DNA of 64,000 bases from an uncultured Armatimonadota bacterium (GCA_903927345.1 CAIYMO010000021.1:1-64000); one strand, 5' to 3'; shown: positions 1-64,000, counted from the stretch's first letter. The notes: generated by a model not told the origin, from the sequence alone. A program made the numbers and translations.

Positions 1-753
1 CTCGCTCGACATGCGGACTCGAACTACTTCTTTCGCTTTGTTAAGGGTGAGGATGACACTCTGAGCTCCTGAAACATCTGCGGATTCTTCGTCGCTCGGT
101 CCTTTTTGGCTGAAGTAAAGGTTTCCAGCGAGCTTCAGCTCGGCTCCGTCTTCCTTAAGCTCGTAGGTCATTAGATCAGCTTTGGCGGAAATGGTTGATT
201 TCCCCTTTTCTGAGGAACCTACTCCGGTGTAGCTGACCGGTCCGGTCATGTTGGCAGACACGAGGGAGTCTTCGTCCTTAGCGGTTTTACGCTTGAAAGT
301 GGCTTCGACCGCGCTTGCAGTGATGTCGGTGCTGCCCGCCTTTGCGTCGGTGCCGGTGAAGTCAAGTTTTACTCCGCCGCGCAGGACGGCCCGCGCTAGG
401 TCGGCATTCAGGAGGTTGTAGTCTGCTTCCTTGCCAGAGATTTTGACGTCGCCATTCTGCTGCTGTTGGGTGAACAAAACCGTGCCGCGGACTTGGATGT
501 GGTCTGCGACGGTCTGCTTGTTCTCTTTGACGAGATCACCCGAGATTCTGTCGCCCAGCAGTGTGAATTTGTCTGGCTTCGATTCGAGTTTAACGCCACC
601 GGTCACTTCAAATTTCTTGTCGAGCTCAACCCATCCGCTTTTTCCGGAAATGATGAGATTCGGATTTTCTTTTGGGCTACGATACGTGAATCCGCCTTGG
701 GCCAAGACGATACCGGCGATGCCAAATCCTGCGACCAGAGTGAGTGCTTTCAT
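1..753 (-). CDS. LptA/OstA-like periplasmic protein (cut by left edge)
   Basis: This reading frame runs from ATG at 753 off the left edge; 251 residues are visible. It starts with a signal peptide (MKALTLVAGFGIAGIVLAQ, 1-19). Beta-rich text typical of the OstA/LptA fold follows: an ISGKSGWVELDKKFEVTGGV segment near residues 35-55 and later repeats that describe unwritten/rewritten layers (VLRGGVKLDFTG, LKLAGNLYF). LptA family proteins bridge the periplasm and carry lipopolysaccharide to the outer membrane. The ATG overlaps the TAA stop of the LptC-like gene upstream (TAATG), so the two are translationally coupled. The C terminus, and any lptB next to it, lies outside the window. Confidence 0.7.
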   Translation of the reverse strand, partial: MKALTLVAGFGIAGIVLAQGGFTYRSPKENPNLIISGKSGWVELDKKFEVTGGVKLESKPDKFTLLGDRISGDLVKENKQTVADHIQVRGTVLFTQQQQNGDVKISGKEADYNLLNADLARAVLRGGVKLDFTGTDAKAGSTDITASAVEATFKRKTAKDEDSLVSANMTGPVSYTGVGSSEKGKSTISAKADLMTYELKEDGAELKLAGNLYFSQKGPSDEESADVSGAQSVILTLNKAKEVVRVRMSSE

Positions 754-1391
754 TACTTAAAGAAGTTCTCCGATGTTCCGACCTTATCTAGTATTGCCTT
801 TCCTGCCTTGTCGGTGTGTGAGGAAGCGTAAAGTGCAGCCATCGGGCCGATGAACCCGGAAGCGCTTTCGAAAGTGACTTTCCCCGTCGCTTTGTAAAGT
901 CCGCGCTTGGCGTCGTACTCCACCCGCTCAGCCAGCATCGTCCCGTTGGTCGCTGATATCTTGACGCTCCCCCTGAGAATCAGACGGTTGGCCTTGTTAT
1001 CAGCTTCGGCGGATTCTGCCTCAAATGTGCTGCTAATGTATTGTTCCGTCCGGCCTTTCACAGTGATCACTTCAAACGTTTCGCCGGACACTCCTGCCAT
1101 TGTTCCGACTTTGACATCGCCTGACGCGACGACTTCTGCGGCTTTCCAGGAGATGCGCCACATCTTTTCGTTCTTTTCGCTCAGGTGCGTCGTCTCGCCA
1201 GAGGCTGTCGCGACGGCGATTGGCTCGGTGGGCTTAGCCTTGGGCTTCGTTTCCAACTCGTTTGACTTCGGCTTTGGGGAGCCGCAGGCTATCAAAAGTA
1301 GGCTCAAGGCACAAGCGGCAGCGGTTTTAATTGCTCCCCCTGCTCGCGCTTTGCGAATTTCCCTTTGTGTTGCCCGGCGAGCTGACCGCAT
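753..1391 (-). CDS. LptC-like lipoprotein
   Basis: This 212-residue protein has a long basic N terminus, a hydrophobic stretch and a lipobox (LLLIAC, Cys36), so it is predicted to be a lipoprotein. The rest resembles LptC: FEAESAEADNKANRLILRGSVKI followed by ERVEYDAKRGLYKATGKV, the pattern of stacked beta strands used to hand LPS from LptBFG to LptA. The first ATG lies 88 bases inside the 3' end of rlmN. No better ATG, GTG or TTG leaves a usable signal sequence, so either this long overlap is real or a rare start such as ATT is used nearer the hydrophobic core. It ends in a one-base TAATG overlap with the LptA-like gene. Confidence 0.6.
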   Translation of the reverse strand: MRSARRATQREIRKARAGGAIKTAAACALSLLLIACGSPKPKSNELETKPKAKPTEPIAVATASGETTHLSEKNEKMWRISWKAAEVVASGDVKVGTMAGVSGETFEVITVKGRTEQYISSTFEAESAEADNKANRLILRGSVKISATNGTMLAERVEYDAKRGLYKATGKVTFESASGFIGPMAALYASSHTDKAGKAILDKVGTSENFFK

Positions 1392-2389
1392 GCGGCTGCG
1401 ATATCGTGTCCTCGTTCGACGCGCTGTGTGACGTTGACCCCTGCGTTTTGGAGGATTCCTCTGAATGTCCGAATGCGGTCGTTGGATGGTCTCGAGAACC
1501 CTTGGCCGGTATCGACCCAGTTGAACGGAATGAGGTTGACGACGTTAGGCATCCCCTTAAGGAGAGGAACAAGTGCGCGGGCCTGTTCTGGCGTGTCGTT
1601 CACTCCGTTGATGAGGAGGTACTCGAAGGTGACCTTTCTACCGGTGGATTCTTGGTAGTCGCGCATCGCACCGACGACTTCCTTGACCGGCCACTTGTGG
1701 TTGACCGGCATGAGTCGGTCGCGGACTTCATCGAGTGGGGAGTGTAGGCTGAGCGCGAGGTGGATCGGCAGATTTTCCTTGGCCAGCTCTCGGATTTGGG
1801 GGACGAGCCCGACGGTGGAGACGGTTATGTGCCGGTAGCTGAGTCCAACCTCATCGTGCAGGATTCGCATCGCTTTCAGGAGGTTCTTTAGGTTGAGCAG
1901 CGGTTCACCCATGCCCATGAAGACCACATGCGAGATTCGCTTTTCGGTGAGCCGCTGGAGCATCAAATATTGACCAACAATTTCGCCAGCGGTGAGGTTC
2001 CGGTCGAATCCTCCCAGACCGGTTGCGCAGAAGGCGCACCCCATGGGACAGCCGACCTGGCTGCTGAGGCAGCACGAGACACGTCCTTCGTAAGGAAGCA
2101 GGACGCATTCGTAAACTTGGTGATCCCCATTGTGAACAAGGAGCTTGTCAACGCCATCAGTCGAAGTTTTATGAGTTGCAACTTCGAGCGGCTGAACAGC
2201 AAAGTTTTGATTGAGGTCGGCTCTCAGGTCTGCAGGGAGGTCAAGCATAGCGTCGAAGGAATCGACGGCTCGCTTGTAAAGATGTCCACCGATCTGCTTG
2301 CCACGGAGTTTGGCATTGGGTCGATCGCCGAGCAAAGCCTGAATCTCTGTGCTCGTATTGCCCACTAAAGACGTCAATTTGCCCTCCAT
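1304..2389 (-). CDS. rlmN: dual-specificity RNA methyltransferase RlmN
   Basis: This is a radical-SAM enzyme that methylates C2 of A2503 in 23S rRNA and A37 in some tRNAs. The cluster motif CPMGCAFC gives Cys114, Cys118 and Cys121 for the 4Fe-4S centre. The family's GEPLLN stretch follows, and the methyl-carrying cysteine lies near the C terminus in RGHDIAAACGQL. The N-terminal RlmN accessory domain (LRGKQIGGHLYKRAVDSFDAML) is complete, and 361 residues is normal for the family. ATG at 2389 is preferred; an in-frame TTG directly precedes it. A TATATT hexamer lies immediately upstream. The 3' end overlaps the LptC-like gene. Confidence 0.93.
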   Translation of the reverse strand: MEGKLTSLVGNTSTEIQALLGDRPNAKLRGKQIGGHLYKRAVDSFDAMLDLPADLRADLNQNFAVQPLEVATHKTSTDGVDKLLVHNGDHQVYECVLLPYEGRVSCCLSSQVGCPMGCAFCATGLGGFDRNLTAGEIVGQYLMLQRLTEKRISHVVFMGMGEPLLNLKNLLKAMRILHDEVGLSYRHITVSTVGLVPQIRELAKENLPIHLALSLHSPLDEVRDRLMPVNHKWPVKEVVGAMRDYQESTGRKVTFEYLLINGVNDTPEQARALVPLLKGMPNVVNLIPFNWVDTGQGFSRPSNDRIRTFRGILQNAGVNVTQRVERGHDIAAACGQLAGQHKGKFAKREQGEQLKPLPLVP

Positions 2390-2427
2390 CAATATAGAAG
2401 TGTACTTCCTTGGATACGAGGCGGCGA

Positions 2428-3504
2428 CTAGGCGTCCAACGATCCTCGATTAGCCTTGTCTGCTCGGGCATCCATTTCTCGACGGAACCTGGTGCCGATC
2501 TTGTGAAACGGTTGCTCCACAAAACGAAAACCGATCGCCGAGATGATGAATATCCCGCAGAATTGGATTGACCGACTTGCGAGAGGGTGAAGTACTCCTA
2601 TGTATGGCAACGGGACAAGCCCATGGAAGAGATACATGCTGTAGCTCACCATGCCGATCCAAGTCAGCCACTTGGGGAACGATCTTGTTCGGAACAGGTA
2701 GAAAACTGCAAAAAGCAATTCACCCACGACCACGCTTACCAGCATTGCTTCTACCCCCATCTCCTGGTTGCTTTTCGTGTAGAGCTTGAAGTTTACGTAA
2801 GCCGAACCCGCTTGGAGTGCGGTATTGACGATCGCAAAAAGTGCAACCTCTGATGCACGCAGTCGATCTTTATAGAGTTGTAAGAAGGCGTAGCCCAGCA
2901 ACGCAGAGAGTAACCCTTGAGGCAGCGCCCCGGGGAAGCGTTTATGAATGATCAGGGGAGTTGCAATGGCCAAAACTCCGATTGCAAAGCTCGCAACCCA
3001 AGTCGCTTTTCGGGGATTAAATCGTTCCCCCATGACAATTACGATGCATGCTCCGATGTAGATGCACCACTCGATGCTGAGAGTCCAAGCTACGGCGATG
3101 ACGTTCGGCACTCCGACATAGAGTTGGAGCATCGTTGCATTTGCGACCCACTGGAGCGGGGAAGTATTCGCTTGGAATAGATCGACCTGAACCCCTAGAT
3201 TGTAGAACGCCACGAAGAGGAGTAGGCTGATCCAGTACGCCGGATAGAGTCGGAAGAAACGACTCACAAGGAAAGACTTTACTGACTTCGTCTTTTCGAT
3301 GCTAAACGGGATGATGAACCCGCTGATGCAGAAAAAGAGGATGACTCCAACTCGGCCCAGGTTGATCACTGTGTCAATTGGGAATCCAGAAATGGTTGTT
3401 CCTGGGAAGCCGTTGTGTTGAAACAGGACGAGGACTACCGCAATTGCCCTGGCGGCATCCAGAAACTCAAACCGCCGGGTTTTGGCTTCCGCAGGTTGGT
3501 CCAC
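2428..3504 (-). CDS. acyltransferase 3 family membrane protein
   Basis: A 358-residue, multi-spanning membrane protein of the OafA/YrhL acyltransferase 3 family. These enzymes move acyl groups onto sugars of the cell surface such as O-antigen, peptidoglycan or exopolysaccharide. The family opening is plain: FLDAARAIAVVLVLFQH with the conserved His30, then GRVGVILFFCISGFIIPFS and the SRFFRLYPAYW arginine/tyrosine segment. About ten hydrophobic helices follow. The start is GTG, six bases after a TAACAT hexamer, which fits a leaderless transcript. The acceptor cannot be told from sequence. It diverges from the HtrA-like gene. Confidence 0.85.
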   Translation of the reverse strand: MDQPAEAKTRRFEFLDAARAIAVVLVLFQHNGFPGTTISGFPIDTVINLGRVGVILFFCISGFIIPFSIEKTKSVKSFLVSRFFRLYPAYWISLLLFVAFYNLGVQVDLFQANTSPLQWVANATMLQLYVGVPNVIAVAWTLSIEWCIYIGACIVIVMGERFNPRKATWVASFAIGVLAIATPLIIHKRFPGALPQGLLSALLGYAFLQLYKDRLRASEVALFAIVNTALQAGSAYVNFKLYTKSNQEMGVEAMLVSVVVGELLFAVFYLFRTRSFPKWLTWIGMVSYSMYLFHGLVPLPYIGVLHPLASRSIQFCGIFIISAIGFRFVEQPFHKIGTRFRREMDARADKANRGSLDA

Positions 3505-3593
3505 ACCGACATGTTACAACATCGGATTGGCAGACCACTTTGTCCGTAAGTCCTACCGAGGAACTTTTAGAACAGGTTGACGTTTATACAATC

Positions 3594-4766
3594 ATGAAAC
3601 GAACCACGTTCATTGCAACTCTCGCCGCTTGCTTTGTGGGTGTTCTTGGCGCCCTCCAGGTTGACCGAATGGTGACGGCTCGGAATAAGCCAGACGATAT
3701 CTTTGCCGAGTCGAAGCCCTTCTTCGGATCGATTCGCCCTGCTAAGGCAGATCCATTGGCTGCCCCGGCGTTTGACTTCCGCGAGGCAGCAAAGCGTGTG
3801 ATGCCGAGTGTTGTCTCGGTGGACCGCTTTGATAAGGTGCGCGGATTCTTTGACCAGCAGGCTAGTGAGCGCGAAACCGGTACGGGAAGCGGAGTGATTG
3901 TTAGCAAGGATGGGATCATCGTCACGAACAACCACGTCGTTGAGGCTCAATCAATGGGTCGAAGAGGTCAGGCAGTTTCACCTCGCGTTCAGGTTCGATT
4001 GTTTGATGGTCGAAAAGTCGAAGCCAAGATTCTTGGTACCGATCCTCGGAGTGACCTAGCGGTCTTGAAGATTGAGGCACCGAACCTCCAGCCAGTTGAT
4101 CTGGGTTCAAGCACGAGCTTAGAGGTTGGTGAGTGGGTGATGGCGGTCGGTAATCCGCTCGGATTTGACAACACTGTGTCGGTCGGAGTTGTCAGCTCAA
4201 AGAAACGCAACTTGCCAATTGGAGAAAATGGCATTGTTGAGGGAATCCAGACCGACGCCGCGATCAATCCGGGTAACTCGGGTGGTGCGCTGTGTAATGC
4301 TCAGGGACAATTGATCGGGATTAACTCGGCAATCGCGTCCAGTACCGGTCAGTCGGTTGGAATTGGATTTGCAATCCCAATCGACCGCGCCAAGAAGATC
4401 GTGAACGATATCGTCAAGTACGGTGCTCCACGTTATGCGGGCCTCGGCGTTAGTTACGTCGGCAACCTTGCTGGACAGTTAGATAATCCCTATGCTCGCC
4501 AGTACGTTGCCGACTACATAAAGCGCGAGGACTTTCCGAACTACGGTCTGCTGCTCAACCAGGTAAGTGGTCCAGCGGCGGCTGCCGGGATGACGACGAA
4601 TGATTTCCTATTGGAGGTCGATGGTCAGAAGATCGAGTCCACGTTTGATCTCAACAAGGTCATTTTGCCGAAGAACGTTGGCGAGAAGGTCAAAGTAAAG
4701 TTCTGGCATGCTGGCCAAACGAAGGAGACGACGATCACTCTCACGGAAATCAAACCAACAATCTAA
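3594..4766 (+). CDS. HtrA-like trypsin-type serine protease with one PDZ domain
   Basis: A 390-residue envelope protease. The start is set at the ATG before MKRTTFIATLAACFVGVLGAL, a signal anchor; the frame stays open upstream but with unlikely sequence. The catalytic triad is visible as His114 (TNNHVV), Asp154 (RSDLAVLKI) and Ser229 (NPGNSGGAL). A single degenerate PDZ domain occupies the C-terminal third (ASGPAAAAGMTTNDFLLEVDGQKI-type text, about 315-375). It is the shorter, DegS-like of two HtrA proteins in the window; the other sits in the ECF sigma operon at 50526-52100. It may act as a protein quality-control or regulatory protease on the periplasmic face of the membrane. Confidence 0.9.
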   Translation: MKRTTFIATLAACFVGVLGALQVDRMVTARNKPDDIFAESKPFFGSIRPAKADPLAAPAFDFREAAKRVMPSVVSVDRFDKVRGFFDQQASERETGTGSGVIVSKDGIIVTNNHVVEAQSMGRRGQAVSPRVQVRLFDGRKVEAKILGTDPRSDLAVLKIEAPNLQPVDLGSSTSLEVGEWVMAVGNPLGFDNTVSVGVVSSKKRNLPIGENGIVEGIQTDAAINPGNSGGALCNAQGQLIGINSAIASSTGQSVGIGFAIPIDRAKKIVNDIVKYGAPRYAGLGVSYVGNLAGQLDNPYARQYVADYIKREDFPNYGLLLNQVSGPAAAAGMTTNDFLLEVDGQKIESTFDLNKVILPKNVGEKVKVKFWHAGQTKETTITLTEIKPTI

Positions 4767-4818
4767 AAATCTCTTAACCTCGCGGTGCAAATGCTCCGCA
4801 AAGTGCGTCAAAGTAACT

Positions 4819-4860
4819 ATCGAAGGCTCCTCCACCAACAGTGTTAGAGGGGCCTTCGAT
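4819..4860 (+). terminator. hairpin between HtrA-like gene and R3H ATPase
   Basis: Arms 4819-4832 and 4847-4860 form a 14-bp stem (atcgaaggctcctc with one G-T pair). No T-run follows, so it may be a weak terminator, an RNA stabiliser or a processing site rather than a full intrinsic terminator. It ends 13 bases before the next ATG. Confidence 0.45.
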
Positions 4861-4873
4861 GCATTGAATCAAA

Positions 4874-6490
4874 ATGGCTCGACATTCGGATGGTATCGTC
4901 GAATTTCTCAATGTTCTCCCCAGCATCGTGCGGCAACGCATCGAGGATAACGGGGTTCACGGCTTAATTGAGGTGGTGCTCGACTATGGGCGCCCGGCTG
5001 AGGCGCGATTCGTGGATCGTGTGGAGCGGTTCCCGGACATCATGGTCGGCGAGCACGATATGGAATTTGTGTCCAAACAGCTCGGCGAGTTTGGGACGGA
5101 CAATCGAGCCGGAATCGAACGAACCCTGCACCGCATTTCGGCGATTCGGAACCGCCATCACAAAATAGTTGGATTGACCTGCCGCGTTGGGCGTGCGCTA
5201 GAAGGGACGATTGACATCATTGATGACATCGTTCGTTCTGGCCAGTCGATTCTTATTCTTGGAAAGCCCGGCGTGGGCAAGACTACCAAGCTACGTGAAG
5301 TGGCTCGGGTGTTGGCCGATGAGGTCATGAAGCGAGTCGTGATAGTCGATACATCTAACGAAATCGCCGGTGACGGAGACGTTCCTCATCCGGGGATTGG
5401 CTTTGCTCGTCGGATGCAGGTCCGGATTGCGGAAGAGCAGTACAAGATCATGATTGAGGCAGTGGAAAACCATATGCCCGAGGTGATCATCATCGATGAG
5501 ATCGGTAATGAGGCAGAGGCTCACGCCGCGCGGACGATTGCCGAGCGGGGTGTCCAGTTGATCGGGACCGCCCACGGACAGACGCTTGAGAACTTGATGC
5601 TCAACCCTTCGTTGGCGGATTTGATTGGTGGCATACAGGCGGTCACCCTTTCCGATGCAGAAGCGCAACGACGGGGGACTCAGAAGACGGTTTTGGAGCG
5701 AAAGGCTCCTCCGACATTTGACGTGGTCATCGAGCTTTTGGACTATGACCGCTTAGCTGTTCACCACAACGTTCAGAAGACGGTGGATATGATCCTTCGT
5801 GGCGTTCCACCTCGTCCCGAAATTCGAGTTCGAACTGGGCAGGGTGAGGTTGAGGTCGTTCAGGAAGAGCAGACGGCTGATCTCGCTGATCCAGCGTTTA
5901 ACCAGCGGTTCCCAGCCTTGGCGCGAGCTTCTCGGGCGAAGTTGAACCATCCGGATGGGCCGGTTGCTCCCAAGGAAGTAGAGATCGCGCGGCCACCTGA
6001 GTCAACGGTTGTCGTGAAGATCTTTCCCTATGGGATCGCTCGAACCCGACTTGAACGAGCGATTCGAGAAAAGCGCGCTCCGGCGATTGTGACTTCGGAC
6101 ATCGAGGGTGCAGATGCCGTGATGGCGATTCGATCGACGTATCAGAATAAGCCACGTAAGATCAAGGAGATGGCGGGGAAGAACGTTCGGACGGTCGTAG
6201 TTCGGTCGAACACATTTGCGAATATCGCCTCGGCGCTTGAGGAGTTGATCAAGAATCCGGGAGACGCTGGGTCTCCGCAGCAGCTCAAGATGGATGAGAA
6301 GGCGCTTGCCGAGGTCCAGGCCGGGATTGACACTGTGCTGGCGAGCAATAAGCCGTTCGAGTTAGCACCGCAATCGGCGACGGTGCGGAAAGCGCAGTTC
6401 CAGATCATCGAGTCTCGGCGCCTGGCGTCCGAAGCAGTCGGTGAGGATCCAAACCGCAGGGTTCGAATCTTGCCGGTCAAGATGGCATAA
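4874..6490 (+). CDS. Ycf45/SpoIIIAA-type AAA ATPase with C-terminal R3H domain
   Basis: A 538-residue protein. Residues about 110-290 form a P-loop ATPase of the Ycf45/SpoIIIAA group: Walker A GKPGVGKTTK, then VVIVDTSNEIAGDGD and a Walker B-like EVIIIDEIGNEAEA, with the IGTAHGQTLENL segment typical of this family. The last ~60 residues (RKAQFQIIESRRLASEAVGEDPNRRVRILP) match an R3H single-stranded nucleic-acid-binding domain whose usual His of RxxxH is replaced by Phe. The family is found in cyanobacteria, plastids and several other phyla; its role is unknown. There is no Shine-Dalgarno before the ATG. A strong two-way terminator closes it. Confidence 0.85.
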   Translation: MARHSDGIVEFLNVLPSIVRQRIEDNGVHGLIEVVLDYGRPAEARFVDRVERFPDIMVGEHDMEFVSKQLGEFGTDNRAGIERTLHRISAIRNRHHKIVGLTCRVGRALEGTIDIIDDIVRSGQSILILGKPGVGKTTKLREVARVLADEVMKRVVIVDTSNEIAGDGDVPHPGIGFARRMQVRIAEEQYKIMIEAVENHMPEVIIIDEIGNEAEAHAARTIAERGVQLIGTAHGQTLENLMLNPSLADLIGGIQAVTLSDAEAQRRGTQKTVLERKAPPTFDVVIELLDYDRLAVHHNVQKTVDMILRGVPPRPEIRVRTGQGEVEVVQEEQTADLADPAFNQRFPALARASRAKLNHPDGPVAPKEVEIARPPESTVVVKIFPYGIARTRLERAIREKRAPAIVTSDIEGADAVMAIRSTYQNKPRKIKEMAGKNVRTVVVRSNTFANIASALEELIKNPGDAGSPQQLKMDEKALAEVQAGIDTVLASNKPFELAPQSATVRKAQFQIIESRRLASEAVGEDPNRRVRILPVKMA

Positions 6491-6492
6491 AC

Positions 6493-6534
6493 AAAATGAG
6501 GGCGAGCAGTTGAATGCTCGCCCTCATTTTTTTT
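6493..6534. terminator. bidirectional intrinsic terminator
   Basis: A perfect 16-bp stem (6493-6508 with 6515-6530, core gagggcgagca) with a 6-base loop ends in eight Ts on the plus strand and starts with four As. It serves both the R3H ATPase gene (plus) and the jag/yidC operon (minus), which converge here. Confidence 0.93.
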
Positions 6535-6549
6535 GAATTAGTTGCCCGA

Positions 6550-7419
6550 TCAGTCGATTGGAGCAATGACGACTCGACGATCTGGCTCTTCGCCTTCGCT
6601 GTAGGTCGTGACGCCTTCGATCTCTTGGAGAGCCTTGTGGATGACTCGTCGCTCGAATGCTGGGAGTGCTTCGAGAACAGCTTCTTCGCCGCGTTCCTTG
6701 ACCTTGTCAGCGATCTTCTCGGCAAGGGCGGTGAGCGACTCAGCGCGCTTCTTGCGGTAGTCGTTGCCGTCGAGGGTGACGCGGACTCCGTTACCGAGCT
6801 GTTGCTTGGCGACGAGGTTGATCAGGTACTGGAGAGAGTTGAGGACTTCGCCGTTCTTTCCGACGAGGTAACCAGCTTCCTTACCATCGATCGAAAGGTT
6901 GATGTACTTGCCTTGCAGTTCTCCGACCACGATTTCAGCATCGAGTCCCGACTTCTGGGCGAGGAGTTCAAGGATCTCACCGAGCTTAGCGGCATCTTCT
7001 GGAGTTGCGCTGATCTCTGGACCGGTCTCTTCTTCTTGCTCGGCAGCAGCTGGAGCGGCTTCGGTTGCTGGGGCCTCGGCGGCTGGTGCCGCAGGAGCTT
7101 CGTCAGCCTTCTTCTTGGCGCCGAGCTTCTTCGGAGCAGCAGCTTTCTTCTCTTCAGCGGCTGGAGCAGCAGGGGCTTCTTCAGCAGGAGCAGCTTCAGC
7201 CTTCTTTGCCTTTGCAGGGGCCTTTGCTGGCTTCTTTTCTGCAGCAGGAGCGGCTGCGTCAGGAGCTTCGGCCTTTACCTTGTAAGAGACTTTTCCGAAG
7301 AGCTTCTTGGACTCTTCGATCACGGTGATCTTTACTTGATCGGCGGAGACACCTAGTTGTTCGGCAGCGGTAGCGGCGGCTTCGTCGAGATTTTTAACGG
7401 TCAGTTCAATGGATGGCAT
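6550..7419 (-). CDS. jag: RNA-binding protein KhpB/Jag (SpoIIIJ-associated)
   Basis: This 289-residue protein has the full Jag order: a Jag-N domain (1-50, LGVSADQVKITVIEESKKLFGKVSYKVKA), a low-complexity Ala/Lys/Pro/Glu linker (about 55-140), a KH domain with its GxxG loop (YLVGKNGEVL, near 190), and a C-terminal R3H domain with the RxxxH motif (RRVIH). KhpB binds RNA and influences cell division and elongation in Gram-positive bacteria. It sits 8 bases after yidC as the last gene of the rpmH-rnpA-yidD-yidC-jag operon. The linker is unusually long and repetitive. Confidence 0.95.
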   Translation of the reverse strand: MPSIELTVKNLDEAAATAAEQLGVSADQVKITVIEESKKLFGKVSYKVKAEAPDAAAPAAEKKPAKAPAKAKKAEAAPAEEAPAAPAAEEKKAAAPKKLGAKKKADEAPAAPAAEAPATEAAPAAAEQEEETGPEISATPEDAAKLGEILELLAQKSGLDAEIVVGELQGKYINLSIDGKEAGYLVGKNGEVLNSLQYLINLVAKQQLGNGVRVTLDGNDYRKKRAESLTALAEKIADKVKERGEEAVLEALPAFERRVIHKALQEIEGVTTYSEGEEPDRRVVIAPID

Positions 7420-7427
7420 TGTTGATC

Positions 7428-8822
7428 CTACTTTTTGGGTTTGTGTTGTTGCGGCTTACCGGTCTTCGTTGACGTTTTGATGTCGGTTTTGCCCTTGTTG
7501 GGGATGTTCTTTGCATCTCCCGGAGTTCCGCCTGGTGGTGGCGTCATGTTCTTGAGCCACTTCCCGAACGGAGAGTCGTTTGGAGGAATTGTTCCCCCGT
7601 GAATCGTGTTCACCTTTTGCAAAGGAGGAAGCGGCAGGCGGTAGGCCCGAAGCGACTGGAAGGTCGCCAGGATGTTGGTAAACGTCCAGTACAGGACGAA
7701 GCCGCTGACCACCGGGAATGCACCGGTGAACATGAAGAACGTGAACATTACGGAGATGCCAACTCCCATCAGCCGCATCTGTTTAACTTGGCTTGGGTCG
7801 CTCACCGGGGTGAGGAACTGGGAAATGATCATCGAGATTCCGTAGATGATGATGAGAATCGCGTCTTGCGAACCGAGGTTCGGAGCGATAAAGCCGTTGG
7901 TCGCTTTGCTCGTCGCATCGTTGATCCATAGGAAGGTGCCCTTTTGGAACTCGAATTGGTACAGAAGCATTGCTTGGTAGACCGTAAGGAAGAGGGGCAT
8001 CTGCACGAACGCAGGAGCACAACCGGCCATGGGGTTGAGCCCATATTCCTTATACAACTCCATCGTTTTCAGCTGGAGCTGCTGGGCATCGGTTCCGTAT
8101 TTCTCCTTTAGGTCCTTTGTAAGCGGAGCAAGCTGGGACATCATGCGGGAGTGCATGATGGTTTTTTGGGTGAACGGGAAGACGATGAGTCGGACAACGA
8201 GCGCAAGAAGGAAAGCACCAAACGCGTAACTGAAACTTGGCACGGCTCCAGTCATGTGGACTAAGGCATCAATGGCTTGGTAGCCGCCGGGCATGAATCC
8301 CCAGATCAGCTCTTTCTTATTTCGGGCGCTGATGACTTCGCTCGTCTTCTCAAAAAGTTCTTGGCCGCTAGATGTTTGCGGGACTTCGGGATAGCGAGAA
8401 TCTGGCGCAGCGGTGAACTTCGCGTCTTTCCAAGCAGGGGTGTCCTTCAGTGATTTCTGGAATGGCCAGAGCGTGTTGTAAGCAGTTCGGATGCGTTGGG
8501 TGTCATTACGCATCAATCCCGCACGGAATTGGGTGTTTGCGACGAGTACAGCAGCTTCGTGCTTCTTGTTGGTCGCTTCGTCTGCGGAGAGACCCTTTTC
8601 GTTGACGGCTTTGTCGAGTAGCCCTTCGTATTTGGACTTGAGGTTGGCGGCGGTGACGTCTTTCGTCTCAACGTTTGCGGTTTGCAGCAGTTTAAACGTG
8701 TCCTGATAGGTGGACTTGTCTTGTGGTTGGTTCTTCTGCATCACGATGAGCAGAACGAGTGAGCCAAGCCAGAGCACCCAAAATGTCGGGGGAAGTTTCT
8801 TACCAGGTTGAGCTTTAGCCAT
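7428..8822 (-). CDS. yidC: membrane protein insertase YidC
   Basis: A 464-residue Oxa1/YidC insertase that places newly made proteins into the inner membrane alone or with SecYEG. There is an N-terminal membrane helix (about 13-28), then a periplasmic region of ~165 residues that is shorter than the E. coli P1 domain. The conserved five-helix core follows from about 195 to 410, including Arg211 in LLALVVRLIVFPFTQK, the positively charged groove residue. The basic tail ends in KPQQHKPKK, typical of ribosome-contacting C termini. It lies 18 bases after yidD. Confidence 0.95.
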   Translation of the reverse strand: MAKAQPGKKLPPTFWVLWLGSLVLLIVMQKNQPQDKSTYQDTFKLLQTANVETKDVTAANLKSKYEGLLDKAVNEKGLSADEATNKKHEAAVLVANTQFRAGLMRNDTQRIRTAYNTLWPFQKSLKDTPAWKDAKFTAAPDSRYPEVPQTSSGQELFEKTSEVISARNKKELIWGFMPGGYQAIDALVHMTGAVPSFSYAFGAFLLALVVRLIVFPFTQKTIMHSRMMSQLAPLTKDLKEKYGTDAQQLQLKTMELYKEYGLNPMAGCAPAFVQMPLFLTVYQAMLLYQFEFQKGTFLWINDATSKATNGFIAPNLGSQDAILIIIYGISMIISQFLTPVSDPSQVKQMRLMGVGISVMFTFFMFTGAFPVVSGFVLYWTFTNILATFQSLRAYRLPLPPLQKVNTIHGGTIPPNDSPFGKWLKNMTPPPGGTPGDAKNIPNKGKTDIKTSTKTGKPQQHKPKK

Positions 8823-8840
8823 AAAACTTTCTTTTGACCT

Positions 8841-9050
8841 TTATGGAACGGGGTCATGTCCGCCAGGGTGCCAAGGTCCGCATCGAGCGATTCGCTTTGC
8901 TCCCATCCAGCTTCCTTTCAGAAGCCCGTATTTTTCAATTGCTTGAAGGGTGTAGTGAGAGCAACTCGGGGTGTACCTGCATGTTGGTGGCATCCACGCT
9001 GAACTGCGTTGATAACACCGGATCATAAAGATGCCGAGGCGTCGTCCCAT
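8841..9050 (-). CDS. yidD: membrane protein insertion efficiency factor YidD
   Basis: A 69-residue member of the YidD family, which helps YidC insert membrane proteins. The cysteine-rich signature is intact: CYQRSSAWMPPTCRYTPSCSHYTLQAIEKYG followed by GSWMGAKRIARCGPWHPGGHDPVP. Two starts are possible. ATG at 9050 gives the usual N-terminal length but overlaps rnpA by 28 bases. ATG at 9026 overlaps the rnpA stop as ATGA. The first matches other YidD proteins better. Confidence 0.92.
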   Translation of the reverse strand: MGRRLGIFMIRCYQRSSAWMPPTCRYTPSCSHYTLQAIEKYGLLKGSWMGAKRIARCGPWHPGGHDPVP

Positions 9051-9343
9051 ACCCTCACAAGTAATTTCGCCATATCCGCGCTGAGCGTTGCAAAGTCGGC
9101 GTCTTTTGCTTTGATTCCGATCACAACCACCCAGTCTTGATGCGGGTTGATGGAGAGTGATTGGAGGATAGCTTTGACTCTGCGTTTTTGGTAGTTGCGC
9201 TGCGGTTTTTCGCCCAGTTTACGGCTTGTGGCAATCCCAACAAGTCCGGATCCTTCGTGGATAATTAACGTTAAAAAGTCGCCACGGTAGCGGCGACCTT
9301 CGTTAAATACTTTGTCGAACCGGTTCTTGTTTGGACCTTTTAT
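9023..9343 (-). CDS. rnpA: ribonuclease P protein component (ATA start)
   Basis: A 106-residue RnpA, the protein subunit of RNase P that matures tRNA 5' ends. The family pattern is clear: [26 protein letters not shown], then [24 protein letters not shown] and the [11 protein letters not shown] strand. The in-frame stop upstream ends at about 9365, and between it and the conserved region there is no ATG, GTG, TTG or CTG. The only start-like codon is ATA at 9343-9341, inside the rpmH stop (gcATAAaa), giving an N terminus of exactly RnpA length. The usual RNR motif reads RNY here. It overlaps yidD by up to 28 bases. Confidence 0.85.
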
Positions 9344-9474
9344 GCGCTGAGTTTGTGGCGACCCTTAGCTCGGCGTCGCGCGAGGACGTTCTGACCATCG
9401 GTGGTCTTCATGCGGATGCGGAAACCGTGGGTTTTGCTCCGTTTGCGGTTATTTGGCTGAAAAGTTCGCTTCAT
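9340..9474 (-). CDS. rpmH: 50S ribosomal protein L34
   Basis: This 44-residue protein ([18 protein letters not shown], ending KGRHKLSA) is ribosomal protein L34. It is the first gene of the rpmH-rnpA-yidD-yidC-jag operon. Its TAA stop overlaps the proposed ATA start of rnpA by two bases (four-base ATAA junction). dnaA and an origin, which often lie upstream of rpmH, are not here; the upstream neighbour is an unrelated secreted protein gene on the same strand. Confidence 0.97.
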
Positions 9475-9509
9475 TTTGCGGCCTTCATTCGTCTCGGAAT
9501 GAACTGCTG

Positions 9510-9515
9510 ATTGTA
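9510..9515 (-). promoter_or_regulatory. candidate -10 box of the rpmH operon
   Basis: TACAAT on the minus strand lies 35 bases before the rpmH ATG. TGATAT, 17 bases further upstream, is a poor match to a -35. Unlike many neighbours, this would leave a leader of about 30 bases. Confidence 0.35.
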
Positions 9516-9535
9516 CCCGAAGAATCTTGGGGATA

Positions 9536-9973
9536 TCAGGCTTTTGCTTTCACACCCGCTTTCGCGAGCTTAGATTCGGTTTTTTGAAGGGTCTTTTGCA
9601 TCTCGCTGAACTTCGATGTGTCGATTCCCGTCAGCTGTTTGAGGACTCCCGGGTCCAGGAGCGACATTAAGTTGATTGCTGAGCGCATCCGCCACAGCTC
9701 GGAGACGAGCTTCTTTTTGTCTTCGATTGTCTTTGCGATGTCTCCCTTTTCGACGCGTCTGGCAAAGTCAGTCAGCGAAGTTTGAATTCCTTTGTAGTAG
9801 CTGGGTGCCTGCTTGATCGTCTTCTCGGCAAACGGTTTGCCTTCTTTCTGCGCCCGGTTCCACATTCCTACTGCCCAATCAATGCCTTTGTCGACGATGT
9901 TTCCCTCGTCCTTCTTTTGTCCGAAGGCAAGGAAAGGAATGAGGCAAAGAATGATGCAAAGTCCTTTTCGCAT
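9536..9973 (-). CDS. secreted protein of unknown function
   Basis: A 145-residue protein with a clear signal peptide ([19 protein letters not shown]) and then a helical, charged mature part with heptad-like stretches ([30 protein letters not shown]). I recognise no family. The ATG is preceded by TAGATA five bases upstream, so it may be leaderless. It is downstream of the TfoX-like gene on the same strand. Confidence 0.7.
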
Positions 9974-10004
9974 GGGTCTATCTAGTTTGACGCCAACTCC
10001 TAAA

Positions 10005-10334
10005 TCAAGGTTTCGGCTTCTTCGGCTTTGGAGCAGGCAGGGTTGACGCCGAATCAGAAACGACCGTCATCAGCCAATCTTGATCCTTCCAACGTTCCTC
10101 CGGAACGATGATGCTCGGCTTCGCACCGGGATAAGGGGGTGCTTCGTCAAACCCGACGGTGTGGGGAAGTGCACCTTTACTCGCCTTGAGGAAGAACAAG
10201 TCGTCGCAGATCAGGCCGACCAATTTGCCCTCCACCCAAATTCCGTATTCGCCGAACATCGGCTTGATCACAACTTCTTCGACCCCAGAAAGCGCGTTGC
10301 GGATTGCTTCGGCAGTTTCTGGCGTCGTTCCCAT
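10005..10334 (-). CDS. TfoX/Sxy N-terminal domain protein
   Basis: A 109-residue protein consisting of one TfoX_N domain: KPMFGEYGIWVEGKLVGLICDDLFFLKAS and the PPYPGAKPSIIVPEE segment are characteristic. In gamma-proteobacteria the two-domain TfoX/Sxy controls competence. Stand-alone N-domain proteins like this one are widespread and have no agreed role. The C-terminal tail is rich in Pro and Lys. It starts 13 bases after leuC and is probably co-transcribed with it. Confidence 0.85.
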   Translation of the reverse strand: MGTTPETAEAIRNALSGVEEVVIKPMFGEYGIWVEGKLVGLICDDLFFLKASKGALPHTVGFDEAPPYPGAKPSIIVPEERWKDQDWLMTVVSDSASTLPAPKPKKPKP

Positions 10335-10347
10335 GACATCAACTCTC

Positions 10348-11733
10348 TTAGACTAACTCTCTCGGATCGGCAAAGGCACCCTTGATCGCAGTTGCGGCGG
10401 CGGTGCTTGGCGAGACCAAGTGAGTTCGTGACCCGGGCCCTTGGCGACCCTCGTAAGGTCGGTTGGAAGTCGACGCGGATCGTTCGCCCGGACGGAGGAT
10501 GTCTCCGTTCATGCCGAGGCACATAGAGCAACCGGCCATGTGCCACTCAAATCCGGCCGCCTTGAAAACATCACCAAGCCCTTCGGCTTCGGCTTGCGCC
10601 TTCACAGCTTCGCTGCCGGGAACGACCATCGCCCTAACTCCTTCGGCGACTTTTCGCCCCTGGATCACAGCGGCCGCCTCGCGAAGATCTTCGATACGCG
10701 AGTTGGTGCACGAGCCGATGAAGACGGTATTGACGCGTTGGTCGCCCATTGCGTCGCCTGGCTTGAGTCCCATGTATTTGAGTGCGCGCTCTTCGGCAGC
10801 ATCTCGCGGTTCTGGAATCACGCCGTCTACATCAACGGTCATTGCGGGAGTGGTTCCCCAGGTGACTTGGGGTTTCAGGCCGCTGGCATCCAAAACTTCG
10901 TGCCGATCGAAGGCGGAAGCATCGTCGGTTTTGAGGTCGGCACATGAGGCAACCATCGCATCGAAGTCCGCTCCTTTGGGGGCGAATGGTCGATTTTCAG
11001 CGGCGATGTAGTCGAACGTGATCTGGTCGGGGGCAATCAGGCCAGCTCGCGCTCCCATTTCGATCGACATGTTGCAGATCGTCATGCGACCGCTCATCGG
11101 TAGTTTGGAGATTGCATCACCGTAGTATTCGGCAACATAGCCGGTGCCGCCGCTGGCGCCAAGCTTGCGGATGATTGCGAGGACGACATCTTTTGCGGTA
11201 ACTCCGAGTCCAAGCTCTCCGTCAATACGGATTCCAAGGGACTTGCCCTTACCGGGCGTTCGCAAGGTTTGAGTTGCGAGGACGTGCTCAACTTCGGTGG
11301 TTCCGATTCCGAAGGCAAGGGCACCAAAGGCTCCATGGGTGGAAGTGTGACTGTCGCCACAGACGATGGTGAGGCCGGGCAAGGTGATGCCGAGTTGGGG
11401 CCCGATAACGTGGACGATTCCTTGCTTGGCGTGGCCGTAACCGAACAGGGGAACTCCGAACTCTTTTGCATTTCGTGCAAGGGCGGCGAGTTGCTTTCCG
11501 CTAAGCGAGGATTCGTCGATGGCCCGGCCATCGGTTGGCACGTTGTGGTCGACGGTTGCGAAGGTCAGGTCCGGGCGGCGAACCTTTCGGCCTTGCTCGC
11601 GCAAACCATCAAACGCTTGGGGAGAGGTGACCTCGTGGACAAGGTGTCGATCGATGTAGATCAGCGTCCCTCCGCCGGGAAGATCGGAAACAACGTGTCG
11701 ATCCCAAACCTTGTCAAAAAGCGTCTTTGCCAC
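10348..11733 (-). CDS. leuC: 3-isopropylmalate dehydratase large subunit
   Basis: A 461-residue aconitase-family subunit that isomerises 2- to 3-isopropylmalate in leucine biosynthesis. The three 4Fe-4S ligands are visible as Cys342 (GSCTNSR), Cys402 and Cys405 ([11 protein letters not shown]). The N terminus ([12 protein letters not shown]) and the DHNVPT segment are typical LeuC. The start is GTG, six bases after TAGAAT, so the mRNA is likely leaderless. The small subunit leuD is not adjacent and not in the window, although leuCD are usually together. Confidence 0.95.
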
Positions 11734-11739
11734 GCTTCT

Positions 11740-11745
11740 ATTCTA
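11740..11745 (-). promoter_or_regulatory. -10 box for leaderless leuC
   Basis: TAGAAT on the minus strand, six bases before the GTG start. Transcription would begin at or next to the start codon. Confidence 0.5.
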
Positions 11746-11764
11746 CTTTGGTGGAAGCAGAGTC

Positions 11765-12829
11765 CTAGAGGTAGTCGGCCGGATCGACCTGGATGCCGTT
11801 GATTCGCACTTCGAAGTGCAGATGGGGACCGGTGGATTGTCCCGTTGAGCCAACTTCACCAATCTTGTAACCTGCACCGATTCGATCGCCAACTTCCACG
11901 TTGATCTGGGATAGGTGGGCATAGGCCGTTTCGAACCCGGGTCGGTGCTCGATGATGACCAGATTTCCGAAGGTGCCTAGTGGTCCGGCGAAAGTGACCT
12001 TGCCCATTGCTGCGGCGTTCACACGCGTTCCGAGCGGCCCGGAGAAGTCAATTCCTTTATGCAATCGCTCTTCGTTAGCGATCGGGTGCATGCGCATCCC
12101 GAACGGGCTGGTCTGTCGGGTGTCGGTTGGACGCAGAAGGATCGGCAGACGCGACGGTTGCTCATCATCTTGATTGGAAAGACTGGAGACAATCTGAATT
12201 TCGGCTCGAATATGCTGCTCATCCTGGTCGCACTTGGCAACTTTCATCTTCAGGAATTCGATTTGCTCTTTGATCTTTTGCAGGCGTTCCTGATTCGGGG
12301 TGCTATTGGCAAATTTCTGAGCTGGCGAATCTGAGGCCTTTTTGATTCCGACAAGCTTTCGGAAGGCTTCGATAGACTTCAGTTGCGTGATTGCATCTTG
12401 AATGTCTGCGGTTGTGATGACGGTTCGTTTGGGGAGGAAAATCTTTGCTAGGGTGATGAGTTCGCCGTTCGTGAGCTGAAGGTTGAGACGTTCTCTGAGG
12501 ATCTGTACGGTGGGCGGGGTTGGGAGCAATACCATGCTTGCCAATTCGCGCACCTCAACATTAACGGAATCGGTGAAGCGAAGTGAGTCGCCTGCGTTCG
12601 CTTGTATCTTCGTGAGCAAGATTCCGTGCTCTTTTTTGAGCTGTTGTAAACGGCTCACAGCCTCCGCACGAGCCGATCGCACGCTTTGAAGCCCTGCTTT
12701 GAGGCGGTCGATGCTCTTGTACTTTCCGGCGGCTGTTGCAGGCGTCGAAAGTCCGAGGCACAATGTCGCCACCACCAGCGCAATCCTTAATGACTGCAAT
12801 TTTCGAGCTGAATCCCCCAATACGCTCAT
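11765..12829 (-). CDS. EnvC/NlpD-like M23 (LytM) endopeptidase
   Basis: A 354-residue secreted protein: signal peptide (about 1-33, LRIALVVATLCLGLSTPATA), a coiled-coil region (about 40-230, with VSRLQQLKKEHGILLTKIQ and KIKEQIEFLKMKVAKCDQDEQHI), then a C-terminal M23 domain. Zinc-site motifs are present: HKGID and the HLHFE signature, with AYAHLSQI between them. This layout is that of EnvC-type hydrolases or hydrolase activators that act on peptidoglycan cross-links at division. It diverges from glyQ. Confidence 0.9.
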   Translation of the reverse strand: MSVLGDSARKLQSLRIALVVATLCLGLSTPATAAGKYKSIDRLKAGLQSVRSARAEAVSRLQQLKKEHGILLTKIQANAGDSLRFTDSVNVEVRELASMVLLPTPPTVQILRERLNLQLTNGELITLAKIFLPKRTVITTADIQDAITQLKSIEAFRKLVGIKKASDSPAQKFANSTPNQERLQKIKEQIEFLKMKVAKCDQDEQHIRAEIQIVSSLSNQDDEQPSRLPILLRPTDTRQTSPFGMRMHPIANEERLHKGIDFSGPLGTRVNAAAMGKVTFAGPLGTFGNLVIIEHRPGFETAYAHLSQINVEVGDRIGAGYKIGEVGSTGQSTGPHLHFEVRINGIQVDPADYL

Positions 12830-13030
12830 GCAACACGATTAACAGCGGTGCGCTGTCTCTCCACATCTGGGGTTCCGCAATGTTGCCAGGAGAGTCCAGG
12901 TAGGCGTACGGGGTTTGGTGCGGATGATCTCTGCATACGTAGAGACAGGCCCGCTCTGCTCTCCCACCTAGCCCTTGTATTCGTTGACAGCTTAGACGTG
13001 GACAGCATGGGTTGTCCTCAGTAGGGCATG

Positions 13031-13057
13031 TGGCAGAAATTGTTCCTCTGCCATAAT
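13031..13057 (+). promoter_or_regulatory. glyQ promoter with overlapping inverted repeat
   Basis: The intergenic stretch 12830-13063 (234 bases) separates divergent genes. Next to glyQ it holds a perfect 7-bp inverted repeat (TGGCAGA, 9-base spacer, TCTGCCA; 13031-13053) whose right arm runs into a CATAAT box at 13052-13057. Six bases later comes the ATG. The repeat could be an operator or a chance hairpin. No T-box is possible if the mRNA starts at the ATG. A second, 5-bp repeat (GGACA/TGTCC) lies at 13000-13017. Confidence 0.4.
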
Positions 13058-13063
13058 TGATGC

Positions 13064-13999
13064 ATGACCTTTCAGGAGCTCATCCGACGACTCGACGAAT
13101 ATTGGGCCGCCCAGGGGTGTGCGATCCTGCAACCTTACGATGTAGAAGTCGGAGCGGGAACCATGCACCCAGCGACGACCCTTCGAGTCTTGGGTCCAGA
13201 AGCTTGGAACGTTGCCTATATTCAGCCAAGTCGCCGACCAGCAGATGGTCGCTACACGTTGAACCCGCAGCGAAGTCAGCGGTACTACCAATACCAGGTC
13301 ATCATGAAGCCGTCGCCGGAGAACATTGTTGATCTGTACCTCGGCTCGCTCGACGCGATTGGAATCGATACGAGTAAGAACGACATTCGGTTTGTTGAGG
13401 ACGACTGGGAGAGCCAAGCGGCCGGAGCCAGCGGAGTCGGCTGGGAAGTCTGGATTAACGGCGCTGAAGTTACTCAGTTCACCTTCTTCCAGCAGATGGG
13501 CGGAATTGAGTGCAATCCGGTTTGTGCGGAAATCACCTACGGTCCAGAGCGCTTGTGTCTGATGCTGAACAATCAGCAGTCGTTCTGGAAGGATCTTCAG
13601 TGGAGTGACGATCTCTCGTATAGGGATGTCGACTACCAGTTAGAGCTTCAAGACAACGTCTATAACTTCGAAGTCGCCTCCACCGACATGCTCTTCAAGA
13701 TGTTCGACATGTACGAAGAAGAGTCAAAGCGAGTTATTGAGACCGAAGTCTTCTGGGATGAAAAGCAAGGGATTCTGACTGCTCAGCAGGCAGAGGGAAC
13801 TCCTCCATCAGGCGCTGGTCCGAAGGCTCTCGTTTACCCGGCGCTCGATCTTGCGCTTAAATGCTCGCACGTGTTCAACTTGCTTGATGCGCGGGGTGCG
13901 GTAAGTGTTACCGAGCGGGCGAAGTACATCAACCGGATTCGAGCACGAGTTCGTGCTTGCTGTCTCAAACATGTTGAGCAGTTCGCCGTAACGGCTTAA
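13064..13999 (+). CDS. glyQ: glycyl-tRNA synthetase alpha subunit
   Basis: This 311-residue protein is the alpha chain of the bacterial alpha2beta2 glycyl-tRNA synthetase and holds the catalytic core. Diagnostic text: [68 protein letters not shown] and [16 protein letters not shown]. The beta subunit gene glyS, normally next door, is not here; a secreted GH32 gene follows instead, with its own promoter. The start fits a leaderless transcript. Confidence 0.96.
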
Positions 14000-14008
14000 A
14001 CCTCATTG

Positions 14009-14014
14009 TAGAAT
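14009..14014 (+). promoter_or_regulatory. -10 box for leaderless GH32 gene
   Basis: TAGAAT six bases before the ATG at 14021, in the 21-base gap after glyQ. This suggests a separate transcript starting at the ATG. Confidence 0.45.
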
Positions 14015-14020
14015 GTCCGA

Positions 14021-15532
14021 ATGACCGTCGGACTTCTTGTGTGTGGCTTGCTGACCGGGGGTTTGGTTTCTATGGAAGACCAAACAGGATTCAAACTTAC
14101 GCCCGGCATCTCGCAATCGGGCTACCCAGACGTCGACTACAATCAGCCTAATCGGCCCCAGTTCCACTTTAGTAGCAAGAAGAACTGGATCAACGATCCG
14201 AATGGGATGGTGTTTGATGGGAAGCAGTATCACCTGTTTTTCCAGCACAATCCGAACGGTACTGATTGGGGGAACATGACTTGGGGCCATGCGGTGAGCA
14301 AGGACATGCTACACTGGGAGCAACTGGACCACTCGCTGTTGCCGTATTCGGTCGATGGGCGGAGCGGAACAATTTTTTCAGGCTCTGCGGTCATTGATCA
14401 CCAGAATCTGCTTGGGAAGCAGGTGGGCAAAACCAAGACGATTTGTGCGTTCTTTACCTATGCTTCGGAGCCTAAATTCTATCAGGCGATGGCGTACAGC
14501 ACCGACGGTGGGAAGTCATTTACCTATTGGAACGAAGGGCGAGCAGTGGTTGCTCATCAGGGGTTTGATAACGGGGAACGCGATCCCCGTGTGTTTTGGG
14601 ACGCGGCTTCAAAGCAGTATGTGATGGTCGTCTGGATGGCGCAGAATCCGGGTCGCTTCCGGTTCTTTACCTCCAAGAATTTGACCGATTGGACCTTCGC
14701 ATCAGACTTCGTTGCGCCCTGGCCGTATGAGTGTCCTGACATCTTCTTTTTGCCGGTCGATGGAAACCGAAACAACACCAAGTGCGTGATAGCGGATGCA
14801 GGTTTCACCTACGAAGTGGGGCATTTTGACGGGAAGAAGTTTGTGTCAGAGTCTGCGCCTCTGCACGTAGTGAAAGGGAACTACTATGCTGCTCAGACGT
14901 TTACGAACGCGCCGGGAGGGCGGATCGTGCAGATTGGGTGGATGCGAGGGCCATTTAACGCGGCGCGCTCGTTTGGGGTGCCGTTCAACCAGCAGATGAG
15001 TATTCCGAATGAGTTGACCTTAAGAACAACTTCGTCGGGGGTTCGACTGTTCAGCTATCCAATCGCAGAGGTGAGCAAGTTGGCTACTCAGCGAACGGTC
15101 GTCAAGGATTGGGAGTTGTCCCCTGGGCGAAATGTTCAGCCATCCATCACGAATCTCGACCTTGTTGATGTCTCTTTGGAGCTTGTGGTTGGCGATTCAA
15201 CTGAGATCATGATCGAACTTCCTAGAACCGTTTTGACCTACAACGTGAGAGATCAAAAGCTGACTCACCTAGGAGTGAATGGGGACGGTAAACCGGTTGA
15301 AGTGACGACGCTTGAGGGTCTGGCACCGCGCCACGGCAAGGTGCAACTACGGTTGCTGCTGGACCGGATGACGGTTGAGGCTTATGCTTTTGGCGGTGAG
15401 GAATTTGGCGCACATTACATTTACCCGGACCCGAAGAAGACCTCGTTTGGCGTCTCGGTGGACGGTACGTCATCCAAGGTCAACAGTCTGACGGTGGCCA
15501 AACTCAGCTCGGTTTGGAAGTCTCAGCGGTAG
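14021..15532 (+). CDS. secreted glycoside hydrolase family 32 (levanase/invertase type)
   Basis: A 503-residue GH32 beta-fructosidase. After a short signal peptide (MTVGLLVCGLLTGGLVS) comes the five-blade propeller with its three acidic residues: nucleophile Asp59 (WINDPNG), transition-state stabiliser Asp188 (RDPRVFW) and acid/base Glu237 (ECPD). The C-terminal ~150 residues form the beta-sandwich typical of the family. It is expected to release fructose from sucrose, inulin or levan outside the cytoplasm. The last 10 bases overlap the convergent DinB gene. Confidence 0.93.
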   Translation: MTVGLLVCGLLTGGLVSMEDQTGFKLTPGISQSGYPDVDYNQPNRPQFHFSSKKNWINDPNGMVFDGKQYHLFFQHNPNGTDWGNMTWGHAVSKDMLHWEQLDHSLLPYSVDGRSGTIFSGSAVIDHQNLLGKQVGKTKTICAFFTYASEPKFYQAMAYSTDGGKSFTYWNEGRAVVAHQGFDNGERDPRVFWDAASKQYVMVVWMAQNPGRFRFFTSKNLTDWTFASDFVAPWPYECPDIFFLPVDGNRNNTKCVIADAGFTYEVGHFDGKKFVSESAPLHVVKGNYYAAQTFTNAPGGRIVQIGWMRGPFNAARSFGVPFNQQMSIPNELTLRTTSSGVRLFSYPIAEVSKLATQRTVVKDWELSPGRNVQPSITNLDLVDVSLELVVGDSTEIMIELPRTVLTYNVRDQKLTHLGVNGDGKPVEVTTLEGLAPRHGKVQLRLLLDRMTVEAYAFGGEEFGAHYIYPDPKKTSFGVSVDGTSSKVNSLTVAKLSSVWKSQR

Positions 15533-15939
15533 ATTGCGTAGCTTGTCCAGCCGTCGCCGATAGCGTGGCGGACAGCGGCCATTTGGCCGACGTGATAGGT
15601 TTCGTGGAGGATTAGGTAGTCGTTGAGCCAGTGGGCGTCTTCGTCGAAGACTGACAAACCGGCTTCGATGGCTTGGCCGCGTAGCGTGTTAAAGGATTCA
15701 ATTAGTTGGGGCATAGGTAGGGCGGGGGCTTGGTAGGTGCCCCAGCTGTGTTTGCCGCCGGCTACTCCGGTGATCACCGCCTGAAGTGCCTCCATGCAGT
15801 GTTCAACCGTCTCTTTCAGCGACATAAGCACGTCGATCGGCTTAGCCTCAAAGTTTTCTTCGGTGAGCTCACTCAGGCAGGCATTGAACTGGAATCCGGT
15901 TTCGTCGAGTTGCTTTTCGATCAGTTCGCGGGCGGTCAT
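15523..15939 (-). CDS. DinB-family four-helix-bundle protein
   Basis: A 138-residue DinB/YfiT-like protein. The metal-binding histidines expected of the fold are seen in LKETVEHCMEALQ (His48) and ILHETYHVGQMAAVRHAIGD. Such proteins are often thiol-dependent transferases or have unknown function; the substrate cannot be predicted. The ATG is six bases after TAGATT (15951-15946). It diverges from the dehydrogenase gene with only 31 bases between the two start codons. Confidence 0.85.
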   Translation of the reverse strand: MTARELIEKQLDETGFQFNACLSELTEENFEAKPIDVLMSLKETVEHCMEALQAVITGVAGGKHSWGTYQAPALPMPQLIESFNTLRGQAIEAGLSVFDEDAHWLNDYLILHETYHVGQMAAVRHAIGDGWTSYAIYR

Positions 15940-15945
15940 GGGATG

Positions 15946-15964
15946 AATCTACCTGCAGTAGACT
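15946..15964. promoter_or_regulatory. compact divergent promoter pair
   Basis: Between start codons at 15939 (minus) and 15971 (plus) lie two -10-like boxes: TAGATT on the minus strand (15951-15946) and TAGACT on the plus strand (15959-15964). Each is exactly six bases from its start codon. Any -35 contacts would have to fall inside the opposite gene. Confidence 0.5.
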
Positions 15965-15970
15965 AGGATT

Positions 15971-16921
15971 GTGCCTACCGTCTGGACTAACGTCGTCCTC
16001 TCTGCCTCCGAAGAGGCATGGCTCCGTCAGCAAATCGAGCCGTTTGAGCTTGTGATTGACTCCAGCGGGGTGAATAATCTTACGGCTGGCGCAGGAGATC
16101 CTCGTGCCCAAGATGCCGCGATTCTATTCGGGCAGCCGGCGGTGGAAGACCTGCTTGCATCGAACGCGACGAAGCTGATGCACATCACCAGCGCGGGCTA
16201 TACGCGATACGACACGCCGGAAATTTTGAACTTCCTGAAGCAACGCAACATCGCGTTTGCTAACTCCAGTAGCGTCTATGACTCGCCTTGTGCAGAGCAC
16301 GCATTGGCGTTTATCCTCGCTCACAATCGCCGGCTAGGTCCTTCGCTGCACGCCGGGACTTGGACGTATCAGGAGCTGCGGCCCCAGACCCGAATCCTTG
16401 AGGGTCAGAATGTTTTGATCGTAGGATATGGAGCGATTGGCGAGCGGCTGGCTGAGCTGTTGGAGCCGTTCCGGTGCACGGTGCGTGGGCTTCGCCGCGA
16501 GCCTAAGGGTGTCGAAAGGATCCCTTGCTATCGGATCTCTGAGCTTTCGAGCCAACTGGGCTGGGCCGATCACGTAGTCAATATTCTTCCGCTGAACGCG
16601 TCGACGGACCGAATGTTTGGCGCTGAGCAGTTCTTCTCAATGAAGCCCGGCGCGACGTTTGTTAACATTGGGCGCGGCGATACCGTTGATCAGGATGCTC
16701 TGCTGACTGCACTCGACACAGGCCTAGGTGCGGCTCTACTTGATGTGGTTTCGCCGGAACCTTTGCCAGAGACTCATCCGCTCTGGAGTGCGCCAATGTG
16801 TTGGATTACGCCACACATCGCGGGCGGTTTGCAGGAAGAGTCGCAGTGTTTGCTCGATCATTTTGTGGCGAACTTCAAGCGATTCTTGGCAAACGAACCG
16901 CTTGTTGATCGCATCGTGTGA
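15971..16921 (+). CDS. D-isomer-specific 2-hydroxyacid dehydrogenase
   Basis: A 316-residue NAD(P)-dependent dehydrogenase. The Rossmann motif VGYGAIG starts near residue 151. The catalytic set is present in the order Arg (NIGRGDTVD), Glu (VSPEPLPETHPLW) and His (TPHIAGG). Substrate specificity (glyoxylate, hydroxypyruvate, phosphoglycerate or other) is not clear; the length is too short for SerA with an ACT domain. The start is GTG, six bases after TAGACT. It precedes the aminotransferase, which has its own -10 box. Confidence 0.88.
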   Translation: MPTVWTNVVLSASEEAWLRQQIEPFELVIDSSGVNNLTAGAGDPRAQDAAILFGQPAVEDLLASNATKLMHITSAGYTRYDTPEILNFLKQRNIAFANSSSVYDSPCAEHALAFILAHNRRLGPSLHAGTWTYQELRPQTRILEGQNVLIVGYGAIGERLAELLEPFRCTVRGLRREPKGVERIPCYRISELSSQLGWADHVVNILPLNASTDRMFGAEQFFSMKPGATFVNIGRGDTVDQDALLTALDTGLGAALLDVVSPEPLPETHPLWSAPMCWITPHIAGGLQEESQCLLDHFVANFKRFLANEPLVDRIV

Positions 16922-16943
16922 ACCCGACCGTTCGCCTTGCCCG

Positions 16944-16949
16944 TATACT
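16944..16949 (+). promoter_or_regulatory. -10 box for leaderless aminotransferase
   Basis: TATACT six bases before the ATG at 16956, in the 34-base gap after the dehydrogenase. Confidence 0.5.
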
Positions 16950-16955
16950 CAGAAT

Positions 16956-18209
16956 ATGAGCGCCGACGCCCTGTATACCGACGTTTACGAGAAGTACACG
17001 AAGTACATCAACCCGAATCTTGCCAAGCTGATGGGCTTCGCGGGATTTGGAGTCGAGATGCGGGCGGAGGGGTGTTATATCTACGACCACGAGGGTCGGC
17101 AGTTTTTGGACTGCTTGGGTGGTTACGGAACCTTTACGTTTGGGCACCGCAACCCAGTCGTGATCGAGGCGGTCAAGGCTCAGCTCGATCAGATTGCGTT
17201 GAGTGGGAAGGCATTTTTCACTAAGCAACAGGCTGACCTTGCGGAGAAGCTCGCTGAGATCACACCGGGGAACTTGCAGTTTTCGTTCTTCTGTAACTCA
17301 GGAGCCGAGGCGGTTGAAGCCGCGCTGAAGCTTTCAAAGGGCGCAACGGGGCGGTCGAAGATTGTTTCGAGCAATGGTAGCTATCATGGCAAGACGCTGG
17401 GTGCGCTGGCGACCACCGGGCGCGAGAAGTATCGCAAGAAGTTTCTTCCGTTGATGCCAGGAGTTGAGTTTGTTGACTACGGCGATATCGACGCCTTGGT
17501 GGCGGCGATTGATGATCAAACGGCGTGCGTAATTTTGGAACCCGTTCAGGGAGAGGGAGGGATTATCGTTCCTCCGGATGGATACCTACGTGCGGCCAGA
17601 GAGGCTTGCGATCGACATGGTGCGTTGCTGATTTTGGACGAGGTTCAGAGCGGCTTGGGCCGAACCGGGGCGGCTTTTGCGTGTAATCACGAAGGCGTGA
17701 CGCCAGACATCATGACCCTGGCTAAGGCGATCGGCGGTGGAGTGATGCCGCTGGGCGTGGCGGTTTACACCGAGGACATTTACAACAAGGTTTACGGCGA
17801 GAATCCGATGATTCACACGTCGACGTTTGGCGGGAATCCGCTGGCTTGCGCCGCCGGTCTGGCAGCGCTTTCCCAGCTCACGCCGGAGCTGATTGAGAAT
17901 TCGCGAGCGATGGGTGAGCGGATGCTCAACGGATTCAAGGAAATCCAATCTCGGTTCCCGGCGATCTTGGGTGACGTTCGCGGCCGAGGGCTGATGATCG
18001 GCATCGAGTTTACAGAGGACGAGGTCGGCGAAGTTGCGGTTGCGACGCTCATGAAAGAAGGAGTATGCGTCGCTTACGCCCTCAACAATCCGAGAGTTCT
18101 TCGGTGGGAACCGCCGCTCATCATCAGCGCTGAGCAGGTTGATCACGCTATTGCGGCGCTCAATACCGCGATGCTTGAAGTTGAGGCGTTGCTGGCCGTT
18201 TTGGCTTGA
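16956..18209 (+). CDS. class III PLP aminotransferase (putrescine/ornithine type)
   Basis: A 417-residue class III aminotransferase. The PLP lysine is Lys257 (MTLAKAIGGGVMPLG), Asp228 pairs with the pyridine nitrogen (LILDEVQSGLGRTG), and the phosphate loop is NSGAEAVEAALK. The N terminus (INPNLAKLMGFAGFGVEMRAEGCYIYD) and HTSTFGGNPLACAAG resemble putrescine aminotransferase (YgjG) and its relatives more than ArgD, but the substrate is not certain. The ATG at 16956 is chosen over an upstream open frame because a TATACT box lies six bases before it and homology begins there. The end overlaps the convergent gene by 50 bases. Confidence 0.88.
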   Translation: MSADALYTDVYEKYTKYINPNLAKLMGFAGFGVEMRAEGCYIYDHEGRQFLDCLGGYGTFTFGHRNPVVIEAVKAQLDQIALSGKAFFTKQQADLAEKLAEITPGNLQFSFFCNSGAEAVEAALKLSKGATGRSKIVSSNGSYHGKTLGALATTGREKYRKKFLPLMPGVEFVDYGDIDALVAAIDDQTACVILEPVQGEGGIIVPPDGYLRAAREACDRHGALLILDEVQSGLGRTGAAFACNHEGVTPDIMTLAKAIGGGVMPLGVAVYTEDIYNKVYGENPMIHTSTFGGNPLACAAGLAALSQLTPELIENSRAMGERMLNGFKEIQSRFPAILGDVRGRGLMIGIEFTEDEVGEVAVATLMKEGVCVAYALNNPRVLRWEPPLIISAEQVDHAIAALNTAMLEVEALLAVLA

Positions 18210-19650
18210 CGAGCGGGATGTCTTTCAGTTCGAACCACTGATATGGTTGAGCATACAGCTCGACTTTAGCAACTTTGGCGTTAGTGTACATTGGGTAAAT
18301 CGCCGCGCCGCAAATTGTATCGGACGAGATAAACGATCCTTGGGCGATGAGGGTTCCGTGCTCGTCAAATGCCTTTAGGCTGGTCGACATGTTTCGATAT
18401 TGCGGGGGAACGTTGGTTGCGATAAGCTTTGATCTGCTATCGAGCTTATCGACGCAGAACTCTCCGGGATTGAGTTGTTGATACTTACACTGGCGCTGAT
18501 TAGCCAGTGTCGAGACCTTTTGAGGGGCTCCGGACACGTAGCGCAGTTTGAAGTTGGCACGCGGCTTGATGTACTTTGATCGCACGCTGTAGAGCCAAGT
18601 GGGTGATCCTTCGACGCCTGGATCAATGGGTACGGACATCGTGACCGCAGAGATTCCGTCCTCGGTCATTAAGTGGACAGGGACTCCTGCCATTGAGCGG
18701 GGAAGTCTTACGAGTACCCAGGCGGGTAGTGAGTCTCCGCCAGCGTTCCAGGCAATATGCGGGTTGCACCTCGGCGAAGTCGGAAGACCATCAACGGTCC
18801 ATCCCGTCTCATCTCGGTCGTAAAAGCTATTCATCTCATTCTTTAACGAGCTGGGTTCGGGCCTCCCAGAGAAAATCGCGACGACTTCTGGCTTGCTTAC
18901 AGGATCAAGAAAATCTTGCGCTTGTCCCTTTTTCCCGAAGGCGACCCAACGTGACTCAATGCTCTTGTACTCAGACCGCTCGATTTTGATCCATGACATC
19001 TTTCTCAGGAGTGTCCCATCGTAAATCGTCAATGTCCCGTCTCCGGATAGACTCAGGTTATCGTTGCCCTCGACCAGGTTGCTCGAAACTCTGAACCCAT
19101 ACCTTCCAGAGCCAGACCCGGGTTGTAGTGCATTCCTGACCTCAAAGTAAGGTTCCCCGTACGCTGTTGTGCCCCAAGTTGCGAATTCGGTGTTCTGTCC
19201 TTTTGCTCCAGAGTAGATCGTTTCCCACTTTCCGTCGGTGCCTTCAATTGCCATCTTGATCGGTGCGTCGCTCTTTTCTATTGGGAAGTCGGCGAGAATA
19301 TCCACCTCGGTTCCGCGCATCGTCATTCGTCGGGAAATCTCGGCACCGTGAGTGGTAGTTCCATCCATGAACCGCACACGATATTTGCGATCGCTTAGGT
19401 TGGGCTGAAGCACGGTGGCGCAGAGCAGACGAGAGGATTTATCAGGAGTACTCCAACGGAACCAATCGTCATTGGCTACGACTTTGATTCCCTCGGAGTC
19501 ATACGCCGTGCGCGAAGATCGGTCGGCAATGACAATCCTACTTGCGACAATCCCGTTTGCCCCTGACCTGCCGCTAGAAGATAGGGTCGCGACAACAATC
19601 GCGCCAATTCCCAGGACGATCACGGCGATCGTTGCCAGTACCTTCTTCAT
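18160..19650 (-). CDS. membrane-anchored or secreted protein, unknown
   Basis: A 496-residue protein beginning MKKVLATIAVIVLGIGAIVVATL, an uncleaved signal anchor or signal peptide. The rest is mostly beta-strand text and ends in PVKPKRPATPQLQASRY-type sequence. No family is recognised. The ATG at 19650 is chosen because a perfect TATAAT lies six bases upstream (19662-19657); the open frame extends 28 codons further but that part is not coding-like. Its 3' end overlaps the aminotransferase by 50 bases. Confidence 0.75.
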   Translation of the reverse strand: MKKVLATIAVIVLGIGAIVVATLSSSGRSGANGIVASRIVIADRSSRTAYDSEGIKVVANDDWFRWSTPDKSSRLLCATVLQPNLSDRKYRVRFMDGTTTHGAEISRRMTMRGTEVDILADFPIEKSDAPIKMAIEGTDGKWETIYSGAKGQNTEFATWGTTAYGEPYFEVRNALQPGSGSGRYGFRVSSNLVEGNDNLSLSGDGTLTIYDGTLLRKMSWIKIERSEYKSIESRWVAFGKKGQAQDFLDPVSKPEVVAIFSGRPEPSSLKNEMNSFYDRDETGWTVDGLPTSPRCNPHIAWNAGGDSLPAWVLVRLPRSMAGVPVHLMTEDGISAVTMSVPIDPGVEGSPTWLYSVRSKYIKPRANFKLRYVSGAPQKVSTLANQRQCKYQQLNPGEFCVDKLDSRSKLIATNVPPQYRNMSTSLKAFDEHGTLIAQGSFISSDTICGAAIYPMYTNAKVAKVELYAQPYQWFELKDIPLVKPKRPATPQLQASRY

Positions 19651-19656
19651 GTTGCC

Positions 19657-19662
19657 ATTATA
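19657..19662 (-). promoter_or_regulatory. -10 box for leaderless gene at 19650
   Basis: Perfect TATAAT on the minus strand, six bases before the ATG. Confidence 0.6.
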
Positions 19663-19713
19663 CGAGGTATTTGGATGGTCCGCGAGGACTTCGCATTTCG
19701 AAAGGTTGTTGGG

Positions 19714-19719
19714 TATACT
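19714..19719 (+). promoter_or_regulatory. -10 box for 34-aa basic protein
   Basis: TATACT eight bases before the ATG at 19728. Confidence 0.45.
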
Positions 19720-19727
19720 CCGCCCAT

Positions 19728-19832
19728 ATGGCAAAGTCTCTGGTTAAAGTGAAGATGCAAGCATCTGTCAAGAAAGTCAAGAAGAAGAATCGCGCGATCA
19801 AGAAGGGATCTGCGAAGCTCAAGACTTCTTAA
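19728..19832 (+). CDS. 34-residue lysine-rich protein
   Basis: MAKSLVKVKMQASVKKVKKK begins this 34-residue, strongly basic protein; 14 residues are Lys or Arg. Gene structure is convincing: -10 box, ATG, short frame, then a strong intrinsic terminator 23 bases after the stop. Composition resembles small ribosomal or nucleoid proteins (for example the Thx type), but I cannot assign it to one. Confidence 0.65.
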   Translation: MAKSLVKVKMQASVKKVKKKNRAIKKGSAKLKTS

Positions 19833-19855
19833 TCTTTCCGTCTCGAAACTCTTTG

Positions 19856-19889
19856 AAGCGACGAACCCCTTGGTTCGTCGCTTTTTCTT
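19856..19889 (+). terminator. intrinsic terminator
   Basis: An 11-bp perfect stem (aagcgacgaac / gttcgtcgctt, 19856-19866 with 19873-19883) with a 6-base loop and a T-rich tail, ending the transcript of the 34-residue protein. Confidence 0.88.
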
Positions 19890-19901
19890 TAGGAACCCAT
19901 C

Positions 19902-20051
19902 ATGTCACGACCATCCAAGAAAGATATTAAGGCCGCTCTCGATAAGCTTCGCGACGCTGCGCCGAACCAAAACCAGGCACCAGCGAGCGATAACAGCAAG
20001 CTGACTCCGAAGCAGAGCAGCCAGCGAATTCGCAAGCAGAATCCGGGGTAG
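19902..20051 (+). CDS. 49-residue hydrophilic protein
   Basis: An ATG at 19902 opens a 49-codon frame: MSRPSKKDIKAALDKLRDAA, then a Gln/Asn/Ser-rich middle and a basic end (SSQRIRKQNPG). It has no hydrophobic segment. It is too short to judge by length alone, and it follows a terminator by only 13 bases, so its promoter would have to overlap that hairpin. Amino-acid make-up looks coding, and the end resembles small disordered nucleic-acid binders. Confidence 0.45.
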   Translation: MSRPSKKDIKAALDKLRDAAPNQNQAPASDNSKLTPKQSSQRIRKQNPG

Positions 20052-20196
20052 TGCCTGAACCTTGGGAGAGAACTGCCACGCTTTTGGTTGGGTCGTCACG
20101 CTCAAACTTTGACTCAAAATTCAGAAATGTTGGGTGGGGTTGGGTAGTCAACTTGAGATCATTCGCTCTGCTCATCGTCAGCCATCATCTCGCACT

Positions 20197-21255
20197 TCAC
20201 CGCTTGTTGGACTTTATGAGTTCGTAGGTGCCATGCCGCTTGGATACGTGCCCGAGTTCGATCAGCTTGCGCAGACGCTTGTGGACTCGGGTTGGCGTCA
20301 GGCGAGTTTCGATAACGAGTTGGGCGACGGTCTTAGGTGCGCTGGTCAAGGCTCGGAGAAGCGGCCGGGTGCTCTTGTCGCGGCGATCCAAACCCTGTCG
20401 TGGGTCAAAGGAGTGGGAGTGGAACGTCGTTTCGTCGGGGCTGGCAATGTAGGAAGTTCGCGTGGCTCCGGCACCTCGACCTTGGGATTGCCATTTGATG
20501 ATTCGGCATTTGGCTCTTTGCTCGTAAGTCATTAGGATGGTTTGGCTGACGGCGGCTTGGAGTTGGGTGTGGTCGGCGATTCTTGTGCCGTAGGCGTTGG
20601 TGTGGTGGATGAGGATGATTCTTCCGGCTCTTTCTGAGATTTGCTTTAGAGGGTTAAGGAGTTTTCTCATTGCGCGGGCGTCGTTGGTACGGGCGTCGAG
20701 GAGAGCAGCATGGAAGGAGTCAATGATGACGGTGGCGTCTCCTCGGTGCTGGATGAGGAAGTCTTCGATTTCGATATGGGCGGACCTGGTGTTGATGGGC
20801 TCCAGTTCGGAGGTGAGGAAGATGGGGGTTTTGTCGGTGATGTCTTTGTGCTTGGCGAAGGCTTCGCTGATTTCTCTGGGTGAGTCGTCGAAGCTGATGT
20901 AGCCGACGGGTTGCTTCTTGGTCTTTTGTCCAGCGAACGGTTTTCCGGTGGCTATTGCTTTTGCTAGAGCAATTGCGATGGTGGTCTTTCCGATCTTGGG
21001 CTGTCCGGCGAGGACGATGAGGCTGTTTTTGGGAAAGATGTCTTCTTCGGGTTTGGTTAGGTTGTGGCGGGGGGCTTTGACTTGGTGGAAGGAGGAGTAT
21101 TTCGTTCGCTTTTCGTTTGTCGTTTGTCGTTGTTCGCTGGGAGTCGGGGCTTGCTCGCCTTCTAGTTGGAAGTTGTAGAGGGGGTGGTTTGGATCGTCGG
21201 CGTAATGGTCGCGGGACCAGAAGTCGGGGGCGTTATTGTCTTCGATGAAGAGCAT
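20197..21255 (-). CDS. RecA-like AAA ATPase with C-terminal winged helix
   Basis: A 352-residue protein of the AAA_25/RepA-like group. Walker A is GQPKIGKTT (84-92), Walker B is ATVIIDSFHAALLD (about 174-187), followed by IILIHHTNAYGTRIADHTQLQAAV typical of hexameric RecA-fold helicases of the RepA/DnaB-like set. The last ~65 residues form a winged-helix-like segment (TVAQLVIETRLTPTRVHKRLRKLIELGHVSKRHGTYEL). Such genes are common on plasmids and integrated elements. Residues 40-51 (SEQRQTTNEKRT) are encoded by a heptanucleotide repeat array. There is no replication origin or integrase nearby. Confidence 0.8.
   Translation of the reverse strand: MLFIEDNNAPDFWSRDHYADDPNHPLYNFQLEGEQAPTPSEQRQTTNEKRTKYSSFHQVKAPRHNLTKPEEDIFPKNSLIVLAGQPKIGKTTIAIALAKAIATGKPFAGQKTKKQPVGYISFDDSPREISEAFAKHKDITDKTPIFLTSELEPINTRSAHIEIEDFLIQHRGDATVIIDSFHAALLDARTNDARAMRKLLNPLKQISERAGRIILIHHTNAYGTRIADHTQLQAAVSQTILMTYEQRAKCRIIKWQSQGRGAGATRTSYIASPDETTFHSHSFDPRQGLDRRDKSTRPLLRALTSAPKTVAQLVIETRLTPTRVHKRLRKLIELGHVSKRHGTYELIKSNKR
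21104..21138. repeat. 5 x 7-bp tandem heptanucleotide array (inside the ATPase gene)
   Basis: Five back-to-back 7-mers on the plus strand: GTTCGCT, TTTCGTT, TGTCGTT, TGTCGTT, GTTCGCT; consensus NNTCGYT. They lie in the coding sequence of the ATPase and encode a polar linker. Confidence 0.8.
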
Positions 21256-21295
21256 TCAACTACTAGGCGACGATGGTGGGGGTTTGTCAACCACA

Positions 21296-21330
21296 CATCG
21301 TTGTTCGTTTATCGTTGGTCGCTGTTCGTT
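21296..21330. repeat. second 5 x 7-bp heptanucleotide array
   Basis: Five back-to-back 7-mers: CATCGTT, GTTCGTT, TATCGTT, GGTCGCT, GTTCGTT, with the same NNTCGYT consensus as the array 158 bases away. It sits 40 bases upstream of the ATPase start, in the 226-base gap 21256-21481 that otherwise holds no gene. Confidence 0.78.
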
Positions 21331-21433
21331 GCTGAAAATGCGGAAACTCAATCTAGCCCGACTACAGGAGGGAGGAGCTTTTCTGCTGTACTGCGGATTT
21401 ACTTTCGGCATGTTTGGGGTCTGGACGTTTTAG

Positions 21434-21457
21434 CCTACGGGGTCACGGACCCCGAGG
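21434..21457. repeat. palindromic REP-like hairpin
   Basis: CGGGGTC - acg - GACCCCG with flanking CCT/AGG gives a 10-bp stem with one bulged base. It lies 25 bases after the stop of the membrane protein on its minus-strand side. It may be a terminator without T-run or a dispersed palindromic repeat. Confidence 0.5.
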
Positions 21458-21481
21458 TATCAAAAGAGCGGGGCTTCGGAG

Positions 21482-21826
21482 CTAGGTGCTCAGACGCACC
21501 TTTAACCAAACGAGCAGGCTTAGAAGAGCCCACCCTACGGCTAGAATGCTCTTCCAACTGTCTTCGCCGACTTCCCACCAATAGATGGAGCCGAGAGAGC
21601 CGAGCCCGAACGCGCGTGCAACCCTACTTTGGACTGCGGCGGTTTCTTCAGTTGGCTCTAGCCTCCGGTTACCGTCCATTCCGGCACTACGCTGAAGACT
21701 ATCGTTGATCTGCCAGTTCAGCAGCCTAACTCCGTACGAGATTGTTTGGCTATTGAGAAACCACCAAACCAGAGCCATTACTAGAAATCCGGGTAGCAAG
21801 TCCAGGGCCTTTGATTGGTCAATCAT
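21482..21826 (-). CDS. small membrane protein, unknown
   Basis: A 114-residue protein with two predicted membrane helices (LLPGFLVMALVWWFLNS near 10-26, ILAVGWALLSLLVWLKV near 93-110) and a soluble stretch rich in Arg/Glu between. No family is recognised. It lies between secA and the accessory ATPase on the same strand, with palindromic repeats on both sides. Confidence 0.55.
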   Translation of the reverse strand: MIDQSKALDLLPGFLVMALVWWFLNSQTISYGVRLLNWQINDSLQRSAGMDGNRRLEPTEETAAVQSRVARAFGLGSLGSIYWWEVGEDSWKSILAVGWALLSLLVWLKVRLST

Positions 21827-21865
21827 GGTTTTTTTTTGACTCCAGGTCGGTGACTAGCCGTCCTC

Positions 21866-21910
21866 ATCCCCTAAGTCCCCCTCTCCATGAATGGAGAGGG
21901 GATTTAGGAT
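21866..21910. repeat. imperfect palindrome of the CTCTCCATnnATGGAGAG type
   Basis: Arms of about 20 bases flank the centre CTCTCCATGAATGGAGAG, with outer flanks ccctaagtcccc and ggggatttagg that also pair imperfectly. It directly abuts the secA stop codon, so it probably ends the secA transcript. It also has the look of a dispersed palindromic repeat. Confidence 0.6.
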
Positions 21911-24900
21911 TACTTAACCACGGAGTAGTGGCAGCTCTTGAACTTCAGGCCGCTGCCGCATGGGCAGGCGTCGTTTCGACCGACTTTCTTGGGGTCGATT
22001 CCTTCGGGCCAAGGAAGGGTGCCGGGTTCGGCGGTTGATGTTTCGGCAGGGAGTTCCTGCATCGCCATTTCCGGTGCATCTGTATCGAGTCCCATCATCA
22101 TCTCGGCGGTGATTTCGGGCTGGATTCGGATGTGGAAGATCATCTTCGAGGCTTGCTCTCGGATGCGCTTCAGAGTTCCCTGGAAGGTGTCGTAGGTCTC
22201 GCGCTTGTAAGCGACGAGCGGGTCGACCTGGCCGTAACCTCGAAGGCCGATGCCTTCGCGGATGTATTCGATCATCTGGAGGTGTTGCATCCAGAGGTCG
22301 TTGACGGAGCGGAGCATGACGTACTTTTCAGCTTCGATCATCGCTTCGCCGGCTTCGGCGATCTTAGCGTCGTAGGCGGCTTGGGCGATGCGCTGGACTT
22401 CTTCGACGACTGGCTGACCTGGCTCGAACTTCTCGAGATCGCCGATGGTTGCGTAATCGACGAGCGGGAAGATCTCGTTGACATCTTCGAAAAGGACGGA
22501 GTGGTCGAATACTCGGTCGCCGTTCTCTTCGATCATCCATGCGTTGTCGCAGATGTCCGCGATAACTTCGTCGAGATAGGTTCGGAGCTCGGTTCGGATG
22601 TCCTTTCCGAGCAGGATTTCTCGGCGGAGGCCGTAGATGTGCTCACGCTGGGCGTTGAGGACGTCGTCGTACTCGAGGACGTTCTTTCGGGCTTCGAAGA
22701 AGTGGTTCTCGATTCGCTCCTGGGTCTTCGCGATCATCTTGCTGAGGAAGCCTGCGGTGACTTCTTCCATTGGAGGCCATGCCTTGAGCATGGGGTTATC
22801 CATCATGTTCGGGTTAAAGATCTTCCAGAGGTGGTCTTCGAGCGAGACGAAGTACTTGGACTCACCGGGGTCGCCTTGACGTCCAGCGCGGCCTCGCAGC
22901 TGGTTATCGATTCGGCGCGACTCGTGTCGCTCCGTTCCGAGGATGAAGAGGCCGCCAAGGGCGCGAACCTCTTCGGCTTGAGTTCGGCGCTCTTGGTCGC
23001 TGAGCGGGAGCGGAGGCGCAGCGCGCTCGTGACCACCACGTCTGTAGGACTTGTAGGTGTCGCCGTACTCGTCGATACCGTCTTGTGCGGTTTTGACTTG
23101 GTCTCGCGCCATTCGGACGAGGTCGTCTTCCACGCGTCCGCCGAGGAGGATGTCGACACCACGACCGGCCATGTTGGTGGCGATGGTGATGGCGCCCTTT
23201 CGTCCAGCTTCGGCGATGATGAGCGCTTCTTGCTCGTGGAACTTCGCGTTGAGAACGTTGTGGGGGATGCCGTGCTGGAGGGCCTCGTTGAGGAACTCGA
23301 GGTTGGTGGCTTCAACTCCCCACTCCTTGAGACACCAATCGGTCCACTCCTTGCTGGTCGCGTCGCTTGGCAGGTTGAGCTTGCCAAGGAGCATGGCGAC
23401 TTCGCTCATGTTGAGCTCGCCGAGTTCGGTTTCGAAGAATCGTCGGGCATCCTTCGCGTTGTCTCCCTTGATCTCTTTGGTTACTTCGACCATGGTTTGC
23501 AGTCGTCGGGTGACGATCAGCTTTTGGAGGAAGTCGGCTTGGAGTCGGGTGGAGACCAGCTCGGACATTTCGATGGATCGGGTTCCAACGAGGGCGGGTT
23601 GCTGCTTCGTGTAGAGTCGCAGGATTTCCCATGCGATCATGCGGAACTTAGCTTCGTGGGACTTGTAGATGACGTCGGGTTGGTCAACACGGAGGCTTGG
23701 TCGGTGGGTGGGGACGGTGACAACGTCAAGACCGTAGATCTTGCGGAACTCGTCTTCTTCGGTCTTTGCCGTACCGGTCATACCGCCGAGCTTCTCGTAA
23801 AGTCGGAAGAGGTTTTGGAAGGTGATGGTTGCAACGGTCTGGCTCTCGTTTTGAACGGGAACGCCTTCCTTTGCTTCGAGTGCCTGGTGGAGGCCGTCGC
23901 TGAAGCGGCGACCGAACATCATGCGCCCGGTGTTTTCATCGACGATCACGACTTCTCGGTTTCGGACGACGTAGTCGATATCTCGGGTGAAGAGGCCGTG
24001 GGCTTTGACGGATGCGTTGATGTAGTGGAAGAGTTTGGGATCGCTGGCGATGTTGTCGATTCCCATCAGCTCTTCAACGCGGTCCATACCTTCTTCGGTA
24101 AGGCTGGCGTTGTGGTTCTTCTTATCGGCGGTCCAGTGCTTCTCGGGTTCGAGCTGGATAACGATCTGGTTGATTTGGTTGTAGACGGTGACGTCCTCCA
24201 TCGACGGGCCGCTGATGATGTGCGGGGTTCGGGCTTCGTCGATCAGAATCGAGTCAACTTCGTCGACGATGGCGAAGTGGAGCTCACTCATGCTGAGGTC
24301 TTCTTCGCTGAACGCCATGTTGTCTCGGAGGTAGTCAAATCCGAATTCGTGGTTGGTTCCGTAGGTGATGTCGCACGAGTAGGCTTCCCGGCGGATGCAG
24401 GGGCGGAGGTTGAGGTAGCGCGGGTCTCCGAGTTCGTCGCAGCCAGGCTCATAGATGTAGCTGCCGCCGAGCTCGTCGGACTCTTCGCCTTGACCTTGGA
24501 TGATTCCGACACTGAGGCCGAAGAAGTGGTAAATCGGACCCATCCAGACGGCGTCGCGTCGGGCGAGGTAGTCGTTGACGGTAACGAGGTGGGCACCGCG
24601 TCCGGTGAGTGCGTTGAGGACCAGCGGCGCAGCTCCAACAAGGGTCTTTCCTTCACCAGTCTTCATTTCGGCGATTCGACCTTGGTGGAGAACGAGACCG
24701 CCGATGAGCTGGACGTCAAAGTGGCGCATGCCTAAGGTTCGTTTACTGACTTCGCGGACACAGGCAAAGGTTTCGACTGCCAGTGCGTCGAGCTTCTCTC
24801 CACCTTTTGCCCGGTGGCGAAGTTGGTGGCAGCGATCTTTAAGTTGCTCTTCGGTCAGAGGTTCGATTTCTTTTTCGAGGGCGTTGATTTGCTCAACGAG

Positions 24901-24963
24901 CGGCATGACGAGCTCGACATCCTTCTTTGAGGTGTCGAAAAGTTGACGTAGGAATTTGATCAT
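21910..24963 (-). CDS. secA: protein translocase ATPase SecA
   Basis: This 1017-residue protein is the preprotein translocase motor. Features in order: N-terminal region, Walker A MKTGEGKTL (100-108), the DEVDSILIDEARTP segment of the first nucleotide-binding domain, preprotein cross-linking domain, helicase domain 2 with NMAGRGVDI and GRAGRQGDPG, helical scaffold, and a C-terminal SEC-C zinc finger (CPCGSGLKFKSCH). It is longer than E. coli SecA (901), because of insertions such as the segment near 545-600. The palindrome at its stop codon likely ends the transcript. Confidence 0.98.
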   Translation of the reverse strand: MIKFLRQLFDTSKKDVELVMPLVEQINALEKEIEPLTEEQLKDRCHQLRHRAKGGEKLDALAVETFACVREVSKRTLGMRHFDVQLIGGLVLHQGRIAEMKTGEGKTLVGAAPLVLNALTGRGAHLVTVNDYLARRDAVWMGPIYHFFGLSVGIIQGQGEESDELGGSYIYEPGCDELGDPRYLNLRPCIRREAYSCDITYGTNHEFGFDYLRDNMAFSEEDLSMSELHFAIVDEVDSILIDEARTPHIISGPSMEDVTVYNQINQIVIQLEPEKHWTADKKNHNASLTEEGMDRVEELMGIDNIASDPKLFHYINASVKAHGLFTRDIDYVVRNREVVIVDENTGRMMFGRRFSDGLHQALEAKEGVPVQNESQTVATITFQNLFRLYEKLGGMTGTAKTEEDEFRKIYGLDVVTVPTHRPSLRVDQPDVIYKSHEAKFRMIAWEILRLYTKQQPALVGTRSIEMSELVSTRLQADFLQKLIVTRRLQTMVEVTKEIKGDNAKDARRFFETELGELNMSEVAMLLGKLNLPSDATSKEWTDWCLKEWGVEATNLEFLNEALQHGIPHNVLNAKFHEQEALIIAEAGRKGAITIATNMAGRGVDILLGGRVEDDLVRMARDQVKTAQDGIDEYGDTYKSYRRGGHERAAPPLPLSDQERRTQAEEVRALGGLFILGTERHESRRIDNQLRGRAGRQGDPGESKYFVSLEDHLWKIFNPNMMDNPMLKAWPPMEEVTAGFLSKMIAKTQERIENHFFEARKNVLEYDDVLNAQREHIYGLRREILLGKDIRTELRTYLDEVIADICDNAWMIEENGDRVFDHSVLFEDVNEIFPLVDYATIGDLEKFEPGQPVVEEVQRIAQAAYDAKIAEAGEAMIEAEKYVMLRSVNDLWMQHLQMIEYIREGIGLRGYGQVDPLVAYKRETYDTFQGTLKRIREQASKMIFHIRIQPEITAEMMMGLDTDAPEMAMQELPAETSTAEPGTLPWPEGIDPKKVGRNDACPCGSGLKFKSCHYSVVK

Positions 24964-25044
24964 TTGGGTTGTTTGGGGGGCGGTATCGGTTGGCGGCGGG
25001 GTGCGCCGGAATTCAACCGTTGGAAAACGAGCTTTGGGTTTGAA

Positions 25045-25329
25045 TTAGCTCGTGGGGCCGTCACGGGAGCGTAGCGAAGTTGCGAAACCGGACTGTTTGA
25101 GCTTGGTGCACTCGCGGAAGCTGGCGGGTTGAGTCTCGGCACCCCTTGGACGGGTAGCTTCCTCAACTGGAGATTGCTGCTCTTGTTGCTCGCGCTCTTG
25201 CTTAATGACCGATGCGTAGAAGCGGTTTTGAAGGCGCAGCTGGGCATCGAGGCTCTGGGTGTTCGCACCGCTGTGCGAGCCCAGCCCCTGAAGGATCATC
25301 AGGATAAGGAGCGGTAGTGCCTGGAACAT
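25045..25329 (-). CDS. small secreted protein, unknown
   Basis: A 94-residue frame starting MFQALPLLILMILQGLGSHSGA (signal peptide) and continuing with a Gln/Glu/Arg-rich soluble part (VIKQEREQQEQQSPVEE). An upstream in-frame ATG exists at 25362 but would give a poor signal sequence. It ends 81 bases before secA on the same strand and might be co-transcribed with it. It is not recognised; coding potential is only moderate. Confidence 0.4.
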   Translation of the reverse strand: MFQALPLLILMILQGLGSHSGANTQSLDAQLRLQNRFYASVIKQEREQQEQQSPVEEATRPRGAETQPASFRECTKLKQSGFATSLRSRDGPTS

Positions 25330-25346
25330 GGTTCCGTTTACGTGAC

Positions 25347-25580
25347 TTAGATTATGACGCACGAAGTGCGCAAATCATTCTGCTCAACTTTTGCAATCGT
25401 GTTTCCGGGGATTGCCAGTTTTGGGGCGTAGCGAATGTCGATTACTCTTCCCGCTGGCTTTAGACGAGGAAACATCGTTGTTTCTTCTTCGACAGAACGT
25501 TTGGCGATGGACTCTAGTTCCTTCAGTAATGAGTTAACTGCTGCATCAGTGATGGCGAAGTAGGTCGCGAGTTCCAACAA
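25347..25580 (-). CDS. small protein, unknown (TTG start)
   Basis: A 77-codon frame that begins with TTG next to the terminator of the dockerin gene; an internal ATG at codon 36 is the alternative. The text (ELATYFAITDAAVNSLLKELESIAKRS, then GRVIDIRYAPKLAIPGNTIAKVEQN) is plausible protein with a helical first half and a beta second half. No family is recognised. The start next to a hairpin and T-run makes the annotation uncertain. Confidence 0.35.
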   Translation of the reverse strand: MLELATYFAITDAAVNSLLKELESIAKRSVEEETTMFPRLKPAGRVIDIRYAPKLAIPGNTIAKVEQNDLRTSCVII

Positions 25581-25612
25581 AAAATCCCTCTCGCGTCAGC
25601 GAGAGGGATTTT
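25576..25612 (-). terminator. intrinsic terminator of the dockerin operon
   Basis: A 14-bp perfect stem (aaaatccctctcgc, 25581-25594 with 25599-25612) with loop gtca. The minus-strand product ends in a run of Ts. Confidence 0.9.
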
Positions 25613-25628
25613 GAGAGCAGTGGAGGAG

Positions 25629-28127
25629 TTACTGTCCGCTGAGGCCTAGGTTTGCTCGGAGGATAGCAAAGTCTAGGTTTCCGACAGTTCCGTCGCCGTT
25701 AAGGTCGGCTCCGTCGTTCCAGTTGCTGCTGGACGAGTTTGCTCCCCATGCGGCGCGCATGATGGTGTAGTCGGTGTTGTTCACGGTGTTGTTTCCGTCG
25801 ACGTCTCCGTTGGTCAGGGTGTAGCTGAGTCCGCTGGCACCGCTGAGGCTGAGAGTGACGTTGTTCACGACACCGAGGAATCGCTTACCTGCCTTGACTC
25901 GGAGCTTGTAGCTACCCGAGAGTTGGGTCGTGGTGAACGCGAACGTGTTTCCTGCGCCGAGACCGGTTAGGTTGACAGTTTGGAGAACGGCGTTCGATGT
26001 TGCATCTCGCAGCTCAAGCGTGAACGGAAGGTTTGCGCTGCTACCAACAAAGTTGGAGAGCGTAAGCGATCCGCTGACATTCTTGACGAGCTGGTTGACG
26101 GTGATTCCGTTGGTGACGGAAACCGATTGGCCGTCAGGGTTGGTAACGGTGACGTTACGGGTTCCGACAGCAGCGGTCTCGGCCACAGTGACGTTCGCAA
26201 CGATCTGGGTTGGGGTCCAGGTGAACGAGTTCACCGTGATTCCGGCGCCACAGTTGATGCTGAGGTGATCCGGGTAGCTGGCGTCTGGGTTAAAGAAGCC
26301 AGTGCCGTTGATCGTGACGTTGGTGGTAGCACCTTGGGTGATTCCAGCTGCGGTCATGGATGCGGTCGGCGCGGCCGAGAGCATCTTGATCGCTCGGACC
26401 GTCCAGGAGTTGTTTGCGTTGCAATACTCTTGGAAGGACCAGATCGACATACCGTCTCGTGGGTCGACCGACGTGGTTGAGTAGTCACCCCATCGCTGAC
26501 CACCGGTGGTGTTTTGCGCGAGGTAGTAGTTGGCGCCCTGAACCAGAGTGCCAAGGTTGGTCATGGTTCCAAGAGTATCGGAGGCGAGGCGCTGAGCACC
26601 GCCAACGGATGGTTGACCCGTGTTCGCTGCGTTGTTACCGCCACCTCGGGTGAGACCCATGAAAGCGTGACCCTGTACGTTCATTGCCACGGAAGGAATC
26701 CAGTGGTTGAAGTTTGTTGAGCCCGACGTGGAGTCGAAAACGGTACCAGACTGGGTAACCGTCAGAGTTCCTGAGAATGGGTTTGTGAGCTGATACCAGC
26801 GTGAGCCGTATCGGTTCGTTGAGGTACCTGAAGTAGCAGTACTGACCGCAGATCCTGCGTTGTTAACGTTGATGTTGTGAGCAGTCCAGATCGACCGATT
26901 TCCGGCTGAGTCCGCAAAGATTCTGGCTTGGAAGAGGCGATCGTCAACAACCGATGCGAATCTCGCAGTTCCGCTTGCCGACGGGATTCGAGCCTTCGTG
27001 CCTGAGTCCAGGTTTGTTGCAGTTACGGTGAGCGCAATGTCTCCACTTACTGAGAACGTACTTGGGGCGGTGAATCCGATTCTTCGAGCGTACAAGGTTC
27101 CAAAGGTTGCTCCATCGACTCCAACATAAACGCCACTTGTTGCGCTTGGATCATCGTTGGTGCACGGCTGTGGGGTGTACATGCCCTGGAACGTGGTGGT
27201 GTTCAGCGTGGTTCCAAGGTCCGCCACAGCTGGGGAGCCAGCAAGTAGGGAAGCCTTTGGGAAGGCGTACATGTTGCAGTTGACAAACGAGGTGGTGCTG
27301 AACTTGTTCGTTCCTGTGTAAACGGCATTAGCATCAACGCCAAGAGTTTCGTAGTCTGCAAATGTGCCTGTCTCCGGAACCCAACCAGTCATTGTCCAAG
27401 TGGTGGAAGGCGAGCTGAGGTCTTCGCCCGAACTCCACGCGATGAGAACCGCGTTTCCGACGGACATGCCACCTGAGTTGTTCGAAGTCTGAATACCAGC
27501 CATGAACCATCGGTTGGTGAGTCGGTCGAAGACGACACGAGGGTCGCTCACACCGAGGCCAGAAGTGCTGGCGCCAAATGTTGCGTTGAGAGGGGAGAAG
27601 AACGCATCCGCAGTGAGGTTCATCAGCGTCAACGTGCCTGAGCGATTGTAAGATCGAATTCGACCGTTTGCGGCGACAATGACAGAAGTCAGTCCTGCGT
27701 CACCGCAGCTGTCTGGAGGAATGTATCCTGATGAGCCAAGATTCGGCCCGTCCCAGCTTGTGCTCAAGGAAAACAGGGGACCCTTGTTGCGAATTGGAGG
27801 TCCAACTACACCGCCATCGTTAAGACCGATGTTGTTCGTTGATCCGAGGATTCTGGCAAGGTCGTAATCGGTTCCTACTGCAGGTGGCCACTGTGGTCCT
27901 TTTGGAGAAGCGGGGTTGACAGGGCGAATAGGATCTCGTTCGATCTCCTCCCGTCGGCGCTCATTGGCTCCCTTAGGGGCCGGATATAGTCCAGAAATGC
28001 GTCGCAGTTGCTCAAGTGAAATCGTCTTTGTTCCGACCTTTACTGGCGTAGCAACGACAGTTTGGTCTGCGACAACGATGCTTGAGATGAAGAGCGAAGC
28101 TAGGATTGCAAGGGATCGAATTCTCAT
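25629..28127 (-). CDS. large secreted protein with IPT/TIG-like and dockerin type I domains
   Basis: An 832-residue protein with a signal peptide (MRIRSLAILASLFISSIVVA). The body (about 100-580) is a beta-rich repeat region with Asn/Ser/Thr/Gly bias, probably a propeller. Near 590-660 comes an IPT/TIG-like segment (GITQGATTNVTINGTGF, then ITVNSFTWTPTQIVANVTV). The last 60 residues hold a dockerin with two calcium-binding loops, DVDGNNTVNNTDY and DLNGDGTVGNLDF. Dockerins bind cohesins in cellulosomes, but many non-cellulolytic bacteria carry them as stand-alone modules. The ATG overlaps the PEP-CTERM gene stop (ATGA). A strong terminator follows. Confidence 0.85.
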   Translation of the reverse strand: MRIRSLAILASLFISSIVVADQTVVATPVKVGTKTISLEQLRRISGLYPAPKGANERRREEIERDPIRPVNPASPKGPQWPPAVGTDYDLARILGSTNNIGLNDGGVVGPPIRNKGPLFSLSTSWDGPNLGSSGYIPPDSCGDAGLTSVIVAANGRIRSYNRSGTLTLMNLTADAFFSPLNATFGASTSGLGVSDPRVVFDRLTNRWFMAGIQTSNNSGGMSVGNAVLIAWSSGEDLSSPSTTWTMTGWVPETGTFADYETLGVDANAVYTGTNKFSTTSFVNCNMYAFPKASLLAGSPAVADLGTTLNTTTFQGMYTPQPCTNDDPSATSGVYVGVDGATFGTLYARRIGFTAPSTFSVSGDIALTVTATNLDSGTKARIPSASGTARFASVVDDRLFQARIFADSAGNRSIWTAHNINVNNAGSAVSTATSGTSTNRYGSRWYQLTNPFSGTLTVTQSGTVFDSTSGSTNFNHWIPSVAMNVQGHAFMGLTRGGGNNAANTGQPSVGGAQRLASDTLGTMTNLGTLVQGANYYLAQNTTGGQRWGDYSTTSVDPRDGMSIWSFQEYCNANNSWTVRAIKMLSAAPTASMTAAGITQGATTNVTINGTGFFNPDASYPDHLSINCGAGITVNSFTWTPTQIVANVTVAETAAVGTRNVTVTNPDGQSVSVTNGITVNQLVKNVSGSLTLSNFVGSSANLPFTLELRDATSNAVLQTVNLTGLGAGNTFAFTTTQLSGSYKLRVKAGKRFLGVVNNVTLSLSGASGLSYTLTNGDVDGNNTVNNTDYTIMRAAWGANSSSSNWNDGADLNGDGTVGNLDFAILRANLGLSGQ

Positions 28128-28807
28128 GCTGATTTCCTCTTGCGTCGAGCAAGGGCTGCGAGCCCGAGACCGACGGCAGCGATGGAAGCTGGTTCTGGGA
28201 CGACTTCAATGGTGACGTTGTAGCTATTTGCTCCAGCGGCGGCGAATGAGTCGTTGAGAGCGTAGGAGCTCCAGTTATCGGCTGGGCTCGCTCCGTTGAG
28301 GGTTGAGAACACGGTAACGGTTCTTGTGTCGCCGAACGAGAGTGCGCCGACGTTTAGGACGATGTCGAAGACCTTTGATCCTGCCCCGTCGATCGATCCG
28401 AAGTTTCCGGTAAGCAAAGTTGAACTTGCGTAGGTTCCGTAGGGTCGGCTACCAGAGGCTCCAAATCCGCCGCCTTGTTGAACGCTGAGATCACCGGTGG
28501 AGAACGGTGCGCTCCAGCTCAGCGAGTTAAAGGTGAGACCGCTACCAGCTGGGGTTGCGCCTGTTCCAACGGTTGACGTGGTGTCGTATCCGAACATCGT
28601 ATCAAGGCCGATCAGGTTGCCCATTCCTGCGGTCTTAGCGTAAACAGCCAAGGATACGGTCGAGTTCGGCATCACATAGATGGTCGAAGGAGTGAGCGAG
28701 GATGAATCGCCCGTTTTGTTAACCCAGTAGCTAAGAGACTGTGCCTGGCTGAGGGATGCCCCGCCTAGAATCACAACTCCCAATAAAAATCGGTTTGCCG
28801 TAATCAT
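28124..28807 (-). CDS. PEP-CTERM sorting-domain protein
   Basis: A 227-residue exported protein. The start is placed at the ATG at 28807 (MITANRFLLGVVILGGASLSQAQ); the frame begins at a TTG four codons earlier. The C terminus has the complete exosortase signal: VPEPAS, a hydrophobic helix (IAAVGLGLAALA) and a basic tail (RRKRKSA). The mature part (about 25-195) is beta-rich and resembles a cohesin-like sandwich (TIYVMPNSTVSLAVYAKTAG, then VFDIVLNVGALSFGDTRTVTVF). It is coupled to the dockerin protein by ATGA. Confidence 0.88.
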   Translation of the reverse strand: MITANRFLLGVVILGGASLSQAQSLSYWVNKTGDSSSLTPSTIYVMPNSTVSLAVYAKTAGMGNLIGLDTMFGYDTTSTVGTGATPAGSGLTFNSLSWSAPFSTGDLSVQQGGGFGASGSRPYGTYASSTLLTGNFGSIDGAGSKVFDIVLNVGALSFGDTRTVTVFSTLNGASPADNWSSYALNDSFAAAGANSYNVTIEVVPEPASIAAVGLGLAALARRKRKSA

Positions 28808-28819
28808 TGCTAATACCAA

Positions 28820-28846
28820 ATCACTCGAAATTGCTTTCGAAGTGAT
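28820..28846. promoter_or_regulatory. inverted repeat upstream of PEP-CTERM/dockerin operon
   Basis: ATCACTCGAAA - ttgc - TTTCGAAGTGAT, an 11-bp inverted repeat with one unpaired base, 13 bases upstream of the ATG at 28807. It could be an operator or an mRNA-leader hairpin. Confidence 0.45.
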
Positions 28847-28913
28847 GCAATGTTAACACATCACTCTAGGTTTTCTGGTGCCTTGTGGAAAACCAGGCAA
28901 AGTAGCCTAGCGC

Positions 28914-29270
28914 TTAGTGCCGACCACGGCTCTTTGAGTAGAGATAGATGCCTCGGTTTGCGACCATTGAACCTGATCCGGCCATAAAAAGCAGGAAGAC
29001 GATTTTGACGACAATGTCGGCAAGCGCGTTCACCGTGGTTGCTACGTCGAGGGGCTTTCCTGGCTCGATTTTTAGAGCGACCTTAGGCGGAATTCGGTAC
29101 ATGTCGTACGCCAATCGGAAGACCATCACAATCAGAGCAATGCCTCCGAGGAAGACGGCCAGACCGACGAGAGAACCGAGCCAATCGCGTCGACGAGGCG
29201 GAATACCGCCAGACGCTCCGCCCTGCGAAGTGCTTTCCTCGTCCATGAGTTCGTCGCTCATCTCATCCAT
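28914..29270 (-). CDS. small membrane protein, unknown
   Basis: A 118-residue protein with an acidic N terminus (MDEMSDELMDEESTSQ), one strong membrane helix (LVGLAVFLGGIALIVMVFRL, about 34-53) and a second near 85-101 (IVVKIVFLLFMAGSGSMV). The tail is basic. It starts 6 bases after the MFS gene and is probably in its operon. No family is recognised. Confidence 0.65.
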   Translation of the reverse strand: MDEMSDELMDEESTSQGGASGGIPPRRRDWLGSLVGLAVFLGGIALIVMVFRLAYDMYRIPPKVALKIEPGKPLDVATTVNALADIVVKIVFLLFMAGSGSMVANRGIYLYSKSRGRH

Positions 29271-29276
29271 CTTAGC

Positions 29277-30554
29277 CTAGTGGACCATTCCTGCGGAAGG
29301 TTCGTTGTCGGTTGATGGGTCAGAAGGCTTGAGAACAACCCACGCAAGGACCGCAGGAATCGTTGCCAGGGCCGCTCCATATAGGTACGGATAGCTTGGA
29401 TTGTGTTGGAAAAGCCAGTTGGCAAAGAGTGGACCGATGATTCGGGCGAGCGAGCCGAGAGATTGCGTGAGGCCCATGATGCTGCCTTGCATCTCGCGCG
29501 GGGCGCGACGTGAGACTAGGCTGTTCATGCTCGGCATCGAGAGGCCGTTGGTAAAGCCGAGGGCGATCGTTCCAAATATTCCGGGGAAGTATTGGGGAAT
29601 GAACGGGACCGAGGCAAAGACGGGTACGAAGGCGGTGTAGAAAACGCGGACGGTTTTGAGCTCGCCTAGCTTAGGCATGATGATTCGCGCAAGACCGCCT
29701 TGGGTGATTGCGCCAGTGATTCCGACAACAAGGAGGATGACCGAGCCAAAAGTTTTGACGTGTTCTTGGGCGACTCTGAAGATCCAGTTGGGGTCGGCAA
29801 GGAGTCGGAAGTATGTGGTCTCTAGATTAGTGAACGCGAGGTTCATCATAAAGAACATCCCGAGCAGGATGGCTAAGCCAGGCACATTTAACGCTTCTCG
29901 CAAGAGCGTTACGAGCGACTTCTTGACTGCATCTTGACGGCTAGTATTCGACTCCCTGACAAGCAAGTAAATCAGGACGAAGTTGATCGCAGAGAGGATT
30001 GCGGCGGTATAGCCAAGGAGAAGCGGACTGTCCTTACCAACGGCAAGCAGACCGGCGCCGAGGGCGGGGCCGATAATGAATCCGACACCGAATGCAGCAC
30101 CGAGAAGGCCAAGCTTGGGGCCGCGTTCTTCCGGCTTCGTGACATCAGCGACATAAGCGAAGGCGACACCTAGATTTGCCGCGGCGATACCACTTAAGGC
30201 TCGGGATAGCCAGAGTAGCCAGATGGTGTCCGCGTGGGCGTAGAGGAAGTAAGCGACAACACTCAGGGCGCTTGAGCCAAGGAGAACGATTCGACGTCCT
30301 TTGATATCGCTGAGGCGTCCCAGCCAGGTTCCGGTTAGGAGTTGTGCGATGGAGTAGACGGACTGTCCGAAACCGACCATGAGTCCGACCTCGACAGCCG
30401 TGCTGGGCTTGCCAAGGAATGCGGTTGCCAAACCCTCACCACGAAGCTGTAGATCCGGGATGAACATCGCAAAGCCGAGAAGATCCAGGAAAACGGTAAG
30501 GATGAGCGGGAGCAACGAGGGAGCTTTCGAATTCGTTGCTGCAGGTTGGGACAT
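29277..30554 (-). CDS. major facilitator superfamily transporter
   Basis: A 425-residue, 12-helix MFS protein. The family loop between helices 2 and 3 is GRLSDIKGRRIVLLGSSALS, and the helix 4-5 region carries PEERGPKLGLLGAAFGVGFIIGPALGA, which resembles drug/H+ antiporters of the TetA/Bcr group. The substrate is unknown. A TATTCT box lies 10 bases before the ATG. It diverges from the sugar ABC operon, with a palindrome between them. Confidence 0.88.
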   Translation of the reverse strand: MSQPAATNSKAPSLLPLILTVFLDLLGFAMFIPDLQLRGEGLATAFLGKPSTAVEVGLMVGFGQSVYSIAQLLTGTWLGRLSDIKGRRIVLLGSSALSVVAYFLYAHADTIWLLWLSRALSGIAAANLGVAFAYVADVTKPEERGPKLGLLGAAFGVGFIIGPALGAGLLAVGKDSPLLLGYTAAILSAINFVLIYLLVRESNTSRQDAVKKSLVTLLREALNVPGLAILLGMFFMMNLAFTNLETTYFRLLADPNWIFRVAQEHVKTFGSVILLVVGITGAITQGGLARIIMPKLGELKTVRVFYTAFVPVFASVPFIPQYFPGIFGTIALGFTNGLSMPSMNSLVSRRAPREMQGSIMGLTQSLGSLARIIGPLFANWLFQHNPSYPYLYGAALATIPAVLAWVVLKPSDPSTDNEPSAGMVH

Positions 30555-30601
30555 ACGGTTTGTGAGAATACCTAGCGGGCAGGAACCTCACCGAAATCAA
30601 C

Positions 30602-30621
30602 TTGTGAATTCGTATTCACAA
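30602..30621. promoter_or_regulatory. 20-bp perfect palindromic operator candidate
   Basis: TTGTGAAT - tcgt - ATTCACAA, two perfect 8-bp arms. It lies in the divergent region between the MFS gene and the sugar ABC operon, over the expected -35 position of a TGTAAT box (30635-30640). Symmetry and position fit a LacI- or GntR-type repressor site. No such regulator gene is adjacent. Confidence 0.65.
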
Positions 30622-30656
30622 AATTGCAAAGTAGTGTAATAATGGTTCTGAGTTCG

Positions 30657-33083
30657 ATGAAGAGCCGATTCGTTTACGTCGTTGGGTGCCTGTTAGGGTT
30701 AGTTGCGAGTGGTTTCGCTCAGCAAGCCCGCAAAGAGGTGGTGTTCTGGGGTCTTTCGATGGGTCCGGATTCGAAGGGGCAGGATGCGGTTCTGCGAGCC
30801 TTTGAGGAGCGAAATCCTGACCTCAAGATCAAACTGCTCAGCATGGGCGCGGGCCGGATGGACCCGCAGAAGTTGATGACTTCCATTGTCGGAAACGTCG
30901 CTCCAGACGTGATCAGCCAGGACCGGTTTACGATTTCCGACTGGGCTTCTCGTGGTGCGTTCCTCCAGCTTGACGACTATATCTCGCGAGATGCAGCGAA
31001 AGATCCGCTGTGCCCGACTCCGGATCAGTATTATCCGGCGACTTGGGCCGAGGCTCAGTACGAAGGGAAAACCTTCGCAATTCCGACCGGAGCTGACAAC
31101 CGTGTTTTGTATTGGAACCGGAAGATTTTCAAGGAGAGCGAAGCGGATCTTGTACGTAATGGGTGTGATCCGACACGACCGCCCCGAACGTGGTCCGAGC
31201 TTCTGAAGTACAGCGAGGCGATCACCAAATTTGACAAGAACGGTCGGATTGTTCGGGCTGGGTTTATGCCCAATTTCGGTAATTCATGGCTGTACATGTT
31301 TGCCTTCATGAACAACGCTGAGTTCTTGAGTAAGGACGGCCGCACCTGCACGATGAACACTCCTGAAGCTCGTGAGGCGCTTGACTTCATGGTCAAGGGT
31401 TACAAGATCGTCGGTGGGTACGAGATGTCCGAGAAGTTTAAGAGCGGCTTCCAAGGTAAAGAAAATGATCCATTCATTCTCGGCCAGGTCGCGATGAAAA
31501 TCGACGGCGAGTGGATTTTGAACGACCTCGCACGTTATGCGCCGTCGCTTGACTTCCAGTGCGCCCCGCCCCCAGTTCCTGACGATCGTTACAACAAGGT
31601 TGGGCGATTCAAGAATGAGAAGGATCGGTTCATCACTTGGGTCGGGGGATCTTCACTCGCGATTCCAAAAGGTGCTCGGAATCCGGCTGATGCGTGGCGA
31701 TTCATCAAGTTCATGACCTCGTTCGAGGGACGAATGATTGAATACCGTGCCCAGGCTGCTTGGGAAAAGCAGCGGGATCGGACGTTTATGCCGCGGCAGA
31801 TGGCGCACAAAGCGGGCAACGAAGAGGCCTCGAGAGTCTTTGCGCCGAAGTTTGGTAACTACGGGCAGGCGCTTGCGATGCACACTGAGATCTCCAACTT
31901 CAGCCGAATCCGTCCAGCGACCTTTGTCGGCCAGTTGATTTGGCAAGAGCATGTCCGGGCCATGGAAGCAGCGTGCTTTGGAAAGGAAACGAGCGAAAGT
32001 GCGCTCGCCTCGGCGCAGGCGAATGTACAGCGGGATCTGGATGCGTTCTATAACAAAAGTCGCTATCCGGAGATCGATTTGCGGTTCCCCGGGGTTGTCG
32101 GAGTTCTGGGCCTTCTGGGTTTTATAGCCTTCTTTGTTTGGCAGTTTAAGAGAGAGAAGATTGGTCGACTGGAGCGTCAGGAAGCGAAGTGGGCTTACCT
32201 GTTTATCTCACCTTGGGTGATCGGTTTCATGCTGCTGACCATTGGGCCAATGATGGCTTCGTTGTTCTTCACGTTTACCCAGTGGGACGTTCTGAACGAG
32301 GCTCGATGGGTTGGACTGAAGAACTATGAGGACATGTTTGGGAGCGATCGTAAGATGGTCTTCAAGGCGCTTGGTAATGCGGCGTACCTGGCAGGGGTCG
32401 GTGTTCCGCTTGGTTTGACGACCGGACTCCTGATTGCCTTGCTGCTGAATGCGGCCGCACGCGGAATCCGGGTTTATCGAACAATCTTCTATCTTCCAGC
32501 AATCGTTCCGGGAATTGCGAGCGCGGTGCTCTGGTCGTGGGTTCTCAACCCGGAACCGGTCAAGGGCCTCATCAACGCTTATTGGAATGTGACACTTACG
32601 CCGTGGCTCGGTGTACAACCCCCAGGGTGGATCCAGTCGGCCGAGTGGTGTAAGCCGGCATTGATTCTAATGGGTCTTTGGGGTGCGGGGAGCGGCATGG
32701 TGTTGTGGCTTGCCGGGCTCAAGGGTGTTCCGACCAGCCTTTACGAGGCTGCGTCTTTGGACGGAGCAAATGCGAAGCAGACCTTCTGGTCAATCACATT
32801 CCCTCAGCTAACACCTTTGGTGTTCTTCAATACGGTTATGGGATTCATTGGGTCGCTCCAGGAGTTTGATCGCGTGTACGTTATGCGACCTTCCCTTGAT
32901 GGCCCGGTGGGCCCAGATGACGCGATGATGACGCCGGTCTATCTGCTGTTCAACAACGGGTTTGGCTTGTTCAAAATGGGATACGCGTCAGCACTTGCAT
33001 GGCTTGTTTTTGTCATTGTTGTACTCATAACGTTCATCCAGTTTAAGCTGAAGAACCGATGGGTTCACGAGGAGGTTAAGTAA
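30657..33083 (+). CDS. ABC sugar transporter: solute-binding protein fused to MalF-type permease
   Basis: An 808-residue fusion. Residues 1-25 are a signal peptide (MKSRFVYVVGCLLGLVASGFAQ). Residues about 27-455 are a family 1 (MalE-like) solute-binding protein (EVVFWGLSMGPDSKGQDAVLRAFEERNPDLKI, NRVLYWNRKIFKE). A membrane helix follows at about 478-497, then residues ~515-808 form a MalF/UgpA-type permease with the EAA loop EAASLDGANAKQTFWSITFPQ that contacts the ATPase. The ATG at 30657 is chosen; ATG at 30642 is nearly inside the -10 box. The stop and next ATG overlap as TAATG. No ATPase gene is nearby. Confidence 0.88.
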   Translation: MKSRFVYVVGCLLGLVASGFAQQARKEVVFWGLSMGPDSKGQDAVLRAFEERNPDLKIKLLSMGAGRMDPQKLMTSIVGNVAPDVISQDRFTISDWASRGAFLQLDDYISRDAAKDPLCPTPDQYYPATWAEAQYEGKTFAIPTGADNRVLYWNRKIFKESEADLVRNGCDPTRPPRTWSELLKYSEAITKFDKNGRIVRAGFMPNFGNSWLYMFAFMNNAEFLSKDGRTCTMNTPEAREALDFMVKGYKIVGGYEMSEKFKSGFQGKENDPFILGQVAMKIDGEWILNDLARYAPSLDFQCAPPPVPDDRYNKVGRFKNEKDRFITWVGGSSLAIPKGARNPADAWRFIKFMTSFEGRMIEYRAQAAWEKQRDRTFMPRQMAHKAGNEEASRVFAPKFGNYGQALAMHTEISNFSRIRPATFVGQLIWQEHVRAMEAACFGKETSESALASAQANVQRDLDAFYNKSRYPEIDLRFPGVVGVLGLLGFIAFFVWQFKREKIGRLERQEAKWAYLFISPWVIGFMLLTIGPMMASLFFTFTQWDVLNEARWVGLKNYEDMFGSDRKMVFKALGNAAYLAGVGVPLGLTTGLLIALLLNAAARGIRVYRTIFYLPAIVPGIASAVLWSWVLNPEPVKGLINAYWNVTLTPWLGVQPPGWIQSAEWCKPALILMGLWGAGSGMVLWLAGLKGVPTSLYEAASLDGANAKQTFWSITFPQLTPLVFFNTVMGFIGSLQEFDRVYVMRPSLDGPVGPDDAMMTPVYLLFNNGFGLFKMGYASALAWLVFVIVVLITFIQFKLKNRWVHEEVK

Positions 33084-34819
33084 TGCCAGTAGGAACTTGG
33101 TTCGCGGTTGGGACGCTTGCTTCGTGGCTGGCGATCATCTTCGGTCTGAAGATGGTGGGGCAGCTGTTCTTCGTTGGTACGGGGCAGCTCGATTCTGACC
33201 CAGGCAGGACTCGGGCGGACCTCAGGCTGAATTCGCTCCTCACCGGAGTTTTTGCGGCGATTGGAATCTATCTCACGGCTCCCTTCAGCAAGACGGGCTA
33301 TAAGCTTCCACTTGTATGGTTTGTGATGCCCTGGACGGCTTGGCTAGGCTTTGCATGTACGGGATTGATGCTTGCTCGCTCAGCTCAGACGATCACAGCG
33401 ATCTCGCCCGAAGAACGTCTTGGGAAGCTCAAAGCTGCCATGGGCTTGTTCGGTGCGGTTGTGGTGTTCGTGGGTCTATTCAAATACGACCAAGAGAGCA
33501 AGATCGAAATTTTGAAAGGTGGAATCCCTCTCACTTTGGCGATGGCTTTGGGGACCTTGGGACTGGCGATTGCCGCGGTCGGAGCCATGGTTGTCACGGC
33601 GCATTCGGCTAACGCATGTGGTCTCGGAAAGACAATCATTACTCAGCTTGCTTTGCTCGCAGGGTCGGTCGTGTTCGGCATCCCGTTCGTGTTCTTGCTG
33701 GTGACTTCGTTTAAGGAAGACCAGGACATGAGCTCTAAGAACGGCATTGTCTGGATTCCGAAGGTGACGGAGACTGTGCCGTACCTCAGCCCGGATAAGG
33801 CCAAAAAGCACTACGAGGTCATGTATGAGGGCAAAGTTGTGGAGGGACTTGAGATTGGCCAAGAAGCGGGCAAGGTCAAGATCGACATATTCAAGCCAAT
33901 CTCGATTCGGGGGACTACGTTCTTGGCTGAGCGGAGCGAGCTCAAAGAAGTTCCTGTGGCGGCGAAGGTCTACACCACAAAGGTTGGCAACGTACCCGTG
34001 AAGGGGTTCGAATCTGACAGCCTTGCCGATGGGTCAAGGATTCTCCAGATTTTGGAGCCGCCATCGATGAAAGGGAAGGCGACGACGGTGAAGCCGGACC
34101 AGACCGAACCGGTGCGTCACGTCGGGCTTCGAACCGAAAATTACTCAGAAGCGCTGAGTTACTTGCCCCCGGAGACTCTCAACGGCTTGGTCTACGTGAA
34201 AAACACGTTGATTCTGGTTGTCATGAATGTCATCGGAACCATTCTGGGGTCGAGCATTGTCGCCTATGCGTTTTCGCGGATGAAGTTCCCGGGTAAGGAG
34301 AAGATGTTCTCGGTCTTGCTTGCGACGATGATGCTGCCAAGCGCGATCACATTGCTGCCTCAGTTCTTGATCTTCCGAACTCTCGGCTGGATCGATACCT
34401 TGTATCCCCTCTGGGTTCCGGCATTCTTTGGGTCAGCGTTTAACATCTTCCTGTTGCGGCAGTTCTTCTCTCAGATCCCGATGGAGCTGGAGGACGCGGC
34501 GAAGATTGATGGATGTACTTACTTGAAGACGTTCTGGTCGATCATGATTCCACAGATCAAGCCGGCTCTTGCAGTCATCGCGATCTGGACGTTCATGGGG
34601 GCTTGGAACAACTTCATGGGGCCGCTGATCTACATCAACTCGCCAGAGAACATGCCGTTAAGCTACTCGCTTGCTCTGTTTAAGGGTGACCGGAGCGGGG
34701 AACCTGGGCTTCTGATGGCGTTCTCGACACTGACGGTCATTCCGGTGATTGCGCTGTTCGCCTTCGCGCAGCGGTACTTCATTGAGGGCGTGACACTTTC
34801 CGGGCTGGGCGGTCGCTAG
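33083..34819 (+). CDS. ABC sugar transporter permease, MalG-type, with N-terminal helices and a large periplasmic insert
   Basis: A 578-residue protein about twice the size of a usual MalG. The first ~180 residues carry four or five extra membrane helices. The canonical permease starts with TM1 near 188-208 (LALLAGSVVFGIPFVFLLVTSF). TM1 is then followed not by the normal short loop but by ~155 residues (about 208-366) of soluble beta-rich text. The conserved core resumes at NTLILVVMNVIGTILGSSIVAYAFSR, with the EAA loop EDAAKIDGCTYLKTFWSIMIPQ. It is translationally coupled to the fusion gene. The last four bases overlap the convergent DUF429 gene. Confidence 0.88.
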   Translation: MPVGTWFAVGTLASWLAIIFGLKMVGQLFFVGTGQLDSDPGRTRADLRLNSLLTGVFAAIGIYLTAPFSKTGYKLPLVWFVMPWTAWLGFACTGLMLARSAQTITAISPEERLGKLKAAMGLFGAVVVFVGLFKYDQESKIEILKGGIPLTLAMALGTLGLAIAAVGAMVVTAHSANACGLGKTIITQLALLAGSVVFGIPFVFLLVTSFKEDQDMSSKNGIVWIPKVTETVPYLSPDKAKKHYEVMYEGKVVEGLEIGQEAGKVKIDIFKPISIRGTTFLAERSELKEVPVAAKVYTTKVGNVPVKGFESDSLADGSRILQILEPPSMKGKATTVKPDQTEPVRHVGLRTENYSEALSYLPPETLNGLVYVKNTLILVVMNVIGTILGSSIVAYAFSRMKFPGKEKMFSVLLATMMLPSAITLLPQFLIFRTLGWIDTLYPLWVPAFFGSAFNIFLLRQFFSQIPMELEDAAKIDGCTYLKTFWSIMIPQIKPALAVIAIWTFMGAWNNFMGPLIYINSPENMPLSYSLALFKGDRSGEPGLLMAFSTLTVIPVIALFAFAQRYFIEGVTLSGLGGR

Positions 34820-35571
34820 ATAATCCAGCCCTCCAGGGTTGCCTCGTTAACGGTCGGCATTTGGCGACCGTTGGCGATCCAACTCTGGATCTGTTTTAGG
34901 GCAACGAGAGAGTCGAGCACGTCTCCCTCTTTGTCCTGGATCGCCTTGGAGATGATCTCTGCTTCGGCTTGAATGTTGAGGATCTCGATGATCCGAGCAC
35001 GCATGTCGTGAGTCCCCTTATCGCCCTTGTAGCTCTGTCGCCCGATGGCGTCTCGGACCAGTTTTCCTGGGAAGACTTCGACGACGACTGTCGAAGAATC
35101 AGTCGTCCGAACCGGCAGGATCGAGTGAGAACTGCGTTCCAGGATCGGAAGGAGTCTTGCCGCCATGCGTCCGACCGGAGGACGTCCGAACTTCATAGCG
35201 CTGAACGCGTTTGAGTGGCGATCCGTCGAGCGCTTGGGCTCTTTGGAGCCCAACGGGCGAGCATCACGAAACGTTGCCACCCGTTCTTCTAGGATGCGTA
35301 GCGACTGTTCGGGTTTGATTTTTCCGAGCTCTTTGGCAAGTTCGACCCAAGTCATCTCGGGGAAGAGTGCCTGACAGAGCTCTGTGGGATAGCCGAAGGG
35401 TGAGTCGATCCCGATCACCCCTTCGGCAGTGTTGAGCCAATTCTCGAACTCGGTTAGCGAGCTCAGATAAGTAACCTCCGTCGCAGTTTCAGCCGAATCA
35501 AAGGTAGAGGCGATGACAATCGGCTTCTTGCTGCTGGGAGCAGAAGTGAAGTCGACGCCGTGAAGATGCAT
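34816..35571 (-). CDS. DUF429-type protein (predicted RNase H-like fold)
   Basis: A 251-residue protein with the DUF429 layout: GVDFTSAP near the N terminus, GVIGIDSPFGYP about residue 53-64, a VVEVFPGKLVRDAIG segment near 160-175 and a C-terminal DVLDSLVALKQI helix. The conserved acidic residues (D7, D57, D218 region) suit an RNase H-like nuclease, but no activity is known for the family. The ATG is six bases after TAAAGT (35583-35578), another leaderless-type start. Confidence 0.7.
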   Translation of the reverse strand: MHLHGVDFTSAPSSKKPIVIASTFDSAETATEVTYLSSLTEFENWLNTAEGVIGIDSPFGYPTELCQALFPEMTWVELAKELGKIKPEQSLRILEERVATFRDARPLGSKEPKRSTDRHSNAFSAMKFGRPPVGRMAARLLPILERSSHSILPVRTTDSSTVVVEVFPGKLVRDAIGRQSYKGDKGTHDMRARIIEILNIQAEAEIISKAIQDKEGDVLDSLVALKQIQSWIANGRQMPTVNEATLEGWII

Positions 35572-35598
35572 GGTGAGACTTTAGCTGAATGCCAAGCC

Positions 35599-36765
35599 TT
35601 ACTTCAGCAGGATTCGGAATACGGATTTTCCAGAGAGCGAACCGGGGAGTCTGGTTGCGGAAACCGCTCGCGACTCGATGTCGATCGCTTCAATAACTTG
35701 CTTCACGGGCTGAGCCGCTTCCTCAAAGTCCTTGAGGAGCTCGACTCGCTTTTCGCGGAGCTGCTTGAGGCGGGTATTGAAGATGCCTGAGATTGAGCCT
35801 TGGAACGCGCTCGCGTTGCCCTGGTTGTTCATCTCGATCGCGGCTCCGCCGAGGGCTTCAATGGCGCTCTGAACCTTATCCGAAGCACTTGCAGGGACGA
35901 TGATGAGAACTCCGTGGGCTTCAACGGTTCCTTCTTCGGTCATGTGGACAAAGCCGCGGCCGCTTCCGCCGTTCGCCGAGGCAATGCTGAGAATTCGACT
36001 TTGGCCAGCAGATGGCTCGGGGCCAGAAAGAGTAAGCGCGACATAGCGCTCACCGACGACTTTTGACGTAGGAACGTCGGTTCCTGCTCCGGTCTGGGCT
36101 GAAGTTCCTGGGGCGGTGGTCGGATCAACTCCAGTTCCAGCCGCGTTAGGAAGGGCTTCGCCGGGTTTCTGCGGTGCGCCAGGATCGAATGGAATCATTC
36201 CTCCTACTTGACCATTGAGAGATGAAGGTGCATTGTAGTCCTCAGGATTGAATCCGCCGGATCGCTCAAGAAGCTTGCCCTGGGTCTGGGTTGGAGGAAG
36301 AGGGAAGCCGCCATTGAGAGGCTGCCATGGGTCGAATTCTCCGGTGGTCGCGAGTGTTCGGAATGGGTTTGCGACGGCTAGTGTGGGCACGTTGGGCTTT
36401 GCCGAAGCAACGGATGGAACGAGCTTTTCGACAACTTTGGTGATGATTTGGGGCTCAGTGGTGAAGCGGCCGAGTGCGAGTCCGCCGATCACGCAAATGG
36501 CGGCGATCAGTGGGCGACTTTTGTAGATTGGCTCTGCCGAAGGACCTTCGATTGGGGCTTCGTCGGCTTCGATTCTGGCAAGGACTTGCTCGAAGGCGTC
36601 GGGGATGATGGCTCGCTCGGGCGCAACAGGCTCAGCTTCGGTTGACGCGAGATTGGACCCCTCGACGAGTTCGAGTTGCGGTTGATCAACATTTCTCCCT
36701 TCCGGAGCTTCCCAGCCAGAGTCGTTCAAATCTTTCAGTCCACGTAATTGTATCGGGAATATCAA
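35599..36765 (-). CDS. single-pass membrane protein, unknown
   Basis: A 388-residue frame opening with TTG; the exact start is unsure. There is an N-terminal soluble part, one membrane helix (LIAAICVIGGLALGRF, about 86-101), a long Pro/Gly/Thr-rich linker (about 105-235), and a C-terminal domain (ERYVALTLSGPEPSAGQSRIL onward) ending with a helical KQLREKRVELLKDFEEAAQPVKQVIEAIDIESRAV. This arrangement resembles membrane anti-sigma or DUF4349-like proteins, but no zinc motif is present, so this is not a claim. Confidence 0.65.
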   Translation of the reverse strand: MIFPIQLRGLKDLNDSGWEAPEGRNVDQPQLELVEGSNLASTEAEPVAPERAIIPDAFEQVLARIEADEAPIEGPSAEPIYKSRPLIAAICVIGGLALGRFTTEPQIITKVVEKLVPSVASAKPNVPTLAVANPFRTLATTGEFDPWQPLNGGFPLPPTQTQGKLLERSGGFNPEDYNAPSSLNGQVGGMIPFDPGAPQKPGEALPNAAGTGVDPTTAPGTSAQTGAGTDVPTSKVVGERYVALTLSGPEPSAGQSRILSIASANGGSGRGFVHMTEEGTVEAHGVLIIVPASASDKVQSAIEALGGAAIEMNNQGNASAFQGSISGIFNTRLKQLREKRVELLKDFEEAAQPVKQVIEAIDIESRAVSATRLPGSLSGKSVFRILLK

Positions 36766-37116
36766 AGCGAAACCTCAATTGATGCGCGTCACGGATCAAT
36801 GAAGTCATGTTCTCAGATAATCGAACCCGTTTGTGCTAGCAAAGGTTCCTAGTTTTGGGGATTACAGTAGTTTGGCGAGGGCGATTGGCACGATCAAATT
36901 TTCGTTCGTGGGGGCGAACCAACCGGGGAGGACCTGCGCGAGGAAACTGGTATTCGATCAGTTCGGCACTGCTAGGTTGGCTTAGGTATACTTCGCTTTG
37001 AATTTCACACGAAGTTCGCCTTGCGCCAGGTTCTCGTATTGAACGGGATCGACAAAACGCAACAGGGGCCCGACGCATCGGGAGGCGGCTTCGGAGGATG
37101 AAACCTGGAAACACAT
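36766..37116 (+). promoter_or_regulatory. rpsB upstream region: promoter and structured leader
   Basis: This 351-base gap holds no gene. TATACT at 36987-36992 is a good -10, giving a leader of about 118 bases. In the leader, CCAGGTT (37026-37032) pairs with AACCTGG (37102-37108), closing a structure that contains a CCCGA/TCGGG hairpin (37069-37082) and ends 8 bases before the rpsB ATG. This would suit S2 autoregulation. A GTTCG/CGAAC hairpin lies further upstream near 36903-36918. I found no known RNA gene here. Confidence 0.5.
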
Positions 37117-37932
37117 ATGGCAGTTGAACTGAGCATGAAAGAGCTCTTGGAATCCGGCGTGCACTTTGGGCACCAAACCCGCCGCTGGAACCCCAAGATG
37201 AAGCGATACATCTACGGCGCCCGAAACGGCATTTACATCCTTGACCTTCACCAAACGATTAAGATGTTTGAGGATGCCCTCAACTTCGTTAAGAAGATCG
37301 TTGAAGACGGCGGAACCGTCCTCTTCGTTGGTACCAAGAAGCAAGCACAAGCAGCTGTTAAGGAAGCAGCAGAGCGAAGCGGTCAGTACTTCGTCTCCGA
37401 GCGATGGCTCGGCGGAACCTTGACCAACTGGAAGACGATTTCTCTCCGAATCCAGCGACTCAAGGAACTCGACCGAATGGAAGCCGACGGCTACTTCGAG
37501 CGACTTCCTAAGAAGGAAGCCCTTCAGCGACGAACCGAGCGAGACGAACTGCAGAAGTTCCTCGGCGGAATTCGAAACATGACGGGAATGCCTGCAGTTA
37601 TGTTCGTTGTTGACCTCAACAAGGAAGCGATTGCGGTTGCAGAAGCACGAAAGCTTAACATTCCTGTCGTAGCTATCGTTGACACCAACTGCGACCCAGA
37701 GATGGCTGACGTCATCATTCCTGGAAACGACGACGCGATCCGAGCGATCCGACTTGTTACCCAGAAGATGAGCGAAGCAATCCTCGAGGCTCGACCTCTC
37801 AGCGATGCTGTCACCGAAGGATTCATCAGCGAAGACGTCACCGACGAAGAGCTGGCTGAACTCGGCGAAGCTCCGATCCAGGTTGACGACGAGCTCCTGA
37901 AGGCATTTGGTGCCGATAAGGAAGGCAAGTAA
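37117..37932 (+). CDS. rpsB: 30S ribosomal protein S2
   Basis: A 271-residue protein S2 of the small ribosomal subunit. The family's opening [38 protein letters not shown] and later [14 protein letters not shown] and [30 protein letters not shown] are all present. It is followed two bases later by tsf, the usual pair. Codon choice differs from its neighbours (CGA for Arg and AAG for Lys dominate), as expected for a highly expressed gene in this genome. Confidence 0.98.
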
Positions 37933-37934
37933 GA

Positions 37935-38738
37935 ATGGCTTATACAGCACAAGACGTTAAGAAGCTCCGCGAAGAAACCGACGCGCCGATGATGGAGTGC
38001 AAAGCCGCTCTTGATGAAGCAGACGGTGATTTTGAGAAAGCCAAACAGGTCCTTCGCGAGAAGGGCAAAGCTTCGGCTGGAAAGAAGGCTGGACGAGCGA
38101 CCAACGCAGGCGCAGTTGCATTCGTAGCTAGCGAGTGCGGTTGCGAACTCGGCGTTGCCGTTATCGAGTCGGAAACCGACTTCGTTTCGAACAACGAGAA
38201 CTTCCAAGCTAAGGTTGCCGAACTGGCAGCTAAGGCACTTGCCGAAGGATCCTTGAGCGAGGATGCGAAGAAGGAATTCGCGGTTGACGTGGTTGCCATG
38301 TTCCGCGAGAACTGCGAAGTCAAGTTGGCTGAGAAGATCACCTCCGACGCTCCTATCTCCTTCTACCGACACCACGATGGAACCATCGGATCGTACGTCA
38401 TCTCGACGGGCGACAACGCTGGTAGCGAAGCAATTCGCCAGATCGCTGTGCACATCGCCGCGATCAAGCCACAGGTTGTTTCAAAGGAAGATCTTTCGAA
38501 GGAGCTCTTGGATAAGGAGTACGACACTCAGTATCAACGAGCTCTCAACGAAGGCAAGCCTGCAAACATCGCAGAAAACATTGCGAAGGGCCGCGTTAAC
38601 AAGGAGTTCATCAAGGAAGCCGTTCTTCTCGAGCAGCCTTTCTACAAGGACGCCGGTATGACGGTCGCCCAGTTCTTGGCTCAAGAAGCCAAGGGAACGA
38701 CGGTTACTGCGTTCAAGCTCGTCGGCGTCGGTCAGTAA
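37935..38738 (+). CDS. tsf: translation elongation factor Ts
   Basis: This 267-residue EF-Ts regenerates EF-Tu-GTP. The N-terminal UBA-like domain (VKKLREETDAPMMECKAALDEADGDFEKAKQVLREKG) and the core TDFVSNNENF sequence that inserts into EF-Tu are intact. It ends before a strong terminator. It forms an operon with rpsB. Confidence 0.98.
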   Translation: MAYTAQDVKKLREETDAPMMECKAALDEADGDFEKAKQVLREKGKASAGKKAGRATNAGAVAFVASECGCELGVAVIESETDFVSNNENFQAKVAELAAKALAEGSLSEDAKKEFAVDVVAMFRENCEVKLAEKITSDAPISFYRHHDGTIGSYVISTGDNAGSEAIRQIAVHIAAIKPQVVSKEDLSKELLDKEYDTQYQRALNEGKPANIAENIAKGRVNKEFIKEAVLLEQPFYKDAGMTVAQFLAQEAKGTTVTAFKLVGVGQ

Positions 38739-38761
38739 TCTGACCTCCGTTTGACTAGATT

Positions 38762-38796
38762 CGCCCCGAGGTTCATCGAACCTCGGGGCGTTTTTG
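38762..38796 (+). terminator. terminator of rpsB-tsf
   Basis: A 13-bp perfect stem (cgccccgaggttc, 38762-38774 with 38778-38790), loop atc, then TTTTT. Confidence 0.95.
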
Positions 38797-38847
38797 TTAT
38801 CAACAGCCTTTTCATTCTTGGGTGGTTATGTAAACTCGCTGGTGAGA

Positions 38848-40359
38848 ATGCTAACACTTCTCGCCTACGCGACTATGAGCCAGAAACCTGTCACTCCCAC
38901 CCCGACGATTTGGGCGGATGTGCCAGATATTTCGGTGGTCCGGGTGGGGCGGGACTATTACATGAGCAGCACCACGATGCACATGAACCCAGGGGTGCCG
39001 ATTATGAAGTCGCGCGATCTGGTGAATTGGCGTACGGTGAGTTACTGCTACGATGATCTGGGCAGTAGTCCCCGCCAGGACTTGTTGGATGGGAAGAACG
39101 AATACGGAAGGGGGACTTGGGCGAGTTCACTCCGATTCCACAATGGAACGTTTTATTGCTCGACATTTAGCAACACGACGGGTAAGACGTACATCTTTTC
39201 AACGAAGACGCCCGACCGGGGGCCGTGGAAGAAGACCGAGTTTGCGCCGGCGGTGCATGACCACTCATTGGTTTTTGATGGCGGTAAGGCTTATCTGATT
39301 CACGGCGTCGGAAAGATTCGGATTCAGGAACTGAAGGATGACCTCAGTGGCCTGAACCCGGGCGGAGTCGATCAAGTGCTGATTCAGGACGTGGCAGCGC
39401 CAACTGGGGCAAAGGCAGGGCTGATGGGCGAGGGGTCCCAACTGTTCAAGGTGGGAGGCAAGTACTACTTGTTCAACATCGTCTGGCCGAGAGGCGGAAT
39501 CCGGACGCAAGTGGTCCACCGCGCGGATTCACTCCTTGGTCCCTATGAGGGAAGGGTGTTTCTTGCTGATCAGGGAATCGCGCAAGGCGGGATTGTCGAT
39601 ACGCAGGATGGACGTTGGTATACATATTTGTTTGGTGATCGGGGTGCGGTTGGTCGCATTCCGTACATGTTGCCTTTCCATTGGGAGGAAGGTTGGCCAG
39701 TGGTTGGAACTGGTGCAAAAATACCTTCTGAGGCTTCACTCCTCCCTGGTCAAACCGACTTGAAAGGGATTGTTCGATCCGATGAATTCCGGGCGAAGAA
39801 GCTTGGACTGGAGTGGCAGTGGAATCATAACCCTGATCCGGCGCTGTGGTCGCTTACCGCGCGACCAGGCTGGGTGCGGTTAGCAACGGGCCGCGTAGAC
39901 GACGTGGTGACCCAGGCTCGAAACACGCTGACTCAGCGGACGTTTGGGCCGACGTGCACAGGGACGGTTCGATTGGACTTCTCGGGGCTGAAGGATGGCG
40001 ACACGGCGGGGCTGCTCGCCTTGATGGGCAAGTACGGTTACATTGGGGTTCGCCGGACGGGCGATATGCGCGAACTCGTCATGGTGTCGGCAACTTCGGG
40101 CAAACCAGAAGTTTTGGCGGCGGTACCTGTCAAAGGATCTGTGGTTCAACTGCGGATGTCGTGTGACTTTGCGAAGCAGGCTGATCTCTGCTCGTTCTCG
40201 TACTCTGTGGATGGTAAATCCTGGACACCCATTGGGGCGCCGATCCACTTAAGGTACGAGCTGAGTCATTTTATGGGGTGCCGCTTTGGGCTATTCAACT
40301 TTGCGACGAAGCAGGTGGGTGGTCATGCTGATTTCGACTTCTTCCGAATCGGCTCGTAG
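38848..40359 (+). CDS. glycoside hydrolase family 43 protein
   Basis: A 503-residue GH43 enzyme. The five-bladed propeller begins with the catalytic-base signature WADVPDISVVRVGRDYYMSSTTMHMNPGVPIMKSRDLVNW. The C-terminal ~200 residues (from about 320) look like the concanavalin-like sandwich found in beta-xylosidase/arabinofuranosidase members. The start is unsure: ATG 38848 (chosen; a TAAACT box lies 11 bases upstream) or ATG 38875. The frame's first TTG at 38794 overlaps the preceding terminator's T-run and is rejected. No normal signal peptide is visible, so the enzyme may be cytoplasmic. Confidence 0.85.
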   Translation: MLTLLAYATMSQKPVTPTPTIWADVPDISVVRVGRDYYMSSTTMHMNPGVPIMKSRDLVNWRTVSYCYDDLGSSPRQDLLDGKNEYGRGTWASSLRFHNGTFYCSTFSNTTGKTYIFSTKTPDRGPWKKTEFAPAVHDHSLVFDGGKAYLIHGVGKIRIQELKDDLSGLNPGGVDQVLIQDVAAPTGAKAGLMGEGSQLFKVGGKYYLFNIVWPRGGIRTQVVHRADSLLGPYEGRVFLADQGIAQGGIVDTQDGRWYTYLFGDRGAVGRIPYMLPFHWEEGWPVVGTGAKIPSEASLLPGQTDLKGIVRSDEFRAKKLGLEWQWNHNPDPALWSLTARPGWVRLATGRVDDVVTQARNTLTQRTFGPTCTGTVRLDFSGLKDGDTAGLLALMGKYGYIGVRRTGDMRELVMVSATSGKPEVLAAVPVKGSVVQLRMSCDFAKQADLCSFSYSVDGKSWTPIGAPIHLRYELSHFMGCRFGLFNFATKQVGGHADFDFFRIGS

Positions 40360-40388
40360 GCTGGTCGGGGCTGACCCGGCTCTTCTGA

Positions 40389-40394
40389 TAGAAT
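40389..40394 (+). promoter_or_regulatory. -10 box for leaderless DUF1080 gene
   Basis: TAGAAT six bases before the ATG at 40401. Confidence 0.5.
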
Positions 40395-40400
40395 GAGGGC

Positions 40401-41057
40401 ATGACGATTCTTCTTGCCGCTGCCTTGTTGCTGATCCCTCAAGGGAAGTTCTCTCTATTCAACGGCAAGGACCTTACAGGTTGGCATGCGGACGTTCCAG
40501 AGATGGACGCGAACAAGTCCGCGCGGATGCCGTTTATCGTTCGAGACGGCATGTTGGTGAGCCTGGGCACGCCCGGTGGTCACTTGATTACCGATCGGCT
40601 GTATGAGAACTATCGGTTGGAGATTGAGTATCGCTTTGCGGCTAAGCCGGGAAACTGTGGAGTTTTGGTTCATGCATCAAAGCCGAGGATGTTGTACGGA
40701 ATGTTCCCGCAGTCGCTTGAGGTCCAGATGCAGAGCGGAGACGCGGGCGATTTCTGGTGCATCGGCGAGGATGTAACAGTTCCCGATATGGTCGCCCGTC
40801 GTGGACCCAAGTCGAATTGGGGCGTCACGGAAGGGAAGGGACGCCGGGTGAAAAATCTAACCGACGGGACGGAAAAGCCTTTGGGCGAATGGAATACGAT
40901 GAAGATCGAGTGCTTGGGGGCAAGCGTTAAGGTTTGGGTCAACGGGGTGGTCGTGAACGAGGGTTCAAATTGTACGGCTCGAAAGGGTCAGATCGCGCTT
41001 CAGGCGGAAGGGGCAGAGGTCGAGTTCCGTAAGCTTTTGCTGTCGCCTCTGAGTTAG
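40401..41057 (+). CDS. DUF1080 (3-keto-disaccharide hydrolase-type) protein
   Basis: A 218-residue protein with a short hydrophobic start and one DUF1080 domain: SLFNGKDLTGWHADV, then YRLEIEYRFAAKPGNCGVLVHA, LEVQMQSGDAGDFWCIG and the GEWNTMKIECLGASVKVWVNGVVVNEGSN segment. The fold is a concanavalin-like jelly roll; some members hydrolyse 3-keto sugars. It lies next to a GH43 gene, which fits polysaccharide breakdown. Confidence 0.88.
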   Translation: MTILLAAALLLIPQGKFSLFNGKDLTGWHADVPEMDANKSARMPFIVRDGMLVSLGTPGGHLITDRLYENYRLEIEYRFAAKPGNCGVLVHASKPRMLYGMFPQSLEVQMQSGDAGDFWCIGEDVTVPDMVARRGPKSNWGVTEGKGRRVKNLTDGTEKPLGEWNTMKIECLGASVKVWVNGVVVNEGSNCTARKGQIALQAEGAEVEFRKLLLSPLS

Positions 41058-41069
41058 GCATCGCGCAAA

Positions 41070-41115
41070 AACAGAAATGCCTCGGAGTTCTGGTGAACAC
41101 CGAGGCATTTCTGTT
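41070..41115. terminator. bidirectional terminator hairpin
   Basis: A 16-bp stem (aacagaaatgcctcgg / ccgaggcatttctgtt) with an inner gttc-tggt-gaac stem lies between the convergent DUF1080 gene and the 604-residue protein gene. T-rich flanks are short. Confidence 0.75.
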
Positions 41116-41131
41116 GGTGGTAAGCAGTTGC

Positions 41132-42946
41132 TTACTTCTTGATGAACTTCTTCTTGCTCTTGTCGAAGCCTTGCTCGACCTTCTTGCTGTCAAAGTGCCA
41201 GACTGGCGAACCGGAGCGCTGATAGAAGCACTGGTAGCTGGAGAGGAGCGATGCAACGAGTCGTCGCGAGGTGCGTCGAGCAACGTTGATCTCAGCGAGA
41301 ACGGTGAGGTAGTCGGCGCCCTTTGGCCAGTGGCTCATCACTTGGATGAGGAGGTCAAGAGTGCTCTTTCCTTCGAACTCGGCTCCGAGGGTTCGGAGTT
41401 CTTCCATTCGCTGGGTGCTGATGTAGACGACTGGGTCTGGCTGATCCAAGTAAGCGAACTCGAAGACGTTTGGCTCAGGAGTCTTGGTGAGCGTGTAGAC
41501 CGCTCCGCTTTCTACGGATTGGTCGAGCCACCAGTCAATGAGACCGTACATGAGTCGTGCTTCTTGGTTGATCCAAACTTGAAGCTCTCGACCTGCTGGG
41601 TCGATGAAGATTGCTTCTTGAATCTTTGGCGCATCGTCGATCCAACCTGTTGGGAATTGTGCCAACGGGAAGGTGCCGAGTTCGCGGTGGATCGACTTGA
41701 GAACGAGTCGGATGCTCTCTGGTTGAGTTTTGAGGGCTGGCTGTGGATCCTCGTCGAGGACGTCCAGAGCAAGCGGGTGCTGGAGAAGCTTTCGGAGCGA
41801 GGTGTTAAGACCTTCGTCGGTGAGCTCAACGTCAACTTCTTCGCCTTCCGCATCCACGACGCCAGAAGCGACGAATTGGAATGGCTCAGGAACTTCGTTG
41901 ATGTAGTCGGGGTGCTGACCGGCCTTTTGGAATCGATCTCCACCAACCCACGCCACGGAGGAATCGGCCTTGAGGGCGTTCATCACGTTGACCATGTCGT
42001 CTGGGAAGGTCTTGGTTCCTGGGGTGATTTCGAAGAACTCTTCGAGCATCTTGGTCGCGGTGACCGATGCTTCGGAAGACTTGACCTTGTTGATGAGCTT
42101 GGCGATATCTTCTGGTTTGAGCTCGATTGGGGCAGCGTCGTCTACGTCGATAGACGGGGTGAGCCTCAGAGCGAGTTTGAGGGCGGTTGAGATCAGGCCC
42201 TTTGCTTCGTCAGCGTTAAGGAAGGTTCCATCGCTGTTGTAGACGTATCCCGGAACCGCGAAGAGCTCCTTGAAGAGGTCTCCAGCGTGGTAGTGAAGGA
42301 CTGAACGAGGATCGTCGTTGTTCAGCTTGCTGTAGGCGTAAGCAAGAATTTCCTTGAGGTTAATCGGTGAGTGCTTGAGAGCAGCTGTCGCCCATTCGGC
42401 AGAATTGAAGTCGACATCCTTGAGCTTGTCTGAGATCGCGGCGAACTCTTCTGGAGTGATGCCGTTGATGGCAAGAGCGCGTGAAAGAACTTCGTCGTGA
42501 GCAATGAAGCCCCACTTTACGAGGGCGACCGAGTTGTCGCCGAGAAGGGCGAACGATCCGTCTCGGGCTACGAGTCGTCGAACGACTGCATCTTCAACTT
42601 CAACGGAGGTGTGTCGGATTCGCGCAACTTCTTCGATAAGCGTGTCGAGAGAAACTGGAGCACCGAACGAATCGAGCACAGCTCGGATAATCTCGGAGAC
42701 TGGGCGACCTTCGGCGGTTAGTCGGGATGCAGGAATCCAGCGTCGCTCGTGGTAAGCAAAAACGTCTGAGTTGGAGGACATCAACGAGCGGACTGCGGCA
42801 AGGCCAATTCCGGAGTCAGCGAGCTTGTCGGCGAGTTCGCCAAGCTTGACGGCGGCTTCCATCTCGGTGAGCTTTTCTAGGATCAAGCGATCTGCGTAGA
42901 GTCGTGCGGTTGCTTCTTCAGGTTTCAATACGGTCGGCTTTGCCAA
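41132..42946 (-). CDS. 604-residue protein, unknown, with helical domains
   Basis: A large soluble protein with no signal peptide and no family I can name. The first ~170 residues hold winged-helix-like text ([27 protein letters not shown], then [29 protein letters not shown] with [20 protein letters not shown]), similar in layout to HB1/ASXL-type helix-turn-helix modules. The C-terminal part is mixed alpha/beta and ends in a Lys-rich tail (KSKKKFIKK). The start is TTG with a GGAG Shine-Dalgarno six bases upstream, one of the few good ones here. Confidence 0.8.
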
Positions 42947-43081
42947 GGGTCGCTCCAGGTGCGCCCAGACACACGGGCGCGAACCTTAATCATGGCATAT
43001 TGGAGCAACTTTTTGCCACTTTCAAACGTCGCGAGGTGTCTTGCGGGAACACGCACCGTTTTTGGTGCGTTTGACCGTAAT

Positions 43082-43759
43082 ATGTTTGTTGTGCGTCGCG
43101 CCTTTACATTGATCGAGTTGCTTGTGGTGATTGCGATCATCGCTATTCTCGCGGCGATCATCTTCCCAGTTTTTGCACGCGCCAAGGCCGCGGCAAAGCA
43201 GTCGGTTTGTATTAGCAATCTAAAGCAAATCGGATCCGCACATGCGTTGTACATGGCGGATCATGACGACTTATTCCCGTTCGCCGTGGATGCTAGCGAC
43301 AAGTATCGTCCAAACATTTGGGACGGTCAACCCGAGTTTCAGGCGCTGATCGCGGCGATGCCAGAGATGCATGAAGTTCTGATGCCGTACAGCAAAAGCA
43401 AAGAGATTTTCCGCTGTCCAGCCGATCAGGGCACCAAGGTGCTCGACAACCATTTTCCTGACGTTTTTGTGACGAACCCCTCGCTGTTTGGGATGTACAA
43501 GAGCAGTTATCTCTTCCGAACTGAGATCGCTTTTAACCACCATTCCCAAACATCGCTCCAGACTCCGGCCGAGATCAACATGATGTTCGACGCGGCTGGT
43601 CACTGGCACGGGGTGGGGCGAGCTTTGGAAGCTAATGACGACGGAAATACGTTCTTCGGGCTGACTCGCGACTACCGATATGTCACATTGTTTGCAGACT
43701 TCCATGCGAAGTCTCTTTCCCGGGGTGCTTACGATCAGGCCTGGGCCAAACCTTTATGA
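43082..43759 (+). CDS. type II secretion/pilin-like protein (DUF1559-like pseudopilin)
   Basis: A 225-residue pseudopilin. The start is placed at ATG 43082 so that the prepilin leader MFVVRRA precedes the cleavage site and the [24 protein letters not shown] helix. [22 protein letters not shown] segment and a C-terminal [12 protein letters not shown] resemble the H-X9-DG group common in planctomycetes and Armatimonadota. The longer open frame upstream is not used. Its stop overlaps the next ATG (ATGA). Confidence 0.88.
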
Positions 43760-43974
43760 AAGAAATTCCAATATGGAGTGAGTTCATCACTCTCGGTCAA
43801 CTGCTTAAACTCGCCAACGTCATCTCTAACGGCGCAGAGGCAAAGGGCTATCTTGCCGAAGTTGTCCCGTTGGTCAACGGCGAAGAAGATAATCGACGGG
43901 GCAGAAAGCTGTATCCCGGAGACCGAGTTGAGTTGCCGGACGGTCAAGGATTTTCAATCGCTCGACAAGAGTAG
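43756..43974 (+). CDS. YaaA-type S4 RNA-binding protein
   Basis: A 72-residue protein with one S4 fold: [52 protein letters not shown]. This is the YaaA/YbcJ class, which often lies next to dnaN-recF in other bacteria; here it is coupled to a pseudopilin gene. It is predicted to bind RNA; its role is unknown. Confidence 0.85.
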
Positions 43975-43994
43975 CGACCGACTCAAAACCCAAA

Positions 43995-44035
43995 TCAAAG
44001 CGTCACTCTCAAACTATTTGAGAGTGACGCTTTGA
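43995..44035. terminator. 19-bp perfect palindromic terminator
   Basis: tcaaagcgtcactctcaaa and its exact complement are separated by cta (arms 43995-44013 and 44017-44035), between convergent genes. T-rich on both sides; likely works in both directions. Confidence 0.88.
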
Positions 44036-44037
44036 CT

Positions 44038-45207
44038 TTATCGTAGTGCAACGAGTGCTTGAGCGATGTCGGCTTGAAGGTCTTCGGCGTCCTCGAGCCC
44101 GCAGAAGAGGCGAATGAACCAGCGTGGAGAGTCGTAGTCGCACGGCTTAACGTGCGAAGCGACCACGAGGCTCTCGAAGCCACCCCAAGAGATTCCACGT
44201 CCGAAGAGTTGGAGACGGTTGCAGAAGTCCATGACCTTCGCCTTGTCATCCTGCTTGGTTTCAAACGAGAACAGGCCTGAGGTGCCCTTCATCATCGACT
44301 TGACGAGATCGCGCTGTGCGTAACTCTCCAGACCAAGGTGGTGGACAACCTTGATTTCTGGTTCTTGCTCGAGCCACCCAGCAATGTGGTTTGCCGTTGC
44401 TTCGTGTTGCTTCAATCTCAGTTTGAGAGTTCGTGAACCTTGGGTGAACAGCCAGGATTGGAACGGGCCTAGAAGTGATCCCATCATGACGACTTCGCTG
44501 CGGATGAGCTTATCGATGTAGGCTGCTGAACCGATGACCGCGCCACCGGTGGCGTTGCTATGACCGCCGTAGTACTTGGTGAGCGAGTGAATGACAACAT
44601 CAACGCCGAGATCTAGCGGTCGCATGTGGATCGGAGTGTTATAGGTGCTGTCGATCATCGTTGTAATGCCCCGCTCTCGCGCGAACTTCGTGATCGCCGA
44701 GATGTCCTGGACTCGGAACGTAAGTGAGGTTGGACTTTCGAGGTAGATCAGGGTGGTGTTGTCTCGGCAAGCGTCGATGACGGCTTGAGTATCGCGTCCA
44801 TCGACCATGGTGCATTCAACGCCGAACCGGGCCAGGTACGTGTTGAGAAGTCCGTTTGCAGGACCATAGATGCCGTCGACGGCGACGACGTGGGCGCCTT
44901 GCTTGACCGCGCTCATGATTGCGACGGAAACCGCCGTCATGCCAGCCGCGAAGACTTTACACTTTTCACCGCCTTCAAAATGCGCGAGTTTGGTTTCGAG
45001 CAGGTCGAGAGTAGGGTTGCTAACTCTGCTGTAGTGGTGGGGTGGTCCGCCCGGGTTGTTGTACATGGTGTCCAACAACTCCTCCATCGTTGGAAATACG
45101 AACAGCGAGTTTTGATAAATCGGGGGGATTACGGCTCCGAGGTGCTTTTCATCCTCGCCGAAATGTGCGAGGTCAGTGCTGAAGCCGAATGATCCGTTAG
45201 CGGACAT
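44038..45207 (-). CDS. PLP-dependent transsulfuration enzyme (cystathionine beta-lyase type)
   Basis: A 389-residue Cys/Met metabolism PLP enzyme. Lys211 (DVVIHSLTKYYGGHSNATGG) binds PLP, Asp186 is in TTMIDSTYNTP, and YSRVSNPTLDLLETKLAHFEGG is typical. It could be cystathionine beta- or gamma-lyase, gamma-synthase or O-acetylhomoserine sulfhydrylase; sequence alone does not decide. The ATG is seven bases after CATAAT (45220-45215), leaving no room for a SAM riboswitch. Confidence 0.9.
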   Translation of the reverse strand: MSANGSFGFSTDLAHFGEDEKHLGAVIPPIYQNSLFVFPTMEELLDTMYNNPGGPPHHYSRVSNPTLDLLETKLAHFEGGEKCKVFAAGMTAVSVAIMSAVKQGAHVVAVDGIYGPANGLLNTYLARFGVECTMVDGRDTQAVIDACRDNTTLIYLESPTSLTFRVQDISAITKFARERGITTMIDSTYNTPIHMRPLDLGVDVVIHSLTKYYGGHSNATGGAVIGSAAYIDKLIRSEVVMMGSLLGPFQSWLFTQGSRTLKLRLKQHEATANHIAGWLEQEPEIKVVHHLGLESYAQRDLVKSMMKGTSGLFSFETKQDDKAKVMDFCNRLQLFGRGISWGGFESLVVASHVKPCDYDSPRWFIRLFCGLEDAEDLQADIAQALVALR

Positions 45208-45274
45208 GCAAGAGATTATGAAGGATTAGAACCCTTGCATGTCGCTAAGGCGTGGAGAACAAACGATTGCTTGT

Positions 45275-45742
45275 TTAGCGAGGAAGTCCGGGGAACATTT
45301 CTGAGGAGATTCCGCCGGGAACGACTTTCCATCGTCCGCCTTCCTTTTCCATGGGAAGCTCGTATTTTTCGTCGTAGGAGCTACCGCTTGCGAGGTTACG
45401 CATGATCTGTAGTGTTACCGAAGCTGAGTCTTCGCTGGATTTGCGCGACCCGACGATCCGCCAACTGAAGGTGTAGTACTTGCCAGCCGTATTGACGCAG
45501 AAGTCCCAGTCTTTGCGCAGATTCTCGCGTGAGGATTCCAATTCTGCGGGATCGGTTTTTCCGATATAGCTGAGTTCCGTCAGCTTTTCGGGGTTATGTT
45601 TCGCAAGCGCAGACATGAATTGTGCGGCGACTGATGCCGGCTCTTCTTTGGCGAGAGCAAACGCACCGATGACTAATACGAGCATCAGAACTAGTCCGAG
45701 CAACAGGTAATTGATGGCACCACGAATTCGCATTTCTTTCAT
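45275..45742 (-). CDS. membrane-anchored protein, unknown
   Basis: A 155-residue protein: MKEMRIRGAINYLLLGLVLMLVLVIGAFALA anchor, then a soluble domain of the NTF2/DUF4878-like style (EEPASVAAQFMSALAKHNPEKLTELSYI and later SVTLQIMRNLASGSSYDEKYELPMEKEGGRWKVVPGG). The start is put at 45742, five bases after the upstream gene's stop; the longer frame runs into that gene. Confidence 0.72.
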   Translation of the reverse strand: MKEMRIRGAINYLLLGLVLMLVLVIGAFALAKEEPASVAAQFMSALAKHNPEKLTELSYIGKTDPAELESSRENLRKDWDFCVNTAGKYYTFSWRIVGSRKSSEDSASVTLQIMRNLASGSSYDEKYELPMEKEGGRWKVVPGGISSEMFPGLPR

Positions 45743-45747
45743 TAAAC

Positions 45748-46221
45748 CTAATTCAAAAAGTTGGCTTGGATTGTTTTCGTCGCGTTCAGTTTCCATTGTC
45801 GCGAGCCGCTGGGCTTTTCGACGACGTAAACGATGGGATAACGCTGCCCATTCTCGTGCGAATAGACCACTGCAACCCTGACTTCCCGAGGGAACCGATC
45901 CATTTTGGCAAGGCTGTAACGGGCCGAGTTTCTGAACTCGGTGTACAGGCCATTGATGGCTCTCATGGCATTCGGGTTGCCATTAAGATCGCGCGGTGAT
46001 TCACCCGGATCCTCAACCATCAGGGAGCGGATCTCTGCCCAGCGTTGAGCAGAGATTCCTTTTCCTGAGAGCTGCTCCTCATACATTGCCTTTACAGCAG
46101 TGTGAAGCGACCTGACTGTGCTTTCTGGACCGTAGTTTCGTAAAGTCGCAAACGTCCCTCCAACTACTGCTGAAAGAAGTAGTGCAGGGAGGAGTGAGGC
46201 TTTAGGCACAGTGAACTGCAT
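45748..46221 (-). CDS. secreted or membrane-anchored protein, unknown
   Basis: A 157-residue protein with an N-terminal hydrophobic segment (LLPALLLSAVVGGTFATL). The soluble part (VRSLHTAVKAMYEEQLSGKGISAQRW, then VAVVYSHENGQRYPIVYVVEK and WKLNATKTIQ) has the same kind of layout as the protein encoded just downstream, so the two may be distant paralogues in one operon. Confidence 0.7.
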   Translation of the reverse strand: MQFTVPKASLLPALLLSAVVGGTFATLRNYGPESTVRSLHTAVKAMYEEQLSGKGISAQRWAEIRSLMVEDPGESPRDLNGNPNAMRAINGLYTEFRNSARYSLAKMDRFPREVRVAVVYSHENGQRYPIVYVVEKPSGSRQWKLNATKTIQANFLN

Positions 46222-46326
46222 CGAGCTGTGTTCAGATTACCAATCTCTGAACATTTCAAATTCAACGTCGTTTCTTGGCTCAAGGATTCCAAAAACATCC
46301 TAAAATAGGACAAGGTTGTAAATTAA

Positions 46327-47559
46327 ATGAGCGATTTCTTAAGCCGAAGAGATTTGATGAAGCACGGCGGCATGATTGCCGTCGGTTTGGCGGCCCCACG
46401 TTGGCTGTCAACAATTGCCGAGGCGGACGTCGCCCGGGTGGCTCAGGGGGGCAAGATCTCGGCTGACACTGTCCTGGTTGTTTGCCAGCTTTCAGGCGGA
46501 AACGACGGACTGAATACCGTCGTCCCTTACGCTGATTCCCTGTACTACAAGGCACGCCCAACGCTTGCTCACAAAGAAGATGCGGTACTGAAGATTAATG
46601 AACAGCTCGGCTTCCACCCCAACATGAAAGGGGTTCATGGTCTTTACAAGCAGGGCAAGGTCGCGGTCATCCAGAACGTCGGGTACCCAAAGCCAAACCG
46701 TTCGCACTTTAAGTCAATGGACATCTGGCAGTCGGCATCGCCCGACGACAAGCTGAAGCATGGCTGGCTTGGTCGCCATGTTGATAACAAGCTGAAGGCC
46801 GGTGCGGTCAACCCAGTCATGACGCTAGGTCTCTCGACCGAAAAGCCACTCGCACTTGCCGGTGAGAAGGCGTCTATTCCGTGCTTTGCTTCTTTGGCAG
46901 ACGTTCAGAACATGCTTGGTGATAAAGACTCGGAGCGAATGCTTCGAGAGATTCAAGGTACCGACGCGATGATGGACTCTCCAACGCGTGTCGTGCAGCA
47001 AGCGAACAAGTCCGCTTTGGACGCCATGTCCGTCCTCTCCAAGCAGCTTTCGACGTTTACACCTAAGCAAACCTACGGCGACGACGCGTTTGGTAAAGGG
47101 TTCAAACAGATTTCTCAGCTGATCGGAGCTTCGCCAGCGACCCGAGTTGTGTACTTCTCGGCTGGTGGTTTTGATACCCACGCACGTCAGATTGATGCTC
47201 ACGGCAAGCTGATGGAGAACTTCAGCAATGCGGTCACGGCGTTCCAGTCGGAAATGGAAGCAATTGGCAAGGCGGATAAGGTCATCGTGCTCGTCTTCTC
47301 CGAGTTTGGACGTCGAGTCAATGAGAACGCTTCGCAGGGAACCGACCACGGGGCGGCTTCGTCGATGTTCGTCATAGGATCGAAGGTTAAGGGCGGCGTA
47401 TACGGCGGCTCACCAAATCTTACAGATCTTCAGGATGGCGACTTGAAGTACAAGATCGACTTCCGAGAAGTGTATGCAGCAGCCCTGGACAACTGGATGG
47501 GAGGCGATAGCGAAATCGTTCTTGGTCAAAAGTTCGCACCGCTTGGTCTGATCAAGTAG
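46327..47559 (+). CDS. DUF1501 protein with Tat signal
   Basis: A 410-residue exported protein. The N terminus has a twin-arginine motif (SRRDLMKHGG) and hydrophobic region. DUF1501 core: LVVCQLSGGNDGLNTVVPYAD, YFSAGGFDTHARQ and VLVFSEFGRRVNENASQGTDHGAASSMFVIG, features of the alkaline-phosphatase-like fold. These genes are usually paired with DUF1800; here the partner is 1.1 kb away on the other strand. A strong terminator follows. Confidence 0.9.
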   Translation: MSDFLSRRDLMKHGGMIAVGLAAPRWLSTIAEADVARVAQGGKISADTVLVVCQLSGGNDGLNTVVPYADSLYYKARPTLAHKEDAVLKINEQLGFHPNMKGVHGLYKQGKVAVIQNVGYPKPNRSHFKSMDIWQSASPDDKLKHGWLGRHVDNKLKAGAVNPVMTLGLSTEKPLALAGEKASIPCFASLADVQNMLGDKDSERMLREIQGTDAMMDSPTRVVQQANKSALDAMSVLSKQLSTFTPKQTYGDDAFGKGFKQISQLIGASPATRVVYFSAGGFDTHARQIDAHGKLMENFSNAVTAFQSEMEAIGKADKVIVLVFSEFGRRVNENASQGTDHGAASSMFVIGSKVKGGVYGGSPNLTDLQDGDLKYKIDFREVYAAALDNWMGGDSEIVLGQKFAPLGLIK

Positions 47560-47576
47560 CGTGCCTCAATCAAACG

Positions 47577-47613
47577 AAAAGCTCTCCTTGCGAAAACAAG
47601 GAGAGCTTTTTTG
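47577..47613 (+). terminator. terminator of the DUF1501 gene
   Basis: gctctccttg-cgaaaa-caaggagagc stem with AAAA before and TTTTTT after. Confidence 0.93.
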
Positions 47614-47679
47614 TTGCTTAAGCTGGAACGCCGCGAGTTTAAAGGAAGGATCTTGGAAGATCGAAAACTCCGGGGAATT

Positions 47680-47753
<74 letters not shown>

Positions 47754-47764
47754 TTAGGACATCT

Positions 47765-47770
47765 ATTATA
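47765..47770 (-). promoter_or_regulatory. -10 box of tRNA-Gly
   Basis: Perfect TATAAT on the minus strand, 11 bases before the tRNA 5' end. A 9-bp inverted repeat (CATCAAGAA/TTCTTGATG, 47777-47797) at the esterase stop may end the upstream transcript. Confidence 0.6.
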
Positions 47771-47778
47771 CCCAAACA

Positions 47779-48627
47779 TCAAGAAAGATTCTTGATGTGC
47801 CAATCCAGGATTTGGTTGAGCTGAGGCACCATGTCTTTCCAGCCGTGGCCCTCGCCCGGGACGACGATGAGATTATTCATCACGCCAAGCTCATTCAGTT
47901 TTGACTGGAAGAATCGGCTCTGCTGAATTGGAACGAGCAAATCCTTGTCGCCGTGAATGAGCAGGGTTGGTGGCATCTTCGCGGTGAGGTAGGTCATTGG
48001 GCTGAATTGTTTACCGACTGCTGAGAGCTTTTCCTCACCCGCCTTTAGGTCGATGTTAAAGGTCGCACCGTAGGCATTGACTAGGAGCGGGTTCTTGAAT
48101 GCGGCGACACCTTCCTTACCCCAGTTCATGAAGTCTGTCGGTGGATAGAAGACTGCGACGGATTGAACTTCGCTTGAAGTTTTAAGCAGTGCATCTGGGC
48201 CAACCGGAACTCCTCCTTGTGTGCCGATCATCAGCGAGAGGTGTCCGCCAGCGCTGCCGCCAGAAACTCCGAACTTGTTTGGCTGAACGCCCCACTGCTT
48301 TGCGTTCACGCGGATGTCCTTTACGGCTCGGTGAACCTGCTCAAGAATCTCGCCCATTTTGTAACGAGGCTGAGCACCGTGGACGACTTGGAACAGGGTC
48401 ACGCCCTTTGAACAGGCTAGCTCCGCCATTTGGACGTTAATGCTGTTGTGATCGCTGACCCAACCGCCGCTGACCATCCAAATCACGGCGATGCCGTTGG
48501 GCTTTTGAGGCTTAAACACATCGTATGTGAACGCCGCGCCGCCTTGCTTAAAGTAAATATGGTCGGCTACGCGCTCCTTGATCGAGGGACCTTGGATTGC
48601 GAGGGCTAGGGCGGCGAGAATTTGCAT
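47779..48627 (-). CDS. alpha/beta-hydrolase (BD-FAE/esterase-lipase type)
   Basis: A 282-residue protein with a short hydrophobic N terminus. The nucleophile elbow is GVSGGSAGGH with Ser125. The acid and base of the triad lie in LIHGDKDLLVP and VPGEGHGW. An HG motif (VVHG) near residue 83 would form the oxyanion hole. Typical substrates are acetylated or feruloylated polysaccharides and small esters. ATG 48627 is used; it is six bases after TAAGAT (48639-48634) and preceded by an in-frame TTG. Confidence 0.85.
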   Translation of the reverse strand: MQILAALALAIQGPSIKERVADHIYFKQGGAAFTYDVFKPQKPNGIAVIWMVSGGWVSDHNSINVQMAELACSKGVTLFQVVHGAQPRYKMGEILEQVHRAVKDIRVNAKQWGVQPNKFGVSGGSAGGHLSLMIGTQGGVPVGPDALLKTSSEVQSVAVFYPPTDFMNWGKEGVAAFKNPLLVNAYGATFNIDLKAGEEKLSAVGKQFSPMTYLTAKMPPTLLIHGDKDLLVPIQQSRFFQSKLNELGVMNNLIVVPGEGHGWKDMVPQLNQILDWHIKNLS

Positions 48628-48657
48628 CAATGCATCTTACACCGCCCTAACGTCTCG

Positions 48658-50070
48658 TTAACAGAATTGGAATTCTGGCGACCCGAAGATCAGCTTCATG
48701 ATTGAAGCGGCAACCTTGTTTGCGTTTTGAGGAGTGAGTCCCTGACCCGCCATTTCCTTCTCTGCGGCCTCCGCAAGTTTCGCTAGCTTTGCACCTTCAA
48801 GTGGTGCGTCGTAAATGCTGCAGAGCTTCTTGGCGATGCCAAACGTTGTGGGGTCTGCGGCCAACAGGTTGTAGATCGGATACTTGAGGTTCCCGCCAGC
48901 GGCTCCGCGTGCATTGCCAAGTCCCATGAGCTTGTTCGCCCATTGAATGCGTTCAACCATGGTCGCGGATGTAATCCAGTTCTCACCGGGCTTCCAGCCG
49001 GAGACATCGGGCGGGAAGAGGATCCACATTCCCATGGACTTCATGGTGACGTAAGCTCCTTGTGCGGGACCGAGAGTTGCGCGCTTCTTGTCGCCATCCG
49101 CTTCGGCGGCAATCCGAGTGCGAATGTTCTCGCCAATTCCCATAGCTCGAAGGGTGGTGACAGTGAAATCGAGTGGGTTTTTAATCAGACGGCGCACCAC
49201 TTTGGGTGAATAGAACTCTTCGCTGAGCATGATCGAGCGCAGAAGGACTTTGATGTCCAGCTTTGATTCGTAAAACGCTTTGATGAACGGCTTAAGAGTA
49301 GCCGGGGACGGATTGTCGGCAACAAACCACTTCCAAATCTTTTCGGTGATGAACTCTGCGGTTCGGGGCATGCTGCAGACGTGGGCAATGACGTCCTCTC
49401 CGGTCAGGTTTCCGGACTTACCAAGGACGGTCTTGTTTCCGTTGTCGTGCAGCACGGGTTTGAAGGCGTATTCTGCGCGACCTTTTCTGCCGCCACCGTT
49501 TTGCCTTGCAAAGCTCCATCCCGTGAATGCTCGTGCGGCTTCCTGGACATCCTTTTCTGAATAGTTGCCTACGCCAAGCGTGAAGAGCTCCATGATTTCT
49601 CGGGCGAAGTTTTCGTTTGCTTTGCCTTTGATGTTGAGCTGACCGTCAAGCCAGATCAGCATGGCAGGATCCTTCGAGACATCCGTCAGCAGTTCCTCAA
49701 ACTTGCCAAGGCCCTTGGAGACAAAGATCTCGTTTTGGGCGGCCATGAGATAAGGCTGTGTGACCTTATCGCCACTGGTGGCGAAATGGTTGTGCCAAAA
49801 ACTTGCCATCTTGTGTACAAGAGGGCGGCGAGTCATGAGCATCCAGCCCACCCACCAGCCGGCTACTTGTTGCACTTGTATGTTGCCCTTGTCGTTCTCC
49901 ATGTTCTCGACAGGGAACTCGAGTTGCTCATCGACGGCCTCGGGATTCAGGAGCTTTTCGACGGCAGATTTCCAGCCATCTTTTGCGTAGTATTCGATCT
50001 CCGCTTCACTTGCACCAAAACCAAAGCGGCGCAGCAAATGGGCAACTCTCTCTCGATCCGTTAGTGCCAT
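48658..50070 (-). CDS. DUF1800 family protein
   Basis: A 470-residue protein. DUF1800 hallmarks: LLRRFGFGASEAEI at the N terminus, MTRRPLVHKMASFWHNHFATS, ENFAREIMELFTLGVGNYSEKDVQEAARAFTGWSF and a C-terminal KSMGMWILFPPDVSGWKPGENWI. Function is unknown; it is normally encoded with DUF1501, whose gene is nearby on the other strand. The start is ATG 50070 rather than the TTG at 50109. No signal peptide is visible. Confidence 0.9.
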   Translation of the reverse strand: MALTDRERVAHLLRRFGFGASEAEIEYYAKDGWKSAVEKLLNPEAVDEQLEFPVENMENDKGNIQVQQVAGWWVGWMLMTRRPLVHKMASFWHNHFATSGDKVTQPYLMAAQNEIFVSKGLGKFEELLTDVSKDPAMLIWLDGQLNIKGKANENFAREIMELFTLGVGNYSEKDVQEAARAFTGWSFARQNGGGRKGRAEYAFKPVLHDNGNKTVLGKSGNLTGEDVIAHVCSMPRTAEFITEKIWKWFVADNPSPATLKPFIKAFYESKLDIKVLLRSIMLSEEFYSPKVVRRLIKNPLDFTVTTLRAMGIGENIRTRIAAEADGDKKRATLGPAQGAYVTMKSMGMWILFPPDVSGWKPGENWITSATMVERIQWANKLMGLGNARGAAGGNLKYPIYNLLAADPTTFGIAKKLCSIYDAPLEGAKLAKLAEAAEKEMAGQGLTPQNANKVAASIMKLIFGSPEFQFC

Positions 50071-50110
50071 GAGTGTTAGTAGAGACGTTACCGCATGCGA
50101 CTCGTTCAAA

Positions 50111-50146
50111 AAAAAAGTGGGACAACAAATGTTGTCCCACTTTTTT
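50111..50146. terminator. intrinsic terminator
   Basis: A 16-bp stem aaaaaagtgggacaac / gttgtcccactttttt with loop aaat. On the minus strand it ends the small gene at 50167-50361. Confidence 0.9.
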
Positions 50147-50166
50147 GGTCTTTTGACCTAGGTCGT

Positions 50167-50361
50167 TTAGGCTTCTTGTGCGCTGGAAGCCTTGTAGGTG
50201 GCTTCGTTCACGAACTTGAACAGCTTGGTTCCGCCGTGATTTGCAGTGAACGCGTAGCGAGTCTGCTCTCCGGTTTTGGTCTTGCGGACCATCTTGATCT
50301 TGCGGACATCTGCATCCGGTACGTCGACGTGTGAACGAGTCTTAAGATTGTAGAACTGCAT
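50167..50361 (-). CDS. 64-residue basic protein, unknown
   Basis: MQFYNLKTRSHVDVPDADVR begins this 64-residue protein, continuing with a basic middle (KIKMVRKTKTGEQTRYAFTANHGGTKLFKFV). Its size and charge recall small ribosome- or nucleic-acid-binding proteins, but I cannot name a family. It is a single-gene unit with a good promoter (50438-50465), a leader of about 70 bases and a strong terminator, which suggests steady, high expression. Confidence 0.75.
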   Translation of the reverse strand: MQFYNLKTRSHVDVPDADVRKIKMVRKTKTGEQTRYAFTANHGGTKLFKFVNEATYKASSAQEA

Positions 50362-50437
50362 TGTTTTCCCCGTTTGTCAGAGCGCTCCTCCAAGAGAAAG
50401 CTCCAACTTGTTTTAGGTTCAATTTGTTGCCAGAGAG

Positions 50438-50465
50438 AGAATATCACAATCTCTGCAAAAGTCAA
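50438..50465 (-). promoter_or_regulatory. sigma-70-type promoter of the 64-residue protein
   Basis: On the minus strand TTGACT (50465-50460), 16-base spacer, TATTCT (50443-50438). It is one of the few -35/-10 pairs in the window that match the consensus well. Confidence 0.65.
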
Positions 50466-50525
50466 GGATGTTTTTCGTCCGTTTCTGCCTCGGAGGGGTG
50501 ATTCTTTGGTAGAAACGGGCGATTT

Positions 50526-52100
50526 TCACCGGAATGTGACCGTTTGATCGATCAAAACGTGCCCATTTTGAGAATAACGTTCTATTTTGATTTGACGCTT
50601 ATCTCCGACTCGAACGCCCTCCATTGCGCTGGTGACGTCGTTGATCGATGTGATCTTTTTGTCCCCAATGGCGACAAGAACATCGCCAATCTGCAGACCC
50701 ATTTTTGAAGCGACTGAACCAGATTCGATCGAACTGATCTGGACGCCTTGCAGGGTGCTTGGAATCTTGTATTGCTTCCGCGACTCTTCGGAGATGTTTT
50801 CGATGCTCACTCCGAGCCGAGCTTTACCTTCTCTCAGTGGCTCGACGTCTTGCTGGACATCAGGGCTGCCCTTGAGCCGCTTTTGCAGTTCGTCGATGTT
50901 GGGCATCTTGCCGTCTCCGCCGAAAATGTCGCCAAGGTCATCAATCGAACCACTCGGCGCAGTTGGAACTGAGGGCTTCTTGAACTCTTCGAGCTTTACG
51001 TCCACTGCACTCTTCTTTCCACTTCGAATGTATTCGATCTTGACTGTCGTGCCGGGAGCGTTCTTGAGCATCGAGTTTCGAAGATCCATTTGGGTTTCGA
51101 TCGCTTCGCCCTGGACAGCGACGATGATGTCCCCCTTCTTGATTCCTGCCTTCTCGGCTGGAGAGCCAGGGGAGACGTCATCGGCCAACGCTCCGGCCTT
51201 GATGCCAAGCTCCTTCGATTCGATTGGCTTGAGGTTCCGTGGCACAACGCCGATCATTGATCGGGTGATCTTGCCCTTTGCGATGAGCTGATCGGCGAGG
51301 AAGCGAACCTGGTTGCTGGGAATCGCGAATCCAATGCCGTTTGATCCGCCGTTTCGCGAGGCAATTGAACTGATCATGCCGATGACGCGACCGTCGATAT
51401 CGACTAGCGGTCCACCAGAGTTGCCCTGGTTGATTGCCGCGTCGGTTTGAATCAGATCAGGGTAGAACCGTGTTTCGCCACCCTTCAGGTAATCCGGAAT
51501 CATATTCTCTCGACCCAGCGCCGAAACGTGTCCAAAGGTTACGGAGTTTTCCAGTCCAAATGGTGAGCCGATTGCAACCGTCATTTGACCGACCTTCACT
51601 TGCTTGCTGTCCGCCATGCCCAGGGTTTCAAGACCCTTGGCGTCTACTTTGACAACTGCAACGTCCCACTCGGGGGCAGACGTGACTTTTCCCGTCAGTT
51701 CACGACCGTCGTTAAGAATGATCGTGACTTCCTTGGCGCCGGAAACGACGTGGTCATTTGTGATGATGTAGCCGTCAGCTCGGTAAACGAATCCTGAGCC
51801 TTCGCTCCCGGAGATCGGGATACGCTTGCCTTCACTATCCTGGCTTCGTTGGGTTACGGTTTTGACGTGGACAACCGCGGGCTTGACGTAGTCTGCGAGG
51901 TTAACACCCATATCGTTGAGGGCTTTGAGCGTGACCGGATTGTCACCGCTGGTCACGCCAACAGTTTGAAGGGCGGGTCGAGTCTGCGCCATCGCAGAGG
52001 CGGGTCGGAATCCTCCGTTGATGCCAACGACGGTTGCGAATCCCAAGAGTGCACCGCCTGCGAGAACCGCATATGCTGTCCAAGGTTTGAATGTGTTCAT
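50526..52100 (-). CDS. DegP/MucD-like periplasmic serine protease with two PDZ domains
   Basis: A 524-residue HtrA protease. The start MNTFKPWTAYAVLAGGALLGFATVVGI is a signal anchor. The triad is His117 (TNDHVV), Asp146 (EWDVAVVKVD) and Ser228 (NQGNSGGPL). Two PDZ domains follow, about 275-365 (ALADDVSPGSPAEKAGIKKGDIIVAVQGEAI) and 430-520 (ISSIESGSVASKMGLQIGDVLVAIGDKKI). It is the last gene of the sigma/anti-sigma/RseB operon, the same arrangement as rpoE-type operons that end with mucD. It acts on misfolded envelope proteins. Confidence 0.93.
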   Translation of the reverse strand: MNTFKPWTAYAVLAGGALLGFATVVGINGGFRPASAMAQTRPALQTVGVTSGDNPVTLKALNDMGVNLADYVKPAVVHVKTVTQRSQDSEGKRIPISGSEGSGFVYRADGYIITNDHVVSGAKEVTIILNDGRELTGKVTSAPEWDVAVVKVDAKGLETLGMADSKQVKVGQMTVAIGSPFGLENSVTFGHVSALGRENMIPDYLKGGETRFYPDLIQTDAAINQGNSGGPLVDIDGRVIGMISSIASRNGGSNGIGFAIPSNQVRFLADQLIAKGKITRSMIGVVPRNLKPIESKELGIKAGALADDVSPGSPAEKAGIKKGDIIVAVQGEAIETQMDLRNSMLKNAPGTTVKIEYIRSGKKSAVDVKLEEFKKPSVPTAPSGSIDDLGDIFGGDGKMPNIDELQKRLKGSPDVQQDVEPLREGKARLGVSIENISEESRKQYKIPSTLQGVQISSIESGSVASKMGLQIGDVLVAIGDKKITSINDVTSAMEGVRVGDKRQIKIERYSQNGHVLIDQTVTFR

Positions 52101-52128
52101 GGTTGTATGAGTGTTGAAACGCTTGGTG

Positions 52129-52148
52129 AACCGGAAAGGTTTCCGGTT
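52129..52148. terminator. hairpin between rseB-like and degP-like genes
   Basis: aaccggaaa-gg-tttccggtt, a 9-bp stem with a 2-base centre, covering the rseB-like stop codon. No T-run; it could attenuate or stabilise the operon mRNA. Confidence 0.45.
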
Positions 52149-53199
52149 AGAGCGTATCGAAAGTGAATGCCACATAGTTGTGGTTCATCGCGGTTCGAAC
52201 GAACGCTTTGAGTACTGACTTGCGCACCCATGGATCAAGCTCGGTCACGACCATATACTTGATGCCGTTCACGGTCTCGACAGTGCTGCTTGTCCCCGAG
52301 CTGATGGTTTCGTTCTTCGAAGGCTTCCATTGATAGACGGTGACCTTCTGGAGCCCATCGGTCAGGCGCATCGAGAGCGACTTCCAGCTTGATTTCGAGT
52401 TCGTCTGCATCGATTGGATCTGGAATCCGAACGGGAGGTCTTTGGGTGCGGTTGGTACGAAGCCAATTGCCTTCTCGGCTTCCTTGAGAGAGGTGAGCTT
52501 TGTGCGAGCGCCATATTCAAGGGTTTCAAAGCCACCGATGGGGCTGATCTTAAAGATGGCGGGATCGATTTTCGGGGGGAAATCGGCCCGAAGCACTTCG
52601 TAGTCTGTCGTCCACTCCTCGGCTTCGTAGTCGAATCCCGATTTCTTCATCACATGTGCAGTTTCGTTGTCGAGCCAGAAGCGAACGCCGCCCAGCTTTG
52701 CCTCTCTTGCCATAGCGGTGATCTGTGTGACCGACCTGTTGGCGATTTTTCCGCCACTCTTTGCGCTGAGGATGTAGTTCTTGGTGATGAGCGGGATGCG
52801 GAAGTCGGCATCTTCTCGCACGTTGGCGGAAGGCTGAACGATCATCATTTTCTCGTCGGGAAGAAATGTGTAGCTCTTGGTTCCGTCGTCAACGCTTTCT
52901 TTGCCTTGCAGTCTGAGGGGCGCAATAACCGATTGTCGAGATTTTCCATCGATTGAGCGCGTGAGTTTGAACTTCACCGAATCTTCGTCGCCGTCTTGGT
53001 TGTGCTGCACCAGAATTGCCACGATGTTTGCACGGTTCTCCCCGCGGATACTGCGATAAAGCAGATCTCGGCCTGCATCGGCGTTTTGCGCTGAAGCAAC
53101 TGTAGCTACTGCCGCGATCGCAAGCAGCGCAACCTTAGCGGGAGTAGCCAGCAAGGTGGACAAGAGGTGCTCCTGAAGTAGGGTCGGCTTCGGCGTCAA
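52147..53199 (-). CDS. RseB/MucB-like sigma-factor regulatory protein
   Basis: A 350-residue exported protein with a signal peptide ending near VASAQ. It follows the MucB/RseB pattern: an N-terminal LolA-like domain (DLLYRSIRGENRANIVAILVQHN, RFWLDNETAHVMKKSGFDYEAEEWTTDYEVL) and a C-terminal domain (LPFGFQIQSMQTN, LQKVTVYQWKP). RseB proteins sit on the anti-sigma factor and shield it from proteolysis. The ATG lies 65 bases inside the anti-sigma gene; TTG codons at about 53163 are alternatives with less overlap. Confidence 0.8.
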   Translation of the reverse strand: MTPKPTLLQEHLLSTLLATPAKVALLAIAAVATVASAQNADAGRDLLYRSIRGENRANIVAILVQHNQDGDEDSVKFKLTRSIDGKSRQSVIAPLRLQGKESVDDGTKSYTFLPDEKMMIVQPSANVREDADFRIPLITKNYILSAKSGGKIANRSVTQITAMAREAKLGGVRFWLDNETAHVMKKSGFDYEAEEWTTDYEVLRADFPPKIDPAIFKISPIGGFETLEYGARTKLTSLKEAEKAIGFVPTAPKDLPFGFQIQSMQTNSKSSWKSLSMRLTDGLQKVTVYQWKPSKNETISSGTSSTVETVNGIKYMVVTELDPWVRKSVLKAFVRTAMNHNYVAFTFDTL

Positions 53200-53572
53200 T
53201 CATTTGATCGCGTGCGACTTCACGCCGTAGCTCTTGGTCAATCGAAGGTTGCGAGGCAATCTTTTCGGCCTTCATCATGGCAGGAACCAGAAGCGATGCA
53301 ACAACCGCCACGCAAGCCAAGGTGAGAATCAGTGGTACCCGCCGGACGGGTCGGGGCCGCGTTGCCGCAACCAACTGGTCAAAGCTGAGGCGGGGTTCCG
53401 GTGCGGCCGGCATCTCAAGCATGAGCCCACGAATGCCCTCGAGGGTCTTTAGCTCAGCTGCGCATGATTCGCACTCGTAAACGTGTTGTCGGACGAGGAG
53501 TGACTCGGTGGTGCTGAGCTCACGGTCGGAATACGCAGAGAGTAGCGGATTAATCTTTTCGCAGCGGCTCAT
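53135..53572 (-). CDS. zinc-finger (ZAS) membrane anti-sigma factor
   Basis: A 145-residue protein. The N-terminal ZAS domain has the HxxxCxxC motif (His30, Cys34, Cys37; RQHVYECESC). A single membrane helix follows (VPLILTLACVAVVASLLVPAM, about 79-99), then a short periplasmic tail. It is predicted to hold the ECF sigma factor at the membrane until cleaved. Its ATG overlaps the sigma gene stop (ATGA). Confidence 0.9.
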   Translation of the reverse strand: MSRCEKINPLLSAYSDRELSTTESLLVRQHVYECESCAAELKTLEGIRGLMLEMPAAPEPRLSFDQLVAATRPRPVRRVPLILTLACVAVVASLLVPAMMKAEKIASQPSIDQELRREVARDQMIDAEADPTSGAPLVHLAGYSR

Positions 53573-54150
53573 AGCATCCTCCCATAGGTTTCGGGTTGGA
53601 GCTTCAGAAGGAACCCGCGAAGTTGAGTGCGGCCACGATGGATTCTGGAGCGGACGGTGCCGATCGACGTTTCCATAATTGCCGCGATTTCTTCATACGA
53701 CATTCCTTCGACATCGGAGAGCACTACTGCCATTCTGAATTCGGGATTCATCGCGTTGAGTGCCTTTTGAACACTGTCCGAAAATGAAGCGTTCAGAAGA
53801 TCGACGCCAGGGCAGAAGCTGAGGTCCGCAATCTCGAGAGCTTGATCACCGTCTTTGCCGCCGTGGTCCAGCGAACTGGGTCTCAGCTTATTGCGCCGAC
53901 GCACCATATCGATGTGTGCGTTGCTGATGATTCGGTACATCCAGCTTAGGAAGGGAAGTGAGCGATCGTAGCGGTGGAAGAATCGGTATGCGCGGACGAA
54001 TGCCTCTTGAAGTAAATCTTCGGCGTCGACGGAATCGCCAGTAAGTCGGTAAGCGACTGAGTATGCCTGGCGGTAAGCCCCTCGCATCAGCTGCTCGAAC
54101 TCTACACTTGCAGAGGTCGCTTCGGTTTTGGATTTGAGCAGCGAGAGCAT
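53569..54150 (-). CDS. ECF sigma factor (RpoE-like)
   Basis: A 193-residue group 4 sigma factor. Region 2 is YSVAYRLTGDSVDAEDLLQEAFVRAYRFFHRYD with LPFLSWMYRIISNAHIDMVRRR. Region 4 is ALNAMNPEFRMAVVLSDVEGMSYEEIAAIMETSIGTVRSRIHRGRTQLR. It heads an operon with its anti-sigma factor, an RseB-like protein and a DegP-like protease, so it probably answers envelope stress. Confidence 0.93.
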   Translation of the reverse strand: MLSLLKSKTEATSASVEFEQLMRGAYRQAYSVAYRLTGDSVDAEDLLQEAFVRAYRFFHRYDRSLPFLSWMYRIISNAHIDMVRRRNKLRPSSLDHGGKDGDQALEIADLSFCPGVDLLNASFSDSVQKALNAMNPEFRMAVVLSDVEGMSYEEIAAIMETSIGTVRSRIHRGRTQLRGFLLKLQPETYGRML

Positions 54151-54201
54151 GATTGTTCAGAGTGGATTACGCGATGACTATCCGGAACAGTTCCAGAAAG
54201 T

Positions 54202-55098
54202 TCATTTTATGAGAAATCGCGCCAAAACTGCATCAAATACCAGGTTCGACGCTGCGTTGCCAATGATCTTTCGGTGCGCATCGGCAAGAGCTTGGATGAT
54301 GTCCGCCCGATCTGGAGATTGCTGGGAGATCATCGTTGCGACGAGCTCGACCACCTTGGCGTTCGCTGCCCGGGCGCCGATCTTCAGAGTTGCGTCGAGT
54401 TCTTCAGCGAGCCCCTTGAATCCGTCCGAGAGTTTGAGCAGGTGAGTTTCGTTGCTCCGGGCCAAGTCCCGGGCAAACCGAGAAACTTTCTCGTAGAACT
54501 CGGGATTGTTTGCAATCCGGTGTAATTGTCCCGGAGATGATCCTGCCATTGTGATGAACTCGTTGGAGGCGTCGGGGAATGCCAGCTTGAGTTCCTCATT
54601 TGACGGTAGTTCGCAAGCGACGACGAGGCAACGAGAAAGAATGGTTTGCCGAATTTGGCTGATAGAGGTTGTGGTTAGGATCAGCTTTGCGTACGGAGCT
54701 GGCTCTTCAAGGGGCTTGAGAAGAGCGTTCGTTGCCGTATCGTTCATGCGTTCTGCGTCAACAATCTGTGCAACCTTGTTTTGCGAGTAGAGGGGCGACG
54801 TGCGAAGGAAATCGACGAGGTGAGGTACTGCCGTTTCGTTAGGCGGAGTAGGTGGAGTGATTTGGTGCCGACGAATGATGCGGCTCGCCCCCATTGGCTC
54901 AATCTGGTGGACATCGGGGTTTGCGCCGCGTCGGAAAGCATCGATAGCTCGTTGATTGCCAAGCCAGTGTTCGGTCAGCGCGGTTGCCATTAGACCTTTT
55001 CCGCTACCTTCAGGGCCGTAGAGAAGAACGGCGTGAACACCGGAGGCTGAGGACTCGAGCTTTTCAAGGATGCGTTTCGCTTTATGAAGCCCGATCAT
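54202..55098 (-). CDS. holB: DNA polymerase III delta' subunit
   Basis: A 298-residue clamp-loader ATPase-like protein. Walker A GPEGSGKG (28-35), VAQIVDAERMNDTATNALLKPLEEPAPYAKLILTT and ISQIRQTILSRCLVV are typical of HolB/DnaX N-terminal domains. The C-terminal collar is short. The DnaX zinc-binding cysteines are missing, as expected for delta'. ATG 55098 is chosen; the open frame upstream runs into the tRNA. It follows tRNA-His by 26 bases and is probably co-transcribed with it. Confidence 0.85.
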   Translation of the reverse strand: MIGLHKAKRILEKLESSASGVHAVLLYGPEGSGKGLMATALTEHWLGNQRAIDAFRRGANPDVHQIEPMGASRIIRRHQITPPTPPNETAVPHLVDFLRTSPLYSQNKVAQIVDAERMNDTATNALLKPLEEPAPYAKLILTTTSISQIRQTILSRCLVVACELPSNEELKLAFPDASNEFITMAGSSPGQLHRIANNPEFYEKVSRFARDLARSNETHLLKLSDGFKGLAEELDATLKIGARAANAKVVELVATMISQQSPDRADIIQALADAHRKIIGNAASNLVFDAVLARFLIK

Positions 55099-55124
55099 CC
55101 TGAGTGTCCTGAAATTTTTGAAAA

Positions 55125-55201
55125 TGGGGCGGATGATGGGTCTTGAACCCACGGCCTTCTGAGTCACAGTCAGACGCTCTAACCCCTGAGCTACACCCGC
55201 C
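55125..55201 (-). tRNA. tRNA-His (anticodon GTG)
   Basis: Minus-strand cloverleaf with the extra G(-1) opposite C73 that marks tRNA-His. Acceptor GCGGGTG/CATCCGC, D arm GCTCAGGGGTTAGAGC, anticodon arm TCTGA-CTGTGAC-TCAGA, T arm GTGGG-TTCAAGA-CCCAT, encoded CCA. Confidence 0.96.
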
Positions 55202-55247
55202 GAGTTAGGCTAATAAGGATACCCAAAACCCCTAATCCTGAGTTTCC

Positions 55248-55282
55248 TTAACAATTTTAACATTCTTAACAAAGGGTTAACG
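55248..55282 (+). promoter_or_regulatory. Pho-box-like TTAACA direct repeats upstream of pstS
   Basis: Four direct repeats: TTAACA (55248), TTAACA (55257), TTAACA (55266) and TTAACG (55277), spaced 9, 9 and 11 bases, ending 24 bases before the pstS ATG. Similar TTAACA repeats are the binding pattern of PhoP in Bacillus and of the cyanobacterial Pho box. Phosphate control of pstSCA is inferred. Confidence 0.6.
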
Positions 55283-55306
55283 AACGATTGGTACCTTTAC
55301 ACCGAC

Positions 55307-56338
55307 ATGAGCAACACGCGCACATGGGTGATTTCTGGACTTCTCGCGGCCATCGCATTGATTGGTTGTGGCGACAAGGGCACGACTCCTGAAGGAGCCA
55401 GTTCCACCCCAACAGCTACCACGACCGGAGAAGCTAAGCCAGCTGCCGGATCCACGATTTCTATCGACGGAAGCACCACCGTCTTCCCAATCGTTTCTGT
55501 TCTTGCTGAAGACTTCAAGAAGGAAAATGCCGGAGTTGATCTGGTTGTGAACAAGGCTGGAACCGGTTCCGGATTCAAAAAGTTTGCTGAAGGAAACCTT
55601 GATATCGCGACCGCTTCGCGACCGATCAAGGATGATGAAATCAAGACCCTCACCGAGAAGAAGATTGAGTTCATCGAAATTCCTGTTGCTTACGACGGCG
55701 TTAGCGTCATCGTAAACCCTGGCAACACCTGGGCTAAGAACGTGACTGTCGAAGAGCTTAAAAAGGCTTGGAGCAAGGACAGCACGATCACCACCTGGGA
55801 TCAGATCAACCCAAGCTTCCCTAAGGAGAAGGTCACTTTCTTCGGTCCTACCGACAACCACGGCACCTACGAGTACTTCACCGAGGCCATTAACGGTAAG
55901 AAGAACGAAATTCGCAAGGAATACCAGCCAAACCAGGAGTACACCGCGATTGTCACTGCTGTTGGCGGTGAGAAGGGAGCGATTGCTTTCGTTGGTTACA
56001 ACTACTACATCGAGAACAAGGACAAGGTCACTGCTCTCACCGTTGGTGGAGTCGCTCCAACTGAAGCAACCATCGCAGACGGCACCTACACCCCGCTTAG
56101 TCGCCCACTGTTCATCTACGTGAACAAGAAGTCACTTGAGCGACCTGAAGTCAAGAAGTTCGTTGAGTTCGCTCTCGGCGAAGCTGGCAACACTGCAGTC
56201 AAGGATTCCTCCTATGTCCAGCTTCCGCAGGATGTTCGGGATGCGATCAAAGCCCACTTTGAGGCTGCCGAATCGGGTACGAAGATGAAAGATTTCAAGC
56301 CTGGCCAAAAGCTAACTGACGTCTACGGCAAGAAGTGA
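55307..56338 (+). CDS. pstS: phosphate ABC transporter substrate-binding lipoprotein PstS
   Basis: A 343-residue lipoprotein (lipobox ALIGC, Cys21). PstS features: GSTISIDGSTTVFPI, NKAGTGSGFKKFAEGNLDIATASRPIKDDE, the DNHGTYEYFTEAINGK phosphate-contact region and GEKGAIAFVGYNYY. It captures phosphate at the outer face of the membrane. The stop overlaps the pstC GTG start (GTGA). TTAACA repeats lie upstream. Confidence 0.95.
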   Translation: MSNTRTWVISGLLAAIALIGCGDKGTTPEGASSTPTATTTGEAKPAAGSTISIDGSTTVFPIVSVLAEDFKKENAGVDLVVNKAGTGSGFKKFAEGNLDIATASRPIKDDEIKTLTEKKIEFIEIPVAYDGVSVIVNPGNTWAKNVTVEELKKAWSKDSTITTWDQINPSFPKEKVTFFGPTDNHGTYEYFTEAINGKKNEIRKEYQPNQEYTAIVTAVGGEKGAIAFVGYNYYIENKDKVTALTVGGVAPTEATIADGTYTPLSRPLFIYVNKKSLERPEVKKFVEFALGEAGNTAVKDSSYVQLPQDVRDAIKAHFEAAESGTKMKDFKPGQKLTDVYGKK

Positions 56339-57300
56339 TCACGACCCCCGTTGATAAGGCGGTTGTCCAACCCGGGCAACCGACGCCGCCAGAGTCTCCG
56401 TTCAATCGCGAACGGAGACTTTCGCGGTCTTTGCCTGAGGGGATTGCGCGATGGTTCTGTCTAATTTGTGCTCTTCTTTCTGTAGTCACAACTGTGGGCA
56501 TTGTCTACGTCCTCCTCAGCCAGGCTCTCCCGTTCTTTGGGCAAGTGAATCTTAAGGAGTTCTTTACCGGACGTGATTGGCGTCCAACTCCAGAGCCAGG
56601 AACCTATGGCGTTTTGCCGCTGGTGACCGGAACGATGATGATTACATTCGGGGCTGGGCTAATTGCCCTGCCGCTAGGGTTGCTCAGCGCTATTTACCTC
56701 GCTGAATATGCCCGTCCAAAAGTTCGCGCTGTACTAAAACCCGCGCTCGAGCTGCTCGCCGGTATTCCGACGGTTGTTTACGGATACTTTGGCTTGTTCG
56801 TTGTTACCCCCGCACTCAAAAACATTTTTCCTTCGATTCAAACTTCGAACGCACTCGCAGGCGCGATTGTTGTTGGGGTCATGATTCTGCCTCTCGTCTC
56901 CTCGCTCTGTGAAGACGCAATTTCCTCAGTTCCGAAAGCGCTTCGTGAAGGTGCCCAGGGACTTGGTGCAACAAAGGCCGAGACGATTTCTAAAATCGTT
57001 GTTCCGGCGGCATTCTCAGGAGTGATCGCTTCGTTCATTCTTGCCCTCAGCCGTGCCCTCGGCGAAACGATGGCGGTTACCTTGGCTGCGGGATCGAATC
57101 CGGTGATCTCGCTGGATCCGACAAAAGGCATCCAGACGATGACGGCGTACATGGTTTCGACTTCGAAGGGCGACTTGGTTTACGGATCAATGAAGCACTA
57201 TTCGATCTTCGCGGTCGGCCTCCTTCTGTTCACCTTTACGATGATCATGAACATCATCGCCCGACGACTTGTCGCTAAGTTTAAGCTGAACTACCAATGA
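56335..57300 (+). CDS. pstC: phosphate ABC transporter permease PstC
   Basis: A 321-residue membrane protein with six helices after a soluble N terminus rich in Pro. The family region YAVLPLVTGTMM-like text (TYGVLPLVTGTMMITFGAGLIALPLGLLSAIYLAEYA) and the EAA loop REGAQGLGATKAETISKIVVPAAFSG are present. The start is GTG overlapping pstS; the next gene overlaps by ATGA. Confidence 0.94.
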   Translation: MITTPVDKAVVQPGQPTPPESPFNRERRLSRSLPEGIARWFCLICALLSVVTTVGIVYVLLSQALPFFGQVNLKEFFTGRDWRPTPEPGTYGVLPLVTGTMMITFGAGLIALPLGLLSAIYLAEYARPKVRAVLKPALELLAGIPTVVYGYFGLFVVTPALKNIFPSIQTSNALAGAIVVGVMILPLVSSLCEDAISSVPKALREGAQGLGATKAETISKIVVPAAFSGVIASFILALSRALGETMAVTLAAGSNPVISLDPTKGIQTMTAYMVSTSKGDLVYGSMKHYSIFAVGLLLFTFTMIMNIIARRLVAKFKLNYQ

Positions 57301-58178
57301 CGATTGACCCAGCTCTCGCCAAGAATCTTGCGTCGCGCAAGAGGAAAGACAAAATCTTCCAAGTTGTCTGCCAATTGGCGGCAATTGCTGGCGTCATCCT
57401 TCTCGTCATTTTCTTGAGCAAGATCTTTGTCGATGGCATCGGCAAGCTCAGCTGGAAGTTCATCACGGACGACTTGTCGAACCGAGCAAAGCGAACTGGG
57501 CTCTGGCCAGCCATCGTTGGTTCGGCCTACGTGATGGTTTTGACGACCTGCATTTCGGTGCCGATTGGCGTTGGCGCGGCGATCTACCTTGAAGAATTCA
57601 ACAAGAAGAAAACCGGGCTGACCAACCTGATTCAGTTGAACATTGCGAACCTGAGCGGTGTTCCATCGATCGTTTACGGTCTGCTTGGGCGAGTGTTGTT
57701 CATCGTGGTGATGGGTCTTGGCCAGAGCATTATTGCTGGCGCCCTGACGATGACGCTGCTGATTCTTCCCACGGTCATTATCGTGACCCAAGAGGCACTT
57801 CGTGCGGTTCCTAAAAGCTACCGTGAAGGTTCGCTTGCTCTTGGTAGTTCGCAGTGGCAAGCAATTCGACGTCAGGTCCTTCCTAACGCAGCGCCTGGAA
57901 TTCTGACCGGAATCATCCTCTCGATTAGCCGAGCCATCGGCGAGACTGCGCCGTTGATCGTCGTTGGAGCAGCAAGCTACGTCAGTAGCTTGCCAAAGGG
58001 CTTGAAGGACAGCTACACAGTTCTCCCAATCAAGATTTTTGACTGGGCGAACGAGAGCCAAGAAGAGTTCCATAAGGTCGCAGCGAGCGCAATTCTGGTT
58101 TTGATGGTCTGCCTCTTGGCGATGAACTCCGTGGCGATTGTTCTTCGGGCAAAAAATCAGGCAAACGCAAAGCGGTAA
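57297..58178 (+). CDS. pstA: phosphate ABC transporter permease PstA
   Basis: A 293-residue, six-helix permease. GLWPAIVGSAYVMVLTTCISVPIGVGAAIYLEEF, the NLSGVPSIVYGLLG segment and the EAA loop REGSLALGSSQWQAIRRQVLPNAAPG are characteristic. It closes the operon; the ATPase gene pstB and phoU, which normally follow, are not here and an M42 peptidase gene comes next. Confidence 0.94.
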   Translation: MTIDPALAKNLASRKRKDKIFQVVCQLAAIAGVILLVIFLSKIFVDGIGKLSWKFITDDLSNRAKRTGLWPAIVGSAYVMVLTTCISVPIGVGAAIYLEEFNKKKTGLTNLIQLNIANLSGVPSIVYGLLGRVLFIVVMGLGQSIIAGALTMTLLILPTVIIVTQEALRAVPKSYREGSLALGSSQWQAIRRQVLPNAAPGILTGIILSISRAIGETAPLIVVGAASYVSSLPKGLKDSYTVLPIKIFDWANESQEEFHKVAASAILVLMVCLLAMNSVAIVLRAKNQANAKR

Positions 58179-58189
58179 CCTTAAACCAA

Positions 58190-59266
58190 ATGCGTCCCGA
58201 GTCCCTCTCGTTCTTAAAAGAAATCGTCAATACTCCTTCACCATCCGGCTTTGAAGAGCGTGCGGCGGAGGTTTATCGGAAGTACACCGGTGCTTATGCG
58301 GACAAGCTTGTGACAGACGTCCACGGCAACGTCGCAGCGATTCTTAACCCCGACGCAGAGATGAAAATCATGCTCGCCGGGCACATGGACGAGATTGGTT
58401 TTCTAATCCATTACATCGGTGATGACGGCCTGCTGTACTTCAGCACCATCGGTGGACATGATTCGGCGATTCCTGTTGGTCAAGCAGTTTGGGTACATGG
58501 AACCGAGCGAATCGCGGGTGTGATCGGTCGCAAAGCGATCCACCTTCTCAAAGACGATGAGCGAAAGAAGAAGCCTGAAATCGAGGATATGTGGATCGAT
58601 ATCGGTGCGTCGTCAAAGGCGGAGGCTGAGAAGTATGTCCAACTAGGCGATTGCGTTACCTTCCAATACGAATTCCAGCACCTCTTAGGTGACCGAGCAA
58701 CGGCTCGAGGATTCGACAACAAGATGGGATCGTTCATCGTCGCCGAGGCTCTTCGACTTCTGAAAGAGGAAGGGGGCTTAGATGCGGGAGTTGGAGTCTA
58801 TGCGGTTGCGACCGTGCAAGAGGAGATCGGACTTCGCGGTGCCAAGACGAGTGCGTACTGGATCAACGCCCAGTCAGGTCTCGCAGTGGATGTAAACCAT
58901 GCGATTGACTATCCTTCAGTATCTAAGACCAAGCACGGACAGCTAGACCTCGGAAAAGGACCCTCGGTAATGCGAGGTGCTAATGCCAATCCGATCGTCT
59001 TCAAGATGATTCGAGAGGCTGGAGATGCAAACAGCATTCCTTACCAGGTCGATGTAACTGCTGGCGGAACTGGAACCGATGGCAATGCAATGCAGCTCAA
59101 TCGCGCAGGCATGGCGGTGGGCATTTTGGGCGTCGCGCTACGGTACATGCACACGCCAGTTGAGGTCTTAAGCCTCACTGATGTAGAGAACTGTGCGAAG
59201 TTGATGGCGGAGTATTGCCGATCAGTCAAACCTAATACGGACTTCACTCCGAGAATATTGGGTTAA
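58190..59266 (+). CDS. M42 family metallopeptidase
   Basis: A 358-residue aminopeptidase of the M42 (glutamyl aminopeptidase/TET) family. Metal ligands are visible: His65 and Asp67 (AGHMDEIG), Asp176 (GFDNKMG), Glu211/Glu212 (VQEEIGLRG), Asp234 (AVDVNHA) and a His near residue 323 (YMHTPVEV). Members often form 12-mers that trim peptides in the cytoplasm. It starts 11 bases after pstA. Confidence 0.92.
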   Translation: MRPESLSFLKEIVNTPSPSGFEERAAEVYRKYTGAYADKLVTDVHGNVAAILNPDAEMKIMLAGHMDEIGFLIHYIGDDGLLYFSTIGGHDSAIPVGQAVWVHGTERIAGVIGRKAIHLLKDDERKKKPEIEDMWIDIGASSKAEAEKYVQLGDCVTFQYEFQHLLGDRATARGFDNKMGSFIVAEALRLLKEEGGLDAGVGVYAVATVQEEIGLRGAKTSAYWINAQSGLAVDVNHAIDYPSVSKTKHGQLDLGKGPSVMRGANANPIVFKMIREAGDANSIPYQVDVTAGGTGTDGNAMQLNRAGMAVGILGVALRYMHTPVEVLSLTDVENCAKLMAEYCRSVKPNTDFTPRILG

Positions 59267-59363
59267 GATTCTCGAGATTGGGACAGTCCTGGGAGTTATC
59301 TCGGGTGAACCTAGCTATACTTAATCTGTTGACCTGGCAATGTCGTCAGGTCGGTGGTGTTTT

Positions 59364-60032
59364 ATGGCTCGAAAGACTTTTATTTTTTCTGCGCTTGCTC
59401 TTGCTTCGTTGTCACACGGATATATCCTTGACGATTTCTCTACCGGAACCTATAACAGTGGCTACTTCAGTGCTGGAACGGTTGACGCTTGGGTGTCGTC
59501 TGGTGGTGCGGTCGGTGGCAATCGGTTCCTCTCAACCACGATCACGGCCAATCCTCTTTTAGGAGATGCTCGTGCTCGAGTTGTCACTTCCGCTGGTATT
59601 TACGCAGTCGGCACTGAGTCGCAGGTTGATATCACCTCAAAGCTCGGTTATGGATTCGCAAATGCGTCTCTGACGCCAGCTTCGAACCAGCTTAACCTGG
59701 ATCTTTCCCTTGAGCCAATTCTTCAACTCGTCTTTGACAGCAACGACGTTGTCCAGCCATTGACGGCGACTGTCTACACCAACGGTGGCGCTAACAGCTA
59801 CACGGTCAGCACCACGGCACCAGGCGGAGTTGCTCCTGGCAGCCCTGTTGCGGTCAATCTTGACTTCACGAGCTACGCGGGACTGCTCTCCGATGTTGAC
59901 GGAATCGTCTTCACCTTCGATCCTGCTCCAGGCGGAGATTTCTCGTTGACCACCGTCCAAGCAGTTCCAGAACCTGCATCACTTGCAGTTCTGGCAATCG
60001 GACTTGTCGCTCTGAAGCGACGACGCAAGTAA
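59364..60032 (+). CDS. PEP-CTERM sorting-domain protein
   Basis: A 222-residue exported protein. The signal peptide starts at ATG 59364 (MARKTFIFSALALASLSHG). The mature part is beta-rich; the C terminus has VPEPAS, a hydrophobic helix and the basic tail KRRRK. A TATACT box lies about 50 bases upstream, with a gacctg/caggtc hairpin in the leader. It ends 10 bases before rimO. Confidence 0.88.
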   Translation: MARKTFIFSALALASLSHGYILDDFSTGTYNSGYFSAGTVDAWVSSGGAVGGNRFLSTTITANPLLGDARARVVTSAGIYAVGTESQVDITSKLGYGFANASLTPASNQLNLDLSLEPILQLVFDSNDVVQPLTATVYTNGGANSYTVSTTAPGGVAPGSPVAVNLDFTSYAGLLSDVDGIVFTFDPAPGGDFSLTTVQAVPEPASLAVLAIGLVALKRRRK

Positions 60033-60035
60033 ACT
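60030..60035 (+). promoter_or_regulatory. -10 box for leaderless rimO
   Basis: TAAACT, whose TAA is also the stop codon of the PEP-CTERM gene, seven bases before the GTG start. Confidence 0.45.
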
Positions 60036-60042
60036 ATCAAGC

Positions 60043-61431
60043 GTGCCCGAAGCTAAAGTTAGAATCGTCACCCTCGGGTGCGCAAAGAACGACGTTGATA
60101 GCGAAGAAATAGCCGGAGTGCTTCAAGCCTCCGGCTATTCCGTTGATGGGACCTCGGCGACCACTGATGCAATCGTCATCAACACTTGTGGATTCCTTGA
60201 AGCCTCGAAGCAAGAGTCAATCCAGGCGATTTTGGACGCCGTTGCCGAAAAGAATGCTGGCCGCGCTTCGAAAGTCATTGTTGCCGGATGTTTGGCGCAG
60301 CGGCTTGGACCTGAATTGATGCGACTCGCTCCTGGTGCGGATGCCTATGTGGGCGTCGGTCAGATGGGGCGATTTGATGAAATCGTTCGAGACACGCTAA
60401 CACGCTCCGAGCCGACAATCGATGTCGCGGCTCCTCACCACCGCTGGGCGGATATTCCGACTCGTGCCCGCTCTGGTCAGCCGTGGAGTGCTTATCTTAA
60501 GGTCAGCGAGGGATGCGACCATAAGTGCACGTTCTGCACCATTCCATCGTTCCGGGGGAAACATGAGAGCAAGCCAATTGAGCGAGTTCTTGCCGAAGCA
60601 AATCACTTAGCGCGACAGGGCACTCGTGAGATCAACCTGATCGCCCAAGACGTCACGCAGTACGGGTATGACCTGTATAAAGAATTCACTCTTCCTCGAC
60701 TTTTGCGCGAATTGAATTCCATCGAGGCTCTGGACTGGATTCGAATTCTCTACTTCTATCCCAACCGCCTCACCGACGAAGTCATCGAGGCAATGGCGAC
60801 TCTTCCGAAGGTGGCGAAGTACATCGATATTCCGTTGCAACACGCGCACCCTGATACTCTGCGACGTATGAAGCGCCCGTGGGATGGCGAACGATATCTT
60901 AAGATCATCGAGAAGGTTCGCGCAGCGATGCCTGATGTTGCTATTCGAACGACTTTTATTGTCGGCTTCCCGGGTGAAACTGGCAAGGAGTTCCAGTATC
61001 TTCTCGACTTCACTGAGGCTGCAAGGCTCGACCGTGTGGGCGCATTCCTGTTCTCACAAGAGCCGGGAACCCCGAGCCATGACATGCCCGGTCAAGTAAG
61101 CCAGAAGGTTAAGGAAGACAGGTACCACCAGTTGATGAGTCTTCAGCAGGAGATTTCACTTGAGGTGAACGAGGGTTGGATCGGGCGATCGCTGAAGGTT
61201 CTTGTCGAAGCCCAGCAGGACGGCTGGTTGATCGGTCGCTCGCACCGCGACGCACCGGATATTGACGGTTTGGTCTTCTTTAAGGGTGAGGCACGTCCCG
61301 GTGATCTGGTCGACGTCGAGGTTACCGAGGCGGAGCCATACGATCTCTTTGGGCAGCAAGTCGGAAGTTCGGTCAAGTCACGCAAAAAAATGGAGCCATT
61401 GCGCATGGCTCCACCTAAAGCTCCTCAGTAA
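60043..61431 (+). CDS. rimO: ribosomal protein S12 methylthiotransferase RimO
   Basis: A 462-residue radical-SAM enzyme that adds a methylthio group to the conserved Asp of ribosomal protein S12. Two iron-sulfur clusters can be seen: Cys13, Cys49 and Cys83 in the N-terminal UPF0004 domain, and Cys158, Cys162, Cys165 (GCDHKCTFC). The RTTFIVGFPGETGKEFQYLL stretch and a C-terminal TRAM domain follow. The start is GTG. The last 15 codons contain a terminator that belongs to the flagellin gene on the other strand. Confidence 0.95.
   Translation: MPEAKVRIVTLGCAKNDVDSEEIAGVLQASGYSVDGTSATTDAIVINTCGFLEASKQESIQAILDAVAEKNAGRASKVIVAGCLAQRLGPELMRLAPGADAYVGVGQMGRFDEIVRDTLTRSEPTIDVAAPHHRWADIPTRARSGQPWSAYLKVSEGCDHKCTFCTIPSFRGKHESKPIERVLAEANHLARQGTREINLIAQDVTQYGYDLYKEFTLPRLLRELNSIEALDWIRILYFYPNRLTDEVIEAMATLPKVAKYIDIPLQHAHPDTLRRMKRPWDGERYLKIIEKVRAAMPDVAIRTTFIVGFPGETGKEFQYLLDFTEAARLDRVGAFLFSQEPGTPSHDMPGQVSQKVKEDRYHQLMSLQQEISLEVNEGWIGRSLKVLVEAQQDGWLIGRSHRDAPDIDGLVFFKGEARPGDLVDVEVTEAEPYDLFGQQVGSSVKSRKKMEPLRMAPPKAPQ
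61384..61413 (-). terminator. flagellin terminator embedded in rimO 3' coding sequence
   Basis: On the minus strand TGGAGCCAT - gcgca - ATGGCTCCA is followed by TTTTTTT (61390-61384). It lies 24 bases after the flagellin stop, inside the final codons of rimO (KKMEPLRMAPPK). Confidence 0.8.
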
Positions 61432-61436
61432 GGAGC

Positions 61437-62882
61437 TTAGTTGCCTCGGATGAGGCTGAGGACGTTTTGGGGCAGGTTGTTGGCTTGTGCGAGAATTGCG
61501 GTGCCTGCCTGTTGCATCACTTGATACTTGGTGAACTGGGTCATTTCTGACGCCATGTCAACGTCTCGTATAGCGCTTTCGGTCGCAGCCATGTTTTCCT
61601 TGGCCGCGGCGAGTGAGCGGTTGTTTGATTCCAGGATGTACTTGGTGAACTGTCCAATTCGACCTCGAGCTGCCGAGACTTGCTCAATTGCTCGGTCGAT
61701 GACTTGGATGGCTTGTGACGCTCCCGTCGCGCTGGAAAGATCGATGGTTGAGAGGTTGACGGTGCCCAAGATATCGTTTCCAAGATTGGAAGCAGTGAGG
61801 TTGGGCAGAGAAAGCTGGGCGGTCTGGTTCAGATTCGCCCCAATTTGGAAGTTGGCGACACCGGCCGCGACCTGACCAATCGTGGTGACTGCACCAAGGG
61901 TGGTGTTTCCAATTTCGGTAACTCGGATCACGTTGCCGTCAGCGTCGCTGAGCGCGAGCCCGTCCATGGAGTTTTTTCCACCGGTGAAGATTGCGGTTCG
62001 GGTCGCGCCGTTCAAGCTGATCGTGGCGGTTGCCACAGCGTTTGTTCCGGTTGGCGAAACATTGGTTCCTGCGGCAGAGATGACTCCACTTGGATCAGTA
62101 AAGTTGATCGCCTGTGAACCACCGAACTTTGAACTGGAGAGAGTCAGCAGGTTTGAACCTGAGTTGAAGTTCGCTGTGACGCCAGTTTGGTTTGATGAAG
62201 CGTTGATAGAAGCAGCAACAGCACTGGCGGTGGTTCCGGCTGGAAAGCTGAAGTTGGTTCCGTTGATGTTGATGCTGCCTGCATTCAGAATCACTCCGCC
62301 GGTGAGAGTTGACGACGTGAAGGTTGCTCGAGTTGCCTGAGTCGAAACAGAGACGCTGACAAGGCCGTTCGTGGTGATCGGTGATCCTGCGAAGTTCCCG
62401 GCGAAAGACATCCCCTGGATTTTCTGGGCGTCACTGATTTGAGCTTGGACTCCAGAGGAACCGTCAAGAAGTCGTCGGGTCCCAAACTGAGTGTTCAGTG
62501 CAATACGGGTGATCGAGGTCGCAATCGAAATGAGCTGATCCTGACCGGCTTGAATCTGCGAAGCTGATAGAGTTGCGCTGTTTCCGGCAGTGATCGCAAG
62601 GGCACGAGCGTCGGAAAGCAGTTTGTTAACCTCAGCGAGAGCGGCCTCAGCTGTCTTCGAGAAGTTAATCGCATCCTGATTATTTCGGCTTGCCGAATCA
62701 ATCGAGGCGATCTGTGATCTCAGAGACTCGGACGCGATCAGTCCGGCTGGATCGTCACCAGCCGTGTTGATTCGCATTCCCGAACTGAGGCGAGTGATCG
62801 AGTCTTGGAGGCTCGATCCGCTCGTTGAAGCGTTCCGGTGGGCGATCATGCCCGGCATATTCGTATTGATTCGAAATGACAT
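61437..62882 (-). CDS. flagellin
   Basis: A 481-residue flagellin. The N-terminal D0/D1 helices (SFRINTNMPGMIAHRN through SLQDSITRLSSGMRINTAGDDPAGLIASESLRSQI) and C-terminal D1/D0 (ESNNRSLAAAKENMAATESAIRDVDMASEMTQFTKYQVMQQAGTAILAQANNLPQNVLSLI) are complete. The centre (about 150-380) is a Thr/Ser/Asn-rich variable region. No other flagellar gene is in the window. A sigma-28-type promoter lies just upstream. Confidence 0.95.
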   Translation of the reverse strand: MSFRINTNMPGMIAHRNASTSGSSLQDSITRLSSGMRINTAGDDPAGLIASESLRSQIASIDSASRNNQDAINFSKTAEAALAEVNKLLSDARALAITAGNSATLSASQIQAGQDQLISIATSITRIALNTQFGTRRLLDGSSGVQAQISDAQKIQGMSFAGNFAGSPITTNGLVSVSVSTQATRATFTSSTLTGGVILNAGSININGTNFSFPAGTTASAVAASINASSNQTGVTANFNSGSNLLTLSSSKFGGSQAINFTDPSGVISAAGTNVSPTGTNAVATATISLNGATRTAIFTGGKNSMDGLALSDADGNVIRVTEIGNTTLGAVTTIGQVAAGVANFQIGANLNQTAQLSLPNLTASNLGNDILGTVNLSTIDLSSATGASQAIQVIDRAIEQVSAARGRIGQFTKYILESNNRSLAAAKENMAATESAIRDVDMASEMTQFTKYQVMQQAGTAILAQANNLPQNVLSLIRGN

Positions 62883-62891
62883 CTAGAAATG

Positions 62892-62918
62892 TCTTCGGCG
62901 CGTTCCCACGTATCTTTA
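62892..62918 (-). promoter_or_regulatory. sigma-28 (FliA/SigD)-type promoter of flagellin
   Basis: On the minus strand TAAAGATA (62918-62911), an 11-base spacer, GCCGAAGA (62899-62892), against the consensus TAAAGTTT-N11-GCCGATAA. The ATG is nine bases downstream, so the leader is minimal. Confidence 0.75.
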
Positions 62919-62970
62919 CCAGGTTGTGAGGTTTTTCGCAAAAACTTCGAGTAGTCGGTAAGATATTCGC

Positions 62971-64000
62971 ATGAGTCTGGTCAGTCAAGTTGGACGTAAA
63001 CGCCCTCGCGCGCGCTTGGCAATGGCCTTCCTCTACTTACTTCTCACCACTGGCGCACTCACGACGGTCTACCCATTCCTGCTGATGGTGAGTACGGGAC
63101 TGAAGGGTCCGACTGACCAGAACGACACGTCGGTCATTCCTGCTTATGTCGCGGACTCCACCGAGCTCTTGAACAAGTATGTCGATGATAAGTATTCGGG
63201 CAACGTCGAGCTGATTGGATCGACCCGGATCGGTTCAGAAGGCGATGTTGAAGAGTATGAGCGGTTCCTGATGTCCCTACCTCCTGACCAGTGGATGGCG
63301 GGATTTCGGCTGGCTCCAAACCAGGTGACGAGCCGGGTTACTCAGCGGTATCAGCAATGGCTGCGCTCACGCTTTGAATCCATCGAAGAACTCAATAAGG
63401 CCTACATCGAGGAGAATGTCGCATTTCAGACCGTCCAGCCCCCGACCGAGCAATTGGAGCGGGCAACCTGGAAGCCCCTTGCTGCCCAGCGTTACCAAGA
63501 TTGGCTAGAGTTCAAGCAGACTTTGCCTGCCGAATATCGGATTCCGGTGAGGACGACACGCCTCTGGCAGGAGTACCTGCGGACCACCTATAAGAACCGA
63601 ATCGAAGATGTGCCAGCGGAACTGAGCGGCGGGGCAAAGAGTTTTGAGACGATCTCAACCAAGCCATCAGGCGACGATTATCTGAAGCAGCTCCCAGAGC
63701 GCTATAAGAATGGGACGGCCGAAGAAGCTTGGAGTGCGAGCCACTCTGAGTCAATGCCCATTCTTGCGGCAGAGAAGGCGTTTGCTTCCGCTCATGCAGG
63801 AGAGATCAAGCGAGAGTTTGCGGGTCGAAACTTCCGATACGTCCTCGACTACATCCTGATTAACGGCCGAGCTGTACTGAATACGATCATCTTCTGCGGA
63901 CTGGCGATCTTGACGCAACTGGTGGTGAATCCGCTTGCCGCCTATGCGCTTTCGCGATATCCGATCAAGGCGTCGGGAAAGATTTTGCTATTCTTGCTCG
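62971..64000 (+). CDS. ABC sugar transporter permease, MalG-type, with large periplasmic insert (cut by right edge)
   Basis: 343 residues are visible. TM1 (LAMAFLYLLLTTGALTTVYPFLLMVST, about 16-43) ends in the usual STGLKG. About 245 residues of soluble, charged, helical text then follow (44-290, for example RFRS-type WLRSRFESIEELNKAYIEE). The MalG core resumes at NGRAVLNTIIFCGLAILTQLVVNPLAAYALSRYPI. A normal MalG has a short loop here. The ATG is six bases after TAAGAT (62959-62964). The EAA loop would lie beyond the edge. Confidence 0.85.
   Translation, partial: MSLVSQVGRKRPRARLAMAFLYLLLTTGALTTVYPFLLMVSTGLKGPTDQNDTSVIPAYVADSTELLNKYVDDKYSGNVELIGSTRIGSEGDVEEYERFLMSLPPDQWMAGFRLAPNQVTSRVTQRYQQWLRSRFESIEELNKAYIEENVAFQTVQPPTEQLERATWKPLAAQRYQDWLEFKQTLPAEYRIPVRTTRLWQEYLRTTYKNRIEDVPAELSGGAKSFETISTKPSGDDYLKQLPERYKNGTAEEAWSASHSESMPILAAEKAFASAHAGEIKREFAGRNFRYVLDYILINGRAVLNTIIFCGLAILTQLVVNPLAAYALSRYPIKASGKILLFLL

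Follow-up and report, generated by a model that had tools for sequence, protein, structure and literature searches.

Analysis of a 64,000-base stretch of DNA (the window, corresponding to bases 1-64000 of the 171,838-base contig C21) from a 3.1 Mb genome, whose nearest named relatives are Fimbriimonas and other Fimbriimonadales of the phylum Armatimonadota, revealed a two-gene sugar importer in which the periplasmic receptor is part of the MalF-type permease chain (EF) and the MalG-type partner (G) carries an enlarged periplasmic loop and additional N-terminal helices. This architecture is real, conserved across the phylum and built from known parts, and it represents an apparently undescribed variant of the CUT1 importers. 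While the importer identity of EF-G is well supported, we favor with some reserve the fuller proposal that the importer is driven by a shared ATPase and that its tethered receptor docks on the enlarged P1 loop of MalG.

Domain organization of EF and G

The first-pass annotation had described the solute-binding protein (SBP) and the first permease as one 808-residue chain with the receptor tethered to its MalF-type subunit, and both statements hold, since SBP_bac_1 (aa 43-357, E 7.9e-33) and BPD_transp_1 (aa 586-799, E 5.3e-11) were matched within a single intact frame that overlaps the G gene by 1 base (Table 1). The highest-ranking NCBIfam models were UgpA/GlcT/MalF for EF and UgpE/MalG/GlcU for G, which identifies the two proteins as a maltose-type (CUT1) pair. 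Moreover, the components of a CUT1 importer were all found: two distinct permease subunits, each with a BPD_transp_1 core and an EAA-type loop; a sugar-binding receptor of the SBP_bac_1/8 kind, located in EF; and, elsewhere in the genome, a MalK-type ATPase with a C-terminal OB/TOBE domain that would serve EF-G.

Table 1. Features of the EF and G genes, with positions counted from the first base of the window.
Feature	Residues	Position	Strand	Basis
EF, fused SBP-MalF gene	808 aa	30657..33083	+	SBP_bac_1 and BPD_transp_1 in a single frame; relatives of full length throughout most of the phylum
Signal peptide MKSRFVYVVGCLLGLVASGFAQ (predicted)		30657..30722	+	Inferred from sequence; hydrophobic helix aa 2-19
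Periplasmic sugar-binding domain	25-465	30729..32051	+	AlphaFold block, pLDDT mostly 84-96; PDB match CpMnBP1 4r9f/4r9g
Extra anchor helix	476-499	32082..32153	+	Hydropathy 477-495; AlphaFold helix 476-499
MalF-type permease core	513-806	32193..33074	+	Domain and profile matches
EF EAA-type loop	~696-715	32742-32801	+	Motif LYEAASLDGANAKQTFWSITFPQLTP seen in sequence
G, MalG-type permease gene	578 aa	33083..34819	+	1-base overlap with EF
Five extra N-terminal helices	3-174	33089..33604	+	Hydropathy, AlphaFold; without similarity to the permease core
MalG core TM1	181-209	33623..33709	+	AlphaFold, structural matches
Periplasmic P1-loop insert (~159 residues)	210-368	33710..34186	+	AlphaFold, topology, loop comparison
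SH3-like barrel, copy 1	241-291	33803..33955	+	AlphaFold; HHalign
SH3-like barrel, copy 2	292-349	33956..34129	+	AlphaFold; HHalign; Foldseek
MalG core TM2-TM6	369-578	34187..34816	+	Domain, profile and structural matches
G EAA-type loop	~466-494	within 34187..34816	+	Motif PMELEDAAKIDGCTYLKTFWSIMIPQIKP seen in sequence

The receptor of EF is followed by a linker of about 10 aa and by an anchor helix that is absent from normal MalF proteins of similar kind. This one added helix is exactly enough to lead the chain from a receptor on the outside to a MalF core that starts on the inside, and counting helices onward from it places the EAA-type loop of EF inside as well. Because the receptor belongs to the MalF chain, receptor and channel are produced 1:1. 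The loop between TM1 and TM2 of the EF core has only about 32 residues, and EF thus has no MalF P2 domain.

An N-terminal receptor domain, a short linker and an extra anchor helix recall the fused architecture of OpuA and GlnPQ from Lactococcus, where the receptor is likewise tethered by a short linker and an anchor helix (the OpuA linker has 11 aa; PMC11065425). However, those systems belong to other transporter families (OTCN and PAO) with betaine or amino acid cargos and homodimeric permeases, whereas MalF, MalG, UgpA and UgpE models fit EF-G best and its two permeases are different. Besides, the receptor domain follows the permease in OpuA and precedes MalF here, with one receptor per heterodimer.

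The closest solved receptor to the EF domain, by both sequence and fold, is the mannobiose/mannotriose-binding CpMnBP1 (4r9f, 4r9g), which is a separate protein. The profile match is strong (E 1.2e-49 over residues 12-461), but identity is only 23-24%, and the specificity of CpMnBP1 cannot therefore be transferred. No conserved neighbor genes were found around EF-G across the 21 loci compared, which leaves remote SBP similarity as the sole guide to the substrate. This similarity suggests that the cargo may be an oligosaccharide, possibly of a beta-linked manno- or gluco-type.

The second permease contains a single BPD_transp_1 domain (aa 392-567), and the idea that it is a doubled MalG-type permease was ruled out: its N-terminal helices are unlike the core (HHalign probability 0.1%), and comparison of the two halves of this N-terminus with each other gave 1%. 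The four to five extra helices expected from the first reading of the sequence proved to be five. Fimbriimonadaceae have about five such helices, most other classes about three and some none; homology between the 5-helix N-terminus of G and the 3-helix N-terminus of other classes was not found (HHalign 5%). The AlphaFold model of G is weak outside the insert (whole-model mean pLDDT 66, pTM 0.37), and structural matches to MalG and SugB are confined to residues ~163-577. Within these limits, the core aligned with E. coli MalG (3rlf_G, Z 12.7 over 242 residues, 25% identity), with SugB as its closest match by VIA-align (8hps_B, Z 13.9 over 249 residues). SugB belongs to LpqY-SugABC, the trehalose importer of mycobacteria, which resembles EF-G in having no MalF P2 domain and differs from it in having no fusion, no P1 insert and its own ATPase, SugC. 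The five additional helices of G would pack along the edge of MalG.

A shared ATPase and the importer assignment

No ATPase gene lies beside EF-G, in agreement with the initial annotation, and ABC_tran had zero matches anywhere on contig C21, which carries none of the 47 matches found genome-wide. The OB_MalK domain occurred in one protein of the genome, a 378-aa ATPase encoded on contig C48, far from the permeases, and no second MalK-type ATPase was found in this genome. The C48 protein aligned over its full length with MsmX (6yir, E 1.9e-113) and with an archaeal MalK (1g29, E 6.4e-124), in line with the earlier suggestion to look for a shared MsmX-like ATPase gene. Four charged residues have been reported as conserved in multitask ATPases (PMC7658222), and our reading of the alignment indicates that D77, R104 and K154 are retained in the C48 protein, with E110 replaced by D. 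The C48 protein also has an insertion of about 16 residues following LRLREL. Across the phylum, an OB_MalK protein was present in 175 of 201 genomes, only 12 of which had two copies.

Permease genes without a linked ATPase, several permease pairs and one MalK in the same genome make up the arrangement known from the CUT1 importers energized by MsmX or MsmK, for which shared ATPases are established and one multitask MalK encoded elsewhere serves permease operons that lack their own (PMC7658222). In those importers, unlike in EF-G, the SBP is a free protein and MalG is undecorated. We infer that the C48 MalK drives EF-G, and the complete complex would then comprise EF, G and two copies of this shared MalK. 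The same absence of an ATPase and of neighboring catabolic genes, together with the stand-alone character of a two-gene unit whose neighbors are not conserved, could also mean that EF-G is not an importer but a sensor or transceptor. We regard that function as very improbable, considering that both ATPase-docking EAA-type loops are retained, that the domain search returned no signaling domain in EF or G, and that ATPase sharing has precedents among CUT1 systems.

The MalG loop insert and receptor docking

The insert of about 155 residues noticed after TM1 of the second permease was delimited to about 159 residues that separate core TM1 from TM2. Since the extra loops of G show only a weak charge bias, the orientation of the protein relies on the homologous core, in which three helices separate the insert from the cytoplasmic EAA-type loop. 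The insert is consequently on the outside, confirming its predicted periplasmic location.

AlphaFold modeled residues ~230-345 of G with pLDDT mostly around 80 (one block at 69) as two successive barrels with an identical order of strands and short helices. The AlphaFold strands and Foldseek matches describe a five-stranded small beta barrel in tandem, as expected of SH3-like barrels, and Foldseek retrieved tandem Agenet/Tudor structures at modest significance (E 0.011-0.12, the best being Agenet at 0.011). Copy 1 and copy 2 matched each other with an HHalign probability of 96.3% (E 1.8e-9), compared with a maximum of 10% in 100 column shuffles, and the single barrel found in other classes matched copy 1 at 96.7% and copy 2 at 98.3%. 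As judged from these profile comparisons, the two G barrels arose when a barrel that other classes have singly was duplicated in tandem. The single barrel is closer to copy 2, and the copy gained in Fimbriimonadaceae is therefore likely to be copy 1.

The P1 loop of the 93 EF-G pairs in the fused clade fell into discrete length classes with no intermediates: 16-33 residues (no insert, 9 of the 93 pairs), 83-106 (one barrel), 141-149 (two barrels) and 298-315 (an unrelated domain). The inserts of about 300 residues showed no homology to the barrels beyond a common loop stem and no Pfam match. Loops of at least 80 residues were present in 84 of the 93 fused-clade pairs and in 2 of 37 MalG proteins paired with other MalF partners, a contrast that mostly reflects shared descent, as the Fisher value of 6e-21 counts related sequences and ignores their common ancestry. 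The nine pairs without an insert indicate that it is dispensable for the fusion as such.

E. coli MalF has an enlarged loop after core TM1 and extra N-terminal helices. EF-G resembles E. coli MalEFGK2 in its MalF- and MalG-type cores, its sugar-binding protein fold and its OB-domain MalK, but in EF-G the SBP is covalently joined to MalF, the enlarged loop and the extra helices are on MalG, the loop holds two SH3-like barrels, and the ATPase gene is unlinked. The first-pass annotation had set MalF against MalG as the subunit with a large loop contacting the maltose-binding protein; the part that places the insert on the other subunit stands, while the implied restriction of MalE contact to MalF does not, because MalE has been documented to contact MalG P1 as well as MalF P2 (Daus et al., 2007, as cited in PMC3150292).

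A MalF without P2 and a pair of barrels in the MalG P1 loop, at the position equivalent to P2, suggest by analogy that the barrels may help to dock the tethered receptor. The linker and the anchor helix would hold the receptor near the pore, with one receptor per channel and no need for a free receptor diffusing in the periplasm, and the MalG barrels would form a cradle contacting it. This cradle would be the functional counterpart of E. coli MalF P2, in the same post-TM1 loop position of the opposite subunit. In OpuA, the apparent receptor concentration that results from the 11-residue linker was estimated at 4 mM (PMC11065425).

Two other roles for the decorations were weighed against docking. 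The SH3-like folds of numerous surface proteins recognize peptidoglycan or peptides, and SH3b domains bind peptidoglycan. The barrels could thus bind another periplasmic target (peptidoglycan, or an outer-membrane or polymer partner), placing the transporter rather than docking its receptor, and an unrelated domain of about 300 residues in the equivalent loop of other classes fits such a replaceable adaptor. We consider this role unlikely, given that the barrels occupy the very loop that touches the binding protein in E. coli, beside the docking place of the tethered SBP, and that none of the Pfam SH3 families reached E 1. A loop permissive enough to tolerate domains without a dedicated role would account for a content that differs between classes and is missing in some (L144, L149, L156 and L162), as well as for the faster divergence of the insert (mean identity 0.40-0.42, versus 0.79 for the core), which the N-terminal helices share. 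Such neutrality seems quite improbable, since purifying selection acts on the insert (pN 0.09-0.15 versus pS 0.83-0.86) and on the N-terminal helices, and the loop sizes are discrete. Docking of the receptor on the MalG loop is the reading that we favor.

Distribution and history of the fusion

With a cutoff of E 1e-10, the search for the same fusion in related genomes found EF matches in 184 of the 201 Armatimonadota genomes, and SBP and permease were joined in one relative of at least 42% identity in about 118 of the 201 genomes and 28 of 41 families, a figure obtained by hand count from the match table, with a few relatives cut by contig ends. Conservation of the fused frame across the phylum ranged from 42 to 91% identity, and no relative was split at the domain junction. 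The sole broken frame (genome G005, locus L113) is interrupted in the middle of the receptor, away from that junction, and is the nearest thing to support for an assembly or annotation artefact that could be found. With fused frames also present in complete single-contig genomes (e.g., G117, G078 and G085), an artefact can be dismissed with near certainty, and the recurrence of both the fused frame and the insert across many genomes indicates that neither is due to chance or assembly error. EF and G adjoin in most genomes; one genome (G003) keeps both 67 kb apart on one contig.

Outside Armatimonadota, fusions were detected in KSB1 (L095, 40% identity), Sumerlaeaceae (L101, 37%) and Gemmatimonadaceae (L098, 37%) by a scan of named genomes. 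The scan was queried with EF peptides and would miss fusions of greater divergence in other phyla. In the MalF tree, EF belongs to a fused clade that includes the KSB1 and Sumerlaeota proteins (support 100/96). The fused proteins as a whole do not form one clade, and the tree requires at least 3 changes between the fused and separate states, at least 2 of them forced by supported branches. The same genome encodes two other fused proteins, on contigs C36 (805 aa, beside a 292-aa MalG of the ordinary kind) and C57 (801 aa, with no adjoining MalG), both of which fall outside the fused clade of EF. The fused proteins of KSB1 and Sumerlaeota adjoin MalGs of ordinary type (286 and 279 aa, respectively), and this pairing indicates that the receptor fusion probably predates the elaboration of MalG.

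Extended to the whole phylum, these observations allow a tentative proposal, which we hold as possible rather than probable, of an importer class in which the MalF-receptor fusion came first and was followed by a modular MalG dock that replaced P2 from the other side. An equally tentative part of this proposal is the composition of the dock, which would consist of zero, one or two SH3-like barrels or of the unrelated domain of about 300 residues. No published description of an SBP-MalF fusion or of a MalG insert was found in a search of largely open-access papers, an absence that is not proof, and the Fimbriimonas genome paper gives gene counts alone.

In diderms, most sugar importers rely on receptors that are free in the periplasm. 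Our results indicate that most of Armatimonadota carries tethered receptors, beside ordinary split systems of receptor, MalF and MalG that are encoded in the same cell, as in the genome described here. The role of periplasmic loops in receptor docking has so far been studied mainly with E. coli MalF P2, and naturally fused receptor-channel pairs may suit structural work. Overall, the MalG loop, which gained its domains step by step, provides natural variants, with no barrel, one barrel, two barrels or another domain, for tests of receptor docking.

Other genes and irregular records

The GH43/beta-xylosidase-like gene and the 3-keto-disaccharide hydrolase-domain gene listed in the table below come after rpsB and tsf and are separate from the transporter formed by the fused SBP-MalF (EF) and its MalG-type partner (G). 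For the further BPD_transp_1 permease pair, no ATPase was found anywhere on the 171,838-base contig C21. The only MalK of the genome carries about 16 extra residues in the KGFFWQLANASEAKRI region, which are absent from MsmX and archaeal MalK.

Two records of the operon were irregular. On a contig labelled as a Methanoregulaceae archaeon MAG (L088), a Fimbriimonadia-type operon (65% identity) has a second fused SBP-MalF behind it; this MAG is probably mislabelled or contaminated. In L113 (G005 C9), a break inside the receptor, at about query residue 340, divides the fused gene into two overlapping frames; a frameshift or sequencing error is the probable cause.

Coordinates of the genes described
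Feature	Length	Position	Locus
Second MalG-type gene	503 aa	window 62972-64000, on to C21:64480	L011 2972-4483
Lone fused SBP-MalF	801 aa	C57:89407-91809	L009
GH43/beta-xylosidase-like gene, then 3-keto-disaccharide hydrolase-domain gene		window 38794-41057	
BPD_transp_1 permease pair	open frames 326 and 297 aa	window 56671-58139	
Single MalK of the genome		C48	L018 751-1887
EF and MalG orthologs in G003		C66:57090 and C66:125442	L166, L167

Periplasmic inserts of MalG

The second MalG has a P1-loop insert of approximately 248 residues, unlike that of G, in which residues ~121-183 gave a weak GH42 beta-galactosidase match that misses the cut-off (E 0.015). Motifs such as 'QWLRSRFESIEELNKAY' are apparently repeated in this insert. 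MalGs from several other classes (L157-L161, L163, L168, L097) hold in the same loop an unrelated domain of about 300 residues, with a W-rich motif (SWH.L...) and no Pfam match found.

Transporter genes at separate sites

In family f5 of Armatimonadota, the orthologs of the window's EF and MalG are split, lying ~67 kb apart (in G003) or on separate contigs, and both are retained despite this separation. The second MalG and the 801-aa fused SBP-MalF are solitary genes, located on different contigs. A hand count in 50 good-quality genomes of the window genome's family found both types present in 40, both missing in nine and discordance in one, with no case of the two adjoining; in the complete genome G117 they are ~90 kb apart. 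The second MalG and the lone fused SBP-MalF probably constitute a single transporter encoded at two sites.
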